Shown here: positions 1 to 64,000 of the stretch, piece after piece
How positions within the stretch are numbered: the stretch's first letter is position 1
Layout: each line of letters opens with the position of its first letter
Origin: Candidatus Aeolococcus gillhamiae
Lineage (GTDB): Bacteria; Chloroflexota; Dormibacteria; Aeolococcales; Aeolococcaceae
Direction of reading: 5' to 3'
Assembly: GCA_003244045.1 (NCBI GenBank)
Contig: QHBU01000256.1
Coordinates: 1-64,000 of the forward strand
DNA length: 64,000 nt
Program-made: the position numbers and the translations under genes
Notes under the pieces: generated by a model
Told to the model about the DNA's origin: nothing
Databases searched by the model: none
The model's input: only the letters and a program-made list of their open reading frames with translations

Positions 1-29
1 ACGTCCCTGCCCACACGGAGACCCGGGCT

Positions 30-518
30 GTGCCCAGAACCTCACGTCATCAACTTCCGGCTGACGACCTCGCCGGCGTGCCGCTCGACGAGGCGCCGAC
101 GCGCCGGACCCGTCTGCGCCGCGGTGGTCCGCGCACGCCGCTGCCCCTGCTGCCGCTGATCGCGGCGCTGGCCGGGGTGGGTGTGGCGTACGTCAGCCAG
201 AGCGCCCATTCGACGCAGGCGACCTACCAGGCCGCGGCCCAAGCCCAGCAGAACCAGCAGCTGCGCGCCCAGGCGGGGCAGCTCGGCGATGACCTCGCGC
301 GGCTGGAGAGTGCCGAACGAATCGTGGCCGCCGCGCAGAAGCTGGGCATGCGCCCCGCGGGGCACTGGTCGTACGTGGACGCGCAGCTCAAGACGGTCGT
401 CGACCTTCCCGCGCCGGTGGTGGCCACGCAGGCGGGCTCGGCGGACCCACTCCAGCAGTTCGTTGCCGGCGTGGGCGCCGCGTTCGGTGTTCACGGCACG
501 CGTGGCGGGTCGCCGTGA
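30..518 (+). CDS. ftsL: FtsL-like septum formation protein
   Basis: Small bitopic protein in the FtsL position, directly before ftsI. An Arg-rich cytoplasmic N-terminus (residues 1-36) is followed by one membrane helix (about 37-57) and an Ala/Gln-rich stretch predicted to be coiled coil (about 62-105), then a short region with 'KLGMRPAG', which resembles the end of the FtsL/DivIC fold. FtsL proteins scaffold the FtsQ-FtsL-FtsB complex that activates FtsW/FtsI. Sequence similarity in this family is weak, so the call rests on topology and position. The frame is open to the left edge, so the GTG used here is the first available start and the true start may lie outside the window. It overlaps ftsI by 4 bases (GTGA). 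Confidence 0.7.
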   Translation: MPRTSRHQLPADDLAGVPLDEAPTRRTRLRRGGPRTPLPLLPLIAALAGVGVAYVSQSAHSTQATYQAAAQAQQNQQLRAQAGQLGDDLARLESAERIVAAAQKLGMRPAGHWSYVDAQLKTVVDLPAPVVATQAGSADPLQQFVAGVGAAFGVHGTRGGSP

Positions 519-2278
519 GCCGGCGCCGCGCGCCCGCGACACCGCCGCGGGTGCGCGGCTGGTTCGTCGCCGATTCGCCTGACTTCCGGCATCGCGGCGT
601 CTGGCTGGCCCTGGCCTTTGCGGCGATGGCGATCACGCTGTGCGCGCGCCTGTTCGACGTCCAGATGTTGCAGCACACCACCCTGGCCGCGCGGGCGGCG
701 GCGCTGCACCAGAAGTCGGTGACCATAGCAGCCACTCGCGGCCGGATCCTCGACAGCAGCGGGCGGGTCCTCGTGAGCAACCGCACGGTGTACGACGTCT
801 ACGCCGATCCCGGGCTGATCGCTGCCTCTACCCGGGAAGACGCGGCCCGCCAGCTCGGCCCCGTTCTCTCCATGGACGCCACGGCAGTCGCCTCGCTCAT
901 CTCGGAGCCGACCCGCTTCGTGTACCTGGCCAAGGCCGTGTCACAGGACATCAGCGACCGGCTCAACGCGCTCAACCTTGCCGGTGTCGTGGTGGTGCCG
1001 GCCCAGCAGCGCGTCTACGAACCCTCGCCGGTGACGGGGACGTCATTCGCCGCCAACCTTCTCGGCTACGTCGATCACAGCGGCACCGGCCAGTACGGCA
1101 TCGAGTCGTACTACAACACCGTGCTGCACGGCACCGACGGCCACCAGTCGACCGTCCGTGACGTCGCCGGCAACTCGATCACGCTGAGCAATGACCCGCA
1201 GTCCGAGGCGCACAACGGCCAGGACCTCCAGCTCGGGCTGGACTCCGAGGTGCAGTACTGGGCCGAGCAGGCGATCGCGCAGGGCGTGGCCACGGCGCAG
1301 GCGGCGTCCGGCACCCTGATCATGATGGACACCAAGACCGGCGTCATCCGCGCCTGGGCACAGGCGCCGACGTACGACGCCAACTCGTACTGGACCTCGC
1401 AGATCGCCAGCTTCCGCGACCTCGCGGTGGCCAATGTCTATGAGCCGGGATCGGTGGAGAAGGTGGTCACCTTCGCGGGAGGCTTGAACTCCGGCGCGAT
1501 CACGCCCGGCTACACGTTCAATGAGGCACCCACCACCATCGACGGATACACCATCCGCGACTGGGACGGCCGCGCCCACGGCACCATCTCCATGCAGACG
1601 GTGCTCGACGAGTCGCTCAACAACGGCGCCATCAAAGTCGGCCAGCTGATGGGGGCCAACAACTTCTACAGCAACCTGCTGGCCTTCGGCATGGGCGCGC
1701 CCACCGGGGTCGACCTCTTCGGCGAGCAGAACGTGCCCCTGCCGCCGCAGAACAAGTTGAGCGCCCTGGACCTGGCCGAGGCTGCCTTCGGGCAGCGCGT
1801 GCAGGTGACCCCGATCGAGGTCCTAGCCGCCTTCAACGCGGTCGCCAACGGCGGCGTCTGGGTGCAGCCGCACGCGGTGCAATCGGTGATCGACAGGACA
1901 ACCGGCACGACGGCGTCGGTGGTGCCGACGACGCGGCGGATCATCTCGCCCCAGGCGGCGGCGACGCTCGCTCAGATGATGACCGGGGTCGTCGAGGACC
2001 GTGGCGGAGAGGGTTCGCTGGCGCGCATCCCCGCGTTCAAGAGGCAGGTGGCCGGCAAGACCGGAACGGCGAGCGTCGCGACGCACGGACAGTACGGCAA
2101 CGACGTGGTTGTGTCCTTCGGCGGTTTCCTCCCCGCCAAGAACCCGCGCTTCACCATGCTGGTGGTGCTCAACTACCCGCACGAGACCGGCGTCGTGCGC
2201 TTCGGCGCCACCCTCGCCGCGCCGGTCTGGAAGCAGGTCGCACAGGTCGCCATCGACCAGTGGCGCATCACCCCGTGA
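515..2278 (+). CDS. ftsI: Peptidoglycan transpeptidase FtsI (class B PBP)
   Basis: Septal D,D-transpeptidase that cross-links peptide stems and works with the glycosyltransferase FtsW. One N-terminal membrane anchor (about residues 27-46) is followed by a dimerization/pedestal domain and a transpeptidase domain. The three penicillin-binding motifs are visible: SVEK with the acyl-accepting serine near residue 313, SLN near 367, and KTGT near 515. The protein ends soon after the catalytic domain at 587 aa, so there are no PASTA repeats. GTG start overlaps the upstream stop; its own stop overlaps the mraY start. murE and murF, which often follow ftsI, are absent at this point. Confidence 0.95.
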   Translation: MSRRRAPATPPRVRGWFVADSPDFRHRGVWLALAFAAMAITLCARLFDVQMLQHTTLAARAAALHQKSVTIAATRGRILDSSGRVLVSNRTVYDVYADPGLIAASTREDAARQLGPVLSMDATAVASLISEPTRFVYLAKAVSQDISDRLNALNLAGVVVVPAQQRVYEPSPVTGTSFAANLLGYVDHSGTGQYGIESYYNTVLHGTDGHQSTVRDVAGNSITLSNDPQSEAHNGQDLQLGLDSEVQYWAEQAIAQGVATAQAASGTLIMMDTKTGVIRAWAQAPTYDANSYWTSQIASFRDLAVANVYEPGSVEKVVTFAGGLNSGAITPGYTFNEAPTTIDGYTIRDWDGRAHGTISMQTVLDESLNNGAIKVGQLMGANNFYSNLLAFGMGAPTGVDLFGEQNVPLPPQNKLSALDLAEAAFGQRVQVTPIEVLAAFNAVANGGVWVQPHAVQSVIDRTTGTTASVVPTTRRIISPQAAATLAQMMTGVVEDRGGEGSLARIPAFKRQVAGKTGTASVATHGQYGNDVVVSFGGFLPAKNPRFTMLVVLNYPHETGVVRFGATLAAPVWKQVAQVAIDQWRITP

Positions 2279-3237
2279 AGCACGCCGCCCTCGTCGGACT
2301 GCTGGCATTTGTCGCAGGGGTCGCAGGGTACCCGTGGCTCACCACGCAGCTGGCCAGACGTGGAGCCGGACAGCGCGTGCAGTCCTACAGCCCGCAGTCA
2401 CACATGATCAAGATGGGCACGCCGACCATGGGAGGGCTGCTCTTCTGCGCGATCACGCTGGCTGCATGTCTGGTCTTCGATCGCACCCGCATTGGTTTCG
2501 TGGTGGTGTTCGCGCTGTGCGCAGGTGCGCTGGTCGGCGTCCTCGACGACCGTGACAATGTGCGTGGACGGGGTGTGTTCGGGCTCGGTGCATACCAGAA
2601 GATCGGCTTCCAGGCATTCGTCGGGCTGCTCGTCGGCATCGGGCTCGACATCGTCGGGGCCACGCGCCAGCTGTTCCCCGGTCTCGGGGCGCCCGACCTG
2701 CACGGCGCCGGGATCATCCTGGTGAGCATCCTGGCGGTGATCGCGGTGAGCAACGCGGTCAACCTCACCGACGGGGTCGACGGACTCGCGGCGGGCTGTT
2801 CGCTGGTGGTGTTCGCCGGCCTCCTGGCTGTCGCTCTCCACCAGCACGCGCTCCCTGTCGTCATCGTCAGCGCCGCGCTGGTGGGGGCCCTGGCGGCCTT
2901 CCTCGTCTTCAACTGGTTCCCGGCGCGCATCTTCATGGGCGACACGGGCTCGCTGGCGCTCGGCTGTGCGCTGGTGGCGGCCGCCGCCGAGCTGCACCTT
3001 CTCTGGTTTCTGCCGCTCATGGGGATCGTCTTCGTCGCCGAGACCTTGAGCGTCATCATCAATGTGACCGTCATCCGCCGCTTCCACCGCAGGCTGCTGC
3101 GCGCCAGCCCGCTGCATCACCACTTCGAAGAGCTTGGACTCCGCGAGCGACGCCTGGTCGCCTGCTTCGTCGCGGCGGCGGCCGCCGGCACGCTGCTCAC
3201 GGTGCTGTACGCGCGCTCGCGCGGCGCGGTGGCGTGA
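2275..3237 (+). CDS. mraY: Phospho-MurNAc-pentapeptide transferase MraY
   Basis: Integral membrane enzyme that transfers phospho-MurNAc-pentapeptide from UDP to undecaprenyl phosphate, giving lipid I. Family signatures are clear: KMGTPTMGG after the first helix, DDRDN, NLTDGVDGLA, FMGDTGSLALG and the SPLHHHFEELG loop. About ten hydrophobic helices fit the known fold. The ORF track starts at 2260, but GTG at 2275 overlaps the ftsI stop in the GTGA manner used throughout this cluster and gives the usual N-terminus (MKHAALVGLL), so 320 aa is preferred. It lies between ftsI and murD in a single tight operon. Confidence 0.95.
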   Translation: MKHAALVGLLAFVAGVAGYPWLTTQLARRGAGQRVQSYSPQSHMIKMGTPTMGGLLFCAITLAACLVFDRTRIGFVVVFALCAGALVGVLDDRDNVRGRGVFGLGAYQKIGFQAFVGLLVGIGLDIVGATRQLFPGLGAPDLHGAGIILVSILAVIAVSNAVNLTDGVDGLAAGCSLVVFAGLLAVALHQHALPVVIVSAALVGALAAFLVFNWFPARIFMGDTGSLALGCALVAAAAELHLLWFLPLMGIVFVAETLSVIINVTVIRRFHRRLLRASPLHHHFEELGLRERRLVACFVAAAAAGTLLTVLYARSRGAVA

Positions 3238-4586
3238 CCGAGCGCGCCGTGGTGATCGGCCTCGGCCGCAGCGGGCTCGCCTGCGCACGCGTTCTCGCCG
3301 GCGATGGCTACGAGGTGCTGGTGGTGGATGGTCGCGACGACGCGCTCCTGCGCGAGGTCGCCGCTGCGCTGCCGGGCACCGTCCAGGCCCAGCTCGGCGG
3401 CTACGACCCGGACGTGGTTCGTGGTGCCGCGATCGTCTGCCCCTCCCCGGGGGTGCCGTGGACGGCGCCTGAGCTCGACCTCGCGCGCACGCTCGGCATC
3501 CCGGTGCGCAGCGAGATGTCACTGGTGTTCGAACGGTGCCGCGGCCGGATCGTCGGCATCACCGGCACCAACGGCAAGACCACCACCACCAGCCTGTGCG
3601 CGGCGGTGATCGCTCGCGACGGGCGCCGCGTCCACCTCGGCGGCAACATCGGCGACACCATCCTCGACCGGCTCGACGACGTCGGCAGCGGCGACTGGGT
3701 GGTGCTCGAGCTCTCCTCCTTCCAGCTGGAATCGGTGGACCAGCCGCGCTGTGAGATCGCCGCGGTTCTCAACATCAGCCCTGATCACCTCGATCGCCAT
3801 GGCACCCTGGCGGCGTACATCGCCGCCAAGCAGCGCATCGTCGAGCACGCGGTGTCGTGCACGGTGCTCGGCTGGGACGACCCGGTGACCCGCGCCATGG
3901 CCGCGGCCAGCAGCGCACCGGTGCGCTTCTTCGGCTCGGCGTTGGAGGGCGTCGACGGGGCCACCGTCGACGGTGACACCGTCACCATCGTGGAGGCAGG
4001 TGCGACGGAGCCGGTGATCCCGGTTGCCGACATCCCGCTGTTCGGCGCCCACAACGTGCTCAACGTCCTCGCCGCCACCGCCGTCGGGCAGGCGGCCGGG
4101 GTGGCCAAGTCGGACATCGCCGCCGCTGTGCGCGAGTTCACGGCGGTGCCGCACCGCCTGCAGGTGGTGCTCGACTCGGGCGGTGTGCTCTGGATCAACG
4201 ACAGCAAGGCGACCAACGTCGACGCCGCCACCCGCGCGCTGCAGTCGTTCGACCGCCCGATCATCTGGATCGGTGGCGGTCACACCAAGGGCGTAGCACC
4301 CGACGAGCTCGCCGACGCGGTGGCCCACGCCGCGCGCTTCGCGATTCTCAACGGTGACACCGCAGCCGAGCTCGACGCTGCGCTGGCGCAACGCGGCTAC
4401 GGTGAGCGCGCGGTCGTCGCCGACCAGCACTCCGCTGTTGCCCTGGCCGCGCAGATGGCGCGTCCCGGTGACGTGGTCCTCCTCGCGCCCGGCTACTCGA
4501 GCTTCGACCAGTTCCGCAACTTCGACGAACGCGGCAGCGCCTTCGCCGAAACGGTCCGCGCCATTGCCGCCGGCAGGGCGCGCTGA
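3234..4586 (+). CDS. murD: UDP-MurNAc-L-alanine:D-glutamate ligase MurD
   Basis: Cytoplasmic ATP-dependent ligase that adds D-glutamate to UDP-MurNAc-L-Ala. It has a Rossmann-like N-terminal domain (VIGLGRSGLA), the Mur ligase P-loop GITGTNGKTTTT near residue 105, the NISPDHLDRH motif of the central domain, and the NDSKATN motif at the start of the C-terminal domain. Its 450 residues are normal for the family. GTG start overlaps mraY by 4 bases, and its stop shares one base with the ftsW start (TGATG), so translational coupling is likely. Confidence 0.95.
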   Translation: MTERAVVIGLGRSGLACARVLAGDGYEVLVVDGRDDALLREVAAALPGTVQAQLGGYDPDVVRGAAIVCPSPGVPWTAPELDLARTLGIPVRSEMSLVFERCRGRIVGITGTNGKTTTTSLCAAVIARDGRRVHLGGNIGDTILDRLDDVGSGDWVVLELSSFQLESVDQPRCEIAAVLNISPDHLDRHGTLAAYIAAKQRIVEHAVSCTVLGWDDPVTRAMAAASSAPVRFFGSALEGVDGATVDGDTVTIVEAGATEPVIPVADIPLFGAHNVLNVLAATAVGQAAGVAKSDIAAAVREFTAVPHRLQVVLDSGGVLWINDSKATNVDAATRALQSFDRPIIWIGGGHTKGVAPDELADAVAHAARFAILNGDTAAELDAALAQRGYGERAVVADQHSAVALAAQMARPGDVVLLAPGYSSFDQFRNFDERGSAFAETVRAIAAGRAR

Positions 4587-5845
4587 TGGCTGCACGCAGC
4601 CGCCCGCTCGCCGTCCCGGCACTGCGCCTGCGCGAGACGCTGACCGGCGGCCGCACCCTGAGCCTCGGCGGCGTCGACGGATGGCTGCTCACCGACATCG
4701 CGGCGCTCTGCGCGTTCGGGCTGGTCATGGTCTACAGCGCCAGCGAGGCCCTCGGCTTCCTCTGGTTCGAGAACGCCAACTACTTCTTCGAGCGGCAGCT
4801 GGTGGGCATGGGGCTCGGTGTCGCCGCCCTGGTGATCCTCGCGCGCATGGACTACCACCGCCTCCGCCGCCTGGCCCCGGTGCTCGCGCTCTGCCTGGTG
4901 GCGATGCTCATCCTCGTCCTGCTGCCGCATTTCGGGACCGCGGCCAACGGGGCGAGACGCTGGTTCACGGTGGGTCCGCTCTCGGTGCAGCCCTCGGCGA
5001 TCGCCATCCTCGTCTCGGTGCTGTTTTTCTCGAAGTGGCTGGTCGACCGCGCGCCGGCGGTGCGCAGCGTCCGTGGCGTGCGCGACTACGGGTTACTGGT
5101 CGGCGTGCTGCTCGCGCTGGTGCTGCTGGAGCGCGACCTGGGCAGCAGCATCATCATCGCCGGAACCGCGCTCGTGCTTCTCGCTCTCGCCGGCGTTCGC
5201 AAGCGACACATGCTGGTGCTGCTCGGCGTGGTTCTGGTGGGCGGGTACCTCCTGATCATGCTGGTCGCCTACCGGTCGAGCCGGCTCAGCACCTTCACGC
5301 ATCCCTGCGACGACGCTTTGAACACCGGCTTCCAGGCCTGCCAGGCTCTCTACGCGCTGGGCAGCGGCGGCCTGGGGGGCGTGGGCCTGGGCAATTCGGT
5401 GCAGAAATACCAGTGGCTTCCCGAGGCGCACACGGACTTCATCTTCGCGATCATCGGCGAGGAGCTCGGGCTGCTTGGAACCGTCTCGGTGATCCTGGCG
5501 TTCACACTCCTGCTGTGGCGAGGAGTGCGGGCCTCGCTGCGCGCGCCCGACGCTTATGGGGCACTTCTCGCCGGAGGCATCACTGCGTGGATCGGCATCG
5601 AGGCGTTCGTCAACATCGGAGCCGTCACCGGTGTGATCCCGACCACGGGCATCCCGCTGCCCTTCATCAGCTACGGGGGTACCTCGCTGGCGATGACGCT
5701 GGCGGGTGTCGGCATCCTCTGCAACGTCTCGGCGCAGGGCCGCAGACAGGGGGTGACCGTTCGTGCGCACGTTGATCGCCGGCGGCGGGACGGGTGGCCA
5801 CCTGACGCCGGTCCTGGCGATGGCCCAGGAGCTGCGCCGCGCTGA
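4586..5845 (+). CDS. ftsW: SEDS glycosyltransferase FtsW
   Basis: Polytopic SEDS-family peptidoglycan polymerase that uses lipid II at the septum together with FtsI. It begins with about 40 cytoplasmic residues, then about ten membrane helices. Recognisable family features are NYFFERQLVG, the loop around WLPEAHTDFIFAIIGEELG and the terminal block TTGIPLPFISYGGTS. After the last helix the reading frame continues about 30 residues into an Arg/Pro-rich tail that overlaps murG by 83 bases. The tail is odd: the conserved part ends at 'GRRQG', just before the murG start. Confidence 0.94.
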   Translation: MAARSRPLAVPALRLRETLTGGRTLSLGGVDGWLLTDIAALCAFGLVMVYSASEALGFLWFENANYFFERQLVGMGLGVAALVILARMDYHRLRRLAPVLALCLVAMLILVLLPHFGTAANGARRWFTVGPLSVQPSAIAILVSVLFFSKWLVDRAPAVRSVRGVRDYGLLVGVLLALVLLERDLGSSIIIAGTALVLLALAGVRKRHMLVLLGVVLVGGYLLIMLVAYRSSRLSTFTHPCDDALNTGFQACQALYALGSGGLGGVGLGNSVQKYQWLPEAHTDFIFAIIGEELGLLGTVSVILAFTLLLWRGVRASLRAPDAYGALLAGGITAWIGIEAFVNIGAVTGVIPTTGIPLPFISYGGTSLAMTLAGVGILCNVSAQGRRQGVTVRAHVDRRRRDGWPPDAGPGDGPGAAPR

Positions 5846-6866
5846 TCCGACCGGCGAGGTGCTCATCGTCGGACGTCATGGCGGCGTCGCCGAGGACCTG
5901 GTGACCGCCGCCGGGTTCCGGCTCGAGACCCTGCGCATCTCCGGCCTGGACGTTGGCAACGCCGTCAGCGTCGCCCGCTTCGCCGCGCTGCTTCCCGCGG
6001 CGGTGCGTGCGGCGCGACGGATCATCCGCGACTTCCGCGCCGACGTGGTCATCGGCGGAGCGGGCTACGTCAGCGTGCCCGTCGTGCTGGCGGCTCGCTC
6101 GCTGCGCATCCCCGTCGCGCTGCTCGAGCAGAACGCGATCCCCGGCCGGGCCACGCGCCTGCTGGCACGCCGCGGCACGCTCGTGGCGGCTGCCTTCGCG
6201 GAGACTGCGGTCTCACTCCCGCACGCGCGCGTCGTGCACACCGGCAATCCGATCAGGGCCGAGGTGCTCGCCACCCCGCTGCGCGAGCTCGGCGAGACCT
6301 GCGAACGGCTGCTGGTGATGGGCGGCTCGCAGGGGGCGCGGCGCATCAACCGCGCGGTCGCCGGCTGCGTCGAGCGCCTGCTGGCCCGGCACCCGACGCT
6401 GCAGGTCACCCATCAGACCGGTGCGCTGGACGCCGACGAGATTGAGGCGGTGGCGGCTGGTCTGCCCGCCGAGCTGCGCCGGCGCTGGACGAGGGCGCCA
6501 TTCATCCAGGACGTCGGCGCCGCCATCATGTGGTCCGACCTGGTGCTGATGAGGGCGGGAGGTTCGTCGGTCGCCGAGTGCTCCGCCCTGGGTCGGCCGA
6601 TGATCCTGGTGCCCTACCCACACGCCGGAGACCACCAGCGTTTCAACGCGGCGCCTTTCGTCCAGGCGGGCGCGGCGCGGGTCATCCCGGATGACGAGTG
6701 CGATCCGCAGCGCGCGGCCGCCGAGGTGGAGGCGCTGGTCGACGACCCGGATGCCTGGCGGCACATGGCGGTGCACAGCGCCCAGCTCGGTCGGCGCGAC
6801 GCGGCCCCGCGGGTGCTCGAGCTGATGCGCCGGCTGACGGCCCCTCCGGCGAGAATCCCACGGTGA
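5763..6866 (+). CDS. murG: UDP-GlcNAc:undecaprenyl-PP-MurNAc-pentapeptide GlcNAc transferase MurG
   Basis: Membrane-associated GT-B (GT28) glycosyltransferase that turns lipid I into lipid II. The N-terminal glycine-rich loop GGGTGGHLTP starts at residue 7 and fixes the GTG start, which has a purine-rich ribosome-binding stretch (caggggg) about 10 bases upstream. GGAGYVSVP and LLEQNAIPG mark the acceptor domain; MGGSQGARRIN and RAGGSSVAECSALGRPMILVPYP mark the UDP-GlcNAc-binding domain. It overlaps ftsW by 83 bases and its stop overlaps the next start (GTGA). The length of 367 aa is normal. Confidence 0.95.
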   Translation: MRTLIAGGGTGGHLTPVLAMAQELRRADPTGEVLIVGRHGGVAEDLVTAAGFRLETLRISGLDVGNAVSVARFAALLPAAVRAARRIIRDFRADVVIGGAGYVSVPVVLAARSLRIPVALLEQNAIPGRATRLLARRGTLVAAAFAETAVSLPHARVVHTGNPIRAEVLATPLRELGETCERLLVMGGSQGARRINRAVAGCVERLLARHPTLQVTHQTGALDADEIEAVAAGLPAELRRRWTRAPFIQDVGAAIMWSDLVLMRAGGSSVAECSALGRPMILVPYPHAGDHQRFNAAPFVQAGAARVIPDDECDPQRAAAEVEALVDDPDAWRHMAVHSAQLGRRDAAPRVLELMRRLTAPPARIPR

Positions 6867-8263
6867 CCGAACACGTGCACTTCCTGGGGATCTGCGGGTA
6901 CGCGGTGAGCGGCGCGGCGCTGCTGGCGCGCGAGCAGGGCTGGCGCGTCTCGGGGTCGGACGACCAGGCGTACCCGCCGACCACTGACAGCCTCACCGCC
7001 GCCGGCGTCGACTGGGTGGACGGCAGCGACCCCGCCAATCTGGAACGGTGGGGCGTCCCCGACCTGGTGGTGGTCGGCAACCAGACCCGTGCGAGTAACC
7101 CGGAGTGGCTGGCGGCGCGCGAGCGCGGCTTGGCCACCCTCAGTGAGATCGAGTTCTACCTCCGCCTTACCTCTGACCGGGTGCGCATCGCCGTGTGCGG
7201 GACGCACGGCAAGACAACCACGTCCTCCCTGCTCGCCCACATGCTCGACGCCTGCGGGATGGACCCGGGGTTCAGGCTGGGCTCGACCTCGCTTGACCTC
7301 GGCGGAACCGCGCGGCTCGGCAGCGGGCCGTTCGTGTTCGAGGGCGACGAGTACAGCACCGCCCCCTGGGACCGGCGCCCAAAGTTCCTCCACATCCACC
7401 CGCAGGCGGCATGCGTCACGCGGCTCGAGCTCGACCATCCCGACATCTACCCGACCCTGGACGCGTACCGGGCGCCATTCGTCGAGCTGGCGCAGACCAT
7501 GCCTGAGGGCGGCCTGCTGGTGTTGTGCGCCGACGACCCGGAATGCGTTGCCCTGGCGCGGCACGCGTCCTGCCGGGTGACCACGTATGGGCGCGCGGAG
7601 ACAGCCGACTGGCGTGTGGAGCTCGGCGGCGACGCCGGCAACATCCAGCACTTCACGATCATCCATGGCGACGAGGTGCACGCCACAGCACTCACCTTTC
7701 CGGGCACGCATAGCGCGCTCAACGCCACGGCCGCGCTGCTTCTGGCTGTCGCGGGAGGCGCCCCGCTGCAGCGATGCATCGACGCATGCGCCGGGTTTCG
7801 CGGCCCGGCGCGCCGTTTCGAGGTGCTCGGCGCGGTGGGCGGGATCACGGTGGTCGACGACTACGCGCACCATCCGACCGAGGTCGAGGTGACGATTGCA
7901 GCGGCGCGTCAGCGCTACCCGGGGCGGCGCATCGTCGCGATCCACACGCCGCACACCTACTCGCGCACGTACACGCTTCTCGACGACTACGCGCGCAGCT
8001 TCACGGGTGCCGACGTCGTCGTCCTCGGGCCCATCGAGGAGGCCCGTGAGCGCGGCATGGCTGCCACCGTGAGCAGCCACGACGTCGCCGCCAAGGCCGG
8101 CGACGGCAGGCCCGTGCACGTGGTCGCGTCGTCGGCGGAGGCCGTCGAGCTGATCACGCGCCTCGCCCGCTCCGGTGACGTGCTGCTCGTCCTCTCGCTG
8201 GGCGGTTTCGACAAGATCGCCCAGCGACTGGTGGCCGCGCTGGAGGTCGCTCATGTCCACTGA
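6863..8263 (+). CDS. murC: Mur ligase in the murC position, Mpl-like sequence
   Basis: ATP-dependent Mur ligase between murG and murB, where UDP-MurNAc:L-alanine ligase is expected. The P-loop is CGTHGKTTTSSL (about residue 113) and the C-terminal motif is DDYAHHPTEV. Several blocks look more like Mpl (the murein tripeptide recycling ligase) than classical MurC: LGICGYAVSGAALL, SGSDDQAYPP near the N-terminus, and EGDEYSTAPWDRRPKFLHIHP in the central domain. Position argues for MurC activity, sequence for Mpl ancestry; the sequence alone does not settle the substrate. The track's start at 6698 lies inside murG; GTG 6863 gives the conserved N-terminus and the usual overlap (466 aa). Confidence 0.8.
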   Translation: MTEHVHFLGICGYAVSGAALLAREQGWRVSGSDDQAYPPTTDSLTAAGVDWVDGSDPANLERWGVPDLVVVGNQTRASNPEWLAARERGLATLSEIEFYLRLTSDRVRIAVCGTHGKTTTSSLLAHMLDACGMDPGFRLGSTSLDLGGTARLGSGPFVFEGDEYSTAPWDRRPKFLHIHPQAACVTRLELDHPDIYPTLDAYRAPFVELAQTMPEGGLLVLCADDPECVALARHASCRVTTYGRAETADWRVELGGDAGNIQHFTIIHGDEVHATALTFPGTHSALNATAALLLAVAGGAPLQRCIDACAGFRGPARRFEVLGAVGGITVVDDYAHHPTEVEVTIAAARQRYPGRRIVAIHTPHTYSRTYTLLDDYARSFTGADVVVLGPIEEARERGMAATVSSHDVAAKAGDGRPVHVVASSAEAVELITRLARSGDVLLVLSLGGFDKIAQRLVAALEVAHVH

Positions 8264-9179
8264 CTGGCTCCAGCGCTGGCCCGGGTTGCGCCGCGACGAG
8301 CCGCTGGCGCGCCACAGCCAGTTCGGCATTGGCGGGCCGGCGGACATGTTCCTGCGTCTCGATGAGCTGGCGGTCGTCGCCGAGCTGGTGGCACGCTGCA
8401 CGGAGAGCGGCGTGCCGCTCACCATCCTGGGCGCGGGAAGCAACGCGCTCGTCCTCGACGGTGGCGTTCGTGGCCTGGCGCTGCGGCTGATGACCAAGGA
8501 CCTCGCCGTCGCGGACGGCGTGGCGACGTTCGCAGCGGGGACCATGCTGCCGCGCGCCGCACTCGACCTGGCGGCCGCCGGGTGGACGGGGATGGAGTGG
8601 GGCATCGGCGTTCCCGGCAGCTGCGGCGCGTCTATCTGGGGGAACGCGGGCGCGTTCGGCGGCGACGTCGAGGGCAGCCTCGTCGAATGCGAGGTGGTCG
8701 CACCCGACGGCACCACGCGCTGGATCGCTGGCGCCGACTGTGCATTCGGCTACCGCGACTCGCGCTTCAAGCACGACCTCTCCGGCCACGTCGTGCTGCA
8801 CGGCCGCTTCACTGTCGTCGCCGATGACATCGCCACGGTGCGTGCGCGCACGCACGCGGTGCAGTCGGAACGCAAGCGCACCCAGCCATACGGCGTGCGC
8901 AGCCTGGGCAGCACGTTCAAGAACCCACCCGGCGACTTCGCCGGCCGGCTCCTCGAGGCGGCCGGGCTTGCTGGTCGCAGCCACGGCGGAGCCCGGATCT
9001 CGCCCAAGCACGCCAACTTCATCCTCAACGTCGACCACGCCAGCGCAGCCGACGTGCTCGCCCTCGTCCACTGCGCGCGCGACGAGGTCGCGTCTCGGTT
9101 TGACGTCGTGCTGGAACGCGAGATCGTACTGCTCGGGGAGCCGGCGTCCGATGCCGTCGCCGCGCAGACCGCGCCATGA
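8253..9179 (+). CDS. murB: UDP-N-acetylenolpyruvoylglucosamine reductase MurB
   Basis: FAD enzyme that reduces UDP-GlcNAc-enolpyruvate to UDP-MurNAc with NADPH. The FAD-binding blocks LGAGSNALVLDGGVRG and GIGVPGSCGASIWGNAGAFGG are intact, and GSTFKNP carries the serine that protonates the intermediate. The C-terminal HANFILNV block is typical. ATG 8253 overlaps the upstream ligase by 11 bases and gives 308 aa; the longer track start (8175) would add residues read out of frame from the upstream gene. Its stop overlaps ddl (ATGA). Confidence 0.95.
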   Translation: MSTDWLQRWPGLRRDEPLARHSQFGIGGPADMFLRLDELAVVAELVARCTESGVPLTILGAGSNALVLDGGVRGLALRLMTKDLAVADGVATFAAGTMLPRAALDLAAAGWTGMEWGIGVPGSCGASIWGNAGAFGGDVEGSLVECEVVAPDGTTRWIAGADCAFGYRDSRFKHDLSGHVVLHGRFTVVADDIATVRARTHAVQSERKRTQPYGVRSLGSTFKNPPGDFAGRLLEAAGLAGRSHGGARISPKHANFILNVDHASAADVLALVHCARDEVASRFDVVLEREIVLLGEPASDAVAAQTAP

Positions 9180-10369
9180 GCACGATCGGAGTCATCTTCG
9201 GCAGCCGCTCGGTGGAGCACGAGGTGTCGGTGATCACCGCGCACCAGGCGATGGCGGCGCTGTCGCAGGCGCATCGGGCGCTTCCCGTGTACATCGCCAA
9301 GGATGGCCGCTGGTTCACCGGCGAGGCGTTGACCCAGCTGAGCAGGTTCGCCAACGCAGATGCGCTGCTCGCCGACTGCACGGCGGTGACGCCCGGCATT
9401 GACCCGGCGCGACACGGTCTTGCGCTGCTGCCGGTGGAGGGGCCGCGGCGCGGCCTGTTCGGGCGCGGCGCCGGCGACCCGCTCGACATCGACGTAGCGA
9501 TGCCGCTGGTGCACGGCAGCTTCGGCGAGGACGGCACGCTCCAGGGCCTTCTCGAGATGGCGTCGATCCCCTACACCGGCAGCGGCGTGGCCGCGTCGGC
9601 CGTGGCCATGGACAAGCGACTGGCCAAGACGGTCCTCCGCGGCGCCGGGCTCCCCGTCCTCGATGACGTGGTCATCGGCAGGGACGATTGGCACGCGGAC
9701 AGCACCGCCGGCGTCGCCGCGGCCGAGGCCCTGGCGCCGTACCCCCTGTACGTCAAACCGGTGAGCCTCGGCTCCAGCATCGGCGTCTCTCGGGCGTCCG
9801 ACGCCGCCGCACTCCGTGCGGCGGTCGAGGTCGCGCTCACCTACGACACGCGCTGCCTAGTCGAGCCGGCGCAGGAGCGGATCATCGAGATCAACTGCGC
9901 GGTGATCGGCGACCACTCAGTGGCCCGGCCCTCGCTCCTCGAACAACCAACCAAGCGAGGCCTCCTCAGCTACGACGACAAGTACCGCGCCGGCGGATCG
10001 AAGTCGGGGGCAGCGAAGTCGACCGGGATGAAGAGCGCGCAGCGAATCGTGCCGGCGCCTCTGGACGACGCGCTAGGAGCGCGGATCACGGAGGCTGCGC
10101 TGGCCGCCTTCGCGGCGGTCGGTGCCTCGGGCGTGGCGCGCATCGACTTCATGGTCGACACCGAACACTCGTCGTTCGTGGTCAATGAGCTGAACCCGAT
10201 CCCGGGATCGCTCTCCTTCTATCTCTTCGAGCCCGCAGGGCTCTCATTCCCCGCGCTCATCGACGAGCTCATCGACATCGCGCGCCGGCGGCACGCCGCT
10301 CATCTCGCCAGCACCGTGGTGTTCGAGCCCTGGATGCTCGGCGGCGGCGGCTCCAAGACCTCACGGTGA
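9176..10369 (+). CDS. ddl: D-alanine--D-alanine ligase
   Basis: ATP-grasp ligase that makes the D-Ala-D-Ala dipeptide for the MurF step. Visible blocks: FGSRSVEHEVSV at the N-terminus, HGSFGEDGTLQGLLE, IPYTGSGVAASAVAMDK, KPVSLGSSIGV (nucleotide grip), the omega-loop region SYDDKYRAGG, RIDFMVD, and NELNPIPGS, which binds Mg and the second substrate. These follow D-Ala-D-Ala rather than Van-type D-Ala-D-Lac ligases. At 397 aa it is somewhat long because of an insertion around residues 70-100. ATGA overlap with murB and GTGA overlap with the next gene. Confidence 0.93.
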   Translation: MSTIGVIFGSRSVEHEVSVITAHQAMAALSQAHRALPVYIAKDGRWFTGEALTQLSRFANADALLADCTAVTPGIDPARHGLALLPVEGPRRGLFGRGAGDPLDIDVAMPLVHGSFGEDGTLQGLLEMASIPYTGSGVAASAVAMDKRLAKTVLRGAGLPVLDDVVIGRDDWHADSTAGVAAAEALAPYPLYVKPVSLGSSIGVSRASDAAALRAAVEVALTYDTRCLVEPAQERIIEINCAVIGDHSVARPSLLEQPTKRGLLSYDDKYRAGGSKSGAAKSTGMKSAQRIVPAPLDDALGARITEAALAAFAAVGASGVARIDFMVDTEHSSFVVNELNPIPGSLSFYLFEPAGLSFPALIDELIDIARRRHAAHLASTVVFEPWMLGGGGSKTSR

Positions 10370-11136
10370 CGACCGCCACGGCCGAGGCGCCCGCCGCCGC
10401 GGTCCTCGACTCCGGCGCCGGACCCGCTGTGCTCCTTCTCCACGGCTGGGGGGCGACCAAGGAGCTGATGAACCCGGTCGCGGTGCGGCTGCAGGGATAT
10501 CGCGTCGTCATCCCCGACCTCCCCGGCTTCGGTGCCACCCCGGCACCGCCACAGGCGTGGGGCGTCGACGAGTACGCCGCGTGGGTCATCGCGCTCCTCG
10601 CCAGGCTCGGCATCGAGCGCGCCCACGTCGTCGGCCACTCCAACGGCGGCCGGATCGCCATCGCGCTCGCTGCGGCACACCCCGAACGCGTCGACAGGCT
10701 GGTGCTCACCAACAGCGCCGGGATCCGGCCGCGCCACGGGGTGCGGGATTGGCTGCGCGTGCGCACCTTCAAGCTGCTGCGCGCCGCCTCGCGGTGGGGT
10801 TGGCTGCCCGCCGGCGTGCGCAGGGAGGCGGAACGCCGCGCAGCGCAACGCGGCAGCGCGGACTACCGCACCGCGTCGGGCACGCTGCGGTCCAGCATGG
10901 TGCGCCTGGTCAATGCCGACATGCGCCCGCAACTGGCTCGGCTGTCCGCATCCACGCTGATCATCTGGGGTGACCAGGACCGGGAGACGCCGCTTCCCGA
11001 CGCGCGCACCATGGAGGCGCTGATCCCCGACGCGGGCCTGGTGGTGTTCGAGGGGGCGGGCCATTTCGCGTACGCGGAGCAACCGGACCGCTTCTGCCGC
11101 ATCGTCGACGTCTTCCTGCGCGGGGAAGGGCGGTGA
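10366..11136 (+). CDS. Alpha/beta hydrolase within the dcw cluster
   Basis: Alpha/beta-hydrolase fold protein of 256 aa. The oxyanion-hole motif LLHGWGATKEL, the nucleophile elbow GHSNGG (serine near residue 89), the acid region WGDQDRETPLP and the catalytic histidine in GAGHFAYAEQPDRF form a complete triad. There is no signal peptide, so it should be cytoplasmic. Substrate unknown. It is translationally coupled on both sides (ddl before, the MurF-like ligase after). An esterase or amidase acting on a cell-wall precursor or carrier is a possibility by context only; a general esterase is equally consistent with the sequence. Confidence 0.85.
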   Translation: MTTATAEAPAAAVLDSGAGPAVLLLHGWGATKELMNPVAVRLQGYRVVIPDLPGFGATPAPPQAWGVDEYAAWVIALLARLGIERAHVVGHSNGGRIAIALAAAHPERVDRLVLTNSAGIRPRHGVRDWLRVRTFKLLRAASRWGWLPAGVRREAERRAAQRGSADYRTASGTLRSSMVRLVNADMRPQLARLSASTLIIWGDQDRETPLPDARTMEALIPDAGLVVFEGAGHFAYAEQPDRFCRIVDVFLRGEGR

Positions 11137-12785
11137 CCGACGGGCTCCAGGGAGCGCTCGTCGCGCTCGCCGGCGCGGGCTGGCTGGCGCTGCTCGCGCG
11201 AGCGGTGCTGGTCGCCGCGCGCATGTTCCAGATCGAGGAGTACGAGGCACCACGGCTCTTCGACTGGGGCGGCACGCGCGCGTGGTCGCTGCACACATCG
11301 GCGCTGGCCGCGGCTGCACCGGTGGCGGTGGCGACGCTGTTCAGCGTGGCCGACCTCGCGCGACCGGGACTGCGCCTGGCTCTGGCCGCGAGCTGGCTCG
11401 TGGGGGTGGCCGCAGCGCAGGCGGTGTGGCGATGGTTGCCCCCCAAGAAGGAGCTCGTGTTCACGCCGCGGATGCGCCGGCTCCTGGCCACCACGGCGCT
11501 GCTTGCCGCGCTGCTCGGTGCCCTGGTCTGCATCGCTGTAGAGCTGGCCCCGCCCTGGCTGGGGGGTGCCGCCGCGGCCGTCATCGGGATCGGTGTCACC
11601 ACGCTGGCGCTGGTCCTGCCGGCGACGGCCAACATCATCAACGCGCCTGTCGAGGCACAGGTTCGCCGCGGCTTCCTGCGCCACGCCCGCCGCCGGCTCG
11701 AGGCCGTCCATCCCCTGGTGATCGCCGTCGCCGGAAGCTACGGCAAGACCTCCACCAAGCACATCCTCGCGGAGATGCTCGAGCGCTACGGACCCACCCT
11801 GGCGACGCCGAAGAGCTTCAACACACTGATGGGCGTCTCCAAGACGATCAACCAGAACCTCGAGGACCGTCACCGTACGTTCGTTGTGGAGATGGATGCG
11901 TACGGACCCCGTGAAATCGCCTCCATCTGCGCGCTGGTGCATCCCACGCACGCCCTGCTGACGTCTGTCGGGCCGCAGCACCTCGAGCGCTTCGGCACCA
12001 TCGAGCGCATCGGCGACGCGCTCTACGAGACCATCGACGCGCTGCCCACCGACGGCTTCGCGGTGGTCTACGCGGGCGACCAGCAGACGGCTGGCCTGGC
12101 CGCGCGCGCCCGTGCGGCGGGTCACGAGGTGATTCGCTACGGGATCGAAGACGGTTCCGCAGACGTCGATGTTGTGGCCGCGAATGTCCAGATCACGGGG
12201 ACCGGTTCGCGGTTCACGTGGCGCTGGACAGCCGCCGGCCTCGAGCACGACATCGCCGTCCCGCTTCTCGGCCGCCACCAGGTGCTCAATGTCAGCGCGG
12301 CTCTCGCCACCGTTCACAGGCTCGGCCTGCCGCTCGAACCCGCGTTGGACGCGGTGGCATCGCTGCGGCCGGTCGATCACCGCCTCCAGCCGGTGGCCAC
12401 GGGCAACGCGATCACGGTCATTGACGACAGCTACAACGCCAACCCCGTCGGCGTGCACAACGGGCTCGAGGTGCTGGCCGAGATGGATGCCCGGCAGCGC
12501 ATCCTGGTCACCCCTGGCCTGGTCGAGCTGGGCTCGGTGGAGGACGCCGAGAACCGCCGCTACGGAGAGCACGCCGCGCAGGTATGCGACCACGTCATCG
12601 TCATGGACGCGCGCCCGGCGCGAGCGCTCCGTGAGGGGCTGCACGCCGGCGGAATGCCCGACGACCACGTGCACCTGGTGCGGTCGCTCGTGCAGGCCAC
12701 CGAGGTGATCGGCGGCATCGCCGGTCCGGGAGACGCGGTGCTGTTCGCCAACGACCTTCCGGACACCTACCTGGGCGCCGCCTGA
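11133..12785 (+). CDS. Membrane-embedded MurF-like Mur ligase
   Basis: Two-part protein of 550 aa. Residues 1 to about 175 hold four or five hydrophobic helices (around 10-30, 55-75, 80-95, 112-135 and 140-160). The rest is a Mur ligase with P-loop AGSYGKTSTKHI near residue 199, TPKSFNTLMGVS, the central-domain block FVVEMDAYGPREI and the C-terminal DDSYNANP motif typical of MurF. It probably joins D-Ala-D-Ala to UDP-MurNAc-tripeptide, consistent with ddl two genes upstream and no other murF here. Standard MurF is soluble, about 450 aa, with a different N-terminal domain; here that domain is replaced by membrane helices. GTG start overlaps the hydrolase stop. Confidence 0.85.
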   Translation: MTDGLQGALVALAGAGWLALLARAVLVAARMFQIEEYEAPRLFDWGGTRAWSLHTSALAAAAPVAVATLFSVADLARPGLRLALAASWLVGVAAAQAVWRWLPPKKELVFTPRMRRLLATTALLAALLGALVCIAVELAPPWLGGAAAAVIGIGVTTLALVLPATANIINAPVEAQVRRGFLRHARRRLEAVHPLVIAVAGSYGKTSTKHILAEMLERYGPTLATPKSFNTLMGVSKTINQNLEDRHRTFVVEMDAYGPREIASICALVHPTHALLTSVGPQHLERFGTIERIGDALYETIDALPTDGFAVVYAGDQQTAGLAARARAAGHEVIRYGIEDGSADVDVVAANVQITGTGSRFTWRWTAAGLEHDIAVPLLGRHQVLNVSAALATVHRLGLPLEPALDAVASLRPVDHRLQPVATGNAITVIDDSYNANPVGVHNGLEVLAEMDARQRILVTPGLVELGSVEDAENRRYGEHAAQVCDHVIVMDARPARALREGLHAGGMPDDHVHLVRSLVQATEVIGGIAGPGDAVLFANDLPDTYLGAA

Positions 12786-12834
12786 CCTCCGTCTTCCCAG
12801 TCGCGCAAAGCAGTCGTGACCGCAGATTCGGTCC

Positions 12835-12840
12835 CATAAT
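12835..12840 (+). promoter_or_regulatory. Possible -10 box upstream of ftsQ
   Basis: CATAAT in the 105-base gap between the MurF-like gene and ftsQ, about 50 bases before the ftsQ start. No convincing -35 element stands at 16-18 bases. This is the first gap in the operon, so an internal promoter is plausible. Confidence 0.3.
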
Positions 12841-12890
12841 GTGCGGACCGGCGCCCCGGGCGCATTCGTCCCTGCTCACGTCTTCCACCC

Positions 12891-14036
12891 ATGCCCCAGA
12901 ACCTCATCGAGCGCCCCTCCGCGAGCACTCCTCTTGACGCGGCGGACGCGCGCCGTGCGCAGCTCCGCGCCATGGCGGCCGCCCTGGTGGATGGGCCGCG
13001 CATGGGCCGGCGCTTCCACATCCCCGCGGGAGTGCCGCTGGAGCCGTCGCCGCGGCGACGGCACCACGGGCCGCGCCTCCGGCCGCCCGCGGTCGTACGC
13101 CGTCGCGGGCCGATGGTGCGGCGGTTCGTCGCGGGAGCGTTCCTGCTGGGGCAGGTCGGCCTGCTGGCGGCTCTGCTCACCGCACCCACCTTTACTGTGC
13201 ACACCGTCGAGGTCACCGGCGACCACCTGCTCAGCCGCGACACCGTCCTCGCCGCCGCGCATGTCCCGCAATCGAGCCTCTTCACCGTCGACGGCGACGC
13301 CATCCGCGCGCGGATCACCAAGCTTCCCTGGGTGCGCACGGCGACGGTCACAACCCAGCTGCCGTCCACCGTGCGGATCATCGTCACCGAATGGCAACCC
13401 GACCTGCTGCTCCGCCACGGGACGCAGACCACCTTCGTCGCGGCCAACGGCGCGAGCGTGCCGTTCACCCAGTCGACCGCGGCGGCGCGCAAGGACGTTC
13501 CACTCCTCCTCGACTACCGTCCCGGCAGGCAGCAGCCGCTGCTGAGCGGGCTGGCCGGCCTCCTCGCCAGCGCGTCCCAGCGGTGGCCGTCGGTATTCGG
13601 CTGCAGGGTCAGCGTCTTCGTGATGAGCAACAGCAACGTGCTCTCTGTGTGGTCGAGCACCGGCTGGCAGGCGATCCTCGGCCCGCTCGACAGCAACGAC
13701 GCCCTGGCCGCCATCCCTGGCCAGCTCTCCGTGCTTGCCGCCCTGAAGGGACGGCTCGACTTCAGCCGACCCACCTTCGGCTACGTCGACCTCGAGAACG
13801 CTGCGACACCGGCGATCGGAGGCCATCCAGGTCTGCCCACCAGCCTGCGCGACGACATCGCCGGCAGCGCGCTGCCCACCTCCAACCCCGGGGTGGCCGT
13901 GGCGCCGTCGACGTCGCCCGCCGCCGCCGGTGCCACACCGACACCGGCGCCGACGGCAACCCCGGCCCCCACCCCGCGTCCGACGCCGAGCCCGCTGGTC
14001 CTGAGCCTGCCGCCGCCGCCGACACGGCACGGCTAG
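12891..14036 (+). CDS. ftsQ: Cell division protein FtsQ/DivIB
   Basis: Bitopic division protein. It has a long basic cytoplasmic N-terminus (about 80 residues), one membrane helix (about 83-102), then a POTRA domain starting FTVHTVEVTGDHLLS, with the VPQSSLFTVDGDAI and LPWVRTATVTTQLPSTVRIIVTEWQP blocks typical of FtsQ. FtsQ recruits FtsL/FtsB to the septum through POTRA and the beta domain. The last 60 or so residues are a Pro/Ala/Thr-rich low-complexity tail (repeated 'TPxPxP'), unusual for the family and probably extracytoplasmic. No strong ribosome-binding site precedes the ATG. Its TAG overlaps the metF stop by three bases on the opposite strand. Confidence 0.88.
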   Translation: MPQNLIERPSASTPLDAADARRAQLRAMAAALVDGPRMGRRFHIPAGVPLEPSPRRRHHGPRLRPPAVVRRRGPMVRRFVAGAFLLGQVGLLAALLTAPTFTVHTVEVTGDHLLSRDTVLAAAHVPQSSLFTVDGDAIRARITKLPWVRTATVTTQLPSTVRIIVTEWQPDLLLRHGTQTTFVAANGASVPFTQSTAAARKDVPLLLDYRPGRQQPLLSGLAGLLASASQRWPSVFGCRVSVFVMSNSNVLSVWSSTGWQAILGPLDSNDALAAIPGQLSVLAALKGRLDFSRPTFGYVDLENAATPAIGGHPGLPTSLRDDIAGSALPTSNPGVAVAPSTSPAAAGATPTPAPTATPAPTPRPTPSPLVLSLPPPPTRHG

Positions 14037-14926
14037 AAGCTCCGCGTCTCCCAAGGGCGCGCGATCCGCAGCGCGGTGAGGATGGCGCGAGTCGCCGGCG
14101 ACCGGTTGAGGGTGATGAAGTGGATCCCCGGCGCGCCACCGCGCAACAGCTCGCTGCACTGCAGCGTCGCCCACGCCACGCCGAGCTGGAGCACCGCCGC
14201 GGCATCGTCGACGCGGGTCTGCAGCGCCTCGCGCAAGGGCGCCGGGATCGACGCCCCGATCTTGGCCGTGAACCGGTACACCTGGTCGACGTTGGTGATC
14301 GGCATGATGCCCGGCACGATGGGCACGGTCACGCCCGCCGCGCGCGCCCGCGCCAGGAAGTCGAAGTACACACGATTATCGAAGAACAGCTGCGTGATCA
14401 GGAGGCTGGCGCCCGCCTGCACCTTCTGCACCGCCGCGGCGACGTCCTGCTCCAGCGAGTGCGACTCGACGTGCTTCTCCGGTGAGCACGCCGCGACGAC
14501 GCAGAGGTCGGCCTTGTCATGCAGCAGTCGCACCAGCTCGCTGCCGAAACGGAGGCCACCCGCGCGGGCGACGAACGCACCCTCGCCGTTCGGTGGGTCG
14601 CCGCGGATGGCCAGCACGTTCTCGATCCCGACCGCCTGGTACTGGCGAATCTCGTCGAGAAGGTCGTCGACCGTGGAATCCCGGCAGGTGAGGTGCGCCA
14701 TCGGCAGCAGGCCGGTCTCCTCACGAATCCTTTTGACGAAACGGACGGTGCGATCGTCGCGTGCGCTGCCCCCGGCACCGTGGGTCACCGAGACGAAAGC
14801 GGGTTCGAGCTCGCGCAGCGCGGAGATGGTGGCGAACAGGCGATCGGCGCCCTCATCGTCTCGCGGAGGGAAGAACTCGAACGAGAAAAGCGGTTCCCCA
14901 CGCGCGAAGAGGCTGTCGATGCGCAT
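14033..14926 (-). CDS. metF: Methylenetetrahydrofolate reductase
   Basis: FAD-dependent TIM-barrel enzyme that reduces 5,10-methylene-THF to 5-methyl-THF for methionine synthesis. N-terminal FSFEFFPPRDDEGADRLF, then FVSVTHGAGGS, MAHLTCRD, NVLAIRGDPP, and SLLITQLFFDN with the conserved FxD region; PIVPGIMPITN is also present. The ORF track extends to 15223, but that part is antisense to the dehydrogenase. The ATG at 14926 gives 297 aa, normal for MetF, and a TACCAT box sits 6 bases upstream, suggesting a leaderless mRNA. It interrupts the division cluster on the opposite strand. Confidence 0.93.
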   Translation of the reverse strand: MRIDSLFARGEPLFSFEFFPPRDDEGADRLFATISALRELEPAFVSVTHGAGGSARDDRTVRFVKRIREETGLLPMAHLTCRDSTVDDLLDEIRQYQAVGIENVLAIRGDPPNGEGAFVARAGGLRFGSELVRLLHDKADLCVVAACSPEKHVESHSLEQDVAAAVQKVQAGASLLITQLFFDNRVYFDFLARARAAGVTVPIVPGIMPITNVDQVYRFTAKIGASIPAPLREALQTRVDDAAAVLQLGVAWATLQCSELLRGGAPGIHFITLNRSPATRAILTALRIARPWETRSF

Positions 14927-14932
14927 CCTCGG

Positions 14933-14938
14933 ATGGTA
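14933..14938 (-). promoter_or_regulatory. -10 box of metF (leaderless type)
   Basis: TACCAT on the minus strand ends 6 bases before the metF ATG and there is no Shine-Dalgarno sequence in between. It matches the TANNNT pattern seen before many other starts in this window. Confidence 0.5.
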
Positions 14939-14970
14939 AGCGCACACCCGGCGATCGGCCGCTGTGATGC

Positions 14971-14976
14971 TACCGT
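14971..14976 (+). promoter_or_regulatory. -10 box of the MDR dehydrogenase (leaderless type)
   Basis: TACCGT ends 8 bases before GTG 14985. It supports that codon as the start rather than the longer track start at 14964, which would lie upstream of the -10 box. Together with the metF box it forms a compact divergent promoter region. Confidence 0.45.
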
Positions 14977-14984
14977 TGGCGGCC

Positions 14985-16034
14985 GTGCTCGCAGCTCGCG
15001 CGGCCCGATTCGGCGGGGACGATCCCCTCGCCAACCTCGAGCTCGTCGAGGTTCCGGACCCGTCGCCCGGTCCCGGCGAGGTTCTGATCGCGGTCGGCGC
15101 GGCATCGCTCAACCACCACGACCTGTGGACACTGCGCGGTGTCGGTTCACGGCCGCTGACCGAGCCGCAGGTGCTCGGCTGCGACGCCGCGGGGACGGTG
15201 ATCGCGTACGGTGAGGGCGCCACGCCGCCAGGCGCACCGCCGGTCGGCTCGGAGGTGGTGGTGCACAGCGTGATGACCTGCGGTCATTGCCCCGCGTGCC
15301 GGTCGGGCGACGAGCTGCACTGCCCGCGGGTCGGCCTGCTCAGCGAACCGCCGTACCCGGGGGCTCTCGCGGAGCTGCTCGTCGTCCCTATCGGCAACCT
15401 CCTGCCGCTGCCGCCCACCGTCGACCTGGTCAACGCCGCGTGCCTGCCGACGGCGTACCTGACCGCGTACCGGATGCTGTTCGTGCGCGGCGCTCTCAAA
15501 CCCGGACAGCGCGTGCTCGTTCACGGGGTCACCGGCGGCGTCGCCAGCGCGGCCATTCTGCTGGGCGCAGCCGCGGGGCTCACCGTCTACGCCACCTCGC
15601 GTGAGGAGGCCAAGCGAGCCGCTGCGCTGGAGCTGGGGGCCTGCGCCGCCTTCAACACCGACCGTGACGCGGTCAAGCAGGTGGTCGCGGCGAGCCAGGG
15701 TGGTGTGGATGCGGTGCTCGACACCGTGGGCGAGGCGACGTGGGACTTCTCGGTGCGCGCGGTCAGGCCCGGCGGGACGGTGGTGGTCTCAGGAGCGACC
15801 AGCGGCCCCAACCCCCCGGCGCAGCTCAACCGCATCTTCTGGCGCCAGCTGACCGTGGCCGGCAGCAGCATGGGAACCCGCGACGAGCTGGCGCGCGTGG
15901 TGGAGCTGTGTGCCACCGGCACCCTGCGGCCGCTGCTCGACTCGGTGCGCCCGCTCGCCGCGGTGGCTTCGGGATTCGCCGCGCTGGCGGCCGGCGAGCG
16001 CCGCGGCAAGCTGGTGCTCCGGCCCCGGGCCTGA
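14985..16034 (+). CDS. Zinc-containing MDR family dehydrogenase/quinone reductase
   Basis: Medium-chain dehydrogenase/reductase of 349 aa. The N-terminal GroES-like domain has EVPDPSPGPGEVLIAV and the structural zinc site CGHCPACRSGDELHC; SLNHHDLW lies in the catalytic-site region. The Rossmann domain carries HGVTGGVASAAILLGA and SREEAKRAAALELGA. It probably uses NAD(P)H to oxidise an alcohol or reduce an enone or quinone; substrate unknown. GTG 14985 is chosen because the resulting N-terminus matches the family and a -10 box lies 8 bases upstream. It is not obviously linked to cell division; it lies between metF and ftsA. Confidence 0.85.
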   Translation: MLAARAARFGGDDPLANLELVEVPDPSPGPGEVLIAVGAASLNHHDLWTLRGVGSRPLTEPQVLGCDAAGTVIAYGEGATPPGAPPVGSEVVVHSVMTCGHCPACRSGDELHCPRVGLLSEPPYPGALAELLVVPIGNLLPLPPTVDLVNAACLPTAYLTAYRMLFVRGALKPGQRVLVHGVTGGVASAAILLGAAAGLTVYATSREEAKRAAALELGACAAFNTDRDAVKQVVAASQGGVDAVLDTVGEATWDFSVRAVRPGGTVVVSGATSGPNPPAQLNRIFWRQLTVAGSSMGTRDELARVVELCATGTLRPLLDSVRPLAAVASGFAALAAGERRGKLVLRPRA

Positions 16035-16321
16035 GCCGGGTATACAGAGCCGCCCGCCGGTGGGATGATGGCCGGCGCTACGCGGCCCGACAGGGGCCCG
16101 CGGCCGGCAGGGTCTCGTCCCAAAGGTGCAGTTGGACGGGGCCCTGTTGGATTTAACGGGCGCGTCGCGGGCCCCTGATTGACGCCGTAGCTACGTTTGG
16201 AGCTAAGCCGCCGCAGGCAACATCTTGTGGCATACTCCGGCGGCAAACTCAGCATCTTGCGGTTTTGCCCCTAACAACCCCTTTCGGAGGGGGAGGGCTC
16301 CGGCTATACTCAGAGGCCAGT
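16035..16321 (+). other. Intergenic region before ftsA with two hairpins
   Basis: 287 bases without a gene. A 7-bp inverted repeat (gccgccg at 16207-16213, cggcggc at 16238-16244) encloses a 24-base loop. A second small hairpin (cccct/agggg, about 16278-16292) lies just before the TATACT box. This is the longest gap in the division cluster apart from the metF/MDR insertion and is the likely regulatory region for ftsA-ftsZ. Nothing recognisable as a known riboswitch was found. Confidence 0.4.
16305..16310 (+). promoter_or_regulatory. -10 box for ftsA-ftsZ
   Basis: TATACT ends 11 bases before the ftsA GTG. An 'agagg' lies between them and could be a ribosome-binding site, but if this is the true -10 box it would lie at or upstream of the transcription start. 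The two readings compete. No clear -35 is seen. Confidence 0.5.
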
Positions 16322-17560
16322 GTGACCCGTTCTCGCCGCGTCTTTGCACTCGATCTAGGAACGACGAAGGTCTGCTGCGCCATCGCTGAGCTGGACAGCA
16401 CCGGGTTGCGTGTCATCGGTGTGGGCGAGGCCGTGTCCCGTGGGATCCGTAAGGGCGCGATCATCGAGATCGATCGCGCCGCCGAGGCGGTGGCCGAGGC
16501 GGTCGACCTGGCCGAACAGATGAGCGGTGTGCCGGTGGACTCCGCAGTGGTCGGCCTGGCCGGCACCAGCATCACCTCGCAGAACTCGCGCGGGGTCGTG
16601 GCCGTGTCCGCGGGACACCGTGAGGTGCGTGACGCCGACGTCACCCGCGCCGTCGAGGCGGCGCGCGCGGTCAGCGTTCCCTCGGACCGAAAGATCCTCC
16701 ATGTGCTGCCTCAGCAGTTCACCATCGACGGCCAAGAGGGCGTGCGCGACGCGCTCGGCATGGCCGGTACGCGCCTCGAGGTCGACGCACACATCATCAC
16801 CGGCACCAACACCGCCATCCAGAACGTCATCAAGGTGGTGCACAAGGCGGGGCTCGACGTCGACGACCTCGTGCTCCAGGTGCTCGCCTCCGCAGAGGCG
16901 GTGATCGGCGAGGACGAGCTCGACCGCGGCGTGATCGTCGCCGACATCGGCGGTGGCACCACCGACCTTGCAGTTTTTGCCAAAGGCAGCATCATCCACA
17001 CCGCGGTCATCCCCGTCGGTGGCAACCACGTCAGCGGCGACCTCGCGGTGGGGCTGCGCTGCGACCTCGAGACCGCCGAGGCGACCAAGCGGGCGTACGG
17101 GCACTGCCTGCAGTTGACACTGCCCGCCGACGCAGAGGTGAAGCTGACCCCGATGGGCTACGACGAGCCCGTCAACGTGCCGCAGCGTTTCCTCGCCGAG
17201 ATCATCGGTCCGCGCGCGCGTGAGATGGCCCAGCTCATCGCCGAGCAGGTGGAGCAGGCGGGGCCGCCCAGCAGCTTCCCGGGCGGGATCGTGCTCACCG
17301 GTGGCGGCGCGCTCCTGCGCGGCTTCGTCGAGGTGGTCCAGCAGGTGACGGACCTACCCGCGCGGGTCGCCGCACCCATGGGCGTGCACGGCATGAACGA
17401 CGAGATCAGCGGGCCACACCACGCCACTGTAGTGGGGCTGCTGCGCTGGGGCGCGCGCGGGCGACTGGGCCGCAGCGTGGACCTGACCGGCAGGGTGCAG
17501 AACGGCAACGGACATCACGTTGGCAGTGGATTTGGACGGTGGTTGCGTGAACTTTTCTGA
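16322..17560 (+). CDS. ftsA: Cell division protein FtsA
   Basis: Actin-like ATPase that tethers FtsZ to the membrane. The phosphate-1 block [11 protein letters not shown] starts at residue 8, the 1C insertion domain follows, then [13 protein letters not shown] (phosphate 2) and [12 protein letters not shown] (adenosine motif). The C-terminal '[10 protein letters not shown]' is the amphipathic membrane-targeting helix expected of FtsA. The track start at 16265 (TTG) adds residues unlike any FtsA; GTG 16322 gives 412 aa. ftsZ follows after a 136-base gap. Confidence 0.95.
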
Positions 17561-17696
17561 ACGGATGAAGTTGTATGGGCTCGACGACGGCGAGACGCCG
17601 CCGGAAAAGCCCGTCAGTCGTGGCAACGATGATGAAACGACGCGTGCGGGGAAGTTTTCGCTGCGTCCGAAGAGTAGGCAGCGTGAGGAGACGCAC

Positions 17697-18797
17697 ATGA
17701 ACGATCTGGACCGGACGTTGGAAGGTAACGCACGCATCAAGGTGGTGGGCGTAGGCGGTGGCGGCAGCAACGCCGTCAACCGCATGATCCAGAGCCGCCT
17801 CAAGGGCGTCGAGTTCATCGCCGTCAACACGGATCACCAGGCGCTGCAGCTGAGCAACGCGCACAAGAAGGTGCGCATCGGTTCCAAGCTGACCCGCGGC
17901 CTCGGCGCCGGCGGCGATCCTCTGCGCGGCGCTGAGGCGGCCGAGGAGACTCGCGAGGAGCTCACCAAGCTGCTCGAGGACTGCGACATGGTGTTCGTCA
18001 CCGCGGGCATGGGCGGCGGCACGGGCACGGGCGCCGCCCCGGCGATCGCCGAGATCGCGCGCGAACAAGGCGCGCTCACCATCGGCGTGGTCACCAAGCC
18101 GTTCAAGTTCGAAGGCCTCAAGCGGCAGCGCGCCGCCGACGACGGCATCGCCAACCTGCAGGGACGCGTCGATACGCTCATCACCATCCCCAACGAGAGG
18201 CTCATGCAGGTGGTCGACAAGCGGACGCCGATCACCGAAGCGTTCAAGCTCGCGGACGACGTGCTCCGCCAGGGTGTCCAGGGGATCAGCGACCTGATCG
18301 TCTTCCCCGGCCTCATCAACCTCGACTTTGCGGACGTCAAGGCGATCATGTCGGGCCAGGGCGCCGCACTGATGGGGATCGGATTCGGCAACGGCGATAC
18401 CCGGGCTGCCGACGCGGCGCGCGACGCCGTGGCCAGCCCGCTGCTCGAGACCACCATCGCCGGTGCCAAGGGGATCCTCCTCAACGTCACGGGCGGCCCC
18501 GACCTCACCCTCTACGAGGTCAACGAGGCGGCGCAGCTGGTCAGCGAGTCGGCCGATCCCGACGCCCAGATCATCTTCGGCACCGTCATCGACGAGCAGA
18601 TGAAGGGTGAGGTGAAGATCACGGTCATCGCCACCGGGTTCACGGGCCACATCGACGTGCTCGGGACGCTCGCATACGAGCCGGTGGCGCGCCCGGTGGC
18701 CGCCTCGACGCCGGCGTTCACCATCGGTGGCCGCTCCGCAACACCGCCGAACGCGGATGACCTCGACATCCCCGCGTTCCTGCGGGATCGGCGCTAG
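17697..18797 (+). CDS. ftsZ: Cell division GTPase FtsZ
   Basis: Tubulin-like GTPase that forms the Z ring. N-terminal [13 protein letters not shown], the tubulin signature [12 protein letters not shown], the synergy-loop region, and the C-terminal peptide [13 protein letters not shown] that binds FtsA and related partners. ATG 17697 is preceded by a good ribosome-binding site (gtgaggag, about 7 bases away) and gives 366 aa. The frame stays open upstream to 17520, giving up to about 59 extra residues, including [16 protein letters not shown]; a GTG at 17547 could start this longer form. The linker before the C-terminal peptide is short. Confidence 0.96.
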
Positions 18798-18816
18798 AGG
18801 GCCAGCAGCCGTCGCA

Positions 18817-18843
18817 GCCGCCCCCCGCGGTTCGGGGGGCGGC
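18817..18843 (+). terminator. Strong GC hairpin after ftsZ
   Basis: An 11-bp perfect stem (gccgccccccg / cggggggcggc) with a 5-base loop lies 19 bases after the ftsZ stop and ends 11 bases before the nrdR start. There is no T-run after it, so it may be a pause, an attenuator or an mRNA-stabilising hairpin rather than an intrinsic terminator. Confidence 0.5.
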
Positions 18844-18854
18844 CCGCCTACCCC

Positions 18855-19394
18855 ATGAAGTGCCCCTACTGCTCGCAGCCGGAATCCAAGGTCGTCGATT
18901 CGCGCGATTCGGAGACCGGGGAGGCGATCCGCCGCCGCCGCGAATGCCTAGGCTGCGGCAAGCGTTTCACCACATACGAGCGCGTCGAGGCGGTGCCGCT
19001 CTGGGTGGTGAAGAAGGACGGCCGGCGCGAGGAGTTCAACCGCCGGAAGCTGCTTGGTGGCCTGGTCAACGCCTCCACCAAGCGTGACATCGCCTCAGCG
19101 CAGCTCGAGACCATCGTCGAGGACATCGAAAACGCGCTGCGCGGCCGCAACGTCACCGAGGTGCGCAGCCGAGAGGTGGGCGAGATGGTGATGCAGCGCC
19201 TGCGCAGCCTCGACGAGATCGCCTACGTGCGGTTTGCGTCCGTGTACCGCTCGTTCCGTGACGTCGAGCAGATGCGCGCCACCATCGAGGACGTGCTCGC
19301 CAATCCACCCGGGACCAGGCCGCCCGATGCGCCACGCCGGCGCCGCCGCGGCGCCGACGACGGCCGTGAGCTGCCTCTCGACATGGGGAAGTGA
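18855..19394 (+). CDS. nrdR: Transcriptional repressor NrdR
   Basis: Zinc-ribbon/ATP-cone repressor of ribonucleotide reductase genes. N-terminal CPYC...CLGCGKRFTTYER forms the zinc ribbon, followed by the ATP-cone (WVVKKDGRREEFNRRKLLGG to about residue 140). NrdR senses dATP/ATP and binds NrdR boxes. The C-terminus carries an extra Pro/Arg-rich tail of about 30 residues (179 aa against the usual 150-160). It follows ftsZ after the hairpin; no ribonucleotide reductase gene is in the window. Confidence 0.95.
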   Translation: MKCPYCSQPESKVVDSRDSETGEAIRRRRECLGCGKRFTTYERVEAVPLWVVKKDGRREEFNRRKLLGGLVNASTKRDIASAQLETIVEDIENALRGRNVTEVRSREVGEMVMQRLRSLDEIAYVRFASVYRSFRDVEQMRATIEDVLANPPGTRPPDAPRRRRRGADDGRELPLDMGK

Positions 19395-19428
19395 GCCCGC
19401 TCTTCGCGACGACAGCGCAGCACGGCCG

Positions 19429-20139
19429 GTGAGCGAGCCGAGCGCAGCCGAGGTCGCCGAACGACTCGAGAAGGTCCGCGACCGGGTGCGCCGCGCCGCG
19501 GCGGCTGCCGGCCGAGACCCCGCAGGTATCCGCCTGCTCGCGGTCACCAAGGGCCACAGTGTCGACGCGGTCGCGACGGCGGCGTCGCTCGGGTTGCGCG
19601 ATATCGGCGAGAGCCGCGTGCAGGAGGCGCAGGGGAAGCGGTCCGCTTTCGCTGGTGGCGATGTGACCTGGCACATGATCGGCCACCTGCAGCGCAACAA
19701 GGCCCGCGCCGCGGCCACGTTGTTCGACGTCGTCCACTCGGTGGACGGCATCGCGCTCGCCGCGGCCCTGGCTCGGCATCGGACTGGCGCGCCGACCCCC
19801 CTGCGCGTGTTCGTGGAGGTGGAACTGACCGGCATCGCCGGCCGCACGGGCGCGACGCCCGACGAGACGCCCGCCCTGCTCGACGAGCTGTGCGCGCTCG
19901 CCGAGCTCGAGGTGGCTGGCCTGATGACCATCGCACCCCCGGGGGCACCGGAGCTCGCCGATGACTGCTTCGCACGGCTGCGTGATCTGCGCGATGCGCT
20001 CCGTGATCGCCAGGGCATGACACTCGACGGTCTCAGCATGGGGATGAGCGACGACTTCGAGATCGCCATCGCCCACGGAGCCACGGTGATCAGGCTCGGC
20101 CGTGTGCTCTTCGGAAACGGCCTGGTGGCGGGGAGATGA
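19429..20139 (+). CDS. PLP homeostasis protein (YggS/PROSC family)
   Basis: TIM-barrel pyridoxal-phosphate-binding protein. LLAVTKGHSVDAV carries the PLP lysine, GESRVQEAQGK and WHMIGHLQRNKAR are family blocks, and GMSDDFEIAIAHGATVIRLGR is the phosphate-binding end. Family members buffer cellular PLP and affect amino-acid balance; no catalytic activity is established. The track ORF begins inside nrdR; GTG 19429 gives 236 aa with a normal N-terminus. In many bacteria this gene lies near ftsZ/sepF, which agrees with its position. Confidence 0.92.
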   Translation: MSEPSAAEVAERLEKVRDRVRRAAAAAGRDPAGIRLLAVTKGHSVDAVATAASLGLRDIGESRVQEAQGKRSAFAGGDVTWHMIGHLQRNKARAAATLFDVVHSVDGIALAAALARHRTGAPTPLRVFVEVELTGIAGRTGATPDETPALLDELCALAELEVAGLMTIAPPGAPELADDCFARLRDLRDALRDRQGMTLDGLSMGMSDDFEIAIAHGATVIRLGRVLFGNGLVAGR

Positions 20140-20152
20140 GCGCATCGGCGGC

Positions 20153-20158
20153 TATCCT
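20153..20158 (+). promoter_or_regulatory. -10 box of lspA (leaderless type)
   Basis: TATCCT ends 9 bases before the lspA ATG, and the intervening 'gagacgacc' is too close to hold a leader with a functional ribosome-binding site. Confidence 0.5.
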
Positions 20159-20167
20159 GAGACGACC

Positions 20168-20710
20168 ATGATCGACGACGCGGCGCCTGCGGCCCACCAC
20201 TCCGCTGTCGTGGCTGAGGTGAGACCGCCCGGCCGCCGCCGCCAGCTCACCGTCCTGCTCGGCACCGCCGTGGTGGTGTTCCTCGTCGATCATGTGACCA
20301 AGTGGCTGGTGACCCAGAACATTGCGCTCGGCGACCAGGTGCCCGGCAGCGGGCCGATCACCATCCACCACATCGAGAACCGCGGCGCCGCGTTCGGGCT
20401 GTTCCCGCAGATGCAGTTCATTTTCCTGGCCGTCGCCGTCGCGGTGGCCGCCTATATCCTCGTCGCGGGGCGACGCTTCGGCCCCGGGGTGTTCCCGCAG
20501 GTGCTGCTCGGCATGGTTCTCGGCGGAGCGCTCGCCAACGCGGTGGACCGAGTCGTGCAGGGCTACGTCGTCGACTTCATCGACCTGCAGCGATGGCCGG
20601 TCTTCAACGTGGCTGACATGGCCATCGTTCTCGGCATTCTGGTCGGCGTCCTGACCCTGCGGATGGTGCCGGTGCCGGCGGTCCGCGGCGACAGCGATCC
20701 CTCGACGTGA
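20168..20710 (+). CDS. lspA: Lipoprotein signal peptidase
   Basis: Membrane aspartyl protease that cleaves the signal peptide of prolipoproteins before the lipidated cysteine. Four membrane helices; the catalytic aspartates lie in NAVDRV and FNVADMAI, and ENRGAAFGLF is the conserved loop. Start chosen at ATG 20168 (180 aa); the track start at 20102 lies inside the upstream gene and ahead of the TATCCT box. A Cys-lipobox protein occurs on the mobile element in this window. Its stop overlaps the rluD start (GTGA). Confidence 0.94.
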   Translation: MIDDAAPAAHHSAVVAEVRPPGRRRQLTVLLGTAVVVFLVDHVTKWLVTQNIALGDQVPGSGPITIHHIENRGAAFGLFPQMQFIFLAVAVAVAAYILVAGRRFGPGVFPQVLLGMVLGGALANAVDRVVQGYVVDFIDLQRWPVFNVADMAIVLGILVGVLTLRMVPVPAVRGDSDPST

Positions 20711-21609
20711 GCGGCGTGACCGAAGCGCAGCCAGCATCGGTGCGGCTCGATGTGCGCGTGATGCAGCAGGCGGGGGTGAGCCGCAGCGCGGCCCAATCGC
20801 TCATCGCCGGCGGCCACGTACGCGTCAACGAGGGACCGGCCAAGGCGGGACAGCGAGTTCGACCGGCCGACGAGGTGGTGGTGACCATCCCCGATGCGCC
20901 GCCGGCACCCACCGAGGCCCCCGGACCGGCGGTGCACCTTACGGTGGTCTACGAGGACGAGGCCCTGGCGGTGATTGACAAGCCCGCCGGCATGGTGGTG
21001 CATCCTGCGCCCGGGCACGCAGCCGGCACGCTTGCCGACGGCCTCCGGCAACGCGGATCCACCTGGTCGCAACTGGGCGGCGAGCAGCGTCCCGGCATCG
21101 TCCACCGGCTTGACCGCGACACCAGCGGCCTGCTTGTCGTGGCCAAGTCGGAGGCAGCCCACCGCTCGCTGTCGCTGCAGCTGCAGCGGCGCACGCTGGG
21201 GCGCGTGTACTGGGCGCTGGTACACGGCTCGTTCCGTGAGGCGACCGGGCGCATCGACGCGCCCATCGGTCGTGACCCCGGCCACCGCCAGCGCATGGCG
21301 GTCGTCGACGAGGGGCGCGCGGCGGTCACCGACTTCGTGGTGATGGAGCGCATGCGTCGCTTCAGCCGCCTCGAGGTGCGCCTGCACACCGGTCGGACGC
21401 ATCAGATCCGCGTTCACCTGGCGTCGATCAGCCACCCCATCGCCGGCGACCCGGTGTACGGACGGCGCGGCGACACGATCATCGATCGTCCCGCCCTGCA
21501 CGCCCAGCGCATCAGCTTTATCCATCCGGTCAGCGGGGAGCAATGCGAGTTCGAGTCCGCGCCGCCTGACGACCTGCTCGCGGCGCTGGCCGAGGCGGAG
21601 CTCGCTTGA
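20707..21609 (+). CDS. rluD: 23S rRNA pseudouridine synthase (RluD family)
   Basis: An N-terminal S4 RNA-binding domain (about residues 10-70, with AGGHVRVNEG) is followed by a pseudouridine synthase domain with HRLDRDTSGLLVVAKS, which holds the catalytic aspartate, and GRTHQIRVHLASISHPIAGDPVYG. It isomerises uridines in 23S rRNA; the exact site cannot be told from the sequence. 300 aa, usual length. It overlaps lspA upstream, and its TGA shares a base with the gmk ATG. Confidence 0.92.
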   Translation: MSGVTEAQPASVRLDVRVMQQAGVSRSAAQSLIAGGHVRVNEGPAKAGQRVRPADEVVVTIPDAPPAPTEAPGPAVHLTVVYEDEALAVIDKPAGMVVHPAPGHAAGTLADGLRQRGSTWSQLGGEQRPGIVHRLDRDTSGLLVVAKSEAAHRSLSLQLQRRTLGRVYWALVHGSFREATGRIDAPIGRDPGHRQRMAVVDEGRAAVTDFVVMERMRRFSRLEVRLHTGRTHQIRVHLASISHPIAGDPVYGRRGDTIIDRPALHAQRISFIHPVSGEQCEFESAPPDDLLAALAEAELA

Positions 21610-22205
21610 TGGCGCGTGCTCCGCGGGTTACCACCCAGCCGGGACGGCTGATCGTGCTGTCGGGACCGAGCGGGGTGGGTAAGGACACCGTGCTTCACGA
21701 GCTGCGCAAGCTCGACGCGTCACTGCGTTACAGCGTCTCCTACACCACTCGGGAACCGAGACTCGGCGAGGAGGACGGCGTGGCCTACTCGTTCATCGAC
21801 GAGGACATCTTCCGAGCCATGGCGGAGCGCGGTGAGTTCCTGGAGTGGGCGGAGGTCCACGGAAACCGCTACGGGACCTCCGAGGCGCGCGTGAAAGCGG
21901 CGCTCGAGCGTGGTGAGGACATCGTGCTGAAGATCGACGTGCAAGGCGCCGCCTGGATCCGTCCCCGGGTTGACGGCGCGGTCTTCATCTTCCTTCTGCC
22001 CCCGTCTGAGGAGGAGCTGCGCCGTCGCCTGGTCGCGCGTGACACCGAGGACGAGGCATCGCTGGACCTGCGCTTCCGCAACGCCGTCGCGGAGCTTGCC
22101 GACGGGGCGGCGTACGATCACCGCGTGGTGAACGACGACGTGCGCCGGGCTGCCGGGGAGATCCTCGACATTGTGCGCCGCCGTCGTGCGGAGAGGCGAG
22201 CGTGA
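21609..22205 (+). CDS. gmk: Guanylate kinase
   Basis: Phosphorylates GMP to GDP. The P-loop SGPSGVGKDTV, SYTTREPRLGEEDGVAY (GMP binding), FLEWAEVHGNRYGT and DIVLKIDVQGA are all present. ATG 21609 overlaps the rluD stop by one base (TGATG); the upstream TTG in the track is unnecessary. 198 aa. It is followed by coaC in a 4-base overlap, the common gmk-dfp neighbourhood (rpoZ, often between them, is absent). Confidence 0.95.
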   Translation: MARAPRVTTQPGRLIVLSGPSGVGKDTVLHELRKLDASLRYSVSYTTREPRLGEEDGVAYSFIDEDIFRAMAERGEFLEWAEVHGNRYGTSEARVKAALERGEDIVLKIDVQGAAWIRPRVDGAVFIFLLPPSEEELRRRLVARDTEDEASLDLRFRNAVAELADGAAYDHRVVNDDVRRAAGEILDIVRRRRAERRA

Positions 22206-22774
22206 CCCCCGCCTCCGCAGCGCCTCGACGGGTCGCGATCCATGTGTGCGGCAGCGTTGCCGCGTACAAGGCCTGCGCGGTGATCACCGCACTGCGCAAG
22301 CAGGGATGTGAGGTGCGCGTGGCCATGACCAGGAGCGCGCGCCATTTCGTCACCGAGACGACGCTGCAGAGCCTCAGCGGGCACCCGGTGGCGCGCACCA
22401 TCTGGCAGGGCGGGGACGCCGGCCACGGCATGGGCCACATCGACATCGGTGCCTGGGCGCAGACGCACGCGGTGGTCGCGGCCTCCGCGAACCTGATGGC
22501 ACGGCTGGCGCATGGGTTTGCGGACGATGCGGTCACCGCCGCCCTGCTCGCCACCCGCGCCCGGCTGATCGTCGCGCCGGCGATGGAGTCGGCCATGTGG
22601 GAGCACCCCGCAACGCAGGCCAACGTGGCCACGCTGCGAAGTCGCGGGGTCAGCTTTGTCGGGCCTGTGCGCGGACGGCTGGCGAGCGGGGCCGAGGGCG
22701 ACGGACGGATGGCGGAGGTGGATGACGTGGTGGCCGCGGTTCTCAGCTCGCTTGGGGACGCGGCGCCCACCTGA
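22202..22774 (+). CDS. coaC: Phosphopantothenoylcysteine decarboxylase (CoaC part of CoaBC)
   Basis: HFCD-family flavoprotein for the second step after pantothenate phosphorylation in CoA synthesis. Family blocks: the early flavin loop VCGSVAAYKA, HIDIGAWA with the catalytic histidine, SANLMARLAHGFADD, and APAMESAMWEHPATQ. In E. coli CoaBC the PAMNxxM asparagine and a later cysteine are catalytic; here they read PAMESAM and LASG (Glu and Ser). Similar variants may be usual in some lineages. It ends with a TGA, and the coaB half follows in the same frame 18 bases later, so this may be one coaBC gene with an internal stop. Confidence 0.85.
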   Translation: MTPASAAPRRVAIHVCGSVAAYKACAVITALRKQGCEVRVAMTRSARHFVTETTLQSLSGHPVARTIWQGGDAGHGMGHIDIGAWAQTHAVVAASANLMARLAHGFADDAVTAALLATRARLIVAPAMESAMWEHPATQANVATLRSRGVSFVGPVRGRLASGAEGDGRMAEVDDVVAAVLSSLGDAAPT

Positions 22775-22792
22775 GGCGCTGAGCTGTCGCAG

Positions 22793-23458
22793 TTGTCTCG
22801 CACGGGCTCGTCGCGGCTCGCCGGCCGCATCGTCGTGGTCACAGCCGGGGGAACACGGGAACCGATCGACCCGGTTCGCTATCTCGGCAACCGCAGCAGC
22901 GGCAAGATGGGCCACGCCATCGCGGTTGCGGCCGCGGACCGCGGCGCCCAGGTCAGGTTGATCACCACGGTCACGGCCCCGGACGACGAGCGCATCGCGA
23001 CGGTGAAGGTGGACACGGCAGCTGAGATGAACACCGCCGTCCGCGCCGCGCTGCCCGGCGCAATGCTGCTGGTCATGGCCGCAGCGGTCGCCGACTACCG
23101 GGTGGCTGAGGTCGCTGCAAAAAAGATGAAGAAACGCGACGCTCTGACGCTCGACCTGGTCCCGACGGTCGACATCCTGCGCTCCCTCGCCGGCGACCCC
23201 TTGGGCGAATCCGTACTGGTGGTGGGCTTCGCCGCCGAGACCGACAACATCGAGGAGAACGCGGTGCGCAAGCTCGCTGAGAAACGCTTGGACCTCGTCG
23301 TTCTCAACGACGTCTCGCGCGCGGACATCGGCTTGGGCAGCCACGACAATGAGGTTCGGGTTTTCGACTCCGGTGGCCTGGTCGCGCACCTTGAGAAGCG
23401 CGCCAAGCCATTGGTCGCCAGTGCGCTGCTCGACCTCATCGAGAAGCGCCTGAGCTGA
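22793..23458 (+). CDS. coaB: Phosphopantothenate--cysteine ligase (CoaB part of CoaBC)
   Basis: CTP-dependent ligase that joins cysteine to phosphopantothenate. VVTAGGTREPIDPVRYLGNRSSGKMG is the nucleotide-binding N-terminus, AAAVADYRVAEVAAKKMKKRD contains the conserved lysine region, and VGFAAETDN and NDVSRADIG follow. The proposed start is a TTG with no clear ribosome-binding site. It is in the same frame as coaC, one TGA and six sense codons apart, in the domain order of normal fused CoaBC. Either the genes are split and coupled, or the UGA is read through, or the stop is a mutation or sequencing error. Confidence 0.85.
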   Translation: MSRTGSSRLAGRIVVVTAGGTREPIDPVRYLGNRSSGKMGHAIAVAAADRGAQVRLITTVTAPDDERIATVKVDTAAEMNTAVRAALPGAMLLVMAAAVADYRVAEVAAKKMKKRDALTLDLVPTVDILRSLAGDPLGESVLVVGFAAETDNIEENAVRKLAEKRLDLVVLNDVSRADIGLGSHDNEVRVFDSGGLVAHLEKRAKPLVASALLDLIEKRLS

Positions 23459-23459
23459 G

Positions 23460-24248
23460 TCAGTCCCGGTACCGGGCAGGCAACTCCGCCGCGCGGGTGG
23501 CTCCCATCACGGCTCCCAGGGAAGCGTCCAGATTGGCCAACATGCTCGGGTCATCGAGCCCGGGGACCGAGAGCACCACGCCCTCGTGGAGGTCGCGGAG
23601 GCTGGCGTGCACGATCGCCTCGGGTTCCATCCTCGGGGCCGAGCTCAGGTCCATTCCCTGCCGAGTGTGGAACTCGGTGCGCACGATGCCGGGGCAACAC
23701 ACCTGGACGCGGATGCCCTGGTCGCGCACTTCGCTGCTGAGGACCTGGCTGAAGGTGACAAGGAAGGATTTGGCAGCCGCGTAGACGGCGCGGGCCGGCA
23801 TGAATGGACCGGTCCAGGTGCCGCTGAACGCGAGCAGTGACGAGATGTTGATGACTGCGCCGCTGCGCCGGGACTGCATGCCGGGAAGCACCGCTCGGGC
23901 GAGTCGGACCGGGGCCAGGACGTCGAGGTTCACCAGGTCGAGGAGTGTCGGCACTGGGAGGTCGGTGAACGGCATGTACTCGCCCAGCCCTGCGTTGTTG
24001 ACGAGCATCTCGACGGGAAGCTCGCTGACCCGATCGGCGAGGCGCTCGAGCTGATCGGGGCGAGAGAGGTCCGCTTCAGCCACGGTCACCGCAATCCGAT
24101 GCTCCGAGCCCAGGCGCGCGGACAGCTGGTCGAGTCGATCCTTGCGCCGCGCCACGACGAGGAGGTCCCACCCGTCGGCGGCGAGAACCTCGGCGTAGGC
24201 GGCTCCGATCCCGGACGATGCGCCCGTCACCAGCGCGAGTCGACTCAT
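23460..24248 (-). CDS. SDR-family short-chain dehydrogenase
   Basis: Classical short-chain dehydrogenase/reductase of 262 aa. The cofactor motif TGASSGIGAAYA is at residues 8-19, VNNAGLGEY follows, and the catalytic serine (INISS) and YAAAK complete the active site. VARRKDR after beta-2 suggests NADP(H). Substrate unknown; the general layout resembles SDRs acting on lipid or xenobiotic carbonyls. GGAGGTGA directly before the ATG is a strong ribosome-binding site and a TACCCT box lies further upstream. It is convergent with coaB (one base between stops) and divergent from priA. Confidence 0.87.
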   Translation of the reverse strand: MSRLALVTGASSGIGAAYAEVLAADGWDLLVVARRKDRLDQLSARLGSEHRIAVTVAEADLSRPDQLERLADRVSELPVEMLVNNAGLGEYMPFTDLPVPTLLDLVNLDVLAPVRLARAVLPGMQSRRSGAVINISSLLAFSGTWTGPFMPARAVYAAAKSFLVTFSQVLSSEVRDQGIRVQVCCPGIVRTEFHTRQGMDLSSAPRMEPEAIVHASLRDLHEGVVLSVPGLDDPSMLANLDASLGAVMGATRAAELPARYRD

Positions 24249-24331
24249 CTCACCTCCACCGGTCCGTCACGTGGAAGGGTAGGGCTTGCCGGCGCCGGCT
24301 GTCCCAACCGCTCGGCTGCCAGACTTCGCGC

Positions 24332-26389
24332 GTGACGGCGCACAGGATCGAGGCCACCACCGCAGCGCCCGCCGTGGCCACCGGCCCGGCTCACGTCGCC
24401 GTCACGCCGGACACTGGCGCGATCCTTCCCAAGGACACGTACACCTACGCGGTCCCCGACCACCTGGTCTCGCTCGCCGTCCCGGGCGCGCGGGTCATGG
24501 TGCCGTTCGGCTCGCGCGAGGTGCTCGGCTATGTCGTCGGGGTCGACGTCGCGCTGGCGGGCGTCGAGGTCAGGCAGGTCGCCGACGTCCTCGACGAGCC
24601 GCCCATCCTCGGCGCACCCGCCCTGCAGCTGGCGCGCTGGATCGCCGCGCGCTATTGCGCGCCGCTCGGTGAGGTGATCCGGGCGATGCTTCCGAAGGGG
24701 GTGCGGTCCGCCCGGCCGGGAGGTCGCAAGCGCGGACCGCGGACGACGTCGGCCGCGGTGGAGGCGACGCGTGCGCACGACGGCGCCGTCGCCGAGGCTG
24801 CGCTCCCCCTCACCTCCGCGCAGCAGGCCGCCGCCGCTCCATTGCTCGAGGCGGTCGCTGCGCGCAGCCATCGCCGCGTCCTCCTCCATGGCGTCACCGG
24901 GGCGGGCAAGACCGAGGTGTACCTGGTCGCCATCGCTGCGGCGCTGGCCGCCGGACGGCAGGCGATCGTCATGGTCCCGGAGATCGCGTTGACGCCGCAG
25001 ACGATCCGCCGCTTCGCCGCGCGCTTCCCCGGGCGGGTCGCCGTGCTCCATTCCGCGCTGACCGAGTCCGAGCGCGCGCGCGAGTGGCGCCGGCTGCGCG
25101 ACGGCGAGCTCGACGTGGTGGTGGGTTCGCGCAGCGCGGTGTTCGCTCCTCTGCCGCGGCTCGGCATCATCGTCATCGACGAGGAAGACGCCTCGGCGTA
25201 CAAGCAGGACCGCATCCCGCGCTACCACGCGGTCGACGTCGCCCTGGAGCGTGGCCGGCTCGAGGACGTCCCGGTCGTGCTCGGCAGCGCGACGCCGCGC
25301 GTCGAGACCTACTACGCCGCCCACACCGGCGGATTCGAGCTTGTCCGGCTCGACGAACGCATCAGCGGCCGCCCGCTGCCGCCCATCGAGGTCGTCGACC
25401 TTCGTGAGGAGCTGCACGCCGGCAATCGCAGCCCACTCTCGCTCGACCTGGAGCGCGCCCTGCGCGAGTGTCACGATGGGGGAGGGCAATCCATCCTCTT
25501 CCTCAACCGGCGTGGCACCGCCACGGTGGTGGTGTGTCGCAACTGCGGCGAGGCGGTGACCTGCGACAGCTGCAGCGTCTCGCTCGTCTACCACGCCGAC
25601 AGGCGCCGCTGCGACTGTCACTATTGTGGCGCGTCGCGACCGCTTCCCGACATCTGTCCGAGCTGCGGCTCGACCGCCATCCGCGGACTCGGCATGGGCA
25701 CGGAGCGGCTCGAGGTGGAGGTGCACGAGCGCTTTCCCACGCTGCGCCTGCTGCGCATGGACCGCGACACGACAGCCAGCCGCGACGCGTACTTCACCAT
25801 CTACGACCGCTTCGCAAACCACGAGGCTGACTGCCTGATCGGGACGCAGATGGTGGCTAAGGGCTGGGATCTCGGCAACGTCCGCCTTGTTGGCATAGTC
25901 AACGCCGATGTCTCCCTGCACTTCCCCGACTACCGCAGCGGCGAGACGACGTTCTCGCTTCTGACCCAGGTTGCCGGCCGCGCCGGCCGCGGCGACGAAC
26001 CCGCTCGCGTCATCCTGCAGACGTATAGCCCGCAGCATTACGCGGTGCGTCATGCCGTCACCCACAACTACCTCTCCTTCGCGCGCGAGGAGATCCGCGT
26101 GCGTCGCGCACTGCGTTTTCCGCCGTACACGCGCTTGGTGGTGTGCACGGTCAACCATCGCGAGGATGCTCGCGCCGAGATCGAGGCACGGCGGGCTTTC
26201 GCGGAGGTGTCTGATAAACTCGGCGCCGGATCGGGCCTGGACGTCCTCGGGCCGACTCCCGCCTTTCTCCACCGCCTGCGCGGGGAATATCGCTGGCAGA
26301 TCACGGTTCGAGGCGAGGCGATCGAGAGGGCCTTCCCGCACCTGCCGCACGGACGCGGCTGGAGCATCGACGTCGATCCCGGACCGTGA
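24332..26389 (+). CDS. priA: Primosomal replication restart helicase PriA
   Basis: Superfamily-2 helicase that reloads the replisome at stalled forks. The N-terminal 3'-end-binding domain has RVMVPFGSREVLGYVVG; Walker A is GVTGAGKTEVYL (about residue 188). The zinc region has CRNCGEAVTCDSCS...CHYCG...CPSCGS, followed by the QMVAKGWDLGNV helicase motif. The motif II box reads DEED where most PriA have DEEH. GTG 24332 gives 685 aa; the track start at 24218 would run into the SDR promoter. def and fmt follow, a common arrangement. Confidence 0.94.
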   Translation: MTAHRIEATTAAPAVATGPAHVAVTPDTGAILPKDTYTYAVPDHLVSLAVPGARVMVPFGSREVLGYVVGVDVALAGVEVRQVADVLDEPPILGAPALQLARWIAARYCAPLGEVIRAMLPKGVRSARPGGRKRGPRTTSAAVEATRAHDGAVAEAALPLTSAQQAAAAPLLEAVAARSHRRVLLHGVTGAGKTEVYLVAIAAALAAGRQAIVMVPEIALTPQTIRRFAARFPGRVAVLHSALTESERAREWRRLRDGELDVVVGSRSAVFAPLPRLGIIVIDEEDASAYKQDRIPRYHAVDVALERGRLEDVPVVLGSATPRVETYYAAHTGGFELVRLDERISGRPLPPIEVVDLREELHAGNRSPLSLDLERALRECHDGGGQSILFLNRRGTATVVVCRNCGEAVTCDSCSVSLVYHADRRRCDCHYCGASRPLPDICPSCGSTAIRGLGMGTERLEVEVHERFPTLRLLRMDRDTTASRDAYFTIYDRFANHEADCLIGTQMVAKGWDLGNVRLVGIVNADVSLHFPDYRSGETTFSLLTQVAGRAGRGDEPARVILQTYSPQHYAVRHAVTHNYLSFAREEIRVRRALRFPPYTRLVVCTVNHREDARAEIEARRAFAEVSDKLGAGSGLDVLGPTPAFLHRLRGEYRWQITVRGEAIERAFPHLPHGRGWSIDVDPGP

Positions 26390-26397
26390 GGTGAACC

Positions 26398-26910
26398 GTG
26401 GCAGTGCTCCCCATCGTCCTCGCCGCTGACGAGGACCCCATCCTGGTCACCAGGGCCAACCGGGTCCCGCGCGTCGACGACACGATTCGCAAGCTGATGG
26501 ACGACATGGTCGAGACCATGATCGAGGCGCACGGCGCCGGCCTGGCGGCACCGCAGGTGGGCGTCCCCCTGCGCGTCATCGTGCTCAAGGTCGACAACCA
26601 GCTGTACCAGCTGGCCAACCCGGAGATGGTGCGCTGCGAGGGCGAGCAGACCGGCGTCGAGGGGTGCCTCTCCGTGCCCGGCCTGATCGGCGACGTCACC
26701 CGCTGTCAGCGCGTCGTCGCCAGGGGACTGAACCGCCACGGCAAGGAGATCCGCGTCAAGGGCGACGGCCTGCTCGCGCGAGCCATCCAGCACGAGGTGG
26801 ACCACCTTGATGGGATCCTATTCACCACCAAGGTGATCGAGGGCACGCTGCGCAGCTGGAACGCGGCGGACGTGGACGCCGAGGAGCTCGAGGGAGAGCT
26901 GGTCGGCTGA
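26398..26910 (+). CDS. def: Peptide deformylase
   Basis: Metalloenzyme that removes the N-formyl group from nascent proteins. All three motifs are intact: GAGLAAPQVG (motif 1), EGCLSVPG (motif 2, metal cysteine) and QHEVDHLDG (motif 3, metal histidines and catalytic Glu). GTG start with 'gaggtga' 7 bases upstream. 170 aa. It is placed between priA and fmt, whose product adds the formyl group that Def removes. Confidence 0.95.
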   Translation: MAVLPIVLAADEDPILVTRANRVPRVDDTIRKLMDDMVETMIEAHGAGLAAPQVGVPLRVIVLKVDNQLYQLANPEMVRCEGEQTGVEGCLSVPGLIGDVTRCQRVVARGLNRHGKEIRVKGDGLLARAIQHEVDHLDGILFTTKVIEGTLRSWNAADVDAEELEGELVG

Positions 26911-26941
26911 CAGCGGCCGCGGCGGCCTCGCCGGCACTGTG

Positions 26942-27865
26942 ATGCGCATCGTCTTCTGTGGCACGGCTCACTTCGCGGTCCCTTCGCTCCGCGCCCTTGT
27001 GCCCGAGCACGAGGTCGTGGCAGTGGTCACGCAGCCGGATCGCAGCGGCTCGCGCGGACGCCCGGCGCCGCGCCCGGTTGGTGAGACGGCGGCGCGGCTC
27101 GGCCTGCCGATGCTGCGCCCCGAGCGCATCCGCGCGCCGGAGAGCGTGGCAGAGATCCTCAGCCTCGCGCCCGATGCGCTGGTTGTAGCCGCTTATGGCC
27201 AAATCATTCCGGCCTTGCTCCTCGATGCGTCGTTGCACGGCGGCGTCAACGTGCACGGCTCACTGCTGCCGCGCTGGCGAGGGGCGGCGCCGGTTGCGGC
27301 GGCGATCCTGGCCGGCGACACGCGCACCGGCGTGTCGATCATGCGCATGGACGCTGGCCTGGACACCGGCCCCGTCTACGCTACCAGCGAGACGGAGATC
27401 GGCGCCGACCAGACGGCGCCGTCGCTGACCGGCAGGCTCGCCGACGCGGGCGCGCGCCTGCTCCTCGAGGTCCTCTCGGGCCTCGAGGACGGCAGCGTGG
27501 CGGCGGTGGCCCAGGACGACTCGCAGGCGACGTACGCGCCGCGGCTGCGTCGTGAGGACGGCAACCTCGAGTGGAGCTCGATCGGCGCAGTCGACCTCGA
27601 CCGGCGAGTGCGGGCCCTGCAACCGTGGCCAGGGGTGACGGCGCCTCTCGGCGGGCAGCCGGTGCGCATCCTCGAAGGAGCTCCGGCCGGATCCACGGAT
27701 GCAACGGGGGCACCCGGCGAGGTGCTCGGGCTGAGCGGCGAGGCGGCCGACGTGGCCACCATGTCGGGGGTGTACCGGCTGGCCCGCGTGCAGCCTGCGG
27801 GCAGCCGTCCGATGACGGCGGCGGCGTACCTGCGCGGCCGTCGCGTGCAGCTGGCGCCGCGATGA
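26942..27865 (+). CDS. fmt: Methionyl-tRNA formyltransferase
   Basis: Transfers formyl from 10-formyl-THF to Met-tRNAi. N-terminal FCGTAHFAVPSL, the catalytic block NVHGSLLPRWRGAAPV (Asn/His), and MDAGLDTGPV with the catalytic aspartate are present, followed by the C-terminal OB-like domain. ATG 26942 is preferred over the GTG three bases earlier in the track. 307 aa. Its stop overlaps the smpB start (ATGA). Confidence 0.95.
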   Translation: MRIVFCGTAHFAVPSLRALVPEHEVVAVVTQPDRSGSRGRPAPRPVGETAARLGLPMLRPERIRAPESVAEILSLAPDALVVAAYGQIIPALLLDASLHGGVNVHGSLLPRWRGAAPVAAAILAGDTRTGVSIMRMDAGLDTGPVYATSETEIGADQTAPSLTGRLADAGARLLLEVLSGLEDGSVAAVAQDDSQATYAPRLRREDGNLEWSSIGAVDLDRRVRALQPWPGVTAPLGGQPVRILEGAPAGSTDATGAPGEVLGLSGEAADVATMSGVYRLARVQPAGSRPMTAAAYLRGRRVQLAPR

Positions 27866-28338
27866 CACGCGCAGCGACGACGGCCAACCCGGTCCTGGCG
27901 CGCAATCGCCAGGCGACCCACGAGTACTCCATCCTCGAGACGTTCGAGGCGGGGATCGAGCTGACCGGGACCGAGGTCAAGGCGTTGCGTGATGGTCGCA
28001 CCCAGCTTCGCGAAGGGTATGTGCGAGTGGAGAACGGAGAGGCGTGGCTGCTCGGTGTGAACATCGCGGAGTACGCGCAGGGAAACCGCCGCAACCACGA
28101 CCCGCAACGCCGCCGCCGACTGCTCCTCCACAAGCGCGAGATCGAGTACCTCGGCGCCAAGGTCGCCCAGCAGGGTCTGACCCTGATCCCGCTGCGCATC
28201 TACCTCAAGGGCAACCGCATCAAGCTCGAGTTCGGCCTGGCCAAGGGCAAGAAGCTATGGGACAAGCGCCAGGCGATCGCCGAACGCGACGCCCGCCGGG
28301 ACGCCGAACGCATCACCGCGCGAGCGCAGCGCCTCTGA
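27862..28338 (+). CDS. smpB: tmRNA-binding protein SmpB
   Basis: Small OB-fold protein that delivers tmRNA to stalled ribosomes. HEYSILETFEAGIELTGTEVKALR is the family N-terminus, NIAEYAQGNRRNHDPQRRRRLLLHK follows, and the basic C-terminal tail KGKKLWDKRQAIAERDARRDAER enters the decoding centre. The track ORF starts inside fmt; ATG 27862 gives 158 aa. Its RNA partner ssrA is also in the window (complement 43387-43756). The last 26 bases overlap the end of the convergent GT87 gene. Confidence 0.95.
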   Translation: MTRAATTANPVLARNRQATHEYSILETFEAGIELTGTEVKALRDGRTQLREGYVRVENGEAWLLGVNIAEYAQGNRRNHDPQRRRRLLLHKREIEYLGAKVAQQGLTLIPLRIYLKGNRIKLEFGLAKGKKLWDKRQAIAERDARRDAERITARAQRL

Positions 28339-29626
28339 CCCCTGGGGACGCAGCAGCCGTGCGCAGCGCGCGGATCATCATCATCAGCAGCGCGGCGGCC
28401 AGCACCGCGGGCAGCGAGCACGCCTGAAGGAACAGCCACCAGGCCGGGCTGGTGGCGACGGCGCCGATGCTCGAAACGGTCAACGCGGCGATCGCCGCCC
28501 CGCCGACGACCCCCACACCGACCAGCGCGGCGGTGCTCGAGCCCACCAGCGCCCGATCGGGGCGGCCGCGCCCACAAGCCAGGCCGAGCGCGGCGGCGAT
28601 GGCGATCAGCAGGTGGACGTAGACGGGATACCAGGCGATGCTGCCCACGAGCAGCATCACGGTCACCCCGCACGCGAACTCCGCACCACGCTCCGCGCGC
28701 GTGCGCTGGCGGCTGCTCACCGCAAACCACAGCGCCGCGACTGTCAAGACTGAGAGCGCGGTGGCGAGGCCGTGCAGCCACATCGACGGTGCGTCGACTG
28801 TCAACACAGAGTGCTGCGCCAGGCGGTTGACCACGCCGTTCCACGTCTGGTTGTAGATCCAGCCGTTGTCGCGGTTGAGAACAGGCAGCACCGAGGTGAG
28901 GTAGTGGCGGGTCAAGGGCCAACCCAAGGCACCGATGCCGATCGAGACCGTGGCTGCGCCCGTGGTAACCCCGGCCAGCGCGGCGCGCCACCACCCGCGG
29001 CGCACCAGGACAAGCAGCAGCACCACCGGGGCGATCTTGATGCCGGCTGCGAGGCCGAGGATGACGGCACAGCGTGTGCGATGACCCGACAGGTAATCGG
29101 AGAGAGCCAGTGCGAGCAGCAGGAAGATGACGGTGTTCATCTGCCCATGCCAGAGGTTGTACGTGGCCGGCGGGAAGGTCAGCGCCACGAACACGGCGAT
29201 GCGGACGCGCGGCCACGTGGCCGGCAGCAGCGCTCGCGCGGTCATCACGGCGCCGCCCAGGAGCGCCCCGAGCGCGATCCAGAGCCAGACCAGCTCCTGC
29301 CCGCGCACCGACAGGAACGCCAGCGGGCGGAGCACCACCGCGGCGAACGGCGGGTAGTCGAACCCGGCCATGACGATGGGGGCGCCGCCAAACGATGCAT
29401 ACGGGCTCGTGCCGGTAGCGACGGCGTGGGCGGCCCCTGAGTAGGCGCCGAAATCCTCGAACGGCCCGGGGAACGAACCGGCGAGTGGCAAGACGATGAA
29501 CGTGTAGGCGCTACCGATCGCGGCAGCCACAGCGCCGACCGTGAGCAGCAGCTCGACAAGGGACCGCCAATCGCGGCTGGATCGCTTGGCTCGCGGCGCC
29601 GACCGCCGCCGGGTCATCACCGACAC
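28313..29626 (-). CDS. GT87-like polytopic membrane glycosyltransferase
   Basis: Hydrophobic protein of 437 aa with about ten membrane helices after a basic N-terminus. Early loop GAYSGAAHAVATGTSPYASF followed by FDYPPFAAVVLRPL matches the GT87 (DUF2029) family of polyprenol-phosphate-mannose-dependent transferases that build lipoarabinomannan-type glycans in actinobacteria. Donor and acceptor cannot be told here. The annotated start is a GTG; an ATG three codons in is equally likely. It lies downstream of hflX on the same strand after a 218-base gap and overlaps smpB tail to tail by 26 bases. Confidence 0.75.
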   Translation of the reverse strand: MSVMTRRRSAPRAKRSSRDWRSLVELLLTVGAVAAAIGSAYTFIVLPLAGSFPGPFEDFGAYSGAAHAVATGTSPYASFGGAPIVMAGFDYPPFAAVVLRPLAFLSVRGQELVWLWIALGALLGGAVMTARALLPATWPRVRIAVFVALTFPPATYNLWHGQMNTVIFLLLALALSDYLSGHRTRCAVILGLAAGIKIAPVVLLLVLVRRGWWRAALAGVTTGAATVSIGIGALGWPLTRHYLTSVLPVLNRDNGWIYNQTWNGVVNRLAQHSVLTVDAPSMWLHGLATALSVLTVAALWFAVSSRQRTRAERGAEFACGVTVMLLVGSIAWYPVYVHLLIAIAAALGLACGRGRPDRALVGSSTAALVGVGVVGGAAIAALTVSSIGAVATSPAWWLFLQACSLPAVLAAALLMMMIRALRTAAASPGVRGAALAR

Positions 29627-29726
29627 GCCCGCAAGTGTCGGCGGTCGGTGGCCGTCGATTCCCGCGAGAGCTTGACCGTTACTCAGACGCGACGGCGCCG
29701 ACGGCGTGAGGAACTCGGGGTGGGCT

Positions 29727-29784
29727 GCATCGCTCCGGTCGCGATGCTCGCGGGCGCTTCGGAGCTAACTCGGCTTCGCCGAGT
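29727..29784 (-). terminator. Two hairpins between hflX and the GT87 gene
   Basis: In the 218-base gap, gcatcgc/gcgatgc (29727-29733 with 29741-29747) and actcggc/gccgagt (29768-29774 with 29778-29784) form two 7-bp stems. On the minus strand they follow the hflX stop. Neither has a clear T-run, so termination is only possible. No ORF or tRNA is visible in this gap. Confidence 0.35.
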
Positions 29785-29844
29785 GGATCTCCTCGCTGCT
29801 GCGCACGATGCCGCCCACCCGGAGTTCTTGTCGAGACGGTGCCA

Positions 29845-31101
29845 TCAGGAAGCAGCGCGGCGGGCTGCTCGGACGGGCGTCTCGTCGAGCTCGGGCACCG
29901 GCTCCTCGACAGCGTGCGCGGCGATGATTGGGCGGTTGGCTCGGGTGTCCGGGACGACGTGCGCGACGAGCTCGTCGATGGCGGTACGCAGGTCGCGCAG
30001 GCCGGTTCCTTTGGCTGCGGAGATGAGCACCGGCTCCATGCCGGCGATGGCGCCGAGGCGCTGGGCGACCTCGTTTGCCTCTGCGGAATCGAGGCGGTCG
30101 ATCTTGTTCACCGCGAGGATGGCCGGTTGGTTGCAGCCCATCTCATCCAGCGTCTCGAGGACGGTCTCGAGCTGTGCCTCGGCGTCCGGGTGCGACGCGT
30201 CGACAACGACGGTGAGCAGGTGGGCCTCGCGAACCTCTTCGAGCGTGGCGCTGAAGGCTTCGACTAGCTCGTGCGGGAGCGACTGGATGAAGCCGACGGT
30301 GTCGGTGACGATGACGCGGCGCCCGCTGGAGAGGCCGAGCAGGCGTGAGGTGGGATCGAGCGTGGCGAACAGCAGGTTATCGGCGAGGACAGTTGAGTTG
30401 GTGAGGCGGTTGAGAAGGGTCGACTTGCCGGCGTTGGTGTAGCCGACCAGCGCGCAGGACGCCAGTGGCACCGCGGTGCGCGCCGTGCGGCGGGTGGTGC
30501 GCTGTCGCTGGATCTCCTTGAGTCGCTGGCGCAACCTGCGCAGCTTCTGGTTGATGAGGCGGCGGTCGACCTCGATCTGCTTCTCACCCATGCCGCCGCG
30601 CATCCCACCCGTGCCGACACGACCGCGCTGCCGTTCGAGGTGAGCCCAGCCGCCCGCGAGGCGCGAGAGCTGGTGTGCGAGCTGGGCCATCTCGACCTGT
30701 ACCCGGCCCTCGGCACTGCGGGCGCGCCGCCCGAAGATGGCCAGGATGACGTCGGTGCGGTCGAGCACCGGCACGCCCCATGTCTCCTGCAGGTTGCGCT
30801 GCTGGCGCGGTGAGAGCTGGTCGTTGACCAGCGCAGCCGGGCTGCGGAGTTCCTCGATGCGAGCCCCGAGCGCCTCGACGGTGCCGGAGCCGAAGAACGT
30901 GCCCGGATGCACCTCGCGCAGAGGCACGGCGGCGCGCTCGACAACAGTCGTCCCGAGTGTGCGTGCCAGCTCCTCGAGCTCGTCGAGCTCGATCTCGGTC
31001 TGTTCTCGCCGCGAGCTCCGCTGGAACGAGCCGGCGATGAGCACCCGGGTCAGCGCCGTGCCCAGGACGGGTGCGGAGGCCGCCCCTCTCTGTCGTGCCA
31101 T
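29845..31101 (-). CDS. hflX: Ribosome-associated GTPase HflX
   Basis: Splits or rescues stalled ribosomes under stress using ATP/GTP. The N-terminal HflX domain is followed by the glycine-rich linker GTGGMRGGMGEKQIEVDRR, then the G domain: G1 GYTNAGKSTLLNRL, G3 DTVGFIQSLPHELVEAF, G4 NKID. The C-terminus is short and Glu/Ala-rich. 418 aa. ATG 31101 has no ribosome-binding site but a TAGGCT box 8 bases upstream, so the mRNA is probably leaderless. Confidence 0.94.
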   Translation of the reverse strand: MARQRGAASAPVLGTALTRVLIAGSFQRSSRREQTEIELDELEELARTLGTTVVERAAVPLREVHPGTFFGSGTVEALGARIEELRSPAALVNDQLSPRQQRNLQETWGVPVLDRTDVILAIFGRRARSAEGRVQVEMAQLAHQLSRLAGGWAHLERQRGRVGTGGMRGGMGEKQIEVDRRLINQKLRRLRQRLKEIQRQRTTRRTARTAVPLASCALVGYTNAGKSTLLNRLTNSTVLADNLLFATLDPTSRLLGLSSGRRVIVTDTVGFIQSLPHELVEAFSATLEEVREAHLLTVVVDASHPDAEAQLETVLETLDEMGCNQPAILAVNKIDRLDSAEANEVAQRLGAIAGMEPVLISAAKGTGLRDLRTAIDELVAHVVPDTRANRPIIAAHAVEEPVPELDETPVRAARRAAS

Positions 31102-31109
31102 GTCCGGTT

Positions 31110-31115
31110 AGCCTA
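31110..31115 (-). promoter_or_regulatory. -10 box of hflX (leaderless type)
   Basis: TAGGCT on the minus strand, 8 bases before the hflX ATG. The same hexamer stands 6 bases before the minus-strand gene at 50807. Confidence 0.5.
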
Positions 31116-31154
31116 TTCCATTGCCGTCAGCCACGCTCTGGGATCCTCGCAGTC

Positions 31155-31814
31155 ATGAGTGCTCGAAATCGACCTGTGCGGGTGGCGATCGAAGCCACCG
31201 AGAAGCGCGCCTTCGCGAGCGCCGTCGACTGGCCCGGCTGGTCGCGGACCGCCAAGACCGGCGAGGCCGCCCTCCAGGCGCTCGCTGAGCACGCGGAGCG
31301 GTACGCAGTGGTGGCGGCCCAGGCAGGACTCTCATTTGCGCCAGGGGAATACACGATCATCGAGCGTGTGCGGGGAACGGCGACGACGGACTTCGGCGCG
31401 CCGGACGTTCCCACCGCCGCCGAGCGGCAGCCGCTCACGAGCGCGGACGCGCATCGCATGGTGAAGCTCGTTGAGGCCGCCTGGGCGGTTCTCGACCGTG
31501 TCGCGCGCGATGCTCCGCCGTCGCTGCGCAAGGGACCGCGCGGCGGCGGCCGCGACCGCGACGCCATCGTCGAGCACGTGCTCGCCGCCGAGCACGCCTC
31601 CGCGCGCAAGCTGGGAGTCAAGGTGGCGGCCCCTCACCGCGGTGAGAAGACGGCGATCGCGACCATGCGAGGAACGATCGTCGAGGTGCTTCGAGATGCG
31701 CGCTCCGCTGACGCGCTCGTCGAGCGCGGCTGGTTGCCCCGATACGCCGCGCGACGCATCGCCTGGCACGCGCTCGACCACGCTTGGGAGATCGAGAACC
31801 GCAGCCAGGCGTGA
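31155..31814 (+). CDS. Hypothetical protein, DinB-like C-terminal region possible
   Basis: 219 aa, no membrane segment or signal peptide. The N-terminus (RVAIEATEKRAFASAVDWPGW followed by TGEAALQALAEHAERY) resembles the HicB/UPF0150-type fold that reads 'pretty much a short beta sheet plus helix'; the C-terminal half is helical with spaced His residues (IVEHVLAAEHASARK, AWHALDHAWEIENR) reminiscent of DinB-like four-helix proteins. Function unknown. ATG 31155 is used; the track's 31071 start lies inside the hflX promoter. It is divergent from hflX and convergent with the next gene, whose stop is one base away. Confidence 0.6.
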   Translation: MSARNRPVRVAIEATEKRAFASAVDWPGWSRTAKTGEAALQALAEHAERYAVVAAQAGLSFAPGEYTIIERVRGTATTDFGAPDVPTAAERQPLTSADAHRMVKLVEAAWAVLDRVARDAPPSLRKGPRGGGRDRDAIVEHVLAAEHASARKLGVKVAAPHRGEKTAIATMRGTIVEVLRDARSADALVERGWLPRYAARRIAWHALDHAWEIENRSQA

Positions 31815-31815
31815 G

Positions 31816-32235
31816 TCAGGAGCGGCGACGGACCGCCGCCGCCGGCGGCGGCGGCAGGTCGGCGATGCGGCAGGGGATGTCCTCGTCCTCGTTGATGTGA
31901 TAACTGGCGCAGATGCGGTGGTAACCGTCAGCCACGGTCAGCATGCGGTCGTGGTACAGGCCGCCACGGACCAGCAGGACAGGCGACAGTTTCTCGCCCT
32001 TCTTCACCTTCTTCAGGTCCTTGTTCATCTCGCCGTCGTCAGCCGGCAGGAGCGGCAGCCCGCTGGCGCGGAGCAGGTCCTTCGCCTTCTTTGTGGTAGG
32101 CGATGCAGTGCGAAGACGGCGGACGACTGCGCGAACGGCTGCGGTGTCGAACAGCAGGCTGAGGTAGTCCGCTGCCGCCTCGAAGTCATGGGCGGCCGGT
32201 TCCCGATCCCACAGTTCCTTGGACTTGGGGCTCAT
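31816..32235 (-). CDS. Conserved hypothetical protein with ParB-like segment
   Basis: 139 aa, soluble, basic centre (KDLKKVKKGEKLSPVLLV) and a Pro/Ala-rich C-terminus. The block LLVRGGLYHDRMLTVADGYHRICASYH resembles the ParB/sulfiredoxin-type fold, where a 'DGxHR' loop sits in the nucleotide-binding pocket. Function unknown. ATG start with 'ggag' about 10 bases upstream. It lies 27 bases downstream of the aquaporin on the same strand, so the two may be cotranscribed. Confidence 0.6.
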   Translation of the reverse strand: MSPKSKELWDREPAAHDFEAAADYLSLLFDTAAVRAVVRRLRTASPTTKKAKDLLRASGLPLLPADDGEMNKDLKKVKKGEKLSPVLLVRGGLYHDRMLTVADGYHRICASYHINEDEDIPCRIADLPPPPAAAVRRRS

Positions 32236-32262
32236 GTCACATTCTCCGTTGATCCGACAGCG

Positions 32263-33066
32263 TCACGGCTGGGGGCGTGACTGGCCACCCTGGGCGGCAC
32301 GCGTCGCCTCGGCATCGCCACCTGCACCACGCAAAATGTAGGCGAAGAGCACGGCGACAAGCGCACCGAGGAGCGGCCCGACCACGTACAGCCACGTGTG
32401 CGTGAGGTTCCCCCGCACCAGGTCCGGGGCGAAGGAGCGGACCGGGTTCATCGACGCGCCGCTCAGCGGGTCCGCCCACAAACCGGCGAGCGCGATGTAA
32501 CCACCGACCGCAAGGGCTGACAGCCCCCCCACGTTCTGCGCGCTGGACGCGGTTCCGAGGATCACGCTGACCAACCCCATAGTGAGCGCCAGCTCGACCA
32601 GCATTGCTTGGAGATCGGAGACGGAGTGCCCCGGCACGGTGGCGCCGAACTTGCCGGGCGTGCCGAACACGGCCCAGAGAAAGAGGCAGGCGAGCAGGCC
32701 GCCGATCACCTGGCTGACGACATAGCCTGGTACGCGCCACCACGGGAAGTCACGGCGGAGCGCGAAGGCGATGCTGACCACCGGGTTCAAGTGCGCGCCG
32801 CCGACCTTGCCCATGAAGAGGATCACGGCCATGACCGTCAGTCCCGGCACGGTTACCGCCGCCGCTCGCGAGATGGGCATGCCGGTCACAGAGACGGCGA
32901 CGCTGCTGCCCACGCCGCCAACCACGAGCAGGAATGTCCCGAGCACCTCGGCAAAGACGCGCCGCCACCACCGCGAGGTGTCGCGGAAGTCGTGGGCCCA
33001 TCCCGGTTCGGCCTTGGGCTCCGCGCCCGACGAGAGATCCTCCGGGCGGACGTGTGCGGCGGTCAC
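32263..33066 (-). CDS. Aquaporin/MIP family channel
   Basis: Six-helix major intrinsic protein with a 30-40 residue cytoplasmic N-terminal extension (267 aa in all). The two pore half-helices are marked by HLNPVVSIAFA (first box) and SMNPVRSFAPDLV (second box); the usual NPA is NPV in both. The Arg after the second box, part of the selectivity filter, is present. Water or small-solute conduction is likely, but the NPV/NPV pair leaves specificity open. GTG start, 'gagg' about 9 bases upstream and a CATACT box about 19 bases upstream. Confidence 0.88.
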   Translation of the reverse strand: MTAAHVRPEDLSSGAEPKAEPGWAHDFRDTSRWWRRVFAEVLGTFLLVVGGVGSSVAVSVTGMPISRAAAVTVPGLTVMAVILFMGKVGGAHLNPVVSIAFALRRDFPWWRVPGYVVSQVIGGLLACLFLWAVFGTPGKFGATVPGHSVSDLQAMLVELALTMGLVSVILGTASSAQNVGGLSALAVGGYIALAGLWADPLSGASMNPVRSFAPDLVRGNLTHTWLYVVGPLLGALVAVLFAYILRGAGGDAEATRAAQGGQSRPQP

Positions 33067-33152
33067 AGCTTCCTCACGCCCGCCGAGTATGAGCGTGCGG
33101 AGCGCCTCCCGACGGTAGGTCGCGTACGCTCAAGCGAAAAGGAGCGACTCCG

Positions 33153-33617
33153 ATGGCACTTCTCACCGTTGGCGACCCGGCCCCGGACATCACCGCGCGC
33201 AGCCGCGACGGCACGACGCTCACGCTGTCGTCCCTGCGAGGACGCCACGTGTTGGTGTACTTCTATCCCAAGGACGATACGCCGGGATGCACGGCCGAGG
33301 CCTGCGGTCTCAACGACAACCTCACCGCCCTGTCCGAGAGCGGGGCCGATGTAATCGGCGTCAGCACCGACAGTTGGGAGTCACACCAGCGGTTCGCCGA
33401 GAAGTACGGGCTGAAGTTCGCGCTTGCGTCCGACCGTGACAAGAGCATCCGCAAGGCATATGGCGTCGGCAAGATGCTCGGCATCCTCCCCGCCGTGCAG
33501 CGCGTGTCTTTCCTCGTCGGACCGGACGGCAGGATCGTCCACGTGTGGCCCAAGGTCGAAGCCGCGCGCCACGCCGCCGACGTCCTTCAGGAGGTGCGCA
33601 GCCAGCGGGCTGCATAG
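33153..33617 (+). CDS. bcp: Thiol peroxidase Bcp (AhpC/TSA family)
   Basis: Peroxiredoxin that reduces hydroperoxides using thioredoxin. Peroxidatic Cys in TPGCTAEACGLND, with the resolving Cys five residues later as in BCP/PrxQ; YFYPKDDTPGCT and GVSTDSWESHQRFAEKYGL are family blocks. 154 aa. 'aaaggag' 9 bases before ATG is a clear ribosome-binding site and TACGCT 22 bases upstream a likely -10. It is the last chromosomal gene before the mobile element. Confidence 0.94.
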   Translation: MALLTVGDPAPDITARSRDGTTLTLSSLRGRHVLVYFYPKDDTPGCTAEACGLNDNLTALSESGADVIGVSTDSWESHQRFAEKYGLKFALASDRDKSIRKAYGVGKMLGILPAVQRVSFLVGPDGRIVHVWPKVEAARHAADVLQEVRSQRAA

Positions 33618-33646
33618 CCGGCTGCGGGTCCAGGTGAGGACGGATC

Positions 33647-33670
33647 TGGAGGCGCCGGGAATCGAACCCG
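33647..33670. repeat. attL-type direct repeat (displaced ssrA 3' end)
   Basis: 24 bases identical to 43390-43413, reading on the minus strand as the T-arm and 3' acceptor strand of the tmRNA. The surrounding sequence has no other tmRNA part, so this is the fragment separated from ssrA on integration. Confidence 0.85.
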
Positions 33671-33771
33671 ACGGGGGGTGTTTCAGGCCGTCGCAGCGCG
33701 TGTCAGGACGTCGATTTGAATACGCCGACCGTCCGCACACGTGTCAGGCGTTGTCAGCGCGTTGCACCGGG

Positions 33772-33792
33772 TTGGCTTCAGAATTGGCTTCA
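33772..33792. repeat. Probable integrase arm site, left end
   Basis: Two direct copies of ttggcttca separated by 3 bases; the second overlaps the integrase stop codon. The same 21 bases with one mismatch occur near the right end (43328-43348). A paired repeat at both termini fits an arm-type integrase binding site. Confidence 0.55.
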
Positions 33793-34968
33793 CCCGTCGG
33801 CTGTCCTGCGCCCGGTCAGAGCCGCCTCCAGTCGGTCGGCGGCGTCTCGAAGCACTGCCGTTCGGACGTGCGTGTACGTCTCGAGGGTGACTGCGGTTGT
33901 CGAGTGCCCAAGCATCTCGCTGATTGTTTTCGGTTCGACACCAAGCGAGAACAGGAAGGACGCTGCGGAGTGCCGCAGGTCGTGGAACCGCACGCGCGGA
34001 ACGCCGCCGCGGATCAGCAGCGCTTCGTACGCGCGACGGAAGCTGGTGATGGCCAATGCCCGGCCGTGAGGGCCGGTGAACACCAGGTCCGCCCCGGGCT
34101 CCGGTCCGTCCCACAGCCGTCCCGCCGCCAGCCTCTCCTCCGCCTGGCGTGCGCGCTGAGCCCGCAGGGCGACGACGGCAACGTTGACCAGAGGCAGACC
34201 TCGCTGCTTGCTCGCTCGTCGTTTTGGGGACGAGTAGATCGCGTCTGGCGACTCTTGTCCGCCCAAGGCGCGGCGCGAAGCCCTGGTGCGTGTTCGTAGC
34301 ACGCGATATTCACGCCGTTCTAGATCCACATCTGTCCAACGCAGACCGAGGAGCTCGCCTCGTCGTCGGCCGGTAGTGAGCGCCAGCACCCACATTGCCG
34401 CGAATGGATCCGCACCTGCAGCGATCAGAAGGCGGCCCGCCTGCTCCTCGTCGAGAGTGGTGATTTCCGTGTCTGCTCGACGCGGCACGGACACCAGGCT
34501 CGCGGGATTGCGCGAGATGAGTCCGTCGCGCACGGCGTCCGCCAACGCTCGGTGCAATGTCGTCTGGAAATGTCCGACCGTTGTCGGCGACCACCGGCCG
34601 CTCGCGAGCTTACGTCCCTGCCACGCGACTATATCGAGACGGCGCAGTCGGGACAGGCGCATATGCCCGAGATCGGGTATCAAGTGAACGCGGATGTGGC
34701 CCTCGAAGCTGTCCCACGCCGAGGGCTTGATCGTCCCGCGCATCCCCTCGATCCAGCGGAACAGGAAGTCGCGAAGGAGCACGCGGTCGTCGGGCACGTC
34801 CTCACCCTTCTTCAGTGCGGCGATCGCCGCGAACATGCGGGCTACCACGTCGGCGCGCGTCCGACCGTAGAAGTGCTTGCGGCGACCGTCGGAGAGGCTG
34901 ACACGGGCTACCCAGCGCCCGCGGTAGCGTCCGACTGTTCCCTCGCCGTTGCCGCGCCTTCCTGCCAC
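33790..34968 (-). CDS. int: Tyrosine site-specific integrase
   Basis: Phage/ICE-type tyrosine recombinase of 392 aa. An N-terminal AP2-like arm-binding segment (GTVGRYRGRWVARVSLSDG) and SAM-like core-binding domain precede the catalytic domain, which has the first Arg in TTGRRRGELLGLRW, HDLRHSAASFLF (HxxR), and the His and nucleophilic Tyr in GHSTTAVTLETYTHV. It should catalyse integration/excision between the 24-bp repeats. It starts 10 bases after the xis stop, so int and xis form one operon. Confidence 0.93.
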   Translation of the reverse strand: MAGRRGNGEGTVGRYRGRWVARVSLSDGRRKHFYGRTRADVVARMFAAIAALKKGEDVPDDRVLLRDFLFRWIEGMRGTIKPSAWDSFEGHIRVHLIPDLGHMRLSRLRRLDIVAWQGRKLASGRWSPTTVGHFQTTLHRALADAVRDGLISRNPASLVSVPRRADTEITTLDEEQAGRLLIAAGADPFAAMWVLALTTGRRRGELLGLRWTDVDLERREYRVLRTRTRASRRALGGQESPDAIYSSPKRRASKQRGLPLVNVAVVALRAQRARQAEERLAAGRLWDGPEPGADLVFTGPHGRALAITSFRRAYEALLIRGGVPRVRFHDLRHSAASFLFSLGVEPKTISEMLGHSTTAVTLETYTHVRTAVLRDAADRLEAALTGRRTADG

Positions 34969-34978
34969 GCTTTGAAGC

Positions 34979-35218
34979 CTACGCCTCGCCCGGCGGTGCC
35001 ATGAGGGCCGATACGTACGCCTCGAGATCCTCCACGCGGATGCGGGTGAGGTGTCCGAGTTTTACGACCTGCAGCCGGCCTCGGCCGACCTCGCGGTAGA
35101 GGCTGCTCCTGCTCACTTGCAGTCGGTCCGCGGCCTGGCACATCGTCAGGAGCAGAGGGAAGTCGGGGCGAACGAACAATGCCGCTGTCCTGTCAGAGAT
35201 CGCGCTCGAGTCGGACAC
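34979..35218 (-). CDS. xis: Excisionase-like helix-turn-helix protein
   Basis: 79 aa with a MerR/Xis-type winged helix: LLTMCQAADRLQVSRSSLYREVGRGRLQVVKLGHLTRIRVEDLEAYV. Such proteins bend attachment-site DNA and steer the integrase to excision. Its GTG start is weakly supported; the domain itself begins near residue 22. It is upstream of int in the same operon, the usual order for ssrA- and tRNA-integrating elements. Confidence 0.85.
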   Translation of the reverse strand: MSDSSAISDRTAALFVRPDFPLLLTMCQAADRLQVSRSSLYREVGRGRLQVVKLGHLTRIRVEDLEAYVSALMAPPGEA

Positions 35219-35372
35219 GTCTGTACCGGCACTCCCATAGGTAGTAGCTTTGGATGGAGAAGCGCTTCAACTCTCATAACCCTCCGCTGGGCCGGCCATC
35301 GGACACATCGAGGCGAGGGACCTCCTCGCCCTCGGGTTCGGCGGTGCTGCCCGCCTTGGCTGTCGAGCGCCA

Positions 35373-36086
35373 CTACATCGACTTCCTACGCTTCTGAAAC
35401 GCCCTCACGTCGGCTGCCGACAGCGCGAACCACTCGCTGGTCCCCAGCCGCGCGTCCGCAAACCGCCGATGCCAGTAGCTCTCGATTCCAGTGATATCGT
35501 CCGTTTCTATCTTGTGAATGACAACGTGCGGGTGAGGGAGTTGGATCGCAAACTGCCGCGACCGCTGGCCCAACCTCTTGGTCTTGCCGATCTTGTACTG
35601 GTGACCCGACTTGATGAGGTAAACGACGCCGCTGTCGGTGATGGTCTCTACCGTACGTCTGGCGTCGACGCTCACAGAGTTCTGAATCAGTGGCCAGACA
35701 TCGGCACAGTCTTCCCGGCCACGACAGTACTCGACCACAATCGTCCTGACAGCATTGGTGCCACCGAAACGTCGGACAGTTTCGACGCTTGGAAAGGTCG
35801 CGTCACTCCGCCGCTCGATGCTCCAGTCGCGCCAGGTTGGGTAACGACCCAAACGGCGAGCCAGATCGACAATGCTGGCCGCAACGAAGGAGCGCGTATA
35901 TGAGGCATGGGGCACATTGGGCTCGAAGCCTGCCTCGCTAAGCGCGTCACCCCACCGTGCCCAATAGTGGCTCCAGGTGTGAGGTGTTATCCCCGTTGCC
36001 TTCTCGAACGAGCGGTAGCCCAGTGGCCGACCGTCATTCGCCGCGGCGGTTCGACGTACCTCAGCTAGAATGCGTTGCCGGTCCAT
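35373..36086 (-). CDS. GIY-YIG nuclease with N-terminal homing-type repeats
   Basis: 237 aa. The C-terminal domain (about residues 140-232) starts VVYLIKSGHQYKIGKTKRLGQR, the GIY-YIG core of the T5orf172/MUG113 type, with catalytic Arg and Glu (ETDDITGIESYWHRRF). The N-terminal half contains two helical repeats: RQILAEVRR-type then RPLGYRSFEKATGIT...HYWARWGDALSEAGF, and a second diverged copy, like the DNA-binding repeats in some homing endonucleases. It could be an element-borne homing or defence nuclease. It is divergent from the HNH gene across a 63-base shared promoter region. Confidence 0.72.
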   Translation of the reverse strand: MDRQRILAEVRRTAAANDGRPLGYRSFEKATGITPHTWSHYWARWGDALSEAGFEPNVPHASYTRSFVAASIVDLARRLGRYPTWRDWSIERRSDATFPSVETVRRFGGTNAVRTIVVEYCRGREDCADVWPLIQNSVSVDARRTVETITDSGVVYLIKSGHQYKIGKTKRLGQRSRQFAIQLPHPHVVIHKIETDDITGIESYWHRRFADARLGTSEWFALSAADVRAFQKRRKSM

Positions 36087-36134
36087 TATTCAGCCCGGTA
36101 GGGTACCGCGATGCTCCCCGAGATTTTCGCGCAG

Positions 36135-36140
36135 TAAACT
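36135..36140 (+). promoter_or_regulatory. -10 box of the HNH nuclease gene (leaderless type)
   Basis: TAAACT ends 9 bases before the GTG start of the HNH gene, with no ribosome-binding sequence between them. Confidence 0.5.
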
Positions 36141-36149
36141 CGGGCGATC

Positions 36150-36806
36150 GTGAAGGATGGCAGCCCGTTGGGTCAACGCGACGATCTGTTGGCGGAGATC
36201 GCCGATTACGTACTGCCGATCCTCAAGCCCTATCAACTTTCGCTGTACCTCTATCTGCTGCGGCGCAGTCAAGTAGCCGGGCACCCATTCGTTCGGGTGG
36301 GCAAGCGAACCATTGGCGTTGGTTTGGGGAAGAGTACAAGGTCTTCGCAGAGCAACTACCAGCACATCGGCGAGCAACTCAATGGGTTGGCGGAACTCGG
36401 CTTTCTTGTCATCGGTGATGTAACGCGCGAAGGGACACTCTACGAAGTTCGCCTACCTCGGGCGGTACCGGCGGTACGTGAGCTGCTGGCCCTCAGCGCC
36501 GATACCGCTCCTGAGTCCGTCGATCACTACCACTCGCCAGAACTGCGGCGAGCTCTCTTCGAGCGCGATCACTGGACTTGTCATTACTGCGCGGAAGTCG
36601 TCAATGAGAGCAACGCGACTTTGGATCACCTCGTCCCGGTTTCCGGCCTAGGCGACAACTCACCCTCCAACCTCGTCACCGCCTGTCTCGAATGTAATTC
36701 GATCAAGTCCGGTCGGACCTATGAGGAGGCGGCGGCCGGCATCCTGGCGTCTGTCCGCAGGCGCAGGCTTGCTGGTGGAACGACGCTCGACCCCGATCTC
36801 ATATAG
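36150..36806 (+). CDS. HNH endonuclease with N-terminal winged-helix domain
   Basis: 218 aa. Residues 1 to about 110 look like a winged-helix domain (LKPYQLSLYLYLLRRSQ... VGKRTIGVGLGKSTRSSQSNYQHIGEQLNGLAELGF). The C-terminal HNH has the zinc pair CHYC, the catalytic block ATLDHLVPVSGLGDNSPSNLVTACLECNSIKSGRT with the second CxxC and Asn/His. It probably nicks or cuts DNA; target unknown. GTG start, leaderless type. GIY-YIG and HNH genes side by side in an element suggest either homing or anti-phage use. Confidence 0.75.
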   Translation: MKDGSPLGQRDDLLAEIADYVLPILKPYQLSLYLYLLRRSQVAGHPFVRVGKRTIGVGLGKSTRSSQSNYQHIGEQLNGLAELGFLVIGDVTREGTLYEVRLPRAVPAVRELLALSADTAPESVDHYHSPELRRALFERDHWTCHYCAEVVNESNATLDHLVPVSGLGDNSPSNLVTACLECNSIKSGRTYEEAAAGILASVRRRRLAGGTTLDPDLI

Positions 36807-36886
36807 GTCGCACGCCTTCCTGCGCCGAGATCTGGAAGGTTGTCCTACGCCCTGACTGGGGCGCGGATTACAGCCGCGAAGCTGGC

Positions 36887-37153
36887 CTAGGGGTGGCGAC
36901 TCCGTCGGCGGCGCACGTCGACAACGCGCGCAACGTAAAGGGTCCGATGGCGCTCGGTGTAGTAGACCCCTTGAGGGGGGACCGGCCAGTAGCGCCGGCC
37001 GGGGCGCACCTCCGGACCCAGTGCGAAACCGGCCTCGGCCATCCATTCCATCGTGTTCACGACGGCCTCTGCCTGCCCCGGGGCGCGCTCGTGAAGCTGC
37101 TCGAGGTACCGTAGCGCGCTGTCCGACCAACTCAGCCTGAACGGCGTCGGCAA
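36887..37153 (-). CDS. RelE/ParE-superfamily toxin
   Basis: 88 aa of the ParE/RelE fold: N-terminal FRLSWSDSALRYLEQLHERAPGQAEAVVNTMEWMAE helices, then the beta sheet RRYWPVPPQGVYYTERHRTLYVARVVDVRRRR with the Arg-rich C-terminus typical of mRNA-cleaving or gyrase-directed toxins. It starts with TTG, two bases after the antitoxin stop. Target (ribosomal mRNA or gyrase) cannot be decided from sequence. Confidence 0.7.
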   Translation of the reverse strand: MPTPFRLSWSDSALRYLEQLHERAPGQAEAVVNTMEWMAEAGFALGPEVRPGRRYWPVPPQGVYYTERHRTLYVARVVDVRRRRSRHP

Positions 37154-37155
37154 CG

Positions 37156-37374
37156 CTAGACGAGCTCGTCCGTGGGCGGCGTAGCGTCGGGCGGCGGCAA
37201 ACCCAAACGCCGTCGGACATCCTCAGTCGAGTGCAGCTCCGACGCGGGAATCTGGCCGGCGTCGAGCCGTCGTTCGAACTCCTCGAGATCGGCGCTGAGG
37301 GCGGCGTCATCCTCCAGGAGCTCGAGCCCTTCCGCCTGGATCGGGTCAACGGGCTCGTGTCGATGGGTGGCCAT
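37156..37374 (-). CDS. Antitoxin of the RelE/ParE pair
   Basis: 72 aa acidic protein from ATG 37374 (MATHRHEPVDPIQAEGLELLEDD). The body EEFERRLDAGQIPASELHSTEDVRRRL is predicted helical like Phd/RelB-type antitoxins, and the C-terminus is Pro/Asp-rich. It is upstream of the toxin by two bases, giving the usual antitoxin-toxin order, and may repress its own promoter. The longer track ORF (to 37488) has a low-complexity N-terminus and is not used. Confidence 0.65.
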   Translation of the reverse strand: MATHRHEPVDPIQAEGLELLEDDAALSADLEEFERRLDAGQIPASELHSTEDVRRRLGLPPPDATPPTDELV

Positions 37375-37588
37375 GGGGCCACCGTACCACGGCCAGCAGT
37401 GACCCACTATGCCACCTCGTCGCCATCCACTCGAGCGGTCCCCGTTCGGCCATTCTGTGGTCGTCCGGCATCTCCCGGGGCGCCGCACTCACGGTCGGCG
37501 CTCCCGACCTGGTGACGCTTGAGAGCCACCATTGGCAGCGCCGACTCCGTCGAACCCCGAGGTGGTCAACGGACTCAGACGGTTCAGC

Positions 37589-37594
37589 TAGACT
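37589..37594 (+). promoter_or_regulatory. -10 box of the lipoprotein gene (leaderless type)
   Basis: TAGACT ends exactly 9 bases before GTG 37604, which supports that start over the ATG two codons later. Confidence 0.5.
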
Positions 37595-37603
37595 GCCGCC
37601 CCA

Positions 37604-38413
37604 GTGCCAATGGGACACAACCGGGTGGGGCGGGCCGCCGTACTCGGTTTGCTCGCATCCGCCATGGCTGCCTGTGGCGGCGGAACCACCTCGGGGACTC
37701 CGAACACCGCGGGTAGCGCCGTCCCCTCTGGTGGAGCGTCTGCGTCCGCGCCTGCGGCGCAGCCGACGAAGTCCCAGTACCTGGCCGGAACCGCAGCCCC
37801 AGTTTTTCCAGCAGGATCGCCGAATCAACTTGCTGTGGTCGCTCAAGCGGGCCTCACTCTGCCGGTACCGAGCGGCGGGGAACCGGTGCCGATTGCCGTG
37901 CGGAATAACACGACTCGGACGGTGACGCACGTCACGGCGTCCGGGACCGTCCACGACAGTACGGGCAAGCCCGTCGCTACAGGCTCAGACCAAGGTTTTC
38001 ATCCGGCCCTTCTTGAGCCCGGGCAGTTCGCGCTTGGGTTTATCTATCTGGGCGTGGGCACCAGCGTCCCCAGCGGGTCCACGCTGTCGGTGCAGGCGAC
38101 GGCGACCCCAAGTGCTGGGCCAAACACATACTTCGCCGACTTGCTGGTGACCGAGGTGAATGACACCGGTCAGCAGATCGTTGGAACGGTAAAGAATCCG
38201 CGCGACCACGCGGTTACTGCGCCGTATAGCGTCGACGTTTTCTGCGTGGATTCATCGGGCACCCTGCTAAACGAATTCGGCGGGTTCGCTGACGTCAGTA
38301 CCGACCTAGCCGCCGGGGGGACCTCCCCGTTTACGGTCAGCCTCTACGGGTCGCAGTGCGCTCAGTTCCTAATCGGAGCCAGCGGGTACGACATGACAGC
38401 GGCGGGGAACTAA
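37604..38413 (+). CDS. Secreted lipoprotein with FxLYD-like domains
   Basis: 269 aa. Signal peptide (about residues 1-23) ending in the lipobox LASAMAAC, followed by a Gly/Ser/Ala-rich linker to about residue 50. Two beta-rich repeats follow: one around NNTTRTVTHVTASGTVHD and the other around EVNDTGQQIVGTVKNPRDHAV, each like the FxLYD domain found in bacterial surface lipoproteins, each with a hydrophobic strand-turn-strand pattern. It would be lipidated at the cell surface after cleavage by LspA. Role on the element unknown; possibly surface exclusion or host interaction. Confidence 0.65.
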   Translation: MPMGHNRVGRAAVLGLLASAMAACGGGTTSGTPNTAGSAVPSGGASASAPAAQPTKSQYLAGTAAPVFPAGSPNQLAVVAQAGLTLPVPSGGEPVPIAVRNNTTRTVTHVTASGTVHDSTGKPVATGSDQGFHPALLEPGQFALGFIYLGVGTSVPSGSTLSVQATATPSAGPNTYFADLLVTEVNDTGQQIVGTVKNPRDHAVTAPYSVDVFCVDSSGTLLNEFGGFADVSTDLAAGGTSPFTVSLYGSQCAQFLIGASGYDMTAAGN

Positions 38414-38500
38414 CGAGCCGTCGGCATCAAAACGTTTCCTGGACGCTCCCGGCGAAGCCAGCTGGATCTCATGAGCCTTGAGCCGCGCGAGAGCAAGTTC

Positions 38501-39196
38501 TCAGTAGGCTTGCCGGAACGGCGGATCGTCAGGCTTCCTCGGCAAGATGGGCCTCGCGAGCCGGGCTGCATCAAGAATTGATTGGGCATCAATGTGATGT
38601 CGCGTTACCTCGATGCCGAATTGGGGCCATTCACAGACAAAACCTACTTCCCCGGGTGAGGGAAGTGGCCAGACCCAGAACATGGAATCGGCGGTCCACA
38701 TGGTGCCGTCTTCGGACCGTACGGCGCTGCCGTGCCCCGGCTCGAGGTACCGCGTCTCTCCAGGGCGCGGGTCCATAGGTGGGCGCAGGTTGTGCGCTCT
38801 GGAGCCGTCCGAGAACTCAACGCTCAAGCGCAGGACGTCGTCTGCCAGGTCATATGGATCCTTCCCTTCTCGACCGCGGAGGCCTGCCAGTCCGAACATC
38901 GGGTCCCATACGTTCACTTCCTCGGTGAGGACCGCATAAGCGACGACCTGGAATTCGAAGCCGGTGGGGAATGCACTGAAGTGTTGGACCTGCACCGCGG
39001 CAGCGTCCGACTGAGCCAGGAGGAAGTTGATACTCAGCGGCGAACCCAAAACGCGTTCGGGCCGTCCCCACGGGTGCTGCCTGTCATCGGTGAACGTCAC
39101 GTCACGTCCATTCTGCGTCTTCCGATTCGCCCGAGTGAGATCGGTGATCCCGATCAGCGTGTTGGTTCCCTCCTGACCCAAGTCACACATTTCCAC
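38501..39196 (-). CDS. Hypothetical protein on the element
   Basis: 231 aa, no signal peptide or membrane segment. Recognisable segments are DDRQHPWGRPERVLGSPL and the Pro-rich PPMDPRPGETRYLEPG, followed by WTADSMFWVWPLPSPGEVGFVCEWPQFGI, which reads as a beta-sheet-rich domain rich in Trp. No catalytic motif identified. Found on the minus strand with its start facing the relaxase gene. The first codon may be GTG 39196 or ATG 39190. Function unknown. Confidence 0.6.
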   Translation of the reverse strand: MEMCDLGQEGTNTLIGITDLTRANRKTQNGRDVTFTDDRQHPWGRPERVLGSPLSINFLLAQSDAAAVQVQHFSAFPTGFEFQVVAYAVLTEEVNVWDPMFGLAGLRGREGKDPYDLADDVLRLSVEFSDGSRAHNLRPPMDPRPGETRYLEPGHGSAVRSEDGTMWTADSMFWVWPLPSPGEVGFVCEWPQFGIEVTRHHIDAQSILDAARLARPILPRKPDDPPFRQAY

Positions 39197-39247
39197 CGGC
39201 CGGTGTGTTCATGACCTGATGCGTCCGATCGGCGCCCGCTCGGCGGG
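39194..39247. other. Candidate oriT region upstream of the relaxase
   Basis: The gap before the relaxase has a perfect 12-bp palindrome (caccggccggtg, 39194-39205) and a short hairpin (cccgc/gcggg, 39235-39239 with 39243-39247). MobF-family nicking sites usually lie next to inverted repeats near the relaxase gene. The nick base cannot be assigned. The palindrome overlaps the start of the minus-strand gene, so it could also be an operator. Confidence 0.35.
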
Positions 39248-39290
39248 TGTTGTAGGACGTGGACAAGCGCGGAGCCGGCCGCACGCCGGG

Positions 39291-42200
39291 ATGATCAGCA
39301 TCGGCAACGTCGTGTCCGTCAGCGACGGCGCTCGCTACTTTCAGGAGGCCGTTGCCGAGAGCCCGGCAGACTACTACGCCGCCCGCGGGGAGGCGGCCGG
39401 GGTATGGCGCGGCCAGGCGGCTGCGGAACTGGGTCTCAACGGCCCGGTGCGCCGGGAGGACTTCGTCCGCATCCTCGACGGCCGGCACCCGACGACCGGT
39501 GACGAACTGGGGCGGCACTACGCGGCACGGAAGAACGTCGCCTTCGACGTCACCTTCTCGCTGCCCAAGAGCGTGTCGCTGTTGTACGCGCTCGGAGACG
39601 ACCACATGCGGGCCATCGTGCTGCTTGCCCTCGATGCCGGAGCGACTGCGGCACACGAGTATCTCGAGGAGCACGCTGCGTGGGGTCGGATCGCCAACCC
39701 GCAGAACCGCGCGATCGAGCACGTCCGGGCGCAGCTGGTGACGGCCACCTTTGTTCACCGCACCGCCCGGCCGGTGACCCGCGACGGCGTGATCACCGTC
39801 GACCCGCAGTTGCACACCCACCTGGTCGTCGCTTCCTTTGCCAAGCGGGCAAACGGCACCTGGGGTCAACTGCACGGCCAGCAGCTGTACGCCCATGCCG
39901 CCGCGGCCGGGGCGATCGGCCAGGCGACGACCCGCGATGTTCTCGTCCGCGAACTGGGGCTGCGGGTGCGGACCAACCCGAACGGGACGTTCGAGCTCGA
40001 GGGGTTCACTCCCGAGCAACTAGCGGAGTTCTCCCAGCGGCACCAGCAGGCGAGGGCGGCCGCGGGCGCAGCCGGCGTCACCAGCTACGACGGCATGAAG
40101 GTCGCGGTCCTTGCGAGTCGGGAGTCGAAGAGCGCGGTCGCGCCGGGAACGGATCATTTCGAGCAGTGGCGCGACCGCGCCGCCACCCTCGGCCTGACAC
40201 CGCGCAGTGTCCGCGACCTCCTCGACCAGGAGCAGCTACGTGACCTCCGCTGGTTCGACGTCGACACTGCGCAGGCGGTGATCGGCCGCGATGAGGGGGG
40301 CCTCACCGCCCAGACCTCGGTGTTCAGCCGTCGTGACCTGATCCGCTCGCTCGCTGCCCACACGCCGCTTGGCATGCGTCGCGAGCAGATCGAGGAGCTC
40401 GCCGACGCCATCCTCGCCGACCCCGCCGTGACCACGCCGATGGTCCCGGCCCAACGCGAGGGTGAATCGCCGGGCGAAGCGATGGATCGCTGGCGCGACC
40501 GCGGCATGGAGCTCCACTACTCCACCCCCGAGGTGGTGGAGCTGGAGCGACGCATGCTCCGCTCCGCGGTCCTCCGCGACCAGGAGCGAACCCTGGTGAT
40601 CGACGGTGGGCATGTGCGCACGGCCGTCGCCGCCATCGGAAGCCAGCTCACCAAGGATCAGCGGGACATGGTGCTCGGTGTTTGCACCTCAACGGCCGGC
40701 GTGGTCGTGGTCGAGGGCGCGGCGGGGACAGGCAAGACCACCGCCGTCCGACTGATCCGCAATATCCACGCCGATCTGGGCGTCTCCGTCGTCGGCTGTG
40801 CGCCATCCAACCGCGCCGCGGTCACGCTGGGGGAGGAGGCAGGGGTGACCGCCGTCACCACCGCCTCGCTGCTCGGCCGCCTGCGCGACGGTCAACACCT
40901 CGCCCGCGGCGGCCTTGTCATCGCCGACGAGTGCTCGATGCTCGGGCCCGACCTCGCCGAGCTGGTGATCCGGGCGGAGCAGGACGGCGCCAAGCTGGTG
41001 CTGATCGGCGACAGCGCGCAACTCCAGCCCATCCACGGCGGGGCGCTGTTCCGGTCGCTCGGGGACGCGCTGGGGCGGATCTCGCTCACCGACGTGGTGC
41101 GCCAGCGGGAGTCGTGGGACCGCGAGGTGCTGATGGCGCTGCGCGCCGGCGACGCGGCACCATTGGTCCGCAGGTACCTCGACGAGGGGAGGGTGCATCA
41201 CTGCCCGGACGAGGCCTCGCGGGTGGCCACCATCGCAGCCGACTGGGTGGCGGCAACAACGGAGGGCCACGAGGTGATCACCATCGCCCGCGAGCGGGCC
41301 GCGGTCGCCGAGCTCAACGCGGTCACTCGCGAGGCCGCGGTGGACGCTGGACTGGTGGGGCGGACGGGGGTTCATCGTGTGTCCACCGATCAGGTCGGCC
41401 ACAAGACGATGCCCCTCGGCGAGCTGGAGTTCGCCGTGGGCGATCGCGTGCTCCTCGTGGGCAGGACGCAGCGCCACCGTGGGCTTGTCAAGGGCCTCCG
41501 GGGCACCGTGGTCGAGACGGCCGCGGACGGCACGCTCTGCCTCGAGACAGCCGAGAAGCGGCGGCTCACCGTGCCCCCCCGCTATGCGGGCGTCGCCCAC
41601 GGCTACGCGCTCACCGCCCACCGCGCCCAGGGGGCGACTGCCGACATCGTGCTCGTCCACGGATCGGACGCCGCTGACCGCCACTGGCACTACGTCGCGC
41701 TGAGCCGGCATCGACTCCGCGCCGCCTACTACGATGTCGCCTCACAACCCAGGGACACCGAGGGTGTTCACCATGGACCACCGGTGGACGCGTCATGGAC
41801 AGACCAGGCACTCATCGCCTCGATGGAACGGGATGACGCCAAGCCGAGCACCCTGGACTACCCGGCGGCGTATGACCGCCAGCTCGTCGAAACCTGCCCC
41901 TCAACAGATCCCACGGCGGGTCGCGGCGTGGCGCCGACTGAGCGACAGCTGGAACTGCTACGCCTGAACGGGTTGCTGGAGGAGCTTCCTCCGGCCGCCA
42001 CGTGGATTCACGCGTCGCTGGTAGTCGACCGTCTCTTCGGCAACCCGGCTGGTGAGAGCGCCCAGCGATGGCTGACCAAGGGTGGGACCCCGCCGGATGA
42101 GGCCGGGAGGGCCGTCGCGATGGCAATGCAGGACGTCGCCGCGAGCCGCGGACGGAGTTGCATCCGCGACTCGCGGTCCGGCGTCATGGATGGGCAGCTG

Positions 42201-42344
42201 CGCGCGCGACCGGGCTCGGCCGAGAAGGAGCTGGCCATGCAGGCCGAAGAGGCTCGGAGACGGCGCCGCCTCGAGCACAATCTCCATCACGACCACCACG
42301 CCCCGGCGCATACGACGCAGAGCCCGGGCCGCGGAATCGGATGA
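39291..42344 (+). CDS. MobF (TrwC/TraI-type) relaxase-helicase
   Basis: 1017 aa from ATG 39291. The N-terminal TrwC domain has the catalytic tyrosines in ADYYAARGEAAGVWRG (Y28/Y29), and the metal-binding histidines in the block QLHTHLVVASFA (about residue 175) with an upstream His. The helicase part has Walker A GAAGTGKTTAV near residue 480, IADECSMLG and GDSAQLQPIHGGALFR, then a RecD-like ATPase fold to about 830. The C-terminal segment is less conserved. It would nick oriT and unwind the strand. The ORF track start (39219) is too early. No secretion genes accompany it. Confidence 0.92.
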   Translation: MISIGNVVSVSDGARYFQEAVAESPADYYAARGEAAGVWRGQAAAELGLNGPVRREDFVRILDGRHPTTGDELGRHYAARKNVAFDVTFSLPKSVSLLYALGDDHMRAIVLLALDAGATAAHEYLEEHAAWGRIANPQNRAIEHVRAQLVTATFVHRTARPVTRDGVITVDPQLHTHLVVASFAKRANGTWGQLHGQQLYAHAAAAGAIGQATTRDVLVRELGLRVRTNPNGTFELEGFTPEQLAEFSQRHQQARAAAGAAGVTSYDGMKVAVLASRESKSAVAPGTDHFEQWRDRAATLGLTPRSVRDLLDQEQLRDLRWFDVDTAQAVIGRDEGGLTAQTSVFSRRDLIRSLAAHTPLGMRREQIEELADAILADPAVTTPMVPAQREGESPGEAMDRWRDRGMELHYSTPEVVELERRMLRSAVLRDQERTLVIDGGHVRTAVAAIGSQLTKDQRDMVLGVCTSTAGVVVVEGAAGTGKTTAVRLIRNIHADLGVSVVGCAPSNRAAVTLGEEAGVTAVTTASLLGRLRDGQHLARGGLVIADECSMLGPDLAELVIRAEQDGAKLVLIGDSAQLQPIHGGALFRSLGDALGRISLTDVVRQRESWDREVLMALRAGDAAPLVRRYLDEGRVHHCPDEASRVATIAADWVAATTEGHEVITIARERAAVAELNAVTREAAVDAGLVGRTGVHRVSTDQVGHKTMPLGELEFAVGDRVLLVGRTQRHRGLVKGLRGTVVETAADGTLCLETAEKRRLTVPPRYAGVAHGYALTAHRAQGATADIVLVHGSDAADRHWHYVALSRHRLRAAYYDVASQPRDTEGVHHGPPVDASWTDQALIASMERDDAKPSTLDYPAAYDRQLVETCPSTDPTAGRGVAPTERQLELLRLNGLLEELPPAATWIHASLVVDRLFGNPAGESAQRWLTKGGTPPDEAGRAVAMAMQDVAASRGRSCIRDSRSGVMDGQLRARPGSAEKELAMQAEEARRRRRLEHNLHHDHHAPAHTTQSPGRGIG

Positions 42345-42396
42345 CGGAGGGGTGCTAGCGCTCACGCGCGTCGTGAACGCCCCGCCGAGGGCACCT

Positions 42397-42540
42397 CTAG
42401 TCGCGCCGATCCCGGTCCCGCTGACTTTCGCGTACCTGCGTCATCGGACGCGACTGCTTTGGCAGTTCCGCAGGCGCTCTGGGCGGCACTGCCGGTGACT
42501 TCGGCGGCTGACCTTCGGGGGTGGGGGAGGCGCCGCGCCG
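42397..42540 (-). pseudogene. Possible degenerate copy of a proline-rich small ORF
   Basis: Directly downstream of the 44-aa ORF a second frame reads PPRAPAELPKQSRPMTQVRES, similar to its neighbour's PPRAPSELPKRDYPMLTVRKG. No start codon in frame is seen between the two. It could be a decayed duplicate or an expressed fragment by frameshift. Confidence 0.3.
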
Positions 42541-42544
42541 GCCA

Positions 42545-42679
42545 CTACTTCTTTTCGATCTTGTCGGCCCCGAGGCCCTTGCGCACGGTGAGCATCGGGT
42601 AATCGCGTTTGGGCAACTCGGATGGCGCGCGAGGGGGTTTCGATGGTTGGGGCGGGGCGGGCGATGCGCGGCTGGCCAT
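42545..42679 (-). CDS. Tiny proline-rich ORF (44 aa) after the PycTM-like gene
   Basis: 44 aa, too short for the ORF track, beginning ATG 42679 four bases after the stop of the two-TM protein. Pro/Ser-rich start (ASPAPPQPSKPPRAPSELPK) and a basic end (LTVRKGLGADKIEKK). No known family. Position and tight spacing suggest translation with its neighbour; a TACGGT box 6 bases upstream could also allow separate expression. No other evidence of function. Confidence 0.45.
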   Translation of the reverse strand: MASRASPAPPQPSKPPRAPSELPKRDYPMLTVRKGLGADKIEKK

Positions 42680-42683
42680 GGGC

Positions 42684-43226
42684 TTACCGTACCACCAGCA
42701 GATACGCCGTACACAAGATGGTGGCAGTGGCCATGACTACTGCACCCAATGCCCATCCGACGCGCTTCCGGTCACTCACGCGCCGGTTATCTTCGATCGC
42801 CTGAGTGAGCGCATCGAGGACGGCCACATTGGCGTCCAGGGCAGGTCCGGCGATAGTGTCTCGATAGAGGTCATCAATGGCCGGTCCGGTGGCGAAGCTT
42901 CGGGGCATGAGCGTCCAAGCGAACCCTGCCGCGGACAGGAATGCGGGGAAGAGGCTGGCCCACCAGAAGCGATTGAGCGAACCATGATTGCTCAAAAGCA
43001 GCGCCACGCCGGCAATGTCAGCACCCAGCAGCCCCAGCGCTTTGGTGTCATGGCTGTCCGCATTGGCCAAGGTGGCGGCAACCTGCGCCTGGGCCTGGCC
43101 GATCAAGACCGCCGTGATCTTTTCCTGTTCGCGGGACACCGCATCGGTCGCCAAGACGACGGCTGATGGCCGCTCCTTGGGATCGTCCGAGCCTCGATTG
43201 ACCGAGACGGACACGCGCACTCGCAC
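42684..43226 (-). CDS. Two-TM membrane protein resembling the Pycsar effector PycTM
   Basis: 180 aa. Middle part contains two membrane helices: TKALGLLGADIAGVALLL and FWWASLFPAFLSAAGFAWTLMP, preceded by a helical segment with DSHDTKALGLLGAD. The A-D-x-K-A-x-x-LL layout and length resemble the Pycsar effector domain PycTM, which opens membranes on a cyclic nucleotide signal. A third helix (GAVVMATATILCTAYLLVV) ends the protein. No uridylate or cytidylate cyclase is found next to it here, so it may be an orphan, or have another role. GTG start. Confidence 0.55.
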   Translation of the reverse strand: MRVRVSVSVNRGSDDPKERPSAVVLATDAVSREQEKITAVLIGQAQAQVAATLANADSHDTKALGLLGADIAGVALLLSNHGSLNRFWWASLFPAFLSAAGFAWTLMPRSFATGPAIDDLYRDTIAGPALDANVAVLDALTQAIEDNRRVSDRKRVGWALGAVVMATATILCTAYLLVVR

Positions 43227-43232
43227 AGACCC

Positions 43233-43238
43233 AGTCTA
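43233..43238 (-). promoter_or_regulatory. -10 box of the PycTM-like gene (leaderless type)
   Basis: TAGACT on the minus strand, ending 6 bases before GTG 43226. The same hexamer precedes the lipoprotein gene on the same element. Confidence 0.5.
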
Positions 43239-43327
43239 GCCGATGAACGAACGTATGTTTGTGCATGCGGCTCCATCGGTCTCGAGCATCAGCGGACCCG
43301 CGCGACCCAGCCGTCGTCGACACCGCG

Positions 43328-43348
43328 TTGGCTTCAAAATTGGCTTCA
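43328..43348. repeat. Probable integrase arm site, right end
   Basis: ttggcttcaaaattggcttca: two direct ttggcttca copies 3 bases apart, one mismatch from the pair at the left end (33772-33792). It lies 41 bases inside the right attachment repeat. Confidence 0.55.
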
Positions 43349-43386
43349 GGGGCCGCCCAGGGGAACCGTTTTCGTATTCAAAACGG

Positions 43387-43756
<370 letters not shown>

Positions 43757-43813
43757 ACGAGGTGAAGCTGCGAGCTCATGGTACCGCGTGTCGGCGGTCC
43801 AATCGCTCGTGTA

Positions 43814-44572
43814 TCAGCCCGTCTCATCACCGTGCGGCTCGTCGAGCACGCGCAGCCCGCTCCGGGTCCTCGGTGTGGCTGTAGCGATCGCCTCGCCGAA
43901 CAACCCCTCGATCCCAGTCGAGATCAGCGCCGTGAGGTAGTCGACCAGCGCGGCGCGTGACATCGAGCGCCTGTCGATCCACCAGTCGGCCGCGGCCTGC
44001 ACCATGCCCACGATGCCGTGCGACCACGGCTCGGCTCCGCCCGAGTCGACGCCGGCCTCACGGAGGCGGTCATCGAGCACGCGCGCCACCTCGGTGGCCA
44101 TCAGGGCCATCTGGGCGTGCACCAGGTCGGAGCTCATCCCCCGATCGGCCAGTGACCCGTGAACGACGAAGCGGTAGAGCTCGGGGTCCTGCTCGATGAT
44201 GGCCAGGTAGGTGTCGACGACGGCCGCGATGGTCTCGCGGGGAGGGCGCTCGACGAGCAGCGCGCTCGACATCGCCGCCAGCAGCTCGTCGTTCACCCTC
44301 CGGCCCACCGCCAGCCAGAGGTCGGCGCGGTCGGCGAAGTGGCGGTAGAGGATGGGCTTGCTCACCCCCGCCTGGGCGGCGATGTCCTCCATGCCGACGC
44401 CGGCGCCCCGAGCCCGGATGGCTTCGACGGCGGCCTCGACGAGCTCGGCACGGCGCGTCTCCCGATGCCCACGCCAGCGTTCCCGCTGCCCTGCGGCCTG
44501 GGCCTCGCCGGCCGGTCCGGGAGGCCGGAGGAGTGCCCGGTTCTCGGGCCCCTTGACTTTTCGGGAGCGCAT
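43814..44572 (-). CDS. TetR-family regulator, divergent from the FMO operon
   Basis: 252 aa with a 35-residue basic N-terminal extension. The TetR N-terminal HTH is at about residues 40-85: ELVEAAVEAIRARGAGVGMEDIAAQAGVSKPILYRHFADRADLW. The C-terminal ligand domain is all-helical (ADWWIDRRSMSRAALVDYLTALI near the end). It probably represses the divergent FMO-SDR-oxygenase operon and itself via the palindrome in the 52-base gap. A TACTAT box, overlapping the operator, lies 7 bases upstream of ATG 44572. The long N-terminal extension makes a downstream start possible. Confidence 0.88.
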   Translation of the reverse strand: MRSRKVKGPENRALLRPPGPAGEAQAAGQRERWRGHRETRRAELVEAAVEAIRARGAGVGMEDIAAQAGVSKPILYRHFADRADLWLAVGRRVNDELLAAMSSALLVERPPRETIAAVVDTYLAIIEQDPELYRFVVHGSLADRGMSSDLVHAQMALMATEVARVLDDRLREAGVDSGGAEPWSHGIVGMVQAAADWWIDRRSMSRAALVDYLTALISTGIEGLFGEAIATATPRTRSGLRVLDEPHGDETG

Positions 44573-44594
44573 GCTACTAATAGTAACTGTTACT
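44553..44594. promoter_or_regulatory. Divergent promoter with a palindromic operator for the TetR
   Basis: On the plus strand TTGACT (44553-44558), 17 bases, then ACTAAT (44576-44581) form a -35/-10 pair for the FMO operon. On the minus strand TACTAT (44580-44585) serves the TetR gene. The 13-base palindrome AGTAAC-T-GTTACT (44582-44594) overlaps both -10 regions, so a bound repressor would block both directions. A further half-site 'ggtaac' follows. Confidence 0.6.
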
Positions 44595-44624
44595 CAAGGT
44601 AACGCTCAGATTCGAGGAGGACCC

Positions 44625-45947
44625 ATGACAGCCCCAGCCGCTCCCCACTTGGTCATCGGCGCCGGCTACGCGGGCCTCGGCGTCGCGCGCGCTCTCCGCG
44701 CCGACGGCCTCGACGTCGAGGTGGTCGAGAAGAACGACGAGGTCGGCGGTAACTGGCTCAACGGCGTGTACGACTCCACCCACATCATCAGCTCGCGGGA
44801 CACCACCGGCTACGCCGAGTTCCCGATGCCGCGCAGCTATCCCGATTTCCCCAGCCGCGACCAGATGATTGCCTACCTGCGCTCGTACGCGGAGGCCTTC
44901 TCGCTGCGCGAGCTGATCCGCTTCCGCACCGAGGTGACCAACGTGGTGCCCGTTACCCCTGACGGCGTCGGCGGCTGGGACGCAACCATGCGCCTGCCCG
45001 ACGGGACGGTGGTGACGCGCCGCTACACCGGGGTGGCGGTGTGCAACGGCCACCACTGGGACAAGCACATCCCCACCCGCCCGGGCATCTTCAGCGGCCT
45101 GCAGATGCATTCCAAGGACTACCGCAACCCGTCCGACTTCCAGGGCTCTCGGGTGCTGGTGGTAGGCGCCGGGAACTCCGGGTGCGACATCGCGGTAGAG
45201 GCGTCGCGCCACCTCGGCCATTCGCTCATCTCCATGCGCCGCGGCTACCACTTCCTGCCCAAGACCGTCCTCGGAATCCCCGCCGCGGAGCTGGACCTGC
45301 CCTGGATGCCGCTCTGGGCGCAGCGCACCTTCCTGCGCAGCATGGTTCGGATCATCCATGGCAGGAATGAGCGATACGGCATTCCCACCCCGGATCACCG
45401 CCTCTTCGATCGCCATCCCGTGGTCAACAGCGAGATGCTCCACGCGCTGCGCCACGGCCGCGTCGAGTACCGGCCCGACATCGAGCGCTTCGACGGCAAG
45501 ACCGTGACCTTCATCGACGGCCGTCGCGAGGAGGTCGACACCATCGTCTGGGCGACGGGCTTCGCGGTGACTTTCCCCTTCCTCGACCGCGACATCTTCG
45601 AGTGGGAGAACGGGATCCCCAAGCGCGTCTTTGGGATGCTGCCGTCAACGGTGGCGGGGATTTACGCGTTCGGAGTGCTGCAACCGCGCGGGGGCGCCGG
45701 TCCCCTGATCAGCCGGGGCGCCGAGCTGCTCGCCCGGCTGGCGCGCATCCAGGCCACCGTCGACCATCCCATCGCGATCGACCTCGCACGCATCCGTCGT
45801 GCCGACGCCCGCCACCTCGTCGGCGTCAGCGAGACCATGCGCCAGATCGCCGTCGCCAATCGCATCCTCGATGTGTACACCTGGCGCCAGCGGCGGCGTG
45901 GTCTTCCAGCGCGGTCCGCACCGGAGTCTGCGGAGCGGGTGGCATGA
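44625..45947 (+). CDS. Flavin-containing monooxygenase
   Basis: FAD/NADPH-dependent class B monooxygenase of 440 aa. The FAD motif GAGYAGLGVA starts near residue 12, GGNWLNGVYDSTHIISSRDTTGYAEFPMP follows, the NADPH Rossmann GAGNSGCDIA is near residue 180, and the C-terminal WATGF completes the pattern. VCNGHHWDKHIP stands in the usual FxGxxxHxxxW position. Typical actions are oxygen insertion into amines, sulphides or ketones. ATG has the strong ribosome-binding site GGAGG. First gene of a three-gene operon; its stop overlaps the SDR start (ATGA). The track ORF start (44352) is too early, crossing the regulator. Confidence 0.9.
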   Translation: MTAPAAPHLVIGAGYAGLGVARALRADGLDVEVVEKNDEVGGNWLNGVYDSTHIISSRDTTGYAEFPMPRSYPDFPSRDQMIAYLRSYAEAFSLRELIRFRTEVTNVVPVTPDGVGGWDATMRLPDGTVVTRRYTGVAVCNGHHWDKHIPTRPGIFSGLQMHSKDYRNPSDFQGSRVLVVGAGNSGCDIAVEASRHLGHSLISMRRGYHFLPKTVLGIPAAELDLPWMPLWAQRTFLRSMVRIIHGRNERYGIPTPDHRLFDRHPVVNSEMLHALRHGRVEYRPDIERFDGKTVTFIDGRREEVDTIVWATGFAVTFPFLDRDIFEWENGIPKRVFGMLPSTVAGIYAFGVLQPRGGAGPLISRGAELLARLARIQATVDHPIAIDLARIRRADARHLVGVSETMRQIAVANRILDVYTWRQRRRGLPARSAPESAERVA

Positions 45948-46792
45948 CCGCCGAGCTTCGCGGCCGCCGCGTGCTCGTCACCGGCGCCGGTGGCGCCCTG
46001 GGAGGTGCGACGACCAGGGCGCTCCGCGCCGCCGGCGCCATCGTTGCCGGGCTCGACCTCATCGGGGGCGGTGTCATCGCCTGCGACATCCGCGACGCCG
46101 ACAGCGTCAGCGCCGCGGTCGCGCGGGCGCGCACGGAGATGGGTGGCATCGATGCTGTCGTCCACTTCGCAGGCGTCGGGATGCCGACCAGCTCCGGAGC
46201 CGCGCCTGGTGACGCGGTGTCGCGCACGGTTGACATCAACCTGCTCGGTCCCTGGCGGGTCACCGCGGCGTGCATCGACCAGCTGGTGGCGCAGCGCGGC
46301 CGTCTGGTCTTCGTCGCTTCCCAGCTGGCCTACGCGACCATCCCGTTCGCGGCCGCATACACGGTGTCCAAGCGCGGCCTGGCGGCGTACGCTGACAGCG
46401 TCAGGGCAGAGTACGGCAGCCACGTCGGTGTGACCACCGTCTACCCCGGCTACATCCGCACCCCGATCCACGACGCCAGCATCGCTGAGGGCCTGTCGCT
46501 GGACGGCGCCACGCGCCCGCAGCGGCCCGCGGACGTCGTGGCCACCGTGCTTCGCGCGCTCACTGCAGATCGCCCGCCACGGGACCTGGCGTGCAGCGCG
46601 CTCGGCCGCTTCGAGCTGGCCGCGTGCCGCCACCTGCCGCGAACAGCCGACGCGGTGATCCGCCGGCGTCTGCGCCGCGACCTCGCCCGCGGACGGCACA
46701 ACGCAGCGCCGCTGGCCGCCGCCATGCGCAGCCGCCTCGGCTTCCCCGACCCCACCCCGACCGCGCGCCCCACGGAGGAGAGGATCGCGTGA
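45944..46792 (+). CDS. SDR-family oxidoreductase in the FMO operon
   Basis: 282 aa short-chain dehydrogenase/reductase. TGAGGALGGATTRAL (cofactor loop), GIDAVVHFAGVG, and the catalytic Ser and Tyr-Lys pair in FVASQLAYATIPFAAAYTVSK. A basic C-terminal extension (VIRRRLRRDLARGRH) follows the Rossmann core. It overlaps both neighbours by 4 bases, so coexpression with the FMO and oxygenase is near certain. Substrate unknown. Confidence 0.88.
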   Translation: MTAELRGRRVLVTGAGGALGGATTRALRAAGAIVAGLDLIGGGVIACDIRDADSVSAAVARARTEMGGIDAVVHFAGVGMPTSSGAAPGDAVSRTVDINLLGPWRVTAACIDQLVAQRGRLVFVASQLAYATIPFAAAYTVSKRGLAAYADSVRAEYGSHVGVTTVYPGYIRTPIHDASIAEGLSLDGATRPQRPADVVATVLRALTADRPPRDLACSALGRFELAACRHLPRTADAVIRRRLRRDLARGRHNAAPLAAAMRSRLGFPDPTPTARPTEERIA

Positions 46793-47688
46793 GAACGCTG
46801 CTCGACCGGCCCGACCGCGAGGCGATGGCGCAGCGGCTGCTGCGCGCCTCGGCGCAGAAGTCCTTCGACCCTGAGGTGGATGTCGACTGGGAGCAGCCGC
46901 TCGTCGACGGCATGTTCTACATGCCCGAGCACCGGGTCAGCCTGTATGGGACGCCGCTGTGGGAGCGGATGAGCCACGCACAGCGCGTCGACCTCTCACG
47001 CCACGAGATCGCCAGCACGGCGAGCGTGGGCATCTGGTTCGAGCTGATCCTGTTGCAGCTCCTGGCGCGACACATCTACGACCGGCCGGCGACCAGCGAC
47101 CACGTTCGCTACGCGCTCGTCGAGGTCGGTGATGAGTGCCGTCATTCGGTGATGTTCTCGCGCATGATCGAGAAGCTGGGCTGCCCCACGTACGGCCCGG
47201 GCCGGCTGGCGCACACCCTCGGCCGCCTGCTCAAGAGCTTCGCGACCGGGCCCGAGGTCTTCGCCGCATTCCTCATCGCCGAGGAGATCCTCGACGCCTT
47301 CCAGCGTGAGTTGATGATCGACGAGAGCGTGCAACCGCTGGTGCGGCGCATCTCGCACATCCATGTGATCGAGGAGGCGCGCCACCTCCGCTACGCGCAT
47401 GACGAGCTGGGGCGCCAGATGGCGGCGGCGTCACCGGCGGCGCGCACCTGGGCGCGCTGGGTGGTGGCGCGTTCGGCATGGACGGTCAGCTCGCACCTCG
47501 TGCACCCGGACGCGTATGCGGCGGTTGGGCTGGACCCGCGCGCCGCGCGCCGCATGGCGCTCGCCAATCCCGCGCGCCGCGAGTCGATGCGCTGGGCGAG
47601 CTCCAAGCTGGTGCGGTTCTTCGCCGCCAGCGACCTGCTCAGCGGCCCTGGGCTCCTGCTGTGGCGACGCAGCGGCCTGATCACCTAA
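46789..47688 (+). CDS. AurF-like diiron oxygenase
   Basis: 299 aa helical protein with the diiron ligands of the AurF/p-aminobenzoate oxygenase family: RHEIASTASVGIWFELILLQ, EVGDECRHSVMFSRM (ExxxH type), IAEEILDAFQRE, and HVIEEARHLRYAHDEL (ExxxH type). Such enzymes oxidise amines or hydroxylate substrates with O2. In this operon the FMO, SDR and diiron protein could act in sequence on one compound, such as an aromatic amine or a lipid-linked group. GTG start overlaps the SDR stop. It is followed by a hairpin terminator. Confidence 0.78.
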   Translation: MRTLLDRPDREAMAQRLLRASAQKSFDPEVDVDWEQPLVDGMFYMPEHRVSLYGTPLWERMSHAQRVDLSRHEIASTASVGIWFELILLQLLARHIYDRPATSDHVRYALVEVGDECRHSVMFSRMIEKLGCPTYGPGRLAHTLGRLLKSFATGPEVFAAFLIAEEILDAFQRELMIDESVQPLVRRISHIHVIEEARHLRYAHDELGRQMAAASPAARTWARWVVARSAWTVSSHLVHPDAYAAVGLDPRAARRMALANPARRESMRWASSKLVRFFAASDLLSGPGLLLWRRSGLIT

Positions 47689-47694
47689 CGGCGA

Positions 47695-47715
47695 AGGGGG
47701 AACTGCGTTCCCCCT
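47695..47715. terminator. Bidirectional hairpin after the FMO operon
   Basis: An 8-bp stem (aggggga-a / t-tccccct) with a 5-base loop lies 6 bases after the oxygenase stop and about 60 bases from the kinase stop on the other strand. No T-run, but it separates two convergent units. Confidence 0.45.
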
Positions 47716-47775
47716 CGGGCACCCCCGGCTAGCGCTGTCAGCTCCGGCGGCATGAAGTCGCCTGCGCTGACGGTT

Positions 47776-50166
47776 TCAACTGGCTTTGTCCGCGCTGTCC
47801 TCGCGGCGCTCGACTGCCAGCGGCCAGTGCAAGGTGAAGCAGGTCCCGTTCCCCGGCGTGCTGGTCACCGACACCTCGGCGTCATGAGCCTCGCTGAGGC
47901 GCCGGACCAGGGCCAGCCCCATGCCCATGCCGCCGTAACGGCGGGTGCGCGAGCCGTCCACCTGGCGGAGATGGTCGAAGACGGTGGGCAGCTCGCGCTC
48001 GTCGATGCCGATACCATCGTCGGCGACGTCCACGCGGCAGCTGGTTCCCACCTGCCGCGTGGTCACCGAGACGTGGCCGTCCGCGGGCGTGAACTTGATC
48101 GCGTTGTCGAGCAGCGCGCGCATCACCTGCTCGAACCTCTCGCGGTCGGCAACGATGAACGTGTTCGGTGCAAGGTTGAGGGCGAGCTCGATGGGGAGGC
48201 CCTCCCTGAAGTTTTTGCGAAGCTGCGCTGCGGTGACGTTGATGACGGCGGCGGCGTCGACGTGTTCCGTGCGCAGCGTGACCGCCTCCGAGTTGAGTAG
48301 CGAGAACACAACGATGTTCTCGACGATGTCGCCGAGCAGGCGCGCCGAGATCTCCATATCGCGAACCAGCTCGAGCTTGGTCGGCTCGTCGAGCTGCTGC
48401 CATGCCGCCGTGATCAGCTCGATCTCTCCCTTGATGGCGAGAACGGGCGTGCGCAGCTCGTGCTGCGTGGTGGTGAGGAAGTTGGTCTTGAGGATGTCGA
48501 GCTCACGGAGACGCTGCACGGTGTGACGCTCCTGCTCGTAGAGGCGCGTGTTCTCAGTGGCCACGCTGGCGTTGTTGGCGAGCGCGGCGAGCGCACGCTC
48601 ATCGCTTTCGGAGAGGGGGTCGAACGACCAGACGGCGAGCGCCCCGACCACCTCGGCGTGGTACATCATCGGCACTGCGAGGAGGCCCGGTGACACATCG
48701 CCCGCATCGCGGCGGATGTGCTCGCCACGCGCCAACCCGGCCACCTCCTCGGTATCGAACGCGGCGAGCACGCTCAGCGAGGCGCCGGCAGCTGCCTCCA
48801 GCGAACCATCGTCGATCGTGAACAGCGCAGCGCGCGCTTCGCCACCTCCGATGGCGCTCGCCGCGGCGAGCACGCTGCGCTGCAGCGCCTCCACGCCCTC
48901 GCCGGTTGCGGTCAGCGCGTGGGAGACGCTCTCGAGGCGCTCGATGGAACTGTCGAGGTGGCCGATGTAGCCGGCGATCTGGTTGCGCATCTGATTGACG
49001 CTCCGTGCCAGCCGGCCCAGCTCGTCGTTGCTGGTCACCGGGACGTCAGAGCTCAGGTCGCCCCCGGCGATCCGGCGCACGCCGCGCTCCAGCCGCGCGA
49101 TCGGGCGCACCACGAACCGCGACGCGAAGGCCGCGATGATGAGGAACACCAGCACGATGGCGGTGACCCCGATCAGCAGGATGGTGCGTTCGTCGGCGCC
49201 GGTCTGCCCCGCGAACACAGCGGTGGGAACCTCGACGCCGAGGTAGCCGGGGACACTGCCGTCAGGGGCCGTGACCGCGATGTACGAGGTGGCGACGCTG
49301 CCGCCCGGCCCGGACAGGTACTTGGCGGAGAACGAGGCGGGATGATGGGCCAGCACCGACGTCCATAGCGGGTCCGCCGTTCCCTGGGCCGGTGAGTAGT
49401 TCTGCGCCGGGTCGAAGCGAAAGAGCATCGGCGAGTTGCCGTTGGTGAGCAGCGCGGGTGTGTACAGAAGGGCCGAACCGAACCGCGCGAACTGCGCCTG
49501 CAGGGTTGTGCTGTACACGACCACGCCGATGAAATGGTGAGCGCTGTCCCTGACCACGACGGCGGCGTCGAACGCCGGCAGGGTGTTGCCGATCAGCTCC
49601 ACGCCCTCGTATCCGGGCGGGCACTCCTTGCCGGCCAGCCGGTTGGCGGCCGCGCTGCCCTCGCACTGCACGAGCCGGCCCTCGGCGATGGCCAGGGCCA
49701 CCGACGCTGTTGCCGTGCCGAGGTGGGGGCCTGCCTGGGACTCGCACGACCCCACCGTCTGTCCGGCTCCGCACTCGTCGGTGTAGACGGGGGAGCCACC
49801 ACTGTCGAGGACGGCGACCCGGCTGCCTGGAGACGATGCGCCGCCGAGACCGGATCCGAAGAGCGTGGCCAGCGCAGCGGCACGCGCCGTGGCGTCCGAG
49901 GTCGCCAGCGCCTTCTGCAGGGCGGCTGAGCGGGCCACGGCGGTGGCCGCGAACTGGGTCTGCGGTTGGGTGACGTGCACCAGGAGCTGGTAGCCGGTGG
50001 CCGAGCGGTTGCTCGCCTCGGACTGCACCGCCTGGTCGGTCTGCAGCGCGCGGCTGACCAGCAGGAAGCCGGACACGGTCGCCACCAGCGCCACTGTGAT
50101 CACCAGTCCGCCGATGAGCAGCCGGGTTGTCAGGGTGCTCCGCCACCCCTGGCCGGTCGCCGCCAT
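47776..50166 (-). CDS. Sensor histidine kinase (HAMP-GAF-HisKA)
   Basis: 796 aa from ATG 50166. A membrane helix at about residues 15-36, a large extracytoplasmic region to about 325 with four cysteines (DECGAGQTVGSCESQ and VQCEGSAAANRLAGKECPPGYEG), a second helix (about 329-352), HAMP (about 353-405), GAF (about 430-545), then HisKA with H-box TTTQHELRTPV (about residue 567) and HATPase with DNAIKFTP, DDGIGID and GGMGMGLAL. It should autophosphorylate and pass the signal to a response regulator, none of which is adjacent. The track start (50781) is upstream inside the next gene. Confidence 0.9.
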   Translation of the reverse strand: MAATGQGWRSTLTTRLLIGGLVITVALVATVSGFLLVSRALQTDQAVQSEASNRSATGYQLLVHVTQPQTQFAATAVARSAALQKALATSDATARAAALATLFGSGLGGASSPGSRVAVLDSGGSPVYTDECGAGQTVGSCESQAGPHLGTATASVALAIAEGRLVQCEGSAAANRLAGKECPPGYEGVELIGNTLPAFDAAVVVRDSAHHFIGVVVYSTTLQAQFARFGSALLYTPALLTNGNSPMLFRFDPAQNYSPAQGTADPLWTSVLAHHPASFSAKYLSGPGGSVATSYIAVTAPDGSVPGYLGVEVPTAVFAGQTGADERTILLIGVTAIVLVFLIIAAFASRFVVRPIARLERGVRRIAGGDLSSDVPVTSNDELGRLARSVNQMRNQIAGYIGHLDSSIERLESVSHALTATGEGVEALQRSVLAAASAIGGGEARAALFTIDDGSLEAAAGASLSVLAAFDTEEVAGLARGEHIRRDAGDVSPGLLAVPMMYHAEVVGALAVWSFDPLSESDERALAALANNASVATENTRLYEQERHTVQRLRELDILKTNFLTTTQHELRTPVLAIKGEIELITAAWQQLDEPTKLELVRDMEISARLLGDIVENIVVFSLLNSEAVTLRTEHVDAAAVINVTAAQLRKNFREGLPIELALNLAPNTFIVADRERFEQVMRALLDNAIKFTPADGHVSVTTRQVGTSCRVDVADDGIGIDERELPTVFDHLRQVDGSRTRRYGGMGMGLALVRRLSEAHDAEVSVTSTPGNGTCFTLHWPLAVERREDSADKAS

Positions 50167-50186
50167 GACCACACCCGCCGGGCGGG

Positions 50187-50807
50187 TCAGTCCTCCGGCG
50201 AGGCGAGCCGCCGGCGAAGTGCCATCCGCGCGATCACGGCGAGCGCGACCACGTCCACCGCCAGGAGCAGCGGCCAGATGAAGAGCCCGCTCCCGAATCT
50301 GATGCCACTCAGCGGTCCCAGCCTCTCGACCGGAAGCACGCGGGCGGCGTCGGTGGCGAACACCGCCTGAGCCGAGAAGGGTGCGGGGTCGGAGCTGTCG
50401 ACCACGACCTTGGCGGTCGGGACGGGCGCGGCAGGTGTGGCCAGGCCCCGTGCGTGATGCGAGGTGGCCGGCTTGGCCGCCGGCGTGGGGTGCAAGGCCG
50501 GCTTGTGCGTCACGGCCGGGGCGGGCTTGGGCTTGCTTTTGTCCAGCTCGGCTATGAGCTTGGCGAGCGCGGCGGACACCCACGCGGGCGGCGTGTGGCT
50601 CGCGCTGTCGCCGTTGTTGTCGCCGCTGCTCTTCCCGTCGCTGGTGCCGTCCCCGCTCCCGTGGTCGGCCAGCACGATGGCCGGCGCCGAACCCGGAGCG
50701 ACGACCGCGGCTGCGACCAGGGCACCGGTGGACGAGAGCGCGAGCAGGCAGGCGGCTACGGCGGCGGCGCTTCGCAGCCACAGTCCGCGCAGTCCTCGAG
50801 AGGGCAT
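50187..50807 (-). CDS. Membrane-anchored secreted protein upstream of the kinase
   Basis: 206 aa. An N-terminal hydrophobic signal or anchor (about residues 8-38), a low-complexity Gly/Ser/Asp stretch (residues 50-70), a Lys/Pro/Ala-rich region, and a C-terminal membrane helix (about residues 175-195, FIWPLLLAVDVVALAVIARMAL) followed by a basic cytoplasmic end. No catalytic domain recognised. Its stop is 20 bases before the kinase start, so it is probably cotranscribed and might be a partner of the sensor. TAGGCT 6 bases upstream. Confidence 0.55.
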   Translation of the reverse strand: MPSRGLRGLWLRSAAAVAACLLALSSTGALVAAAVVAPGSAPAIVLADHGSGDGTSDGKSSGDNNGDSASHTPPAWVSAALAKLIAELDKSKPKPAPAVTHKPALHPTPAAKPATSHHARGLATPAAPVPTAKVVVDSSDPAPFSAQAVFATDAARVLPVERLGPLSGIRFGSGLFIWPLLLAVDVVALAVIARMALRRRLASPED

Positions 50808-50813
50808 GCGGTC

Positions 50814-50819
50814 AGCCTA
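50814..50819 (-). promoter_or_regulatory. -10 box of the kinase operon (leaderless type)
   Basis: TAGGCT on the minus strand ends 6 bases before ATG 50807. The same hexamer serves hflX. Confidence 0.5.
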
Positions 50820-50921
50820 CGGATGGGGTCGCGGCGCGGGTCAGAGGACCCGTTCGCAAAGCCATCACGGCTGTGTATCGCCGACCACCACACGGATACC
50901 CCCCGTGTGGCCATGGCCCCG

Positions 50922-50927
50922 TACTCT
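50922..50927 (+). promoter_or_regulatory. -10 box of the membrane-protein gene (leaderless type)
   Basis: TACTCT ends 6 bases before ATG 50934, without a ribosome-binding site in between. Confidence 0.45.
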
Positions 50928-50933
50928 TAGCCC

Positions 50934-51485
50934 ATGTCCACACGGATGCGCCGGAGCGAGCTTGACCTGCCCAGGCGGCGTGGAGTCGCGGCCCAGCTGC
51001 GCCGCTGGACCATCCCCGCCATCGGGGCGGTGACGCCGGTCGGACTGATCATCGTCAACATCGCGGCCTTCATCGTGCACAACCTCGCGCAGTTCCGCCT
51101 CGGGATCAGCGTGCTCGCGTTTGTCAGCGGTCTGATGCTGAACTCCTGGACCGCGTTGAAGATCTACCGCGTCGCCAAGATCCGCTTCCCGCACTTCGGC
51201 CCTCTCGAGGAGAGCAACCAGGAGGTCGTCCTGATGATCGGGATGGCCCTGATCATCGGGATCTCCTTCGTCGAGGCGCTCTTTTGCTATCAGGGCCTCA
51301 GTAACGAGGCCAACCTGCCCAACGCCCCGACCTTCATCCTGGGAGTCGTGGCCATCGCCATCCCCATCCTCCTCCAGGGTCTGTTCGGCCGCCTGCTCGG
51401 TGAGCGCAGCGACAGCGCGGACGAGCGCGTCGACGGCTACCCGCTGCCGCCTCCGCCGGGACCCGGCGAGACCTGGAGGCCGTAG
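50934..51485 (+). CDS. Four-helix membrane protein of unknown function
   Basis: 183 aa with a basic N-terminus and four hydrophobic helices (about residues 27-50, 55-75, 100-120, 133-155), then a charged, Pro-rich C-terminus. No family recognised with confidence. It overlaps the Tim44-like gene by one base, so the two probably act together. Divergent from the histidine-kinase pair. Confidence 0.6.
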   Translation: MSTRMRRSELDLPRRRGVAAQLRRWTIPAIGAVTPVGLIIVNIAAFIVHNLAQFRLGISVLAFVSGLMLNSWTALKIYRVAKIRFPHFGPLEESNQEVVLMIGMALIIGISFVEALFCYQGLSNEANLPNAPTFILGVVAIAIPILLQGLFGRLLGERSDSADERVDGYPLPPPPGPGETWRP

Positions 51486-52429
51486 TGACGACCACATACC
51501 TGCTCGTGCATCACGCCCTGCTGCTCCGCGCCGGCGGCGGCCAGAGCTTTGGTGGCGGTGGTGGAGGCTTCGGCGGCGGGGGCGGCTACAGCGGCGGCGG
51601 TTACTACGGCGGCGGTGGCTACTACGGGGGTGGTGGGCTCGGCTCGCTGGGCCTGCTGTCACTGCTGTTCTTCGGCGGGGGGCCGATCTTCTTCATCTTC
51701 CTGCTGCTCGCCGCATTCAACGCGTGGCGTCGCATGTCATACCGGGGCCCGCAGGGAGTGACCGGCGGGGGAGGGGGCTACATCCCGCGCTACGGTGACC
51801 AGCGGCCGATGGGCGTGCCCAGCGGTTTTCCAATCGGCGGCCAGCAGGAGCCATCCTCCGTTGACAGCGTGGCGTCGGGCCTCGCCGCGATCAAAGCGCA
51901 CGACCCGCAGTTCGATGAGACGGAGTTCATCAACCAGGCGCAGCGCGAGTTCTTCATCGTGGAGAAGGCCTGGAGCGACTGCAAACCGGAGGAGAGCCGC
52001 CGGGTCATGTCCGACACGCTCTGGGACCAGCACCGCGCCCAGATCGAGCAGTACGTCGCCAAGGGCCAGCGCAACGTGCTCGACAACCTTGCGCTCGCCG
52101 GCGCCACCATCGTCAGCGCCGGCGGTGGCCCGCAGAAGGACCACATCCAGCTGCGCATGCACGCCGCGTGTGCGGACTACGACGTCGACGTGGCTACCAA
52201 CAAGGTCGTCCGCGGTGACCGCTCCGTCGGGGAGTGGTCCGAGGACTGGCTATTCGAGCGTTCCTCGAAGGCGACCACCCGCGCCGACGGGGGAACCATG
52301 GCGCAACACTGTCCCAATTGCGGCGCCCCGCTCGACGTCGACCTCAGCGGGGTCTGTTCGTACTGCAAGGCGCCGGTGATGAGCGGCGACTACGACTGGG
52401 TGCTGGCCCGCATCGACCAAGTGCAATAA
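51485..52429 (+). CDS. Membrane-anchored Tim44-like protein with C-terminal zinc ribbon
   Basis: 314 aa. After a short N-terminus comes a Gly/Tyr-rich low-complexity block (GGGGYSGGGYYGGGG, repeated), one membrane helix (about 58-80), and then a soluble Tim44-like domain (about 125-270, including FDETEFINQAQREFFIVEKAWSD). The end is a zinc ribbon, CPNCGAPLDVDLSGVCSYCKAP. Tim44-like domains bind peptides or membranes; similar bacterial proteins are of unknown function. GTG start overlaps the previous stop by one base. Confidence 0.7.
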   Translation: MTTTYLLVHHALLLRAGGGQSFGGGGGGFGGGGGYSGGGYYGGGGYYGGGGLGSLGLLSLLFFGGGPIFFIFLLLAAFNAWRRMSYRGPQGVTGGGGGYIPRYGDQRPMGVPSGFPIGGQQEPSSVDSVASGLAAIKAHDPQFDETEFINQAQREFFIVEKAWSDCKPEESRRVMSDTLWDQHRAQIEQYVAKGQRNVLDNLALAGATIVSAGGGPQKDHIQLRMHAACADYDVDVATNKVVRGDRSVGEWSEDWLFERSSKATTRADGGTMAQHCPNCGAPLDVDLSGVCSYCKAPVMSGDYDWVLARIDQVQ

Positions 52430-52435
52430 CCCGCG

Positions 52436-54406
<1,971 letters not shown>

Positions 54407-54419
54407 CAGGTTGGTCTCC

Positions 54420-55031
54420 TCAGGTTGGCAGCACGCGCCTCTTGAAGTTGGCGTTGGTCACGTCCGCGAACGAGGCGTACACGGCCGCCGCCGCGGTCGC
54501 GATACCGACATAGCCGCCGACGTTGTGAATGGTCGTGCTCGCCGCGTAGTCACCGATGGCGAGCACGACGAACGTGATCGTGAGCAGGAAGAAGACAAGT
54601 TGCACCGCCCGCGCGCCGGCCAGGGAGGCAAGGAACATGTACGCGGTGAAGATGCCCCAGGCGAGCAGGTACGTGGCCACGAACGTGCTGATATCGGTGG
54701 GTGTGGCGGTCTTCATCTGCGGGATGAAGACGTTGACCAGGAGAAAGAAGCTGAACCAGAAGGCTCCGTACGCGGTGAACGCGGTGGCGGCGAAGGTGTT
54801 GCCCCGCTTGAATGCCCACATGCCCGCGAGGAGTTGAGCCAGACCGCCGAAGGTGAGCGCCAGCGCCATCACGCCGGCGGTGACCGTGGCGTGCAGGATG
54901 CCGGCGTTGATCAGAGAGAGCAGCAGCGTGGTGATCCCGAAGCCCGCCAGGCCAAGCGGAGCTGGGTCCCCGACCAGCGGCGCCGCCTGCTCCGGGGTCC
55001 TCAGCGCCGTGTCCTCGAATGCTCGCGCCAT
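54420..55031 (-). CDS. satP: Acetate/succinate transporter SatP (GPR1/FUN34/YaaH family)
   Basis: 203 aa, six membrane helices. The family block DPAPLGLAGFGITTLLLSL is at about residues 19-37 and the ATYLLAWGIFTAYMF helix lies further on. It imports acetate as a symporter or channel. Start chosen at ATG 55031, preceded by the strong ribosome-binding sequence ggagagg, instead of the longer track start at 55157. It is upstream of acs, forming an acetate utilisation operon. Confidence 0.88.
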   Translation of the reverse strand: MARAFEDTALRTPEQAAPLVGDPAPLGLAGFGITTLLLSLINAGILHATVTAGVMALALTFGGLAQLLAGMWAFKRGNTFAATAFTAYGAFWFSFFLLVNVFIPQMKTATPTDISTFVATYLLAWGIFTAYMFLASLAGARAVQLVFFLLTITFVVLAIGDYAASTTIHNVGGYVGIATAAAAVYASFADVTNANFKRRVLPT

Positions 55032-55120
55032 GGTCGGTGCCCTCCTCTCCATATGAAGCCCCCTCCGGAAGCCCTCCGGGGATGGCAAGGCCACAGGATC
55101 ATGCGCCGTCGCCTTGGTCA

Positions 55121-55126
55121 TATATA
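55121..55126 (-). promoter_or_regulatory. Possible -10 box of satP-acs
   Basis: TATATA on the minus strand, inside a TATATAT tract about 90 bases upstream of the satP ATG. It would give a leader of about 80 bases. No clear -35. Confidence 0.35.
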
Positions 55127-55176
55127 AGGGGGGTGAATTGGTCGGTCGAGCAACCAAATCGCCTTGAAACAGAAGA

Positions 55177-55200
55177 GCCCGGCACCTGCTGGTGCCGGGC
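55177..55200 (-). terminator. Rho-independent terminator of dnaK
   Basis: Perfect 10-bp stem gcccggcacc/ggtgccgggc with a tgct loop. On the minus strand it follows the dnaK stop by 14 bases and is trailed by TCTTCTGTTTC, a T-rich tail, so it should end dnaK transcription. Confidence 0.8.
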
Positions 55201-55214
55201 CTTCAGCGGGAGGT

Positions 55215-57119
<1,905 letters not shown>

Positions 57120-57247
57120 GGGGTTGAACCCTCCCGGGTAAATGCGAATCGAGGAAATTCGAAGTGTTGAACTGACGCTTCTGCGCCGCTCCTGGTGGGA
57201 TACCTCGCGCCACCGTGATGCTAAACGTCCGACGCCGGCGATGGCGG

Positions 57248-57253
57248 TACCCT
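57248..57253 (+). promoter_or_regulatory. -10 box of the 120-aa gene (leaderless type)
   Basis: TACCCT ends 6 bases before GTG 57260. It supports that start rather than the track start at 57215. Confidence 0.45.
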
Positions 57254-57259
57254 GCTTCC

Positions 57260-57622
57260 GTGCATGAGGGCGACGGCCACGACACGGCCGCGCAGCTGCG
57301 CAGGCTGCGCGAGCGGGCCGACGAGGATTTCGATAGCCCGCCCGGCATCAAGCTGCCCGGCCGGCACCAGATCGACCTTGCCGAACTGGGCCTGAGGGTC
57401 GCCGTGACCCGAGCGCGGTACCCCAACCGCGACGACGGCGTCGACCAGTACGCGGTCACCCTGACCCGCTCAGGCCTCGACCAGCGTCCTGCCGACAGCG
57501 AGGTGTCCCTGGTCCTCGAGACCGCCTTCGGAGCGTCCGCGGGCGACGCCGTCGAGCGGACCGGCGGAGGCCCGCTGGTGCGCATGTTCCGGGTGCCCGC
57601 GGCCGCGGCTCAGCCGAGGTAG
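57260..57622 (+). CDS. Hypothetical protein (120 aa)
   Basis: Soluble, charged, 120 aa from GTG 57260. Segments [38 protein letters not shown] and [28 protein letters not shown] suggest a small alpha/beta protein. No family recognised. Its last 13 bases overlap the end of the convergent pcm gene. A leaderless-type -10 box supports that it is a real gene. Confidence 0.5.
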
Positions 57623-58245
57623 GCGTCGCCCCCGATGAGGGGGACGAAGCGGCACGGCCCGAGGTTGTCGGTGACCCAGCGGCCATCCAGCAACCGGAGG
57701 CGCACGAGCTCGTCCATCTGCTCGCCCTCGCGATGCAGCGGGATCACCAGGCGGCCCCGCTCGCTGAGCTGGCGGGGCAGCGCCGGGGGCAGCCACGGCG
57801 CGGTGGCGGCGACGGCGATGGCGTCGAACGGCGCCAGGTCGGGCAGGCCCAGGGTGCCGTCACCCACGTGGACCGGGATGTCATAGCCGGCCGCCGTCAG
57901 GCGCTGTCGTGCCGACTCGGCCAGCTGGGTCAGGCGCTCGATGCCGACGACCTCCGCGCCGCACGCGGCCAGCACCGCGGCCTGGTATCCCGATCCCGTG
58001 CCCACGTCCAGGACCCGATCCCCTGCCTGGATGTCGAGTGCCTGGACGACCACGGCAACCATGAGCGGCTGGGAGATCGTCTGGCCGCAGTCGATGGCCA
58101 GCGCCCGGTCGGCGTAGGCCTCGCCCCGCTGCCCGGGCGGCACGAACTGCTCGCGCGGGACAGAGGCCATCGCGTCGAGGACGCGAGCATCGCGGATGCC
58201 CCCGCGACGCAGGGTGTTGAGCATCCCGATCACGTCACCATGCAT
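57610..58245 (-). CDS. pcm: Protein-L-isoaspartate O-methyltransferase
   Basis: SAM-dependent repair enzyme that methylates isoaspartyl residues of aged proteins. QFVPPGQRGEAYADRALAIDCGQTISQPLMVAVV is the family N-terminus and VLDVGTGSGYQAAVLAACGAEVVGIE the SAM-binding motif I; YDIPVHVGDGTLGLPDLAPFDAIAVAATAPWLPPAL continues the fold. Start assigned at ATG 58245 (211 aa), 11 codons inside the track ORF, with a TACACC stretch 6 bases upstream. It lies downstream of the 140-aa gene on the same strand. Confidence 0.9.
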   Translation of the reverse strand: MHGDVIGMLNTLRRGGIRDARVLDAMASVPREQFVPPGQRGEAYADRALAIDCGQTISQPLMVAVVVQALDIQAGDRVLDVGTGSGYQAAVLAACGAEVVGIERLTQLAESARQRLTAAGYDIPVHVGDGTLGLPDLAPFDAIAVAATAPWLPPALPRQLSERGRLVIPLHREGEQMDELVRLRLLDGRWVTDNLGPCRFVPLIGGDAYLG

Positions 58246-58284
58246 CCGTCCGGTGTAGCAGATGTCTGCCGCCGGCACGCTCCG

Positions 58285-58707
58285 TCAGGCCTGCGGTTCG
58301 AGCACCAGGTCCTCTGGCGGCGTCGGCGGCACCTTCCAGACCAGGAACCCCTTGTTCCAGCGGCGGTGGTATTCGTTGGCCGCATCGACCGCCTCGTGGA
58401 ACGCTCGCTCGAACGCGGCCAGGTCGCCGCCCTCGCAGGCCGCCAAGAGGGGAGCCAGGTCCTCATCGATGAAGGTCTCGACGTTGGCCTCGTACTTGGG
58501 CCGGGTGACGTTGCCGAGCCGGAAGAGCTTGCGCATCTCCTTGAGCTGCCAGGTGGCCAGCGGCCAGTTCTGGGCGCGGCCCGCGTGGTACGCCTTCCAC
58601 ATCCGCACCCCGATGTCGGGCATGAGCCGGGCCAGGCCTGGCTGCAGGCCGGTCAGCGCCTCGAGCTCGAGGCGCTCGGGGTTCTTGGGTTGGGGCGTCT
58701 CGCTCAC
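58285..58707 (-). CDS. Conserved hypothetical protein (140 aa)
   Basis: 140 aa from GTG 58707 with the ribosome-binding site aaggag 6 bases upstream, instead of the longer track start. Helical: MPDIGVRMWKAYHAGRAQNWPLATWQLKEMRKLFRLGN and FERAFHEAVDAANEYHRRWNKGFLVWK. No enzyme or DNA-binding motif, and no membrane segment. Function unknown. Confidence 0.6.
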   Translation of the reverse strand: MSETPQPKNPERLELEALTGLQPGLARLMPDIGVRMWKAYHAGRAQNWPLATWQLKEMRKLFRLGNVTRPKYEANVETFIDEDLAPLLAACEGGDLAAFERAFHEAVDAANEYHRRWNKGFLVWKVPPTPPEDLVLEPQA

Positions 58708-58795
58708 CGGTGGCTCCTTGTAGTGGATCGCGCGGCGAGTGTAGCGACGCCGCCCGCCCCGGCCGGGATGTGACGAATCGCGCGCAGGGACGTTT

Positions 58796-59338
58796 GTGCA
58801 GTCGATGATCGCCGCCATGACCGGCGCACGGCTGGACGACGCGGTGAGGCCCTTCGACGAGGTGTATCGCGACCATGCCGACGCCGTCTACCGCTTCTGC
58901 CTGTCCCAGCTCCGTGACCCCGACGTGGCCGAGGACGTCACCGGCGACGTGTTCGCCGCAGCCTTTGCGGCGTACGGCCGCGTCCGCCCTGACGCCGTCG
59001 GCGTGCGCACCTGGCTGTTCCGGATCGCTCGCAACGCCGTGATCGACCAGTACCGGCGTGACGGCCGGCGACGCTCGCTGCTCGCGCGCCTCGGTCGGGA
59101 TCGTGAGTTTCCCGACAGCGTCGAGGAGAACGTCCAGCAGCGCTTCGACCTCGCCTCCATCTGCACGGCGATGGAGACGCTGCGCGAACGCGACCGCCAG
59201 CTGGTCGGGCTCCGCGTCGCCGGAGGCTTGACCTTTGCCGAGGTCGGCCAGGTGCTGGGGATGCGCGAGAGCGCCGCCAAGATGGCCACCCACCGCGCAC
59301 TCGAGCGGGTTCGCTCGCGGCTTCGGGAGATGGCATGA
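58796..59338 (+). CDS. ECF-family RNA polymerase sigma factor
   Basis: 180 aa with the sigma-2 region DHADAVYRFCLSQLRDPDVAEDVTGDVFAAAFAAYGRV (residues 20-60) and TWLFRIARNAVIDQYRR, then the sigma-4 HTH REESAAKMATHRALERV-type end (LTFAEVGQVLGMRESAAKMATHRAL). It directs RNA polymerase to a small regulon, probably under the kelch-type partner encoded next. GTG 58796 or ATG 58805 may be the start. ATGA overlap with the partner. Confidence 0.88.
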   Translation: MQSMIAAMTGARLDDAVRPFDEVYRDHADAVYRFCLSQLRDPDVAEDVTGDVFAAAFAAYGRVRPDAVGVRTWLFRIARNAVIDQYRRDGRRRSLLARLGRDREFPDSVEENVQQRFDLASICTAMETLRERDRQLVGLRVAGGLTFAEVGQVLGMRESAAKMATHRALERVRSRLREMA

Positions 59339-60963
59339 CCGAGGACGATCGCGACCTCTCAGCGGCCTTCGATGAGCTCAAGGCGCCCCCGTCGACAGCC
59401 AGCTACGCGACCCGGACATCGGGGCTCGACGGCCGTGCCCGCACGTCGCACTGGCCGCAGGCCCTCGCCGGGGCCCTGGTGGTGGCGGTGGCCCTTGCCG
59501 GGGCCGGGACCTTCCTGGCGTTGCGCACCGCTCGCCACGGCGACGCGCCGTCCAGCTCCGCAGGCGGACCGCCGGCGCGGTCGAACGCGGCGATGGCCTA
59601 CGACTCGGCCGCCGGGGTCACTGTGATGTTCGGTGGCACCGACGCCTCAGGCAAGGCACTGACCGACGCCTGGACCTGGGACGGCTCCTCCTGGAAGGCG
59701 GCTGCGCGCGGCCCGGGGCCGTTGGTAGACGTCCGGATGGTCGACGACCCCGCCGACGCCGGCGTGCTCCTGCTCGGCGTCCCTGCCGCTCCGGTCAGCA
59801 GCAGTGGCGGGAGTGTCAGCAGCAGTGGCTGCGTGGGCAGCGGCACGGCTACGCCCGGCTCGGTGTCGGGGGGCACCCCGAACGCCGCCACGGTGACAGC
59901 GGCGCCGGCGATCGCCCCGGCGCCGTCGAACGCCACGCCGCCTACCGGGGTTCCCGTCTCGGGGCCGGCGCTCTCCTGCCCTCCGGTTCCCCTGCCGGTG
60001 GTGCCCGCTGCGCAGACGTGGTTGTTCAGTGACGGCGCATGGTCCGGCGCCTCAGGGAACGCGGACACCACACCTCCCGCCGGCGCGCAGCTTGCGTTCG
60101 ACACCGCGACGCACCAGGTAGTGGCGGTGTCGGCAGGCTTCTCCCGGTGCGGCCCTCGGATGCTGTCGCCGGTCGCGAACGGTGGCGCCATCGCCTGCCC
60201 GCTGGCGGCGTCGAGCAGCAAGCCCGCGATCGCTCCCGATCCGCTCTGCCTGCCCACGTGTGCGGGCAGCAATGTCATCGTCACGTGGACGTGGTCTCGC
60301 GGCTTCTGGATGAAGCGACCGGCCAGCGTGCAAGCCGGGCCGTTCACGTTTCTCTTCAGTGACCCGGGGAGCCAGCACGCCACCCTGATGACGCAGTCAG
60401 ACAACGGCCTCTACAGCCCGTCGTGTCCCGCGACTGCGTCCTGTCCGCGGGCGCCGTCCCAGTTCGTCATCACCTCGACGTGGACCGGATCCGATTGGCA
60501 GCAGAAGTCGCAGCTCGACAATGTGGCGGCGCCGCCGACCTTTGCCGGTGGCACCGTCGCGGCTGTCGAAGGTCAGATTGTCGTGCTCACCAACTCTGGA
60601 GAGACCTGGCATTGGCGCCAGGGCCATTGGGTCAATGAGACGGCCACCACACCGTTCGTGGCCCATCCCAACCAGCGGACCGGCGCGGCGATGTCCGAAG
60701 GCCCCGGCGCAACGGTGGTGTTGTTCGGCGGCGAGGTTCTGTACGGATTCCATGGCGCCTCTTCACCGGCGACGGTGGGCGCCGATACGTGGGTCTGGGA
60801 CGCCAAGTTGTGGCGGCACGCGGGCGGGGGGCCGCTGCCGGCGCCGCCATCGGCGGTTCCGTGCCCGGCGCAGAAGAACGGCGTCATCCCCCCCTGCGTC
60901 CAACCGGAGCCCGCCGTGGTGTCACCTGGCTCCGCACCGGCGGCGCCCCCGGCCATTCCGTAG
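59335..60963 (+). CDS. Membrane protein with kelch-type repeats (probable anti-sigma partner)
   Basis: 542 aa. A short cytoplasmic N-terminus (MTEDDRDLSAAFDELKAPPS...) precedes one membrane helix (about residues 38-60, LAGALVVAVALAGAGTFLAL). The rest is extracytoplasmic, with kelch-type repeats: AAMAYDSAAGVTVMFGGTDASGKALTDAWTWDGSSW, and a similar one at GAAMSEGPGATVVLFGGEVL...DTWVWD. It has a Ser/Gly-rich linker with a near-duplicated 15-base DNA repeat. The topology suits an anti-sigma factor that reads an outer signal and holds the ECF sigma in the cell, but the N-terminal domain lacks a clear zinc anti-sigma motif. Confidence 0.6.
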   Translation: MTEDDRDLSAAFDELKAPPSTASYATRTSGLDGRARTSHWPQALAGALVVAVALAGAGTFLALRTARHGDAPSSSAGGPPARSNAAMAYDSAAGVTVMFGGTDASGKALTDAWTWDGSSWKAAARGPGPLVDVRMVDDPADAGVLLLGVPAAPVSSSGGSVSSSGCVGSGTATPGSVSGGTPNAATVTAAPAIAPAPSNATPPTGVPVSGPALSCPPVPLPVVPAAQTWLFSDGAWSGASGNADTTPPAGAQLAFDTATHQVVAVSAGFSRCGPRMLSPVANGGAIACPLAASSSKPAIAPDPLCLPTCAGSNVIVTWTWSRGFWMKRPASVQAGPFTFLFSDPGSQHATLMTQSDNGLYSPSCPATASCPRAPSQFVITSTWTGSDWQQKSQLDNVAAPPTFAGGTVAAVEGQIVVLTNSGETWHWRQGHWVNETATTPFVAHPNQRTGAAMSEGPGATVVLFGGEVLYGFHGASSPATVGADTWVWDAKLWRHAGGGPLPAPPSAVPCPAQKNGVIPPCVQPEPAVVSPGSAPAAPPAIP

Positions 60964-61001
60964 CAGACGGCGCCCACGTACGGCGCGGTCACAATCCGCG
61001 C

Positions 61002-61475
61002 GTGGCAGACGAGATCCGCATCGAGGAGATGTCAGGGCAGGACGCTGAGATCGCCGAGATGCTCATCGACCTGACGCTGGCCGAGCAGGACCATTACGAC
61101 CACCCCCGCGAGACACGCGACGAGGTGGAGCGCCGCCTGCGCGTCGCACCGACGTTCACCGGCGAGAACCACCTGATGGTGGCGCGCGACGGCCGCGGCC
61201 ACGCAATCGGCGTGTGCTGGGTGGTGCTGTTCGATCCTGGGACGGGGCTCGAGGCCGAGCTTGCCGAGCTCTACGTCCGCCCCGAGGTCCGTGGCGGCGG
61301 TGTGGCCCGCAGCCTCGTCGCCGAGGCGGTCGCGTTCCTGCGCCGGCGCAACGTGAGCTTCGCGTCCGTGTGGACACGCGGCGACAACGACGCTGCGCTC
61401 GCCGCCTACCGCGCCGCCGGCTTCGCGCCCACCGAGCAGGCGGTGCTCACCTGGCTGCCCCTGCCCGATCGCTGA
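61002..61475 (+). CDS. GNAT-family N-acetyltransferase
   Basis: 157 aa from GTG 61002. The GNAT core is visible: LYVRPEVRGGGVARSLVAEAVAFLRRR (acetyl-CoA-binding beta-alpha with R/Q-x-x-G-x-G/A type loop), followed by WTRGDNDAALAAYRAAGFAP. Substrate unknown. A CACAAT stretch 6 bases before the start fits the leaderless pattern weakly. It lies in front of the gatCAB genes but 38 bases away. Confidence 0.75.
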   Translation: MADEIRIEEMSGQDAEIAEMLIDLTLAEQDHYDHPRETRDEVERRLRVAPTFTGENHLMVARDGRGHAIGVCWVVLFDPGTGLEAELAELYVRPEVRGGGVARSLVAEAVAFLRRRNVSFASVWTRGDNDAALAAYRAAGFAPTEQAVLTWLPLPDR

Positions 61476-61513
61476 GCGCGCGAGGTCGCCCGTGGGTCGC
61501 GAATAATGTGGCG

Positions 61514-61801
61514 ATGACCCTGAGTCCGGACGAGGTCGCCCACGTCGCCATGCTCGCCAGGCTCGGCCTCGATGACGATGAGAAGCGCCGCATCGCCGGC
61601 GAGCTCGACCTGATCCTCGAGCACATCTCCGCGCTGCAGCGCGCCGACATCTCCAACATCCCCGAGACGGCCCAGGTGGGTGACCTCGTCAACGTCTGGC
61701 GCGAGGATGAGCCCGAGCCCTCGCTCACCGAGGCGCAGGCGCTCGCCAACGCTCCCGACACTGACGGCGAGTACTTCCGGGTGGGGGCCATCCAGGAATG
61801 A
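61514..61801 (+). CDS. gatC: Glutamyl-tRNA(Gln)/aspartyl-tRNA(Asn) amidotransferase subunit C
   Basis: 95 aa small subunit that bridges GatA and Gat[35 protein letters not shown] and the C-terminal [12 protein letters not shown] are typical. ATG 61514 gives the normal length; the track ORF is longer because it starts in the GNAT gene. Its stop overlaps gatA (ATGA). The operon is gatC-gatA-gatB, supplying Gln-tRNA(Gln) and/or Asn-tRNA(Asn). Confidence 0.92.
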
Positions 61802-63261
61802 CCACCGCCGGCATGACCGCAGCCGCGATGGCCACAGCTCTGCGCGCCGGGGAGCTGACCCCGGCCCAGCTCCTCGCCGACGCGCGCGCGCAGCTCGCCG
61901 GGCAGGGCCGCTCGCTCAACGCTTTCCTGGCGCTCACCGACGAGCTCGCCGACCAACAGGCCGGACGAGCCGCGCGAATGCTCCACGACGACCCGGTGGC
62001 GGCGGGGCCGCTGTGCGGCATCCCCGTCGCCTTCAAGGACGTGCTCTGCGTCGAGGGATACCTGACCACCGCGGGCTCGCGCATCCTCGAGACCTTCCGC
62101 CCGCCGTACACCGCCACCGCGGTGCAGCGCCTCCTCGACGCCGGGGCCGTGCCCGTGGGCAAGACCAACTGCGACGAGTTCGCGATGGGCTCGTCCACCG
62201 AGAACTCCGCGTACGGTCCGACCGGCAACCCCTGGGACGTCGAGAGAGTCCCCGGCGGCAGCAGCGGTGGCAGCGCGGCGGCGGTAGGCGCGGGAATCGT
62301 GCCGATCAGCTACGGAAGCGACACCGGTGGGTCGATCCGCCAGCCGGCGTCTCTCTGCGGGGTGGTCGGGTTCAAACCGACGTACGGGCGCGTGTCGCGC
62401 TACGGGCTCATCGCCTTCGCGTCGTCCCTGGACCAGGTGGGCCCGTTCGCGCACACCGTCGAGGACGCCGCCAGCGCGTACCTGGCCGTCGCGGGTCATG
62501 ACGTCCGTGACAGCACCTCGGTGCCCGACGAGGTCGACGACCCCCTTGCGGCCATGCGCGACGGCGTCCGCGGCCTTCGCCTCGGGGTGCCTCGCGAGTA
62601 CATGGGCGAGGGGTTGGAGGACGGCGTACGCCAGCGCGTCACTGAGGCGATCGCGGTGCTCGAGGGCCTGGGCGCGTCCATCCAGGAGGTGTCGCTGCCG
62701 AGCACCGATCTCGGCCTCTCGACGTACTACATCATCGCGCCCGCCGAGTGTTCCTCGAACCTGGCGCGGTACGACGGGGTGCGCTTCGGTCGCCGTGTCG
62801 AGCGACCATCGCTCACCGATACGTTTCTGCGCACCCGCGACGAGGGCTTCGGCGACGAGGTGAAACGCCGGGTGATGCTGGGCACCTACGCGCTCAGCAG
62901 CGGCTACTACGATGCCTATTACCGGCGCGCGCAGAAGGTGCGCACGCTGATCGCGCGCGAGTTCGACGCGGTCTTCGAGTCGGTGGACGCGCTGGTGTGT
63001 CCGACGTCGCCGAAGGTGGCCTTCACCACCGGCGCCATCCAGGACCCGCTGGAGATGTACCTCAACGACGCGCTGACCATCCCGGTCAACCTCGCCGGAC
63101 TCCCGGGGATGTCGCTGCCCTGCGGATTCGCCGAGGGGCTCCCCGTCGGCCTGCAGGTGATCGCCCCGCGGTTGCGCGATGCGCGCGTCTTCCAGGTCGC
63201 CGCCGCCTACGAGGCGGCCACGGACTGGCACCTGCTGCGCGCGCCATTGGTGGCCGCGTGA
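61798..63261 (+). CDS. gatA: Glutamyl-tRNA(Gln)/aspartyl-tRNA(Asn) amidotransferase subunit A
   Basis: 487 aa amidase-signature enzyme that releases ammonia from glutamine. The catalytic Lys lies in [10 protein letters not shown], the amidase signature and serine in [11 protein letters not shown], and the cis-serine block [25 protein letters not shown] follows. Length and motif order are standard. Its stop overlaps the gatB GTG start (GTGA). Confidence 0.95.
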
Positions 63262-64000
63262 CCGTGCAGGCGCGCAGCGGCGCCGTCGACACCGGGTACG
63301 AGGCGGTGATCGGCCTCGAGGTGCATGCTCAGCTGCTGACGCGCAGCAAGATGTTCTGCGTCTGCAGCGCCGACTACACCGCCGCCGCGCCGAATAGCCA
63401 CACCTGCCCCGTCTGCCTGGGGCTGCCGGGTGCGTTGCCGGTGATGAACCGTCAGGCAGTGGAGATGACGGTGCGCACCGCGCTGGCACTCAACTGCGAG
63501 ATCCCGCCGTTCACCAAGTTCGATCGGAAGAACTACTTCTATCCTGACCTGCCCAAGGGGTACCAGATCTCCCAGTACGACCTGCCGCTCTCGCAAAACG
63601 GGCACCTCGAGTTCATGGTGGACGGGCAGCGCACGCGCTGCGGCATCACCCGCGTGCATCTCGAGGAGGACACCGGCACCATGCACCACGCCGGCGACGT
63701 GCTCCAGGAGGCGCTCAGCTCGCTGGTCGACCTCAACCGCTGCGGCGTGCCACTCATGGAGATTGTCGGTGAGCCAGATCTGCGCAGCGCCGACGCGGCG
63801 CGCGAGTACCTCGTGCGCCTCCGTCAGATCCTCACGTACATCGGCGTCAACGATGGCAACCTCGAGCAGGGATCGCTGCGCTGCGACGCCAACGTGTCGA
63901 TACGCCGCGTCGGTGAGACGCAGCTGGGCACCAAGGTCGAGGTCAAGAACATGAACTCCTTCCGCGCGGTGCACCGCGCCATCGCCTTCGAGATCGAGAG
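63258..64000 (+). CDS. gatB: Glutamyl-tRNA(Gln)/aspartyl-tRNA(Asn) amidotransferase subunit B (5' part)
   Basis: The gene runs off the right edge and is not in the ORF track; 247 codons are visible. N-terminal [18 protein letters not shown], the zinc-like [13 protein letters not shown], the conserved [19 protein letters not shown], and the later [19 protein letters not shown] and [26 protein letters not shown] blocks are all typical of GatB, which recognises the misacylated tRNA and carries the amidotransfer site. GTG start overlaps gatA. Confidence 0.96.

Follow-up and report, generated by a model that had tools for sequence, protein, structure and literature searches.

The gene that lies between murG and murB in this Chloroflexota genome occupies the slot of murC and carries signatures of Mpl, and it raises the question of whether its product starts the stem peptide as a MurC or is a recycling enzyme. 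The window, which is the whole stretch of DNA analyzed (64,000 nucleotides, or 64 kb), belongs to contig C256; the genome (2.96 Mb, 302 contigs) is 84% complete with an estimated contamination of 5.9%. Its gene order is ftsI, mraY, murD, ftsW, murG, murC-slot ligase, murB, ddl, alpha/beta hydrolase, MurF-like gene and ftsQ (Table 1). The ligase gene (6863-8263) starts with GTG, encodes 466 amino acids, and is overlapped at its 3′ end by the reading frame of murB. The first-pass annotation had placed the gene correctly between its two neighbors, and both peptides that it quoted, SGSDDQAYPP and EGDEYSTAPWDRRPKF, are present. It regarded the gene as matching Mpl rather than classical MurC and supposed that the stem-peptide pathway may have been rearranged. 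The results below favor another answer, that the ligase is the predicted MurC of the cell, coming from a loop-bearing branch that lies deep in the MurC/Mpl superfamily, an answer to which we give a probability of about 0.85.

Table 1. Features of the division cluster and of the murC-slot ligase, in positions of the window
Feature	Position	Strand	Remark
ftsI, followed directly by mraY (2260-3237); neither murE nor murF between	515-2278	+	
murD	3234-4586	+	TIGR01087, 379.6 bits
murG, overlapping the start of the ligase gene	5763-6866	+	
murC-slot ligase, loop-bearing MurC (predicted); Mpl-type N and middle domains, MurC-type C domain	6863-8263	+	466 aa
YPP, residues 37-39, Mpl-type N-domain signature (Tyr37 = Tyr35 of Psychrobacter Mpl)	6971-6979	+	PMC3060825
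ATP-binding loop GTHGKTTT, residues 113-120	7199-7222	+	sequence
Mpl-type loop YSTAPWDRRPKF at residues 164-175, including the 7-residue insert that canonical MurC lacks	7352-7387	+	
DDYAHHPTEV, residues 332-341; Tyr334 and His336 = Tyr346 and His348 of Haemophilus MurC (amino-acid contacts)	7856-7885	+	PMC3060825
PHTYSRT, residues 363-369; His364 and Arg368 = His376 and Arg380 of Haemophilus MurC	7949-7969	+	
SLGGFD, residues 445-450, in the C-terminal strand; Ser shared with Mpl, whereas most MurC have Gly	8195-8212	+	
murB; start codon uncertain, longest ORF from 8175	8256-9179	+	
D-Ala-D-Ala ligase (ddl)	9176-10369	+	
MurF-like ligase in which TM-like stretches replace the N-terminal UDP-binding domain	11133-12785	+	

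Inspection of the protein confirmed two hallmarks of Mpl, YPP and a 7-residue loop insert (EYSTAPWDRRPKF). The loop, with the motif (S/T)AFFDKRSK, was described as a hallmark of Mpl that is absent from all other Mur ligases (PMC3060825). The insert (residues 168-174) was present in 15 of 15 relatives and 13 of 13 Mpl but was absent from all 57 canonical MurC, and Tyr37, the Y of YPP, was distributed in a similar manner (15/15, 12/13 and 0/57, respectively). Compared with the described motif, the loop keeps the insert and the invariant Asp188 and Lys192, and the other positions have drifted (TAPWDRRPK). In the N-terminal and middle domains, Tyr35, Asn69 and Ser90 are likewise of the Mpl type and, with the loop, count against the MurC reading; Tyr182 also agrees with Mpl but is found in many MurC. 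When the literature was searched, only the 2011 paper on the Mpl structure (PMC3060825) was found to bear on the loop, and neither a paper on a loop-bearing MurC nor an enzyme assay for the loop-bearing family was found.

The C-terminal domain, in contrast, has the MurC-type signature PHTYSRT, where Mpl has PRSNT or PRSxx. The amino-acid contacts of Haemophilus MurC are Tyr346, His348, His376, Arg377 and Arg380, and a list of Mpl-specific residues is available from the same study (PMC3060825). Here after, f1 to f4 denote families inside one class of 110 genomes, and the ligase gene belongs to f1. Four of the five contacts for L-Ala (Tyr346, His348, His376 and Arg380) were invariant in all 15 sequences of the loop-bearing family, and the fifth, Arg377, is replaced by Thr, as it is in 23 of 23 other Chloroflexota MurC. 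Mpl-specific Glu402 and Arg404 were found in none of the 15 sequences; Phe374, Glu402, Arg404, Asn406 and Asn484 of the Mpl C domain correspond to Tyr, Val/Thr, His, Tyr/Phe and Val/Leu, respectively. Thus the first-pass assignment to Mpl holds for YPP and the loop, but the C domain is of the MurC type and the murC profile scores higher than that of mpl.

A similar division was observed in the mean identity of each domain. The N domain is slightly nearer to Mpl (35.8%) than to Chloroflexota MurC (32.1%), the middle domain, when the insert is left out, is about equally near to both (34.4% and 36.2%, respectively), and the C domain is nearest to Chloroflexota MurC (38.7%, against 30.0% for Mpl). 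Choosing between MurC and Mpl by overall pairwise identity was abandoned, since the values for E. coli Mpl (33.2%) and E. coli MurC (34.0%) were undecisive.

In the profile search, the ligase scored 342.6 bits with TIGR01082 (murC), passing the cut-off of 335.1 by only 7.5 bits, and 272.8 bits with TIGR01081 (mpl), failing the cut-off of 388.7; no genome of the class had a match over the latter. One near-full-length murC match was obtained in 57 of the 68 f1-f3 genomes, with 269-353 bits, and the other 11 genomes had fragments at contig ends or no match. Only 18 of the 57 full-length members exceeded the TIGR01082 cut-off and 39 were below it, which counts against the MurC reading. None of the 57 genomes had a second full-length copy of the MurC/Mpl type, the next match reaching about 135 bits at most. 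The source genome encodes five Mur_ligase_M proteins, namely MurE, the MurF-like protein, MurD, the present ligase and FolC, and the search for further murC copies that the first-pass annotation had called for left this ligase as the only one of the MurC/Mpl type found. With a completeness of 84%, the assembly could lack a second murC, but such an absence is implausible for all the relatives. In the f3 genome G061 (contig C121, region 33431-34779), the loop-bearing murC appeared as two adjacent matches, 33431-34156 and 34165-34740, possibly by a frameshift or an assembly error.

We compared an AlphaFold model, built on a 12-sequence alignment (mean pLDDT 88.2), with the PDB. The top twelve matches were all MurC entries, the best being the ligand-bound Haemophilus MurC 1p3d (TM 0.90), and full-length Mpl 3hn7 ranked 13th (TM 0.74, rmsd 5.1 Å); this gap in TM may partly reflect domain closure rather than kinship, because apo MurC entries score lower too.

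In unrooted trees of the full-length proteins, the N and middle domains, and the C domain, canonical MurC, the loop-bearing family and Mpl formed three clean groups. Three clades give a single topology, and unrooted trees alone cannot decide between MurC and Mpl; for this reason, the pocket residues and rooting with MurD were used. When the tree was rooted with MurD, with the loop columns removed and Patescibacteria included, all loop-bearing sequences including Mpl fell in one clade (99/97), in which some of the Patescibacteria forms were the sister group of the Chloroflexota family (99/95) and Mpl formed a separate inner branch (99/97). Without Patescibacteria, the family and Mpl were joined with 100/99, and a root with Mpl outermost was not rejected (p-AU 0.319). 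The family therefore lies firmly outside the canonical MurC clade, and a branch with strong support unites it with Mpl and the loop-bearing enzymes of Patescibacteria, in agreement with the first-pass suspicion of a non-classical MurC. This union counts against the MurC reading. The rooting of the MurC, Mpl and loop-bearing groups is not settled, and that Mpl arose from such loop-bearing enzymes is one reading of the tree and not a result of it.

The slot is conserved among the relatives, as murG-murC-murB in f1 and f3 and as murG-murC in f2. The f1 genomes include Candidatus Dormiibacterota MAG CP_BE_RX_48 (locus L085, the same match as G004), and f3 includes a genome labelled Chloroflexi bacterium CF_152 (L086). 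In f4, a canonical MurC is found downstream of murG and upstream of murB, with 370-459 bits where complete and only about 150-180 bits for mpl. According to the tree of FtsI, MraY, FtsW and MurG, the families are related as ((f1,f2),(f3,f4)), with 95/91 for f3 and f4, so that the canonical form in f4 stands next to the loop-bearing form of its sister f3. This distribution is most simply explained by an ancient presence of the loop-bearing form in the class, with replacement by the canonical form at the same site in f4. A natural exchange of this kind within one slot speaks for an identical function of the two. In f2 (L081, L283), neither murD in the interval from mraY to ftsW nor murB downstream of murC was detected by tblastn with the genes of the window; these genes may be elsewhere or too diverged.

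Many of 145 Patescibacteria genomes have a related ligase. Among the best 30 loci, many have a C domain of the MurC type (PHTYSRT) in addition to the Mpl-type loop (e.g., L242, L244, L247, L248 and L251), and five loop-bearing examples are situated in murG-murC-murB (L297, L299, L301, L304 and L091). The loop-bearing murC-slot ligases of Patescibacteria (e.g., G427, G446, G436 and Candidatus Doudnabacteria G116) resemble the present one in the loop, the C domain and, in several cases, the cluster, and they differ from it in that the identity is about 34-39%, the loop is variable (e.g., EGDEYRSSQLDDSSKF) and YPP is missing in some. Two loci of true Mpl (L119, L127), inspected with wide flanks, had no mur neighbors. 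In four other Patescibacteria loci (L258, L259, L260 and L264), the best match in the genome was Mpl-like, having YPP or FPP, the loop, an EPNTGNR C domain and DD.AHSP in place of DDYAHHP, and three of the Mpl-like loci with wide flanks are near mraY, outside any murG-murC-murB cluster.

Compared with known MurC (TIGR01082; PDB 1p3d of Haemophilus influenzae and 2f00 of E. coli), the ligase agrees in length, the three domains, the slot in the division cluster, the L-Ala contacts, the curated cut-off and the best structural match. It differs in the 7-residue Mpl-type loop, YPP, Asn69 and Ser90, in Thr for Arg377 (shared with other Chloroflexota MurC) and in its place outside the canonical clade. 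With Mpl (TIGR01081; PDB 3hn7 of Psychrobacter arcticus and 3eag of Neisseria) it shares YPP, Asn69, the loop residues Tyr182, Asp188 and Lys192, and the position in the tree; unlike Mpl, it does not have Gly91-Pro92 of SGP, Phe374, Glu402, Arg404 or Asn484, fails the cut-off, and is the sole copy found, in a mur cluster. The role of MurC is favored by the slot, the only copy found, the murC cut-off, the pocket residues, the structure match, the exchange in f4 and the slot in Patescibacteria.

Other explanations were weighed against this one. The Mpl-type signatures of the N and middle domains, and the maximum-likelihood tree joining the family to Mpl, would be expected if an Mpl had taken over the slot and served mainly in recycling while another enzyme adds L-Ala, which is the strong version of the first-pass reading. 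We consider this very improbable, since no other MurC-type ligase was found in the source genome or in the 57 genomes with a full-length copy, Glu402 and Arg404 are absent, the mpl cut-off was failed, and the Mpl loci L119 and L127 have no mur cluster context. Because E. coli Mpl, when overexpressed, can replace MurC and accepts L-Ala (PMC3060825), an Mpl recruited as MurC would also be compatible with the sequence alone. The same observation, together with the mosaic of Mpl-type and MurC-type features and the lack of a separate Mpl in the genomes of the family, could be explained by a bifunctional enzyme that uses L-Ala in synthesis as well as recycled peptides and keeps the loop for the second role. 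This is unlikely, because the residues proposed for the tripeptide site of Mpl are absent, Patescibacteria with small genomes have the loop too, and the loop is in the middle domain and not in the peptide-binding domain.

Two further explanations concern the origin of the mosaic. The difference between domains in nearest relative would fit a recombinant, in which the N and middle domains of Mpl were fused to a C-terminal domain of MurC. Nevertheless, the family formed its own group in the separate trees of the N and middle domains and of the C domain, and was never placed inside MurC or Mpl, and the gradation of the loop-bearing Patescibacteria forms fits shared ancestry better than one fusion; a fusion is thus not needed to explain the domain trees, and we regard it as rather improbable. 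The MurC-like function and context, the near-equal identity of the middle domain and the root with Mpl outermost would also fit a canonical MurC of the ordinary kind in which the loop arose by convergence, but the family remained outside canonical MurC when the loop columns were removed, and besides the loop it has Tyr35, Asn69 and Ser90 in common with Mpl, which makes convergence quite improbable.

As a loop-bearing MurC, the ligase would use ATP to join L-alanine to UDP-MurNAc, the first step of the stem peptide, to be followed by MurD, MurE (encoded on another contig) and an enzyme of the MurF type. The loop-bearing branch was found in three families of one Chloroflexota class and in part of Patescibacteria; it has the Mpl-type loop in the domains for UDP-MurNAc and ATP and keeps the residues of MurC in the C-terminal domain, which binds the incoming amino acid. 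The substrate is presumably L-Ala, the loop probably packs onto the N domain in the manner described for Mpl, and Mpl would descend from such loop-bearing MurCs. As a more tentative proposal, which we hold to be possible but doubtful, the Chloroflexota (Dormiibacterota-type) and Patescibacteria enzymes may be surviving intermediates between MurC and Mpl, the latter having arisen mainly by change of the peptide-binding domain, and some of them perhaps take both L-Ala and recycled peptides. The loop-bearing family thus offers a testable route for the origin of Mpl from MurC, and f4 against f1-f3 is a natural swap of two MurC forms in one chromosomal slot. The Mpl loop is not diagnostic of Mpl. 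Since it occurs in a very probable L-alanine ligase, annotation based on the motif would wrongly assign an indispensable enzyme of biosynthesis to recycling.

The first-pass annotation correctly reported that no murE follows ftsI; because ftsI is directly adjoined by mraY, the cluster contains none. An intact MurE was found on contig C1 of the source genome (TIGR01085, 476 bits), and MurE over the cut-off was present in 54 of 61 genomes of relatives. Where both contigs were known, it was never on that of the division cluster (C69 versus C50 in G007, and C21 versus C9 in the f4 genome G057). As murE outside the cluster is common in the class, its position is no sign of a rearranged pathway. Together with the sole MurC/Mpl-type ligase, its MurC-type L-alanine pocket and the canonical MurC in the same slot in f4, this leaves the proposed rearrangement unsupported for murC and murE. 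The finding of murE elsewhere in the genome speaks against the first-pass reading, whereas the tree, in which the gene did not group with true MurC, does not.

A real sign of an altered pathway comes only from the unusual MurF. The MurF-like ligase, in which the middle and C domains are present, scores 192 bits with TIGR01143 (cut-off 288.6) and has about four TM-like stretches in the first ~165 residues. In 39 of 61 genomes (the source genome and its relatives), including f2 and many f1 genera, no MurF match over the cut-off was found, and mostly only the membrane form was present. Classical MurF therefore appears to be missing, and the D-Ala-D-Ala step may be carried out by the membrane MurF. 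Members of this MurF-like family were also seen in further Chloroflexota families, at times (e.g., in G205) beside another MurF-like match. In f2 (L277, L279, L282 and L286), the module of ddl, alpha/beta hydrolase and membrane MurF-like gene (9176-12785 in the window) recurs outside the division cluster.
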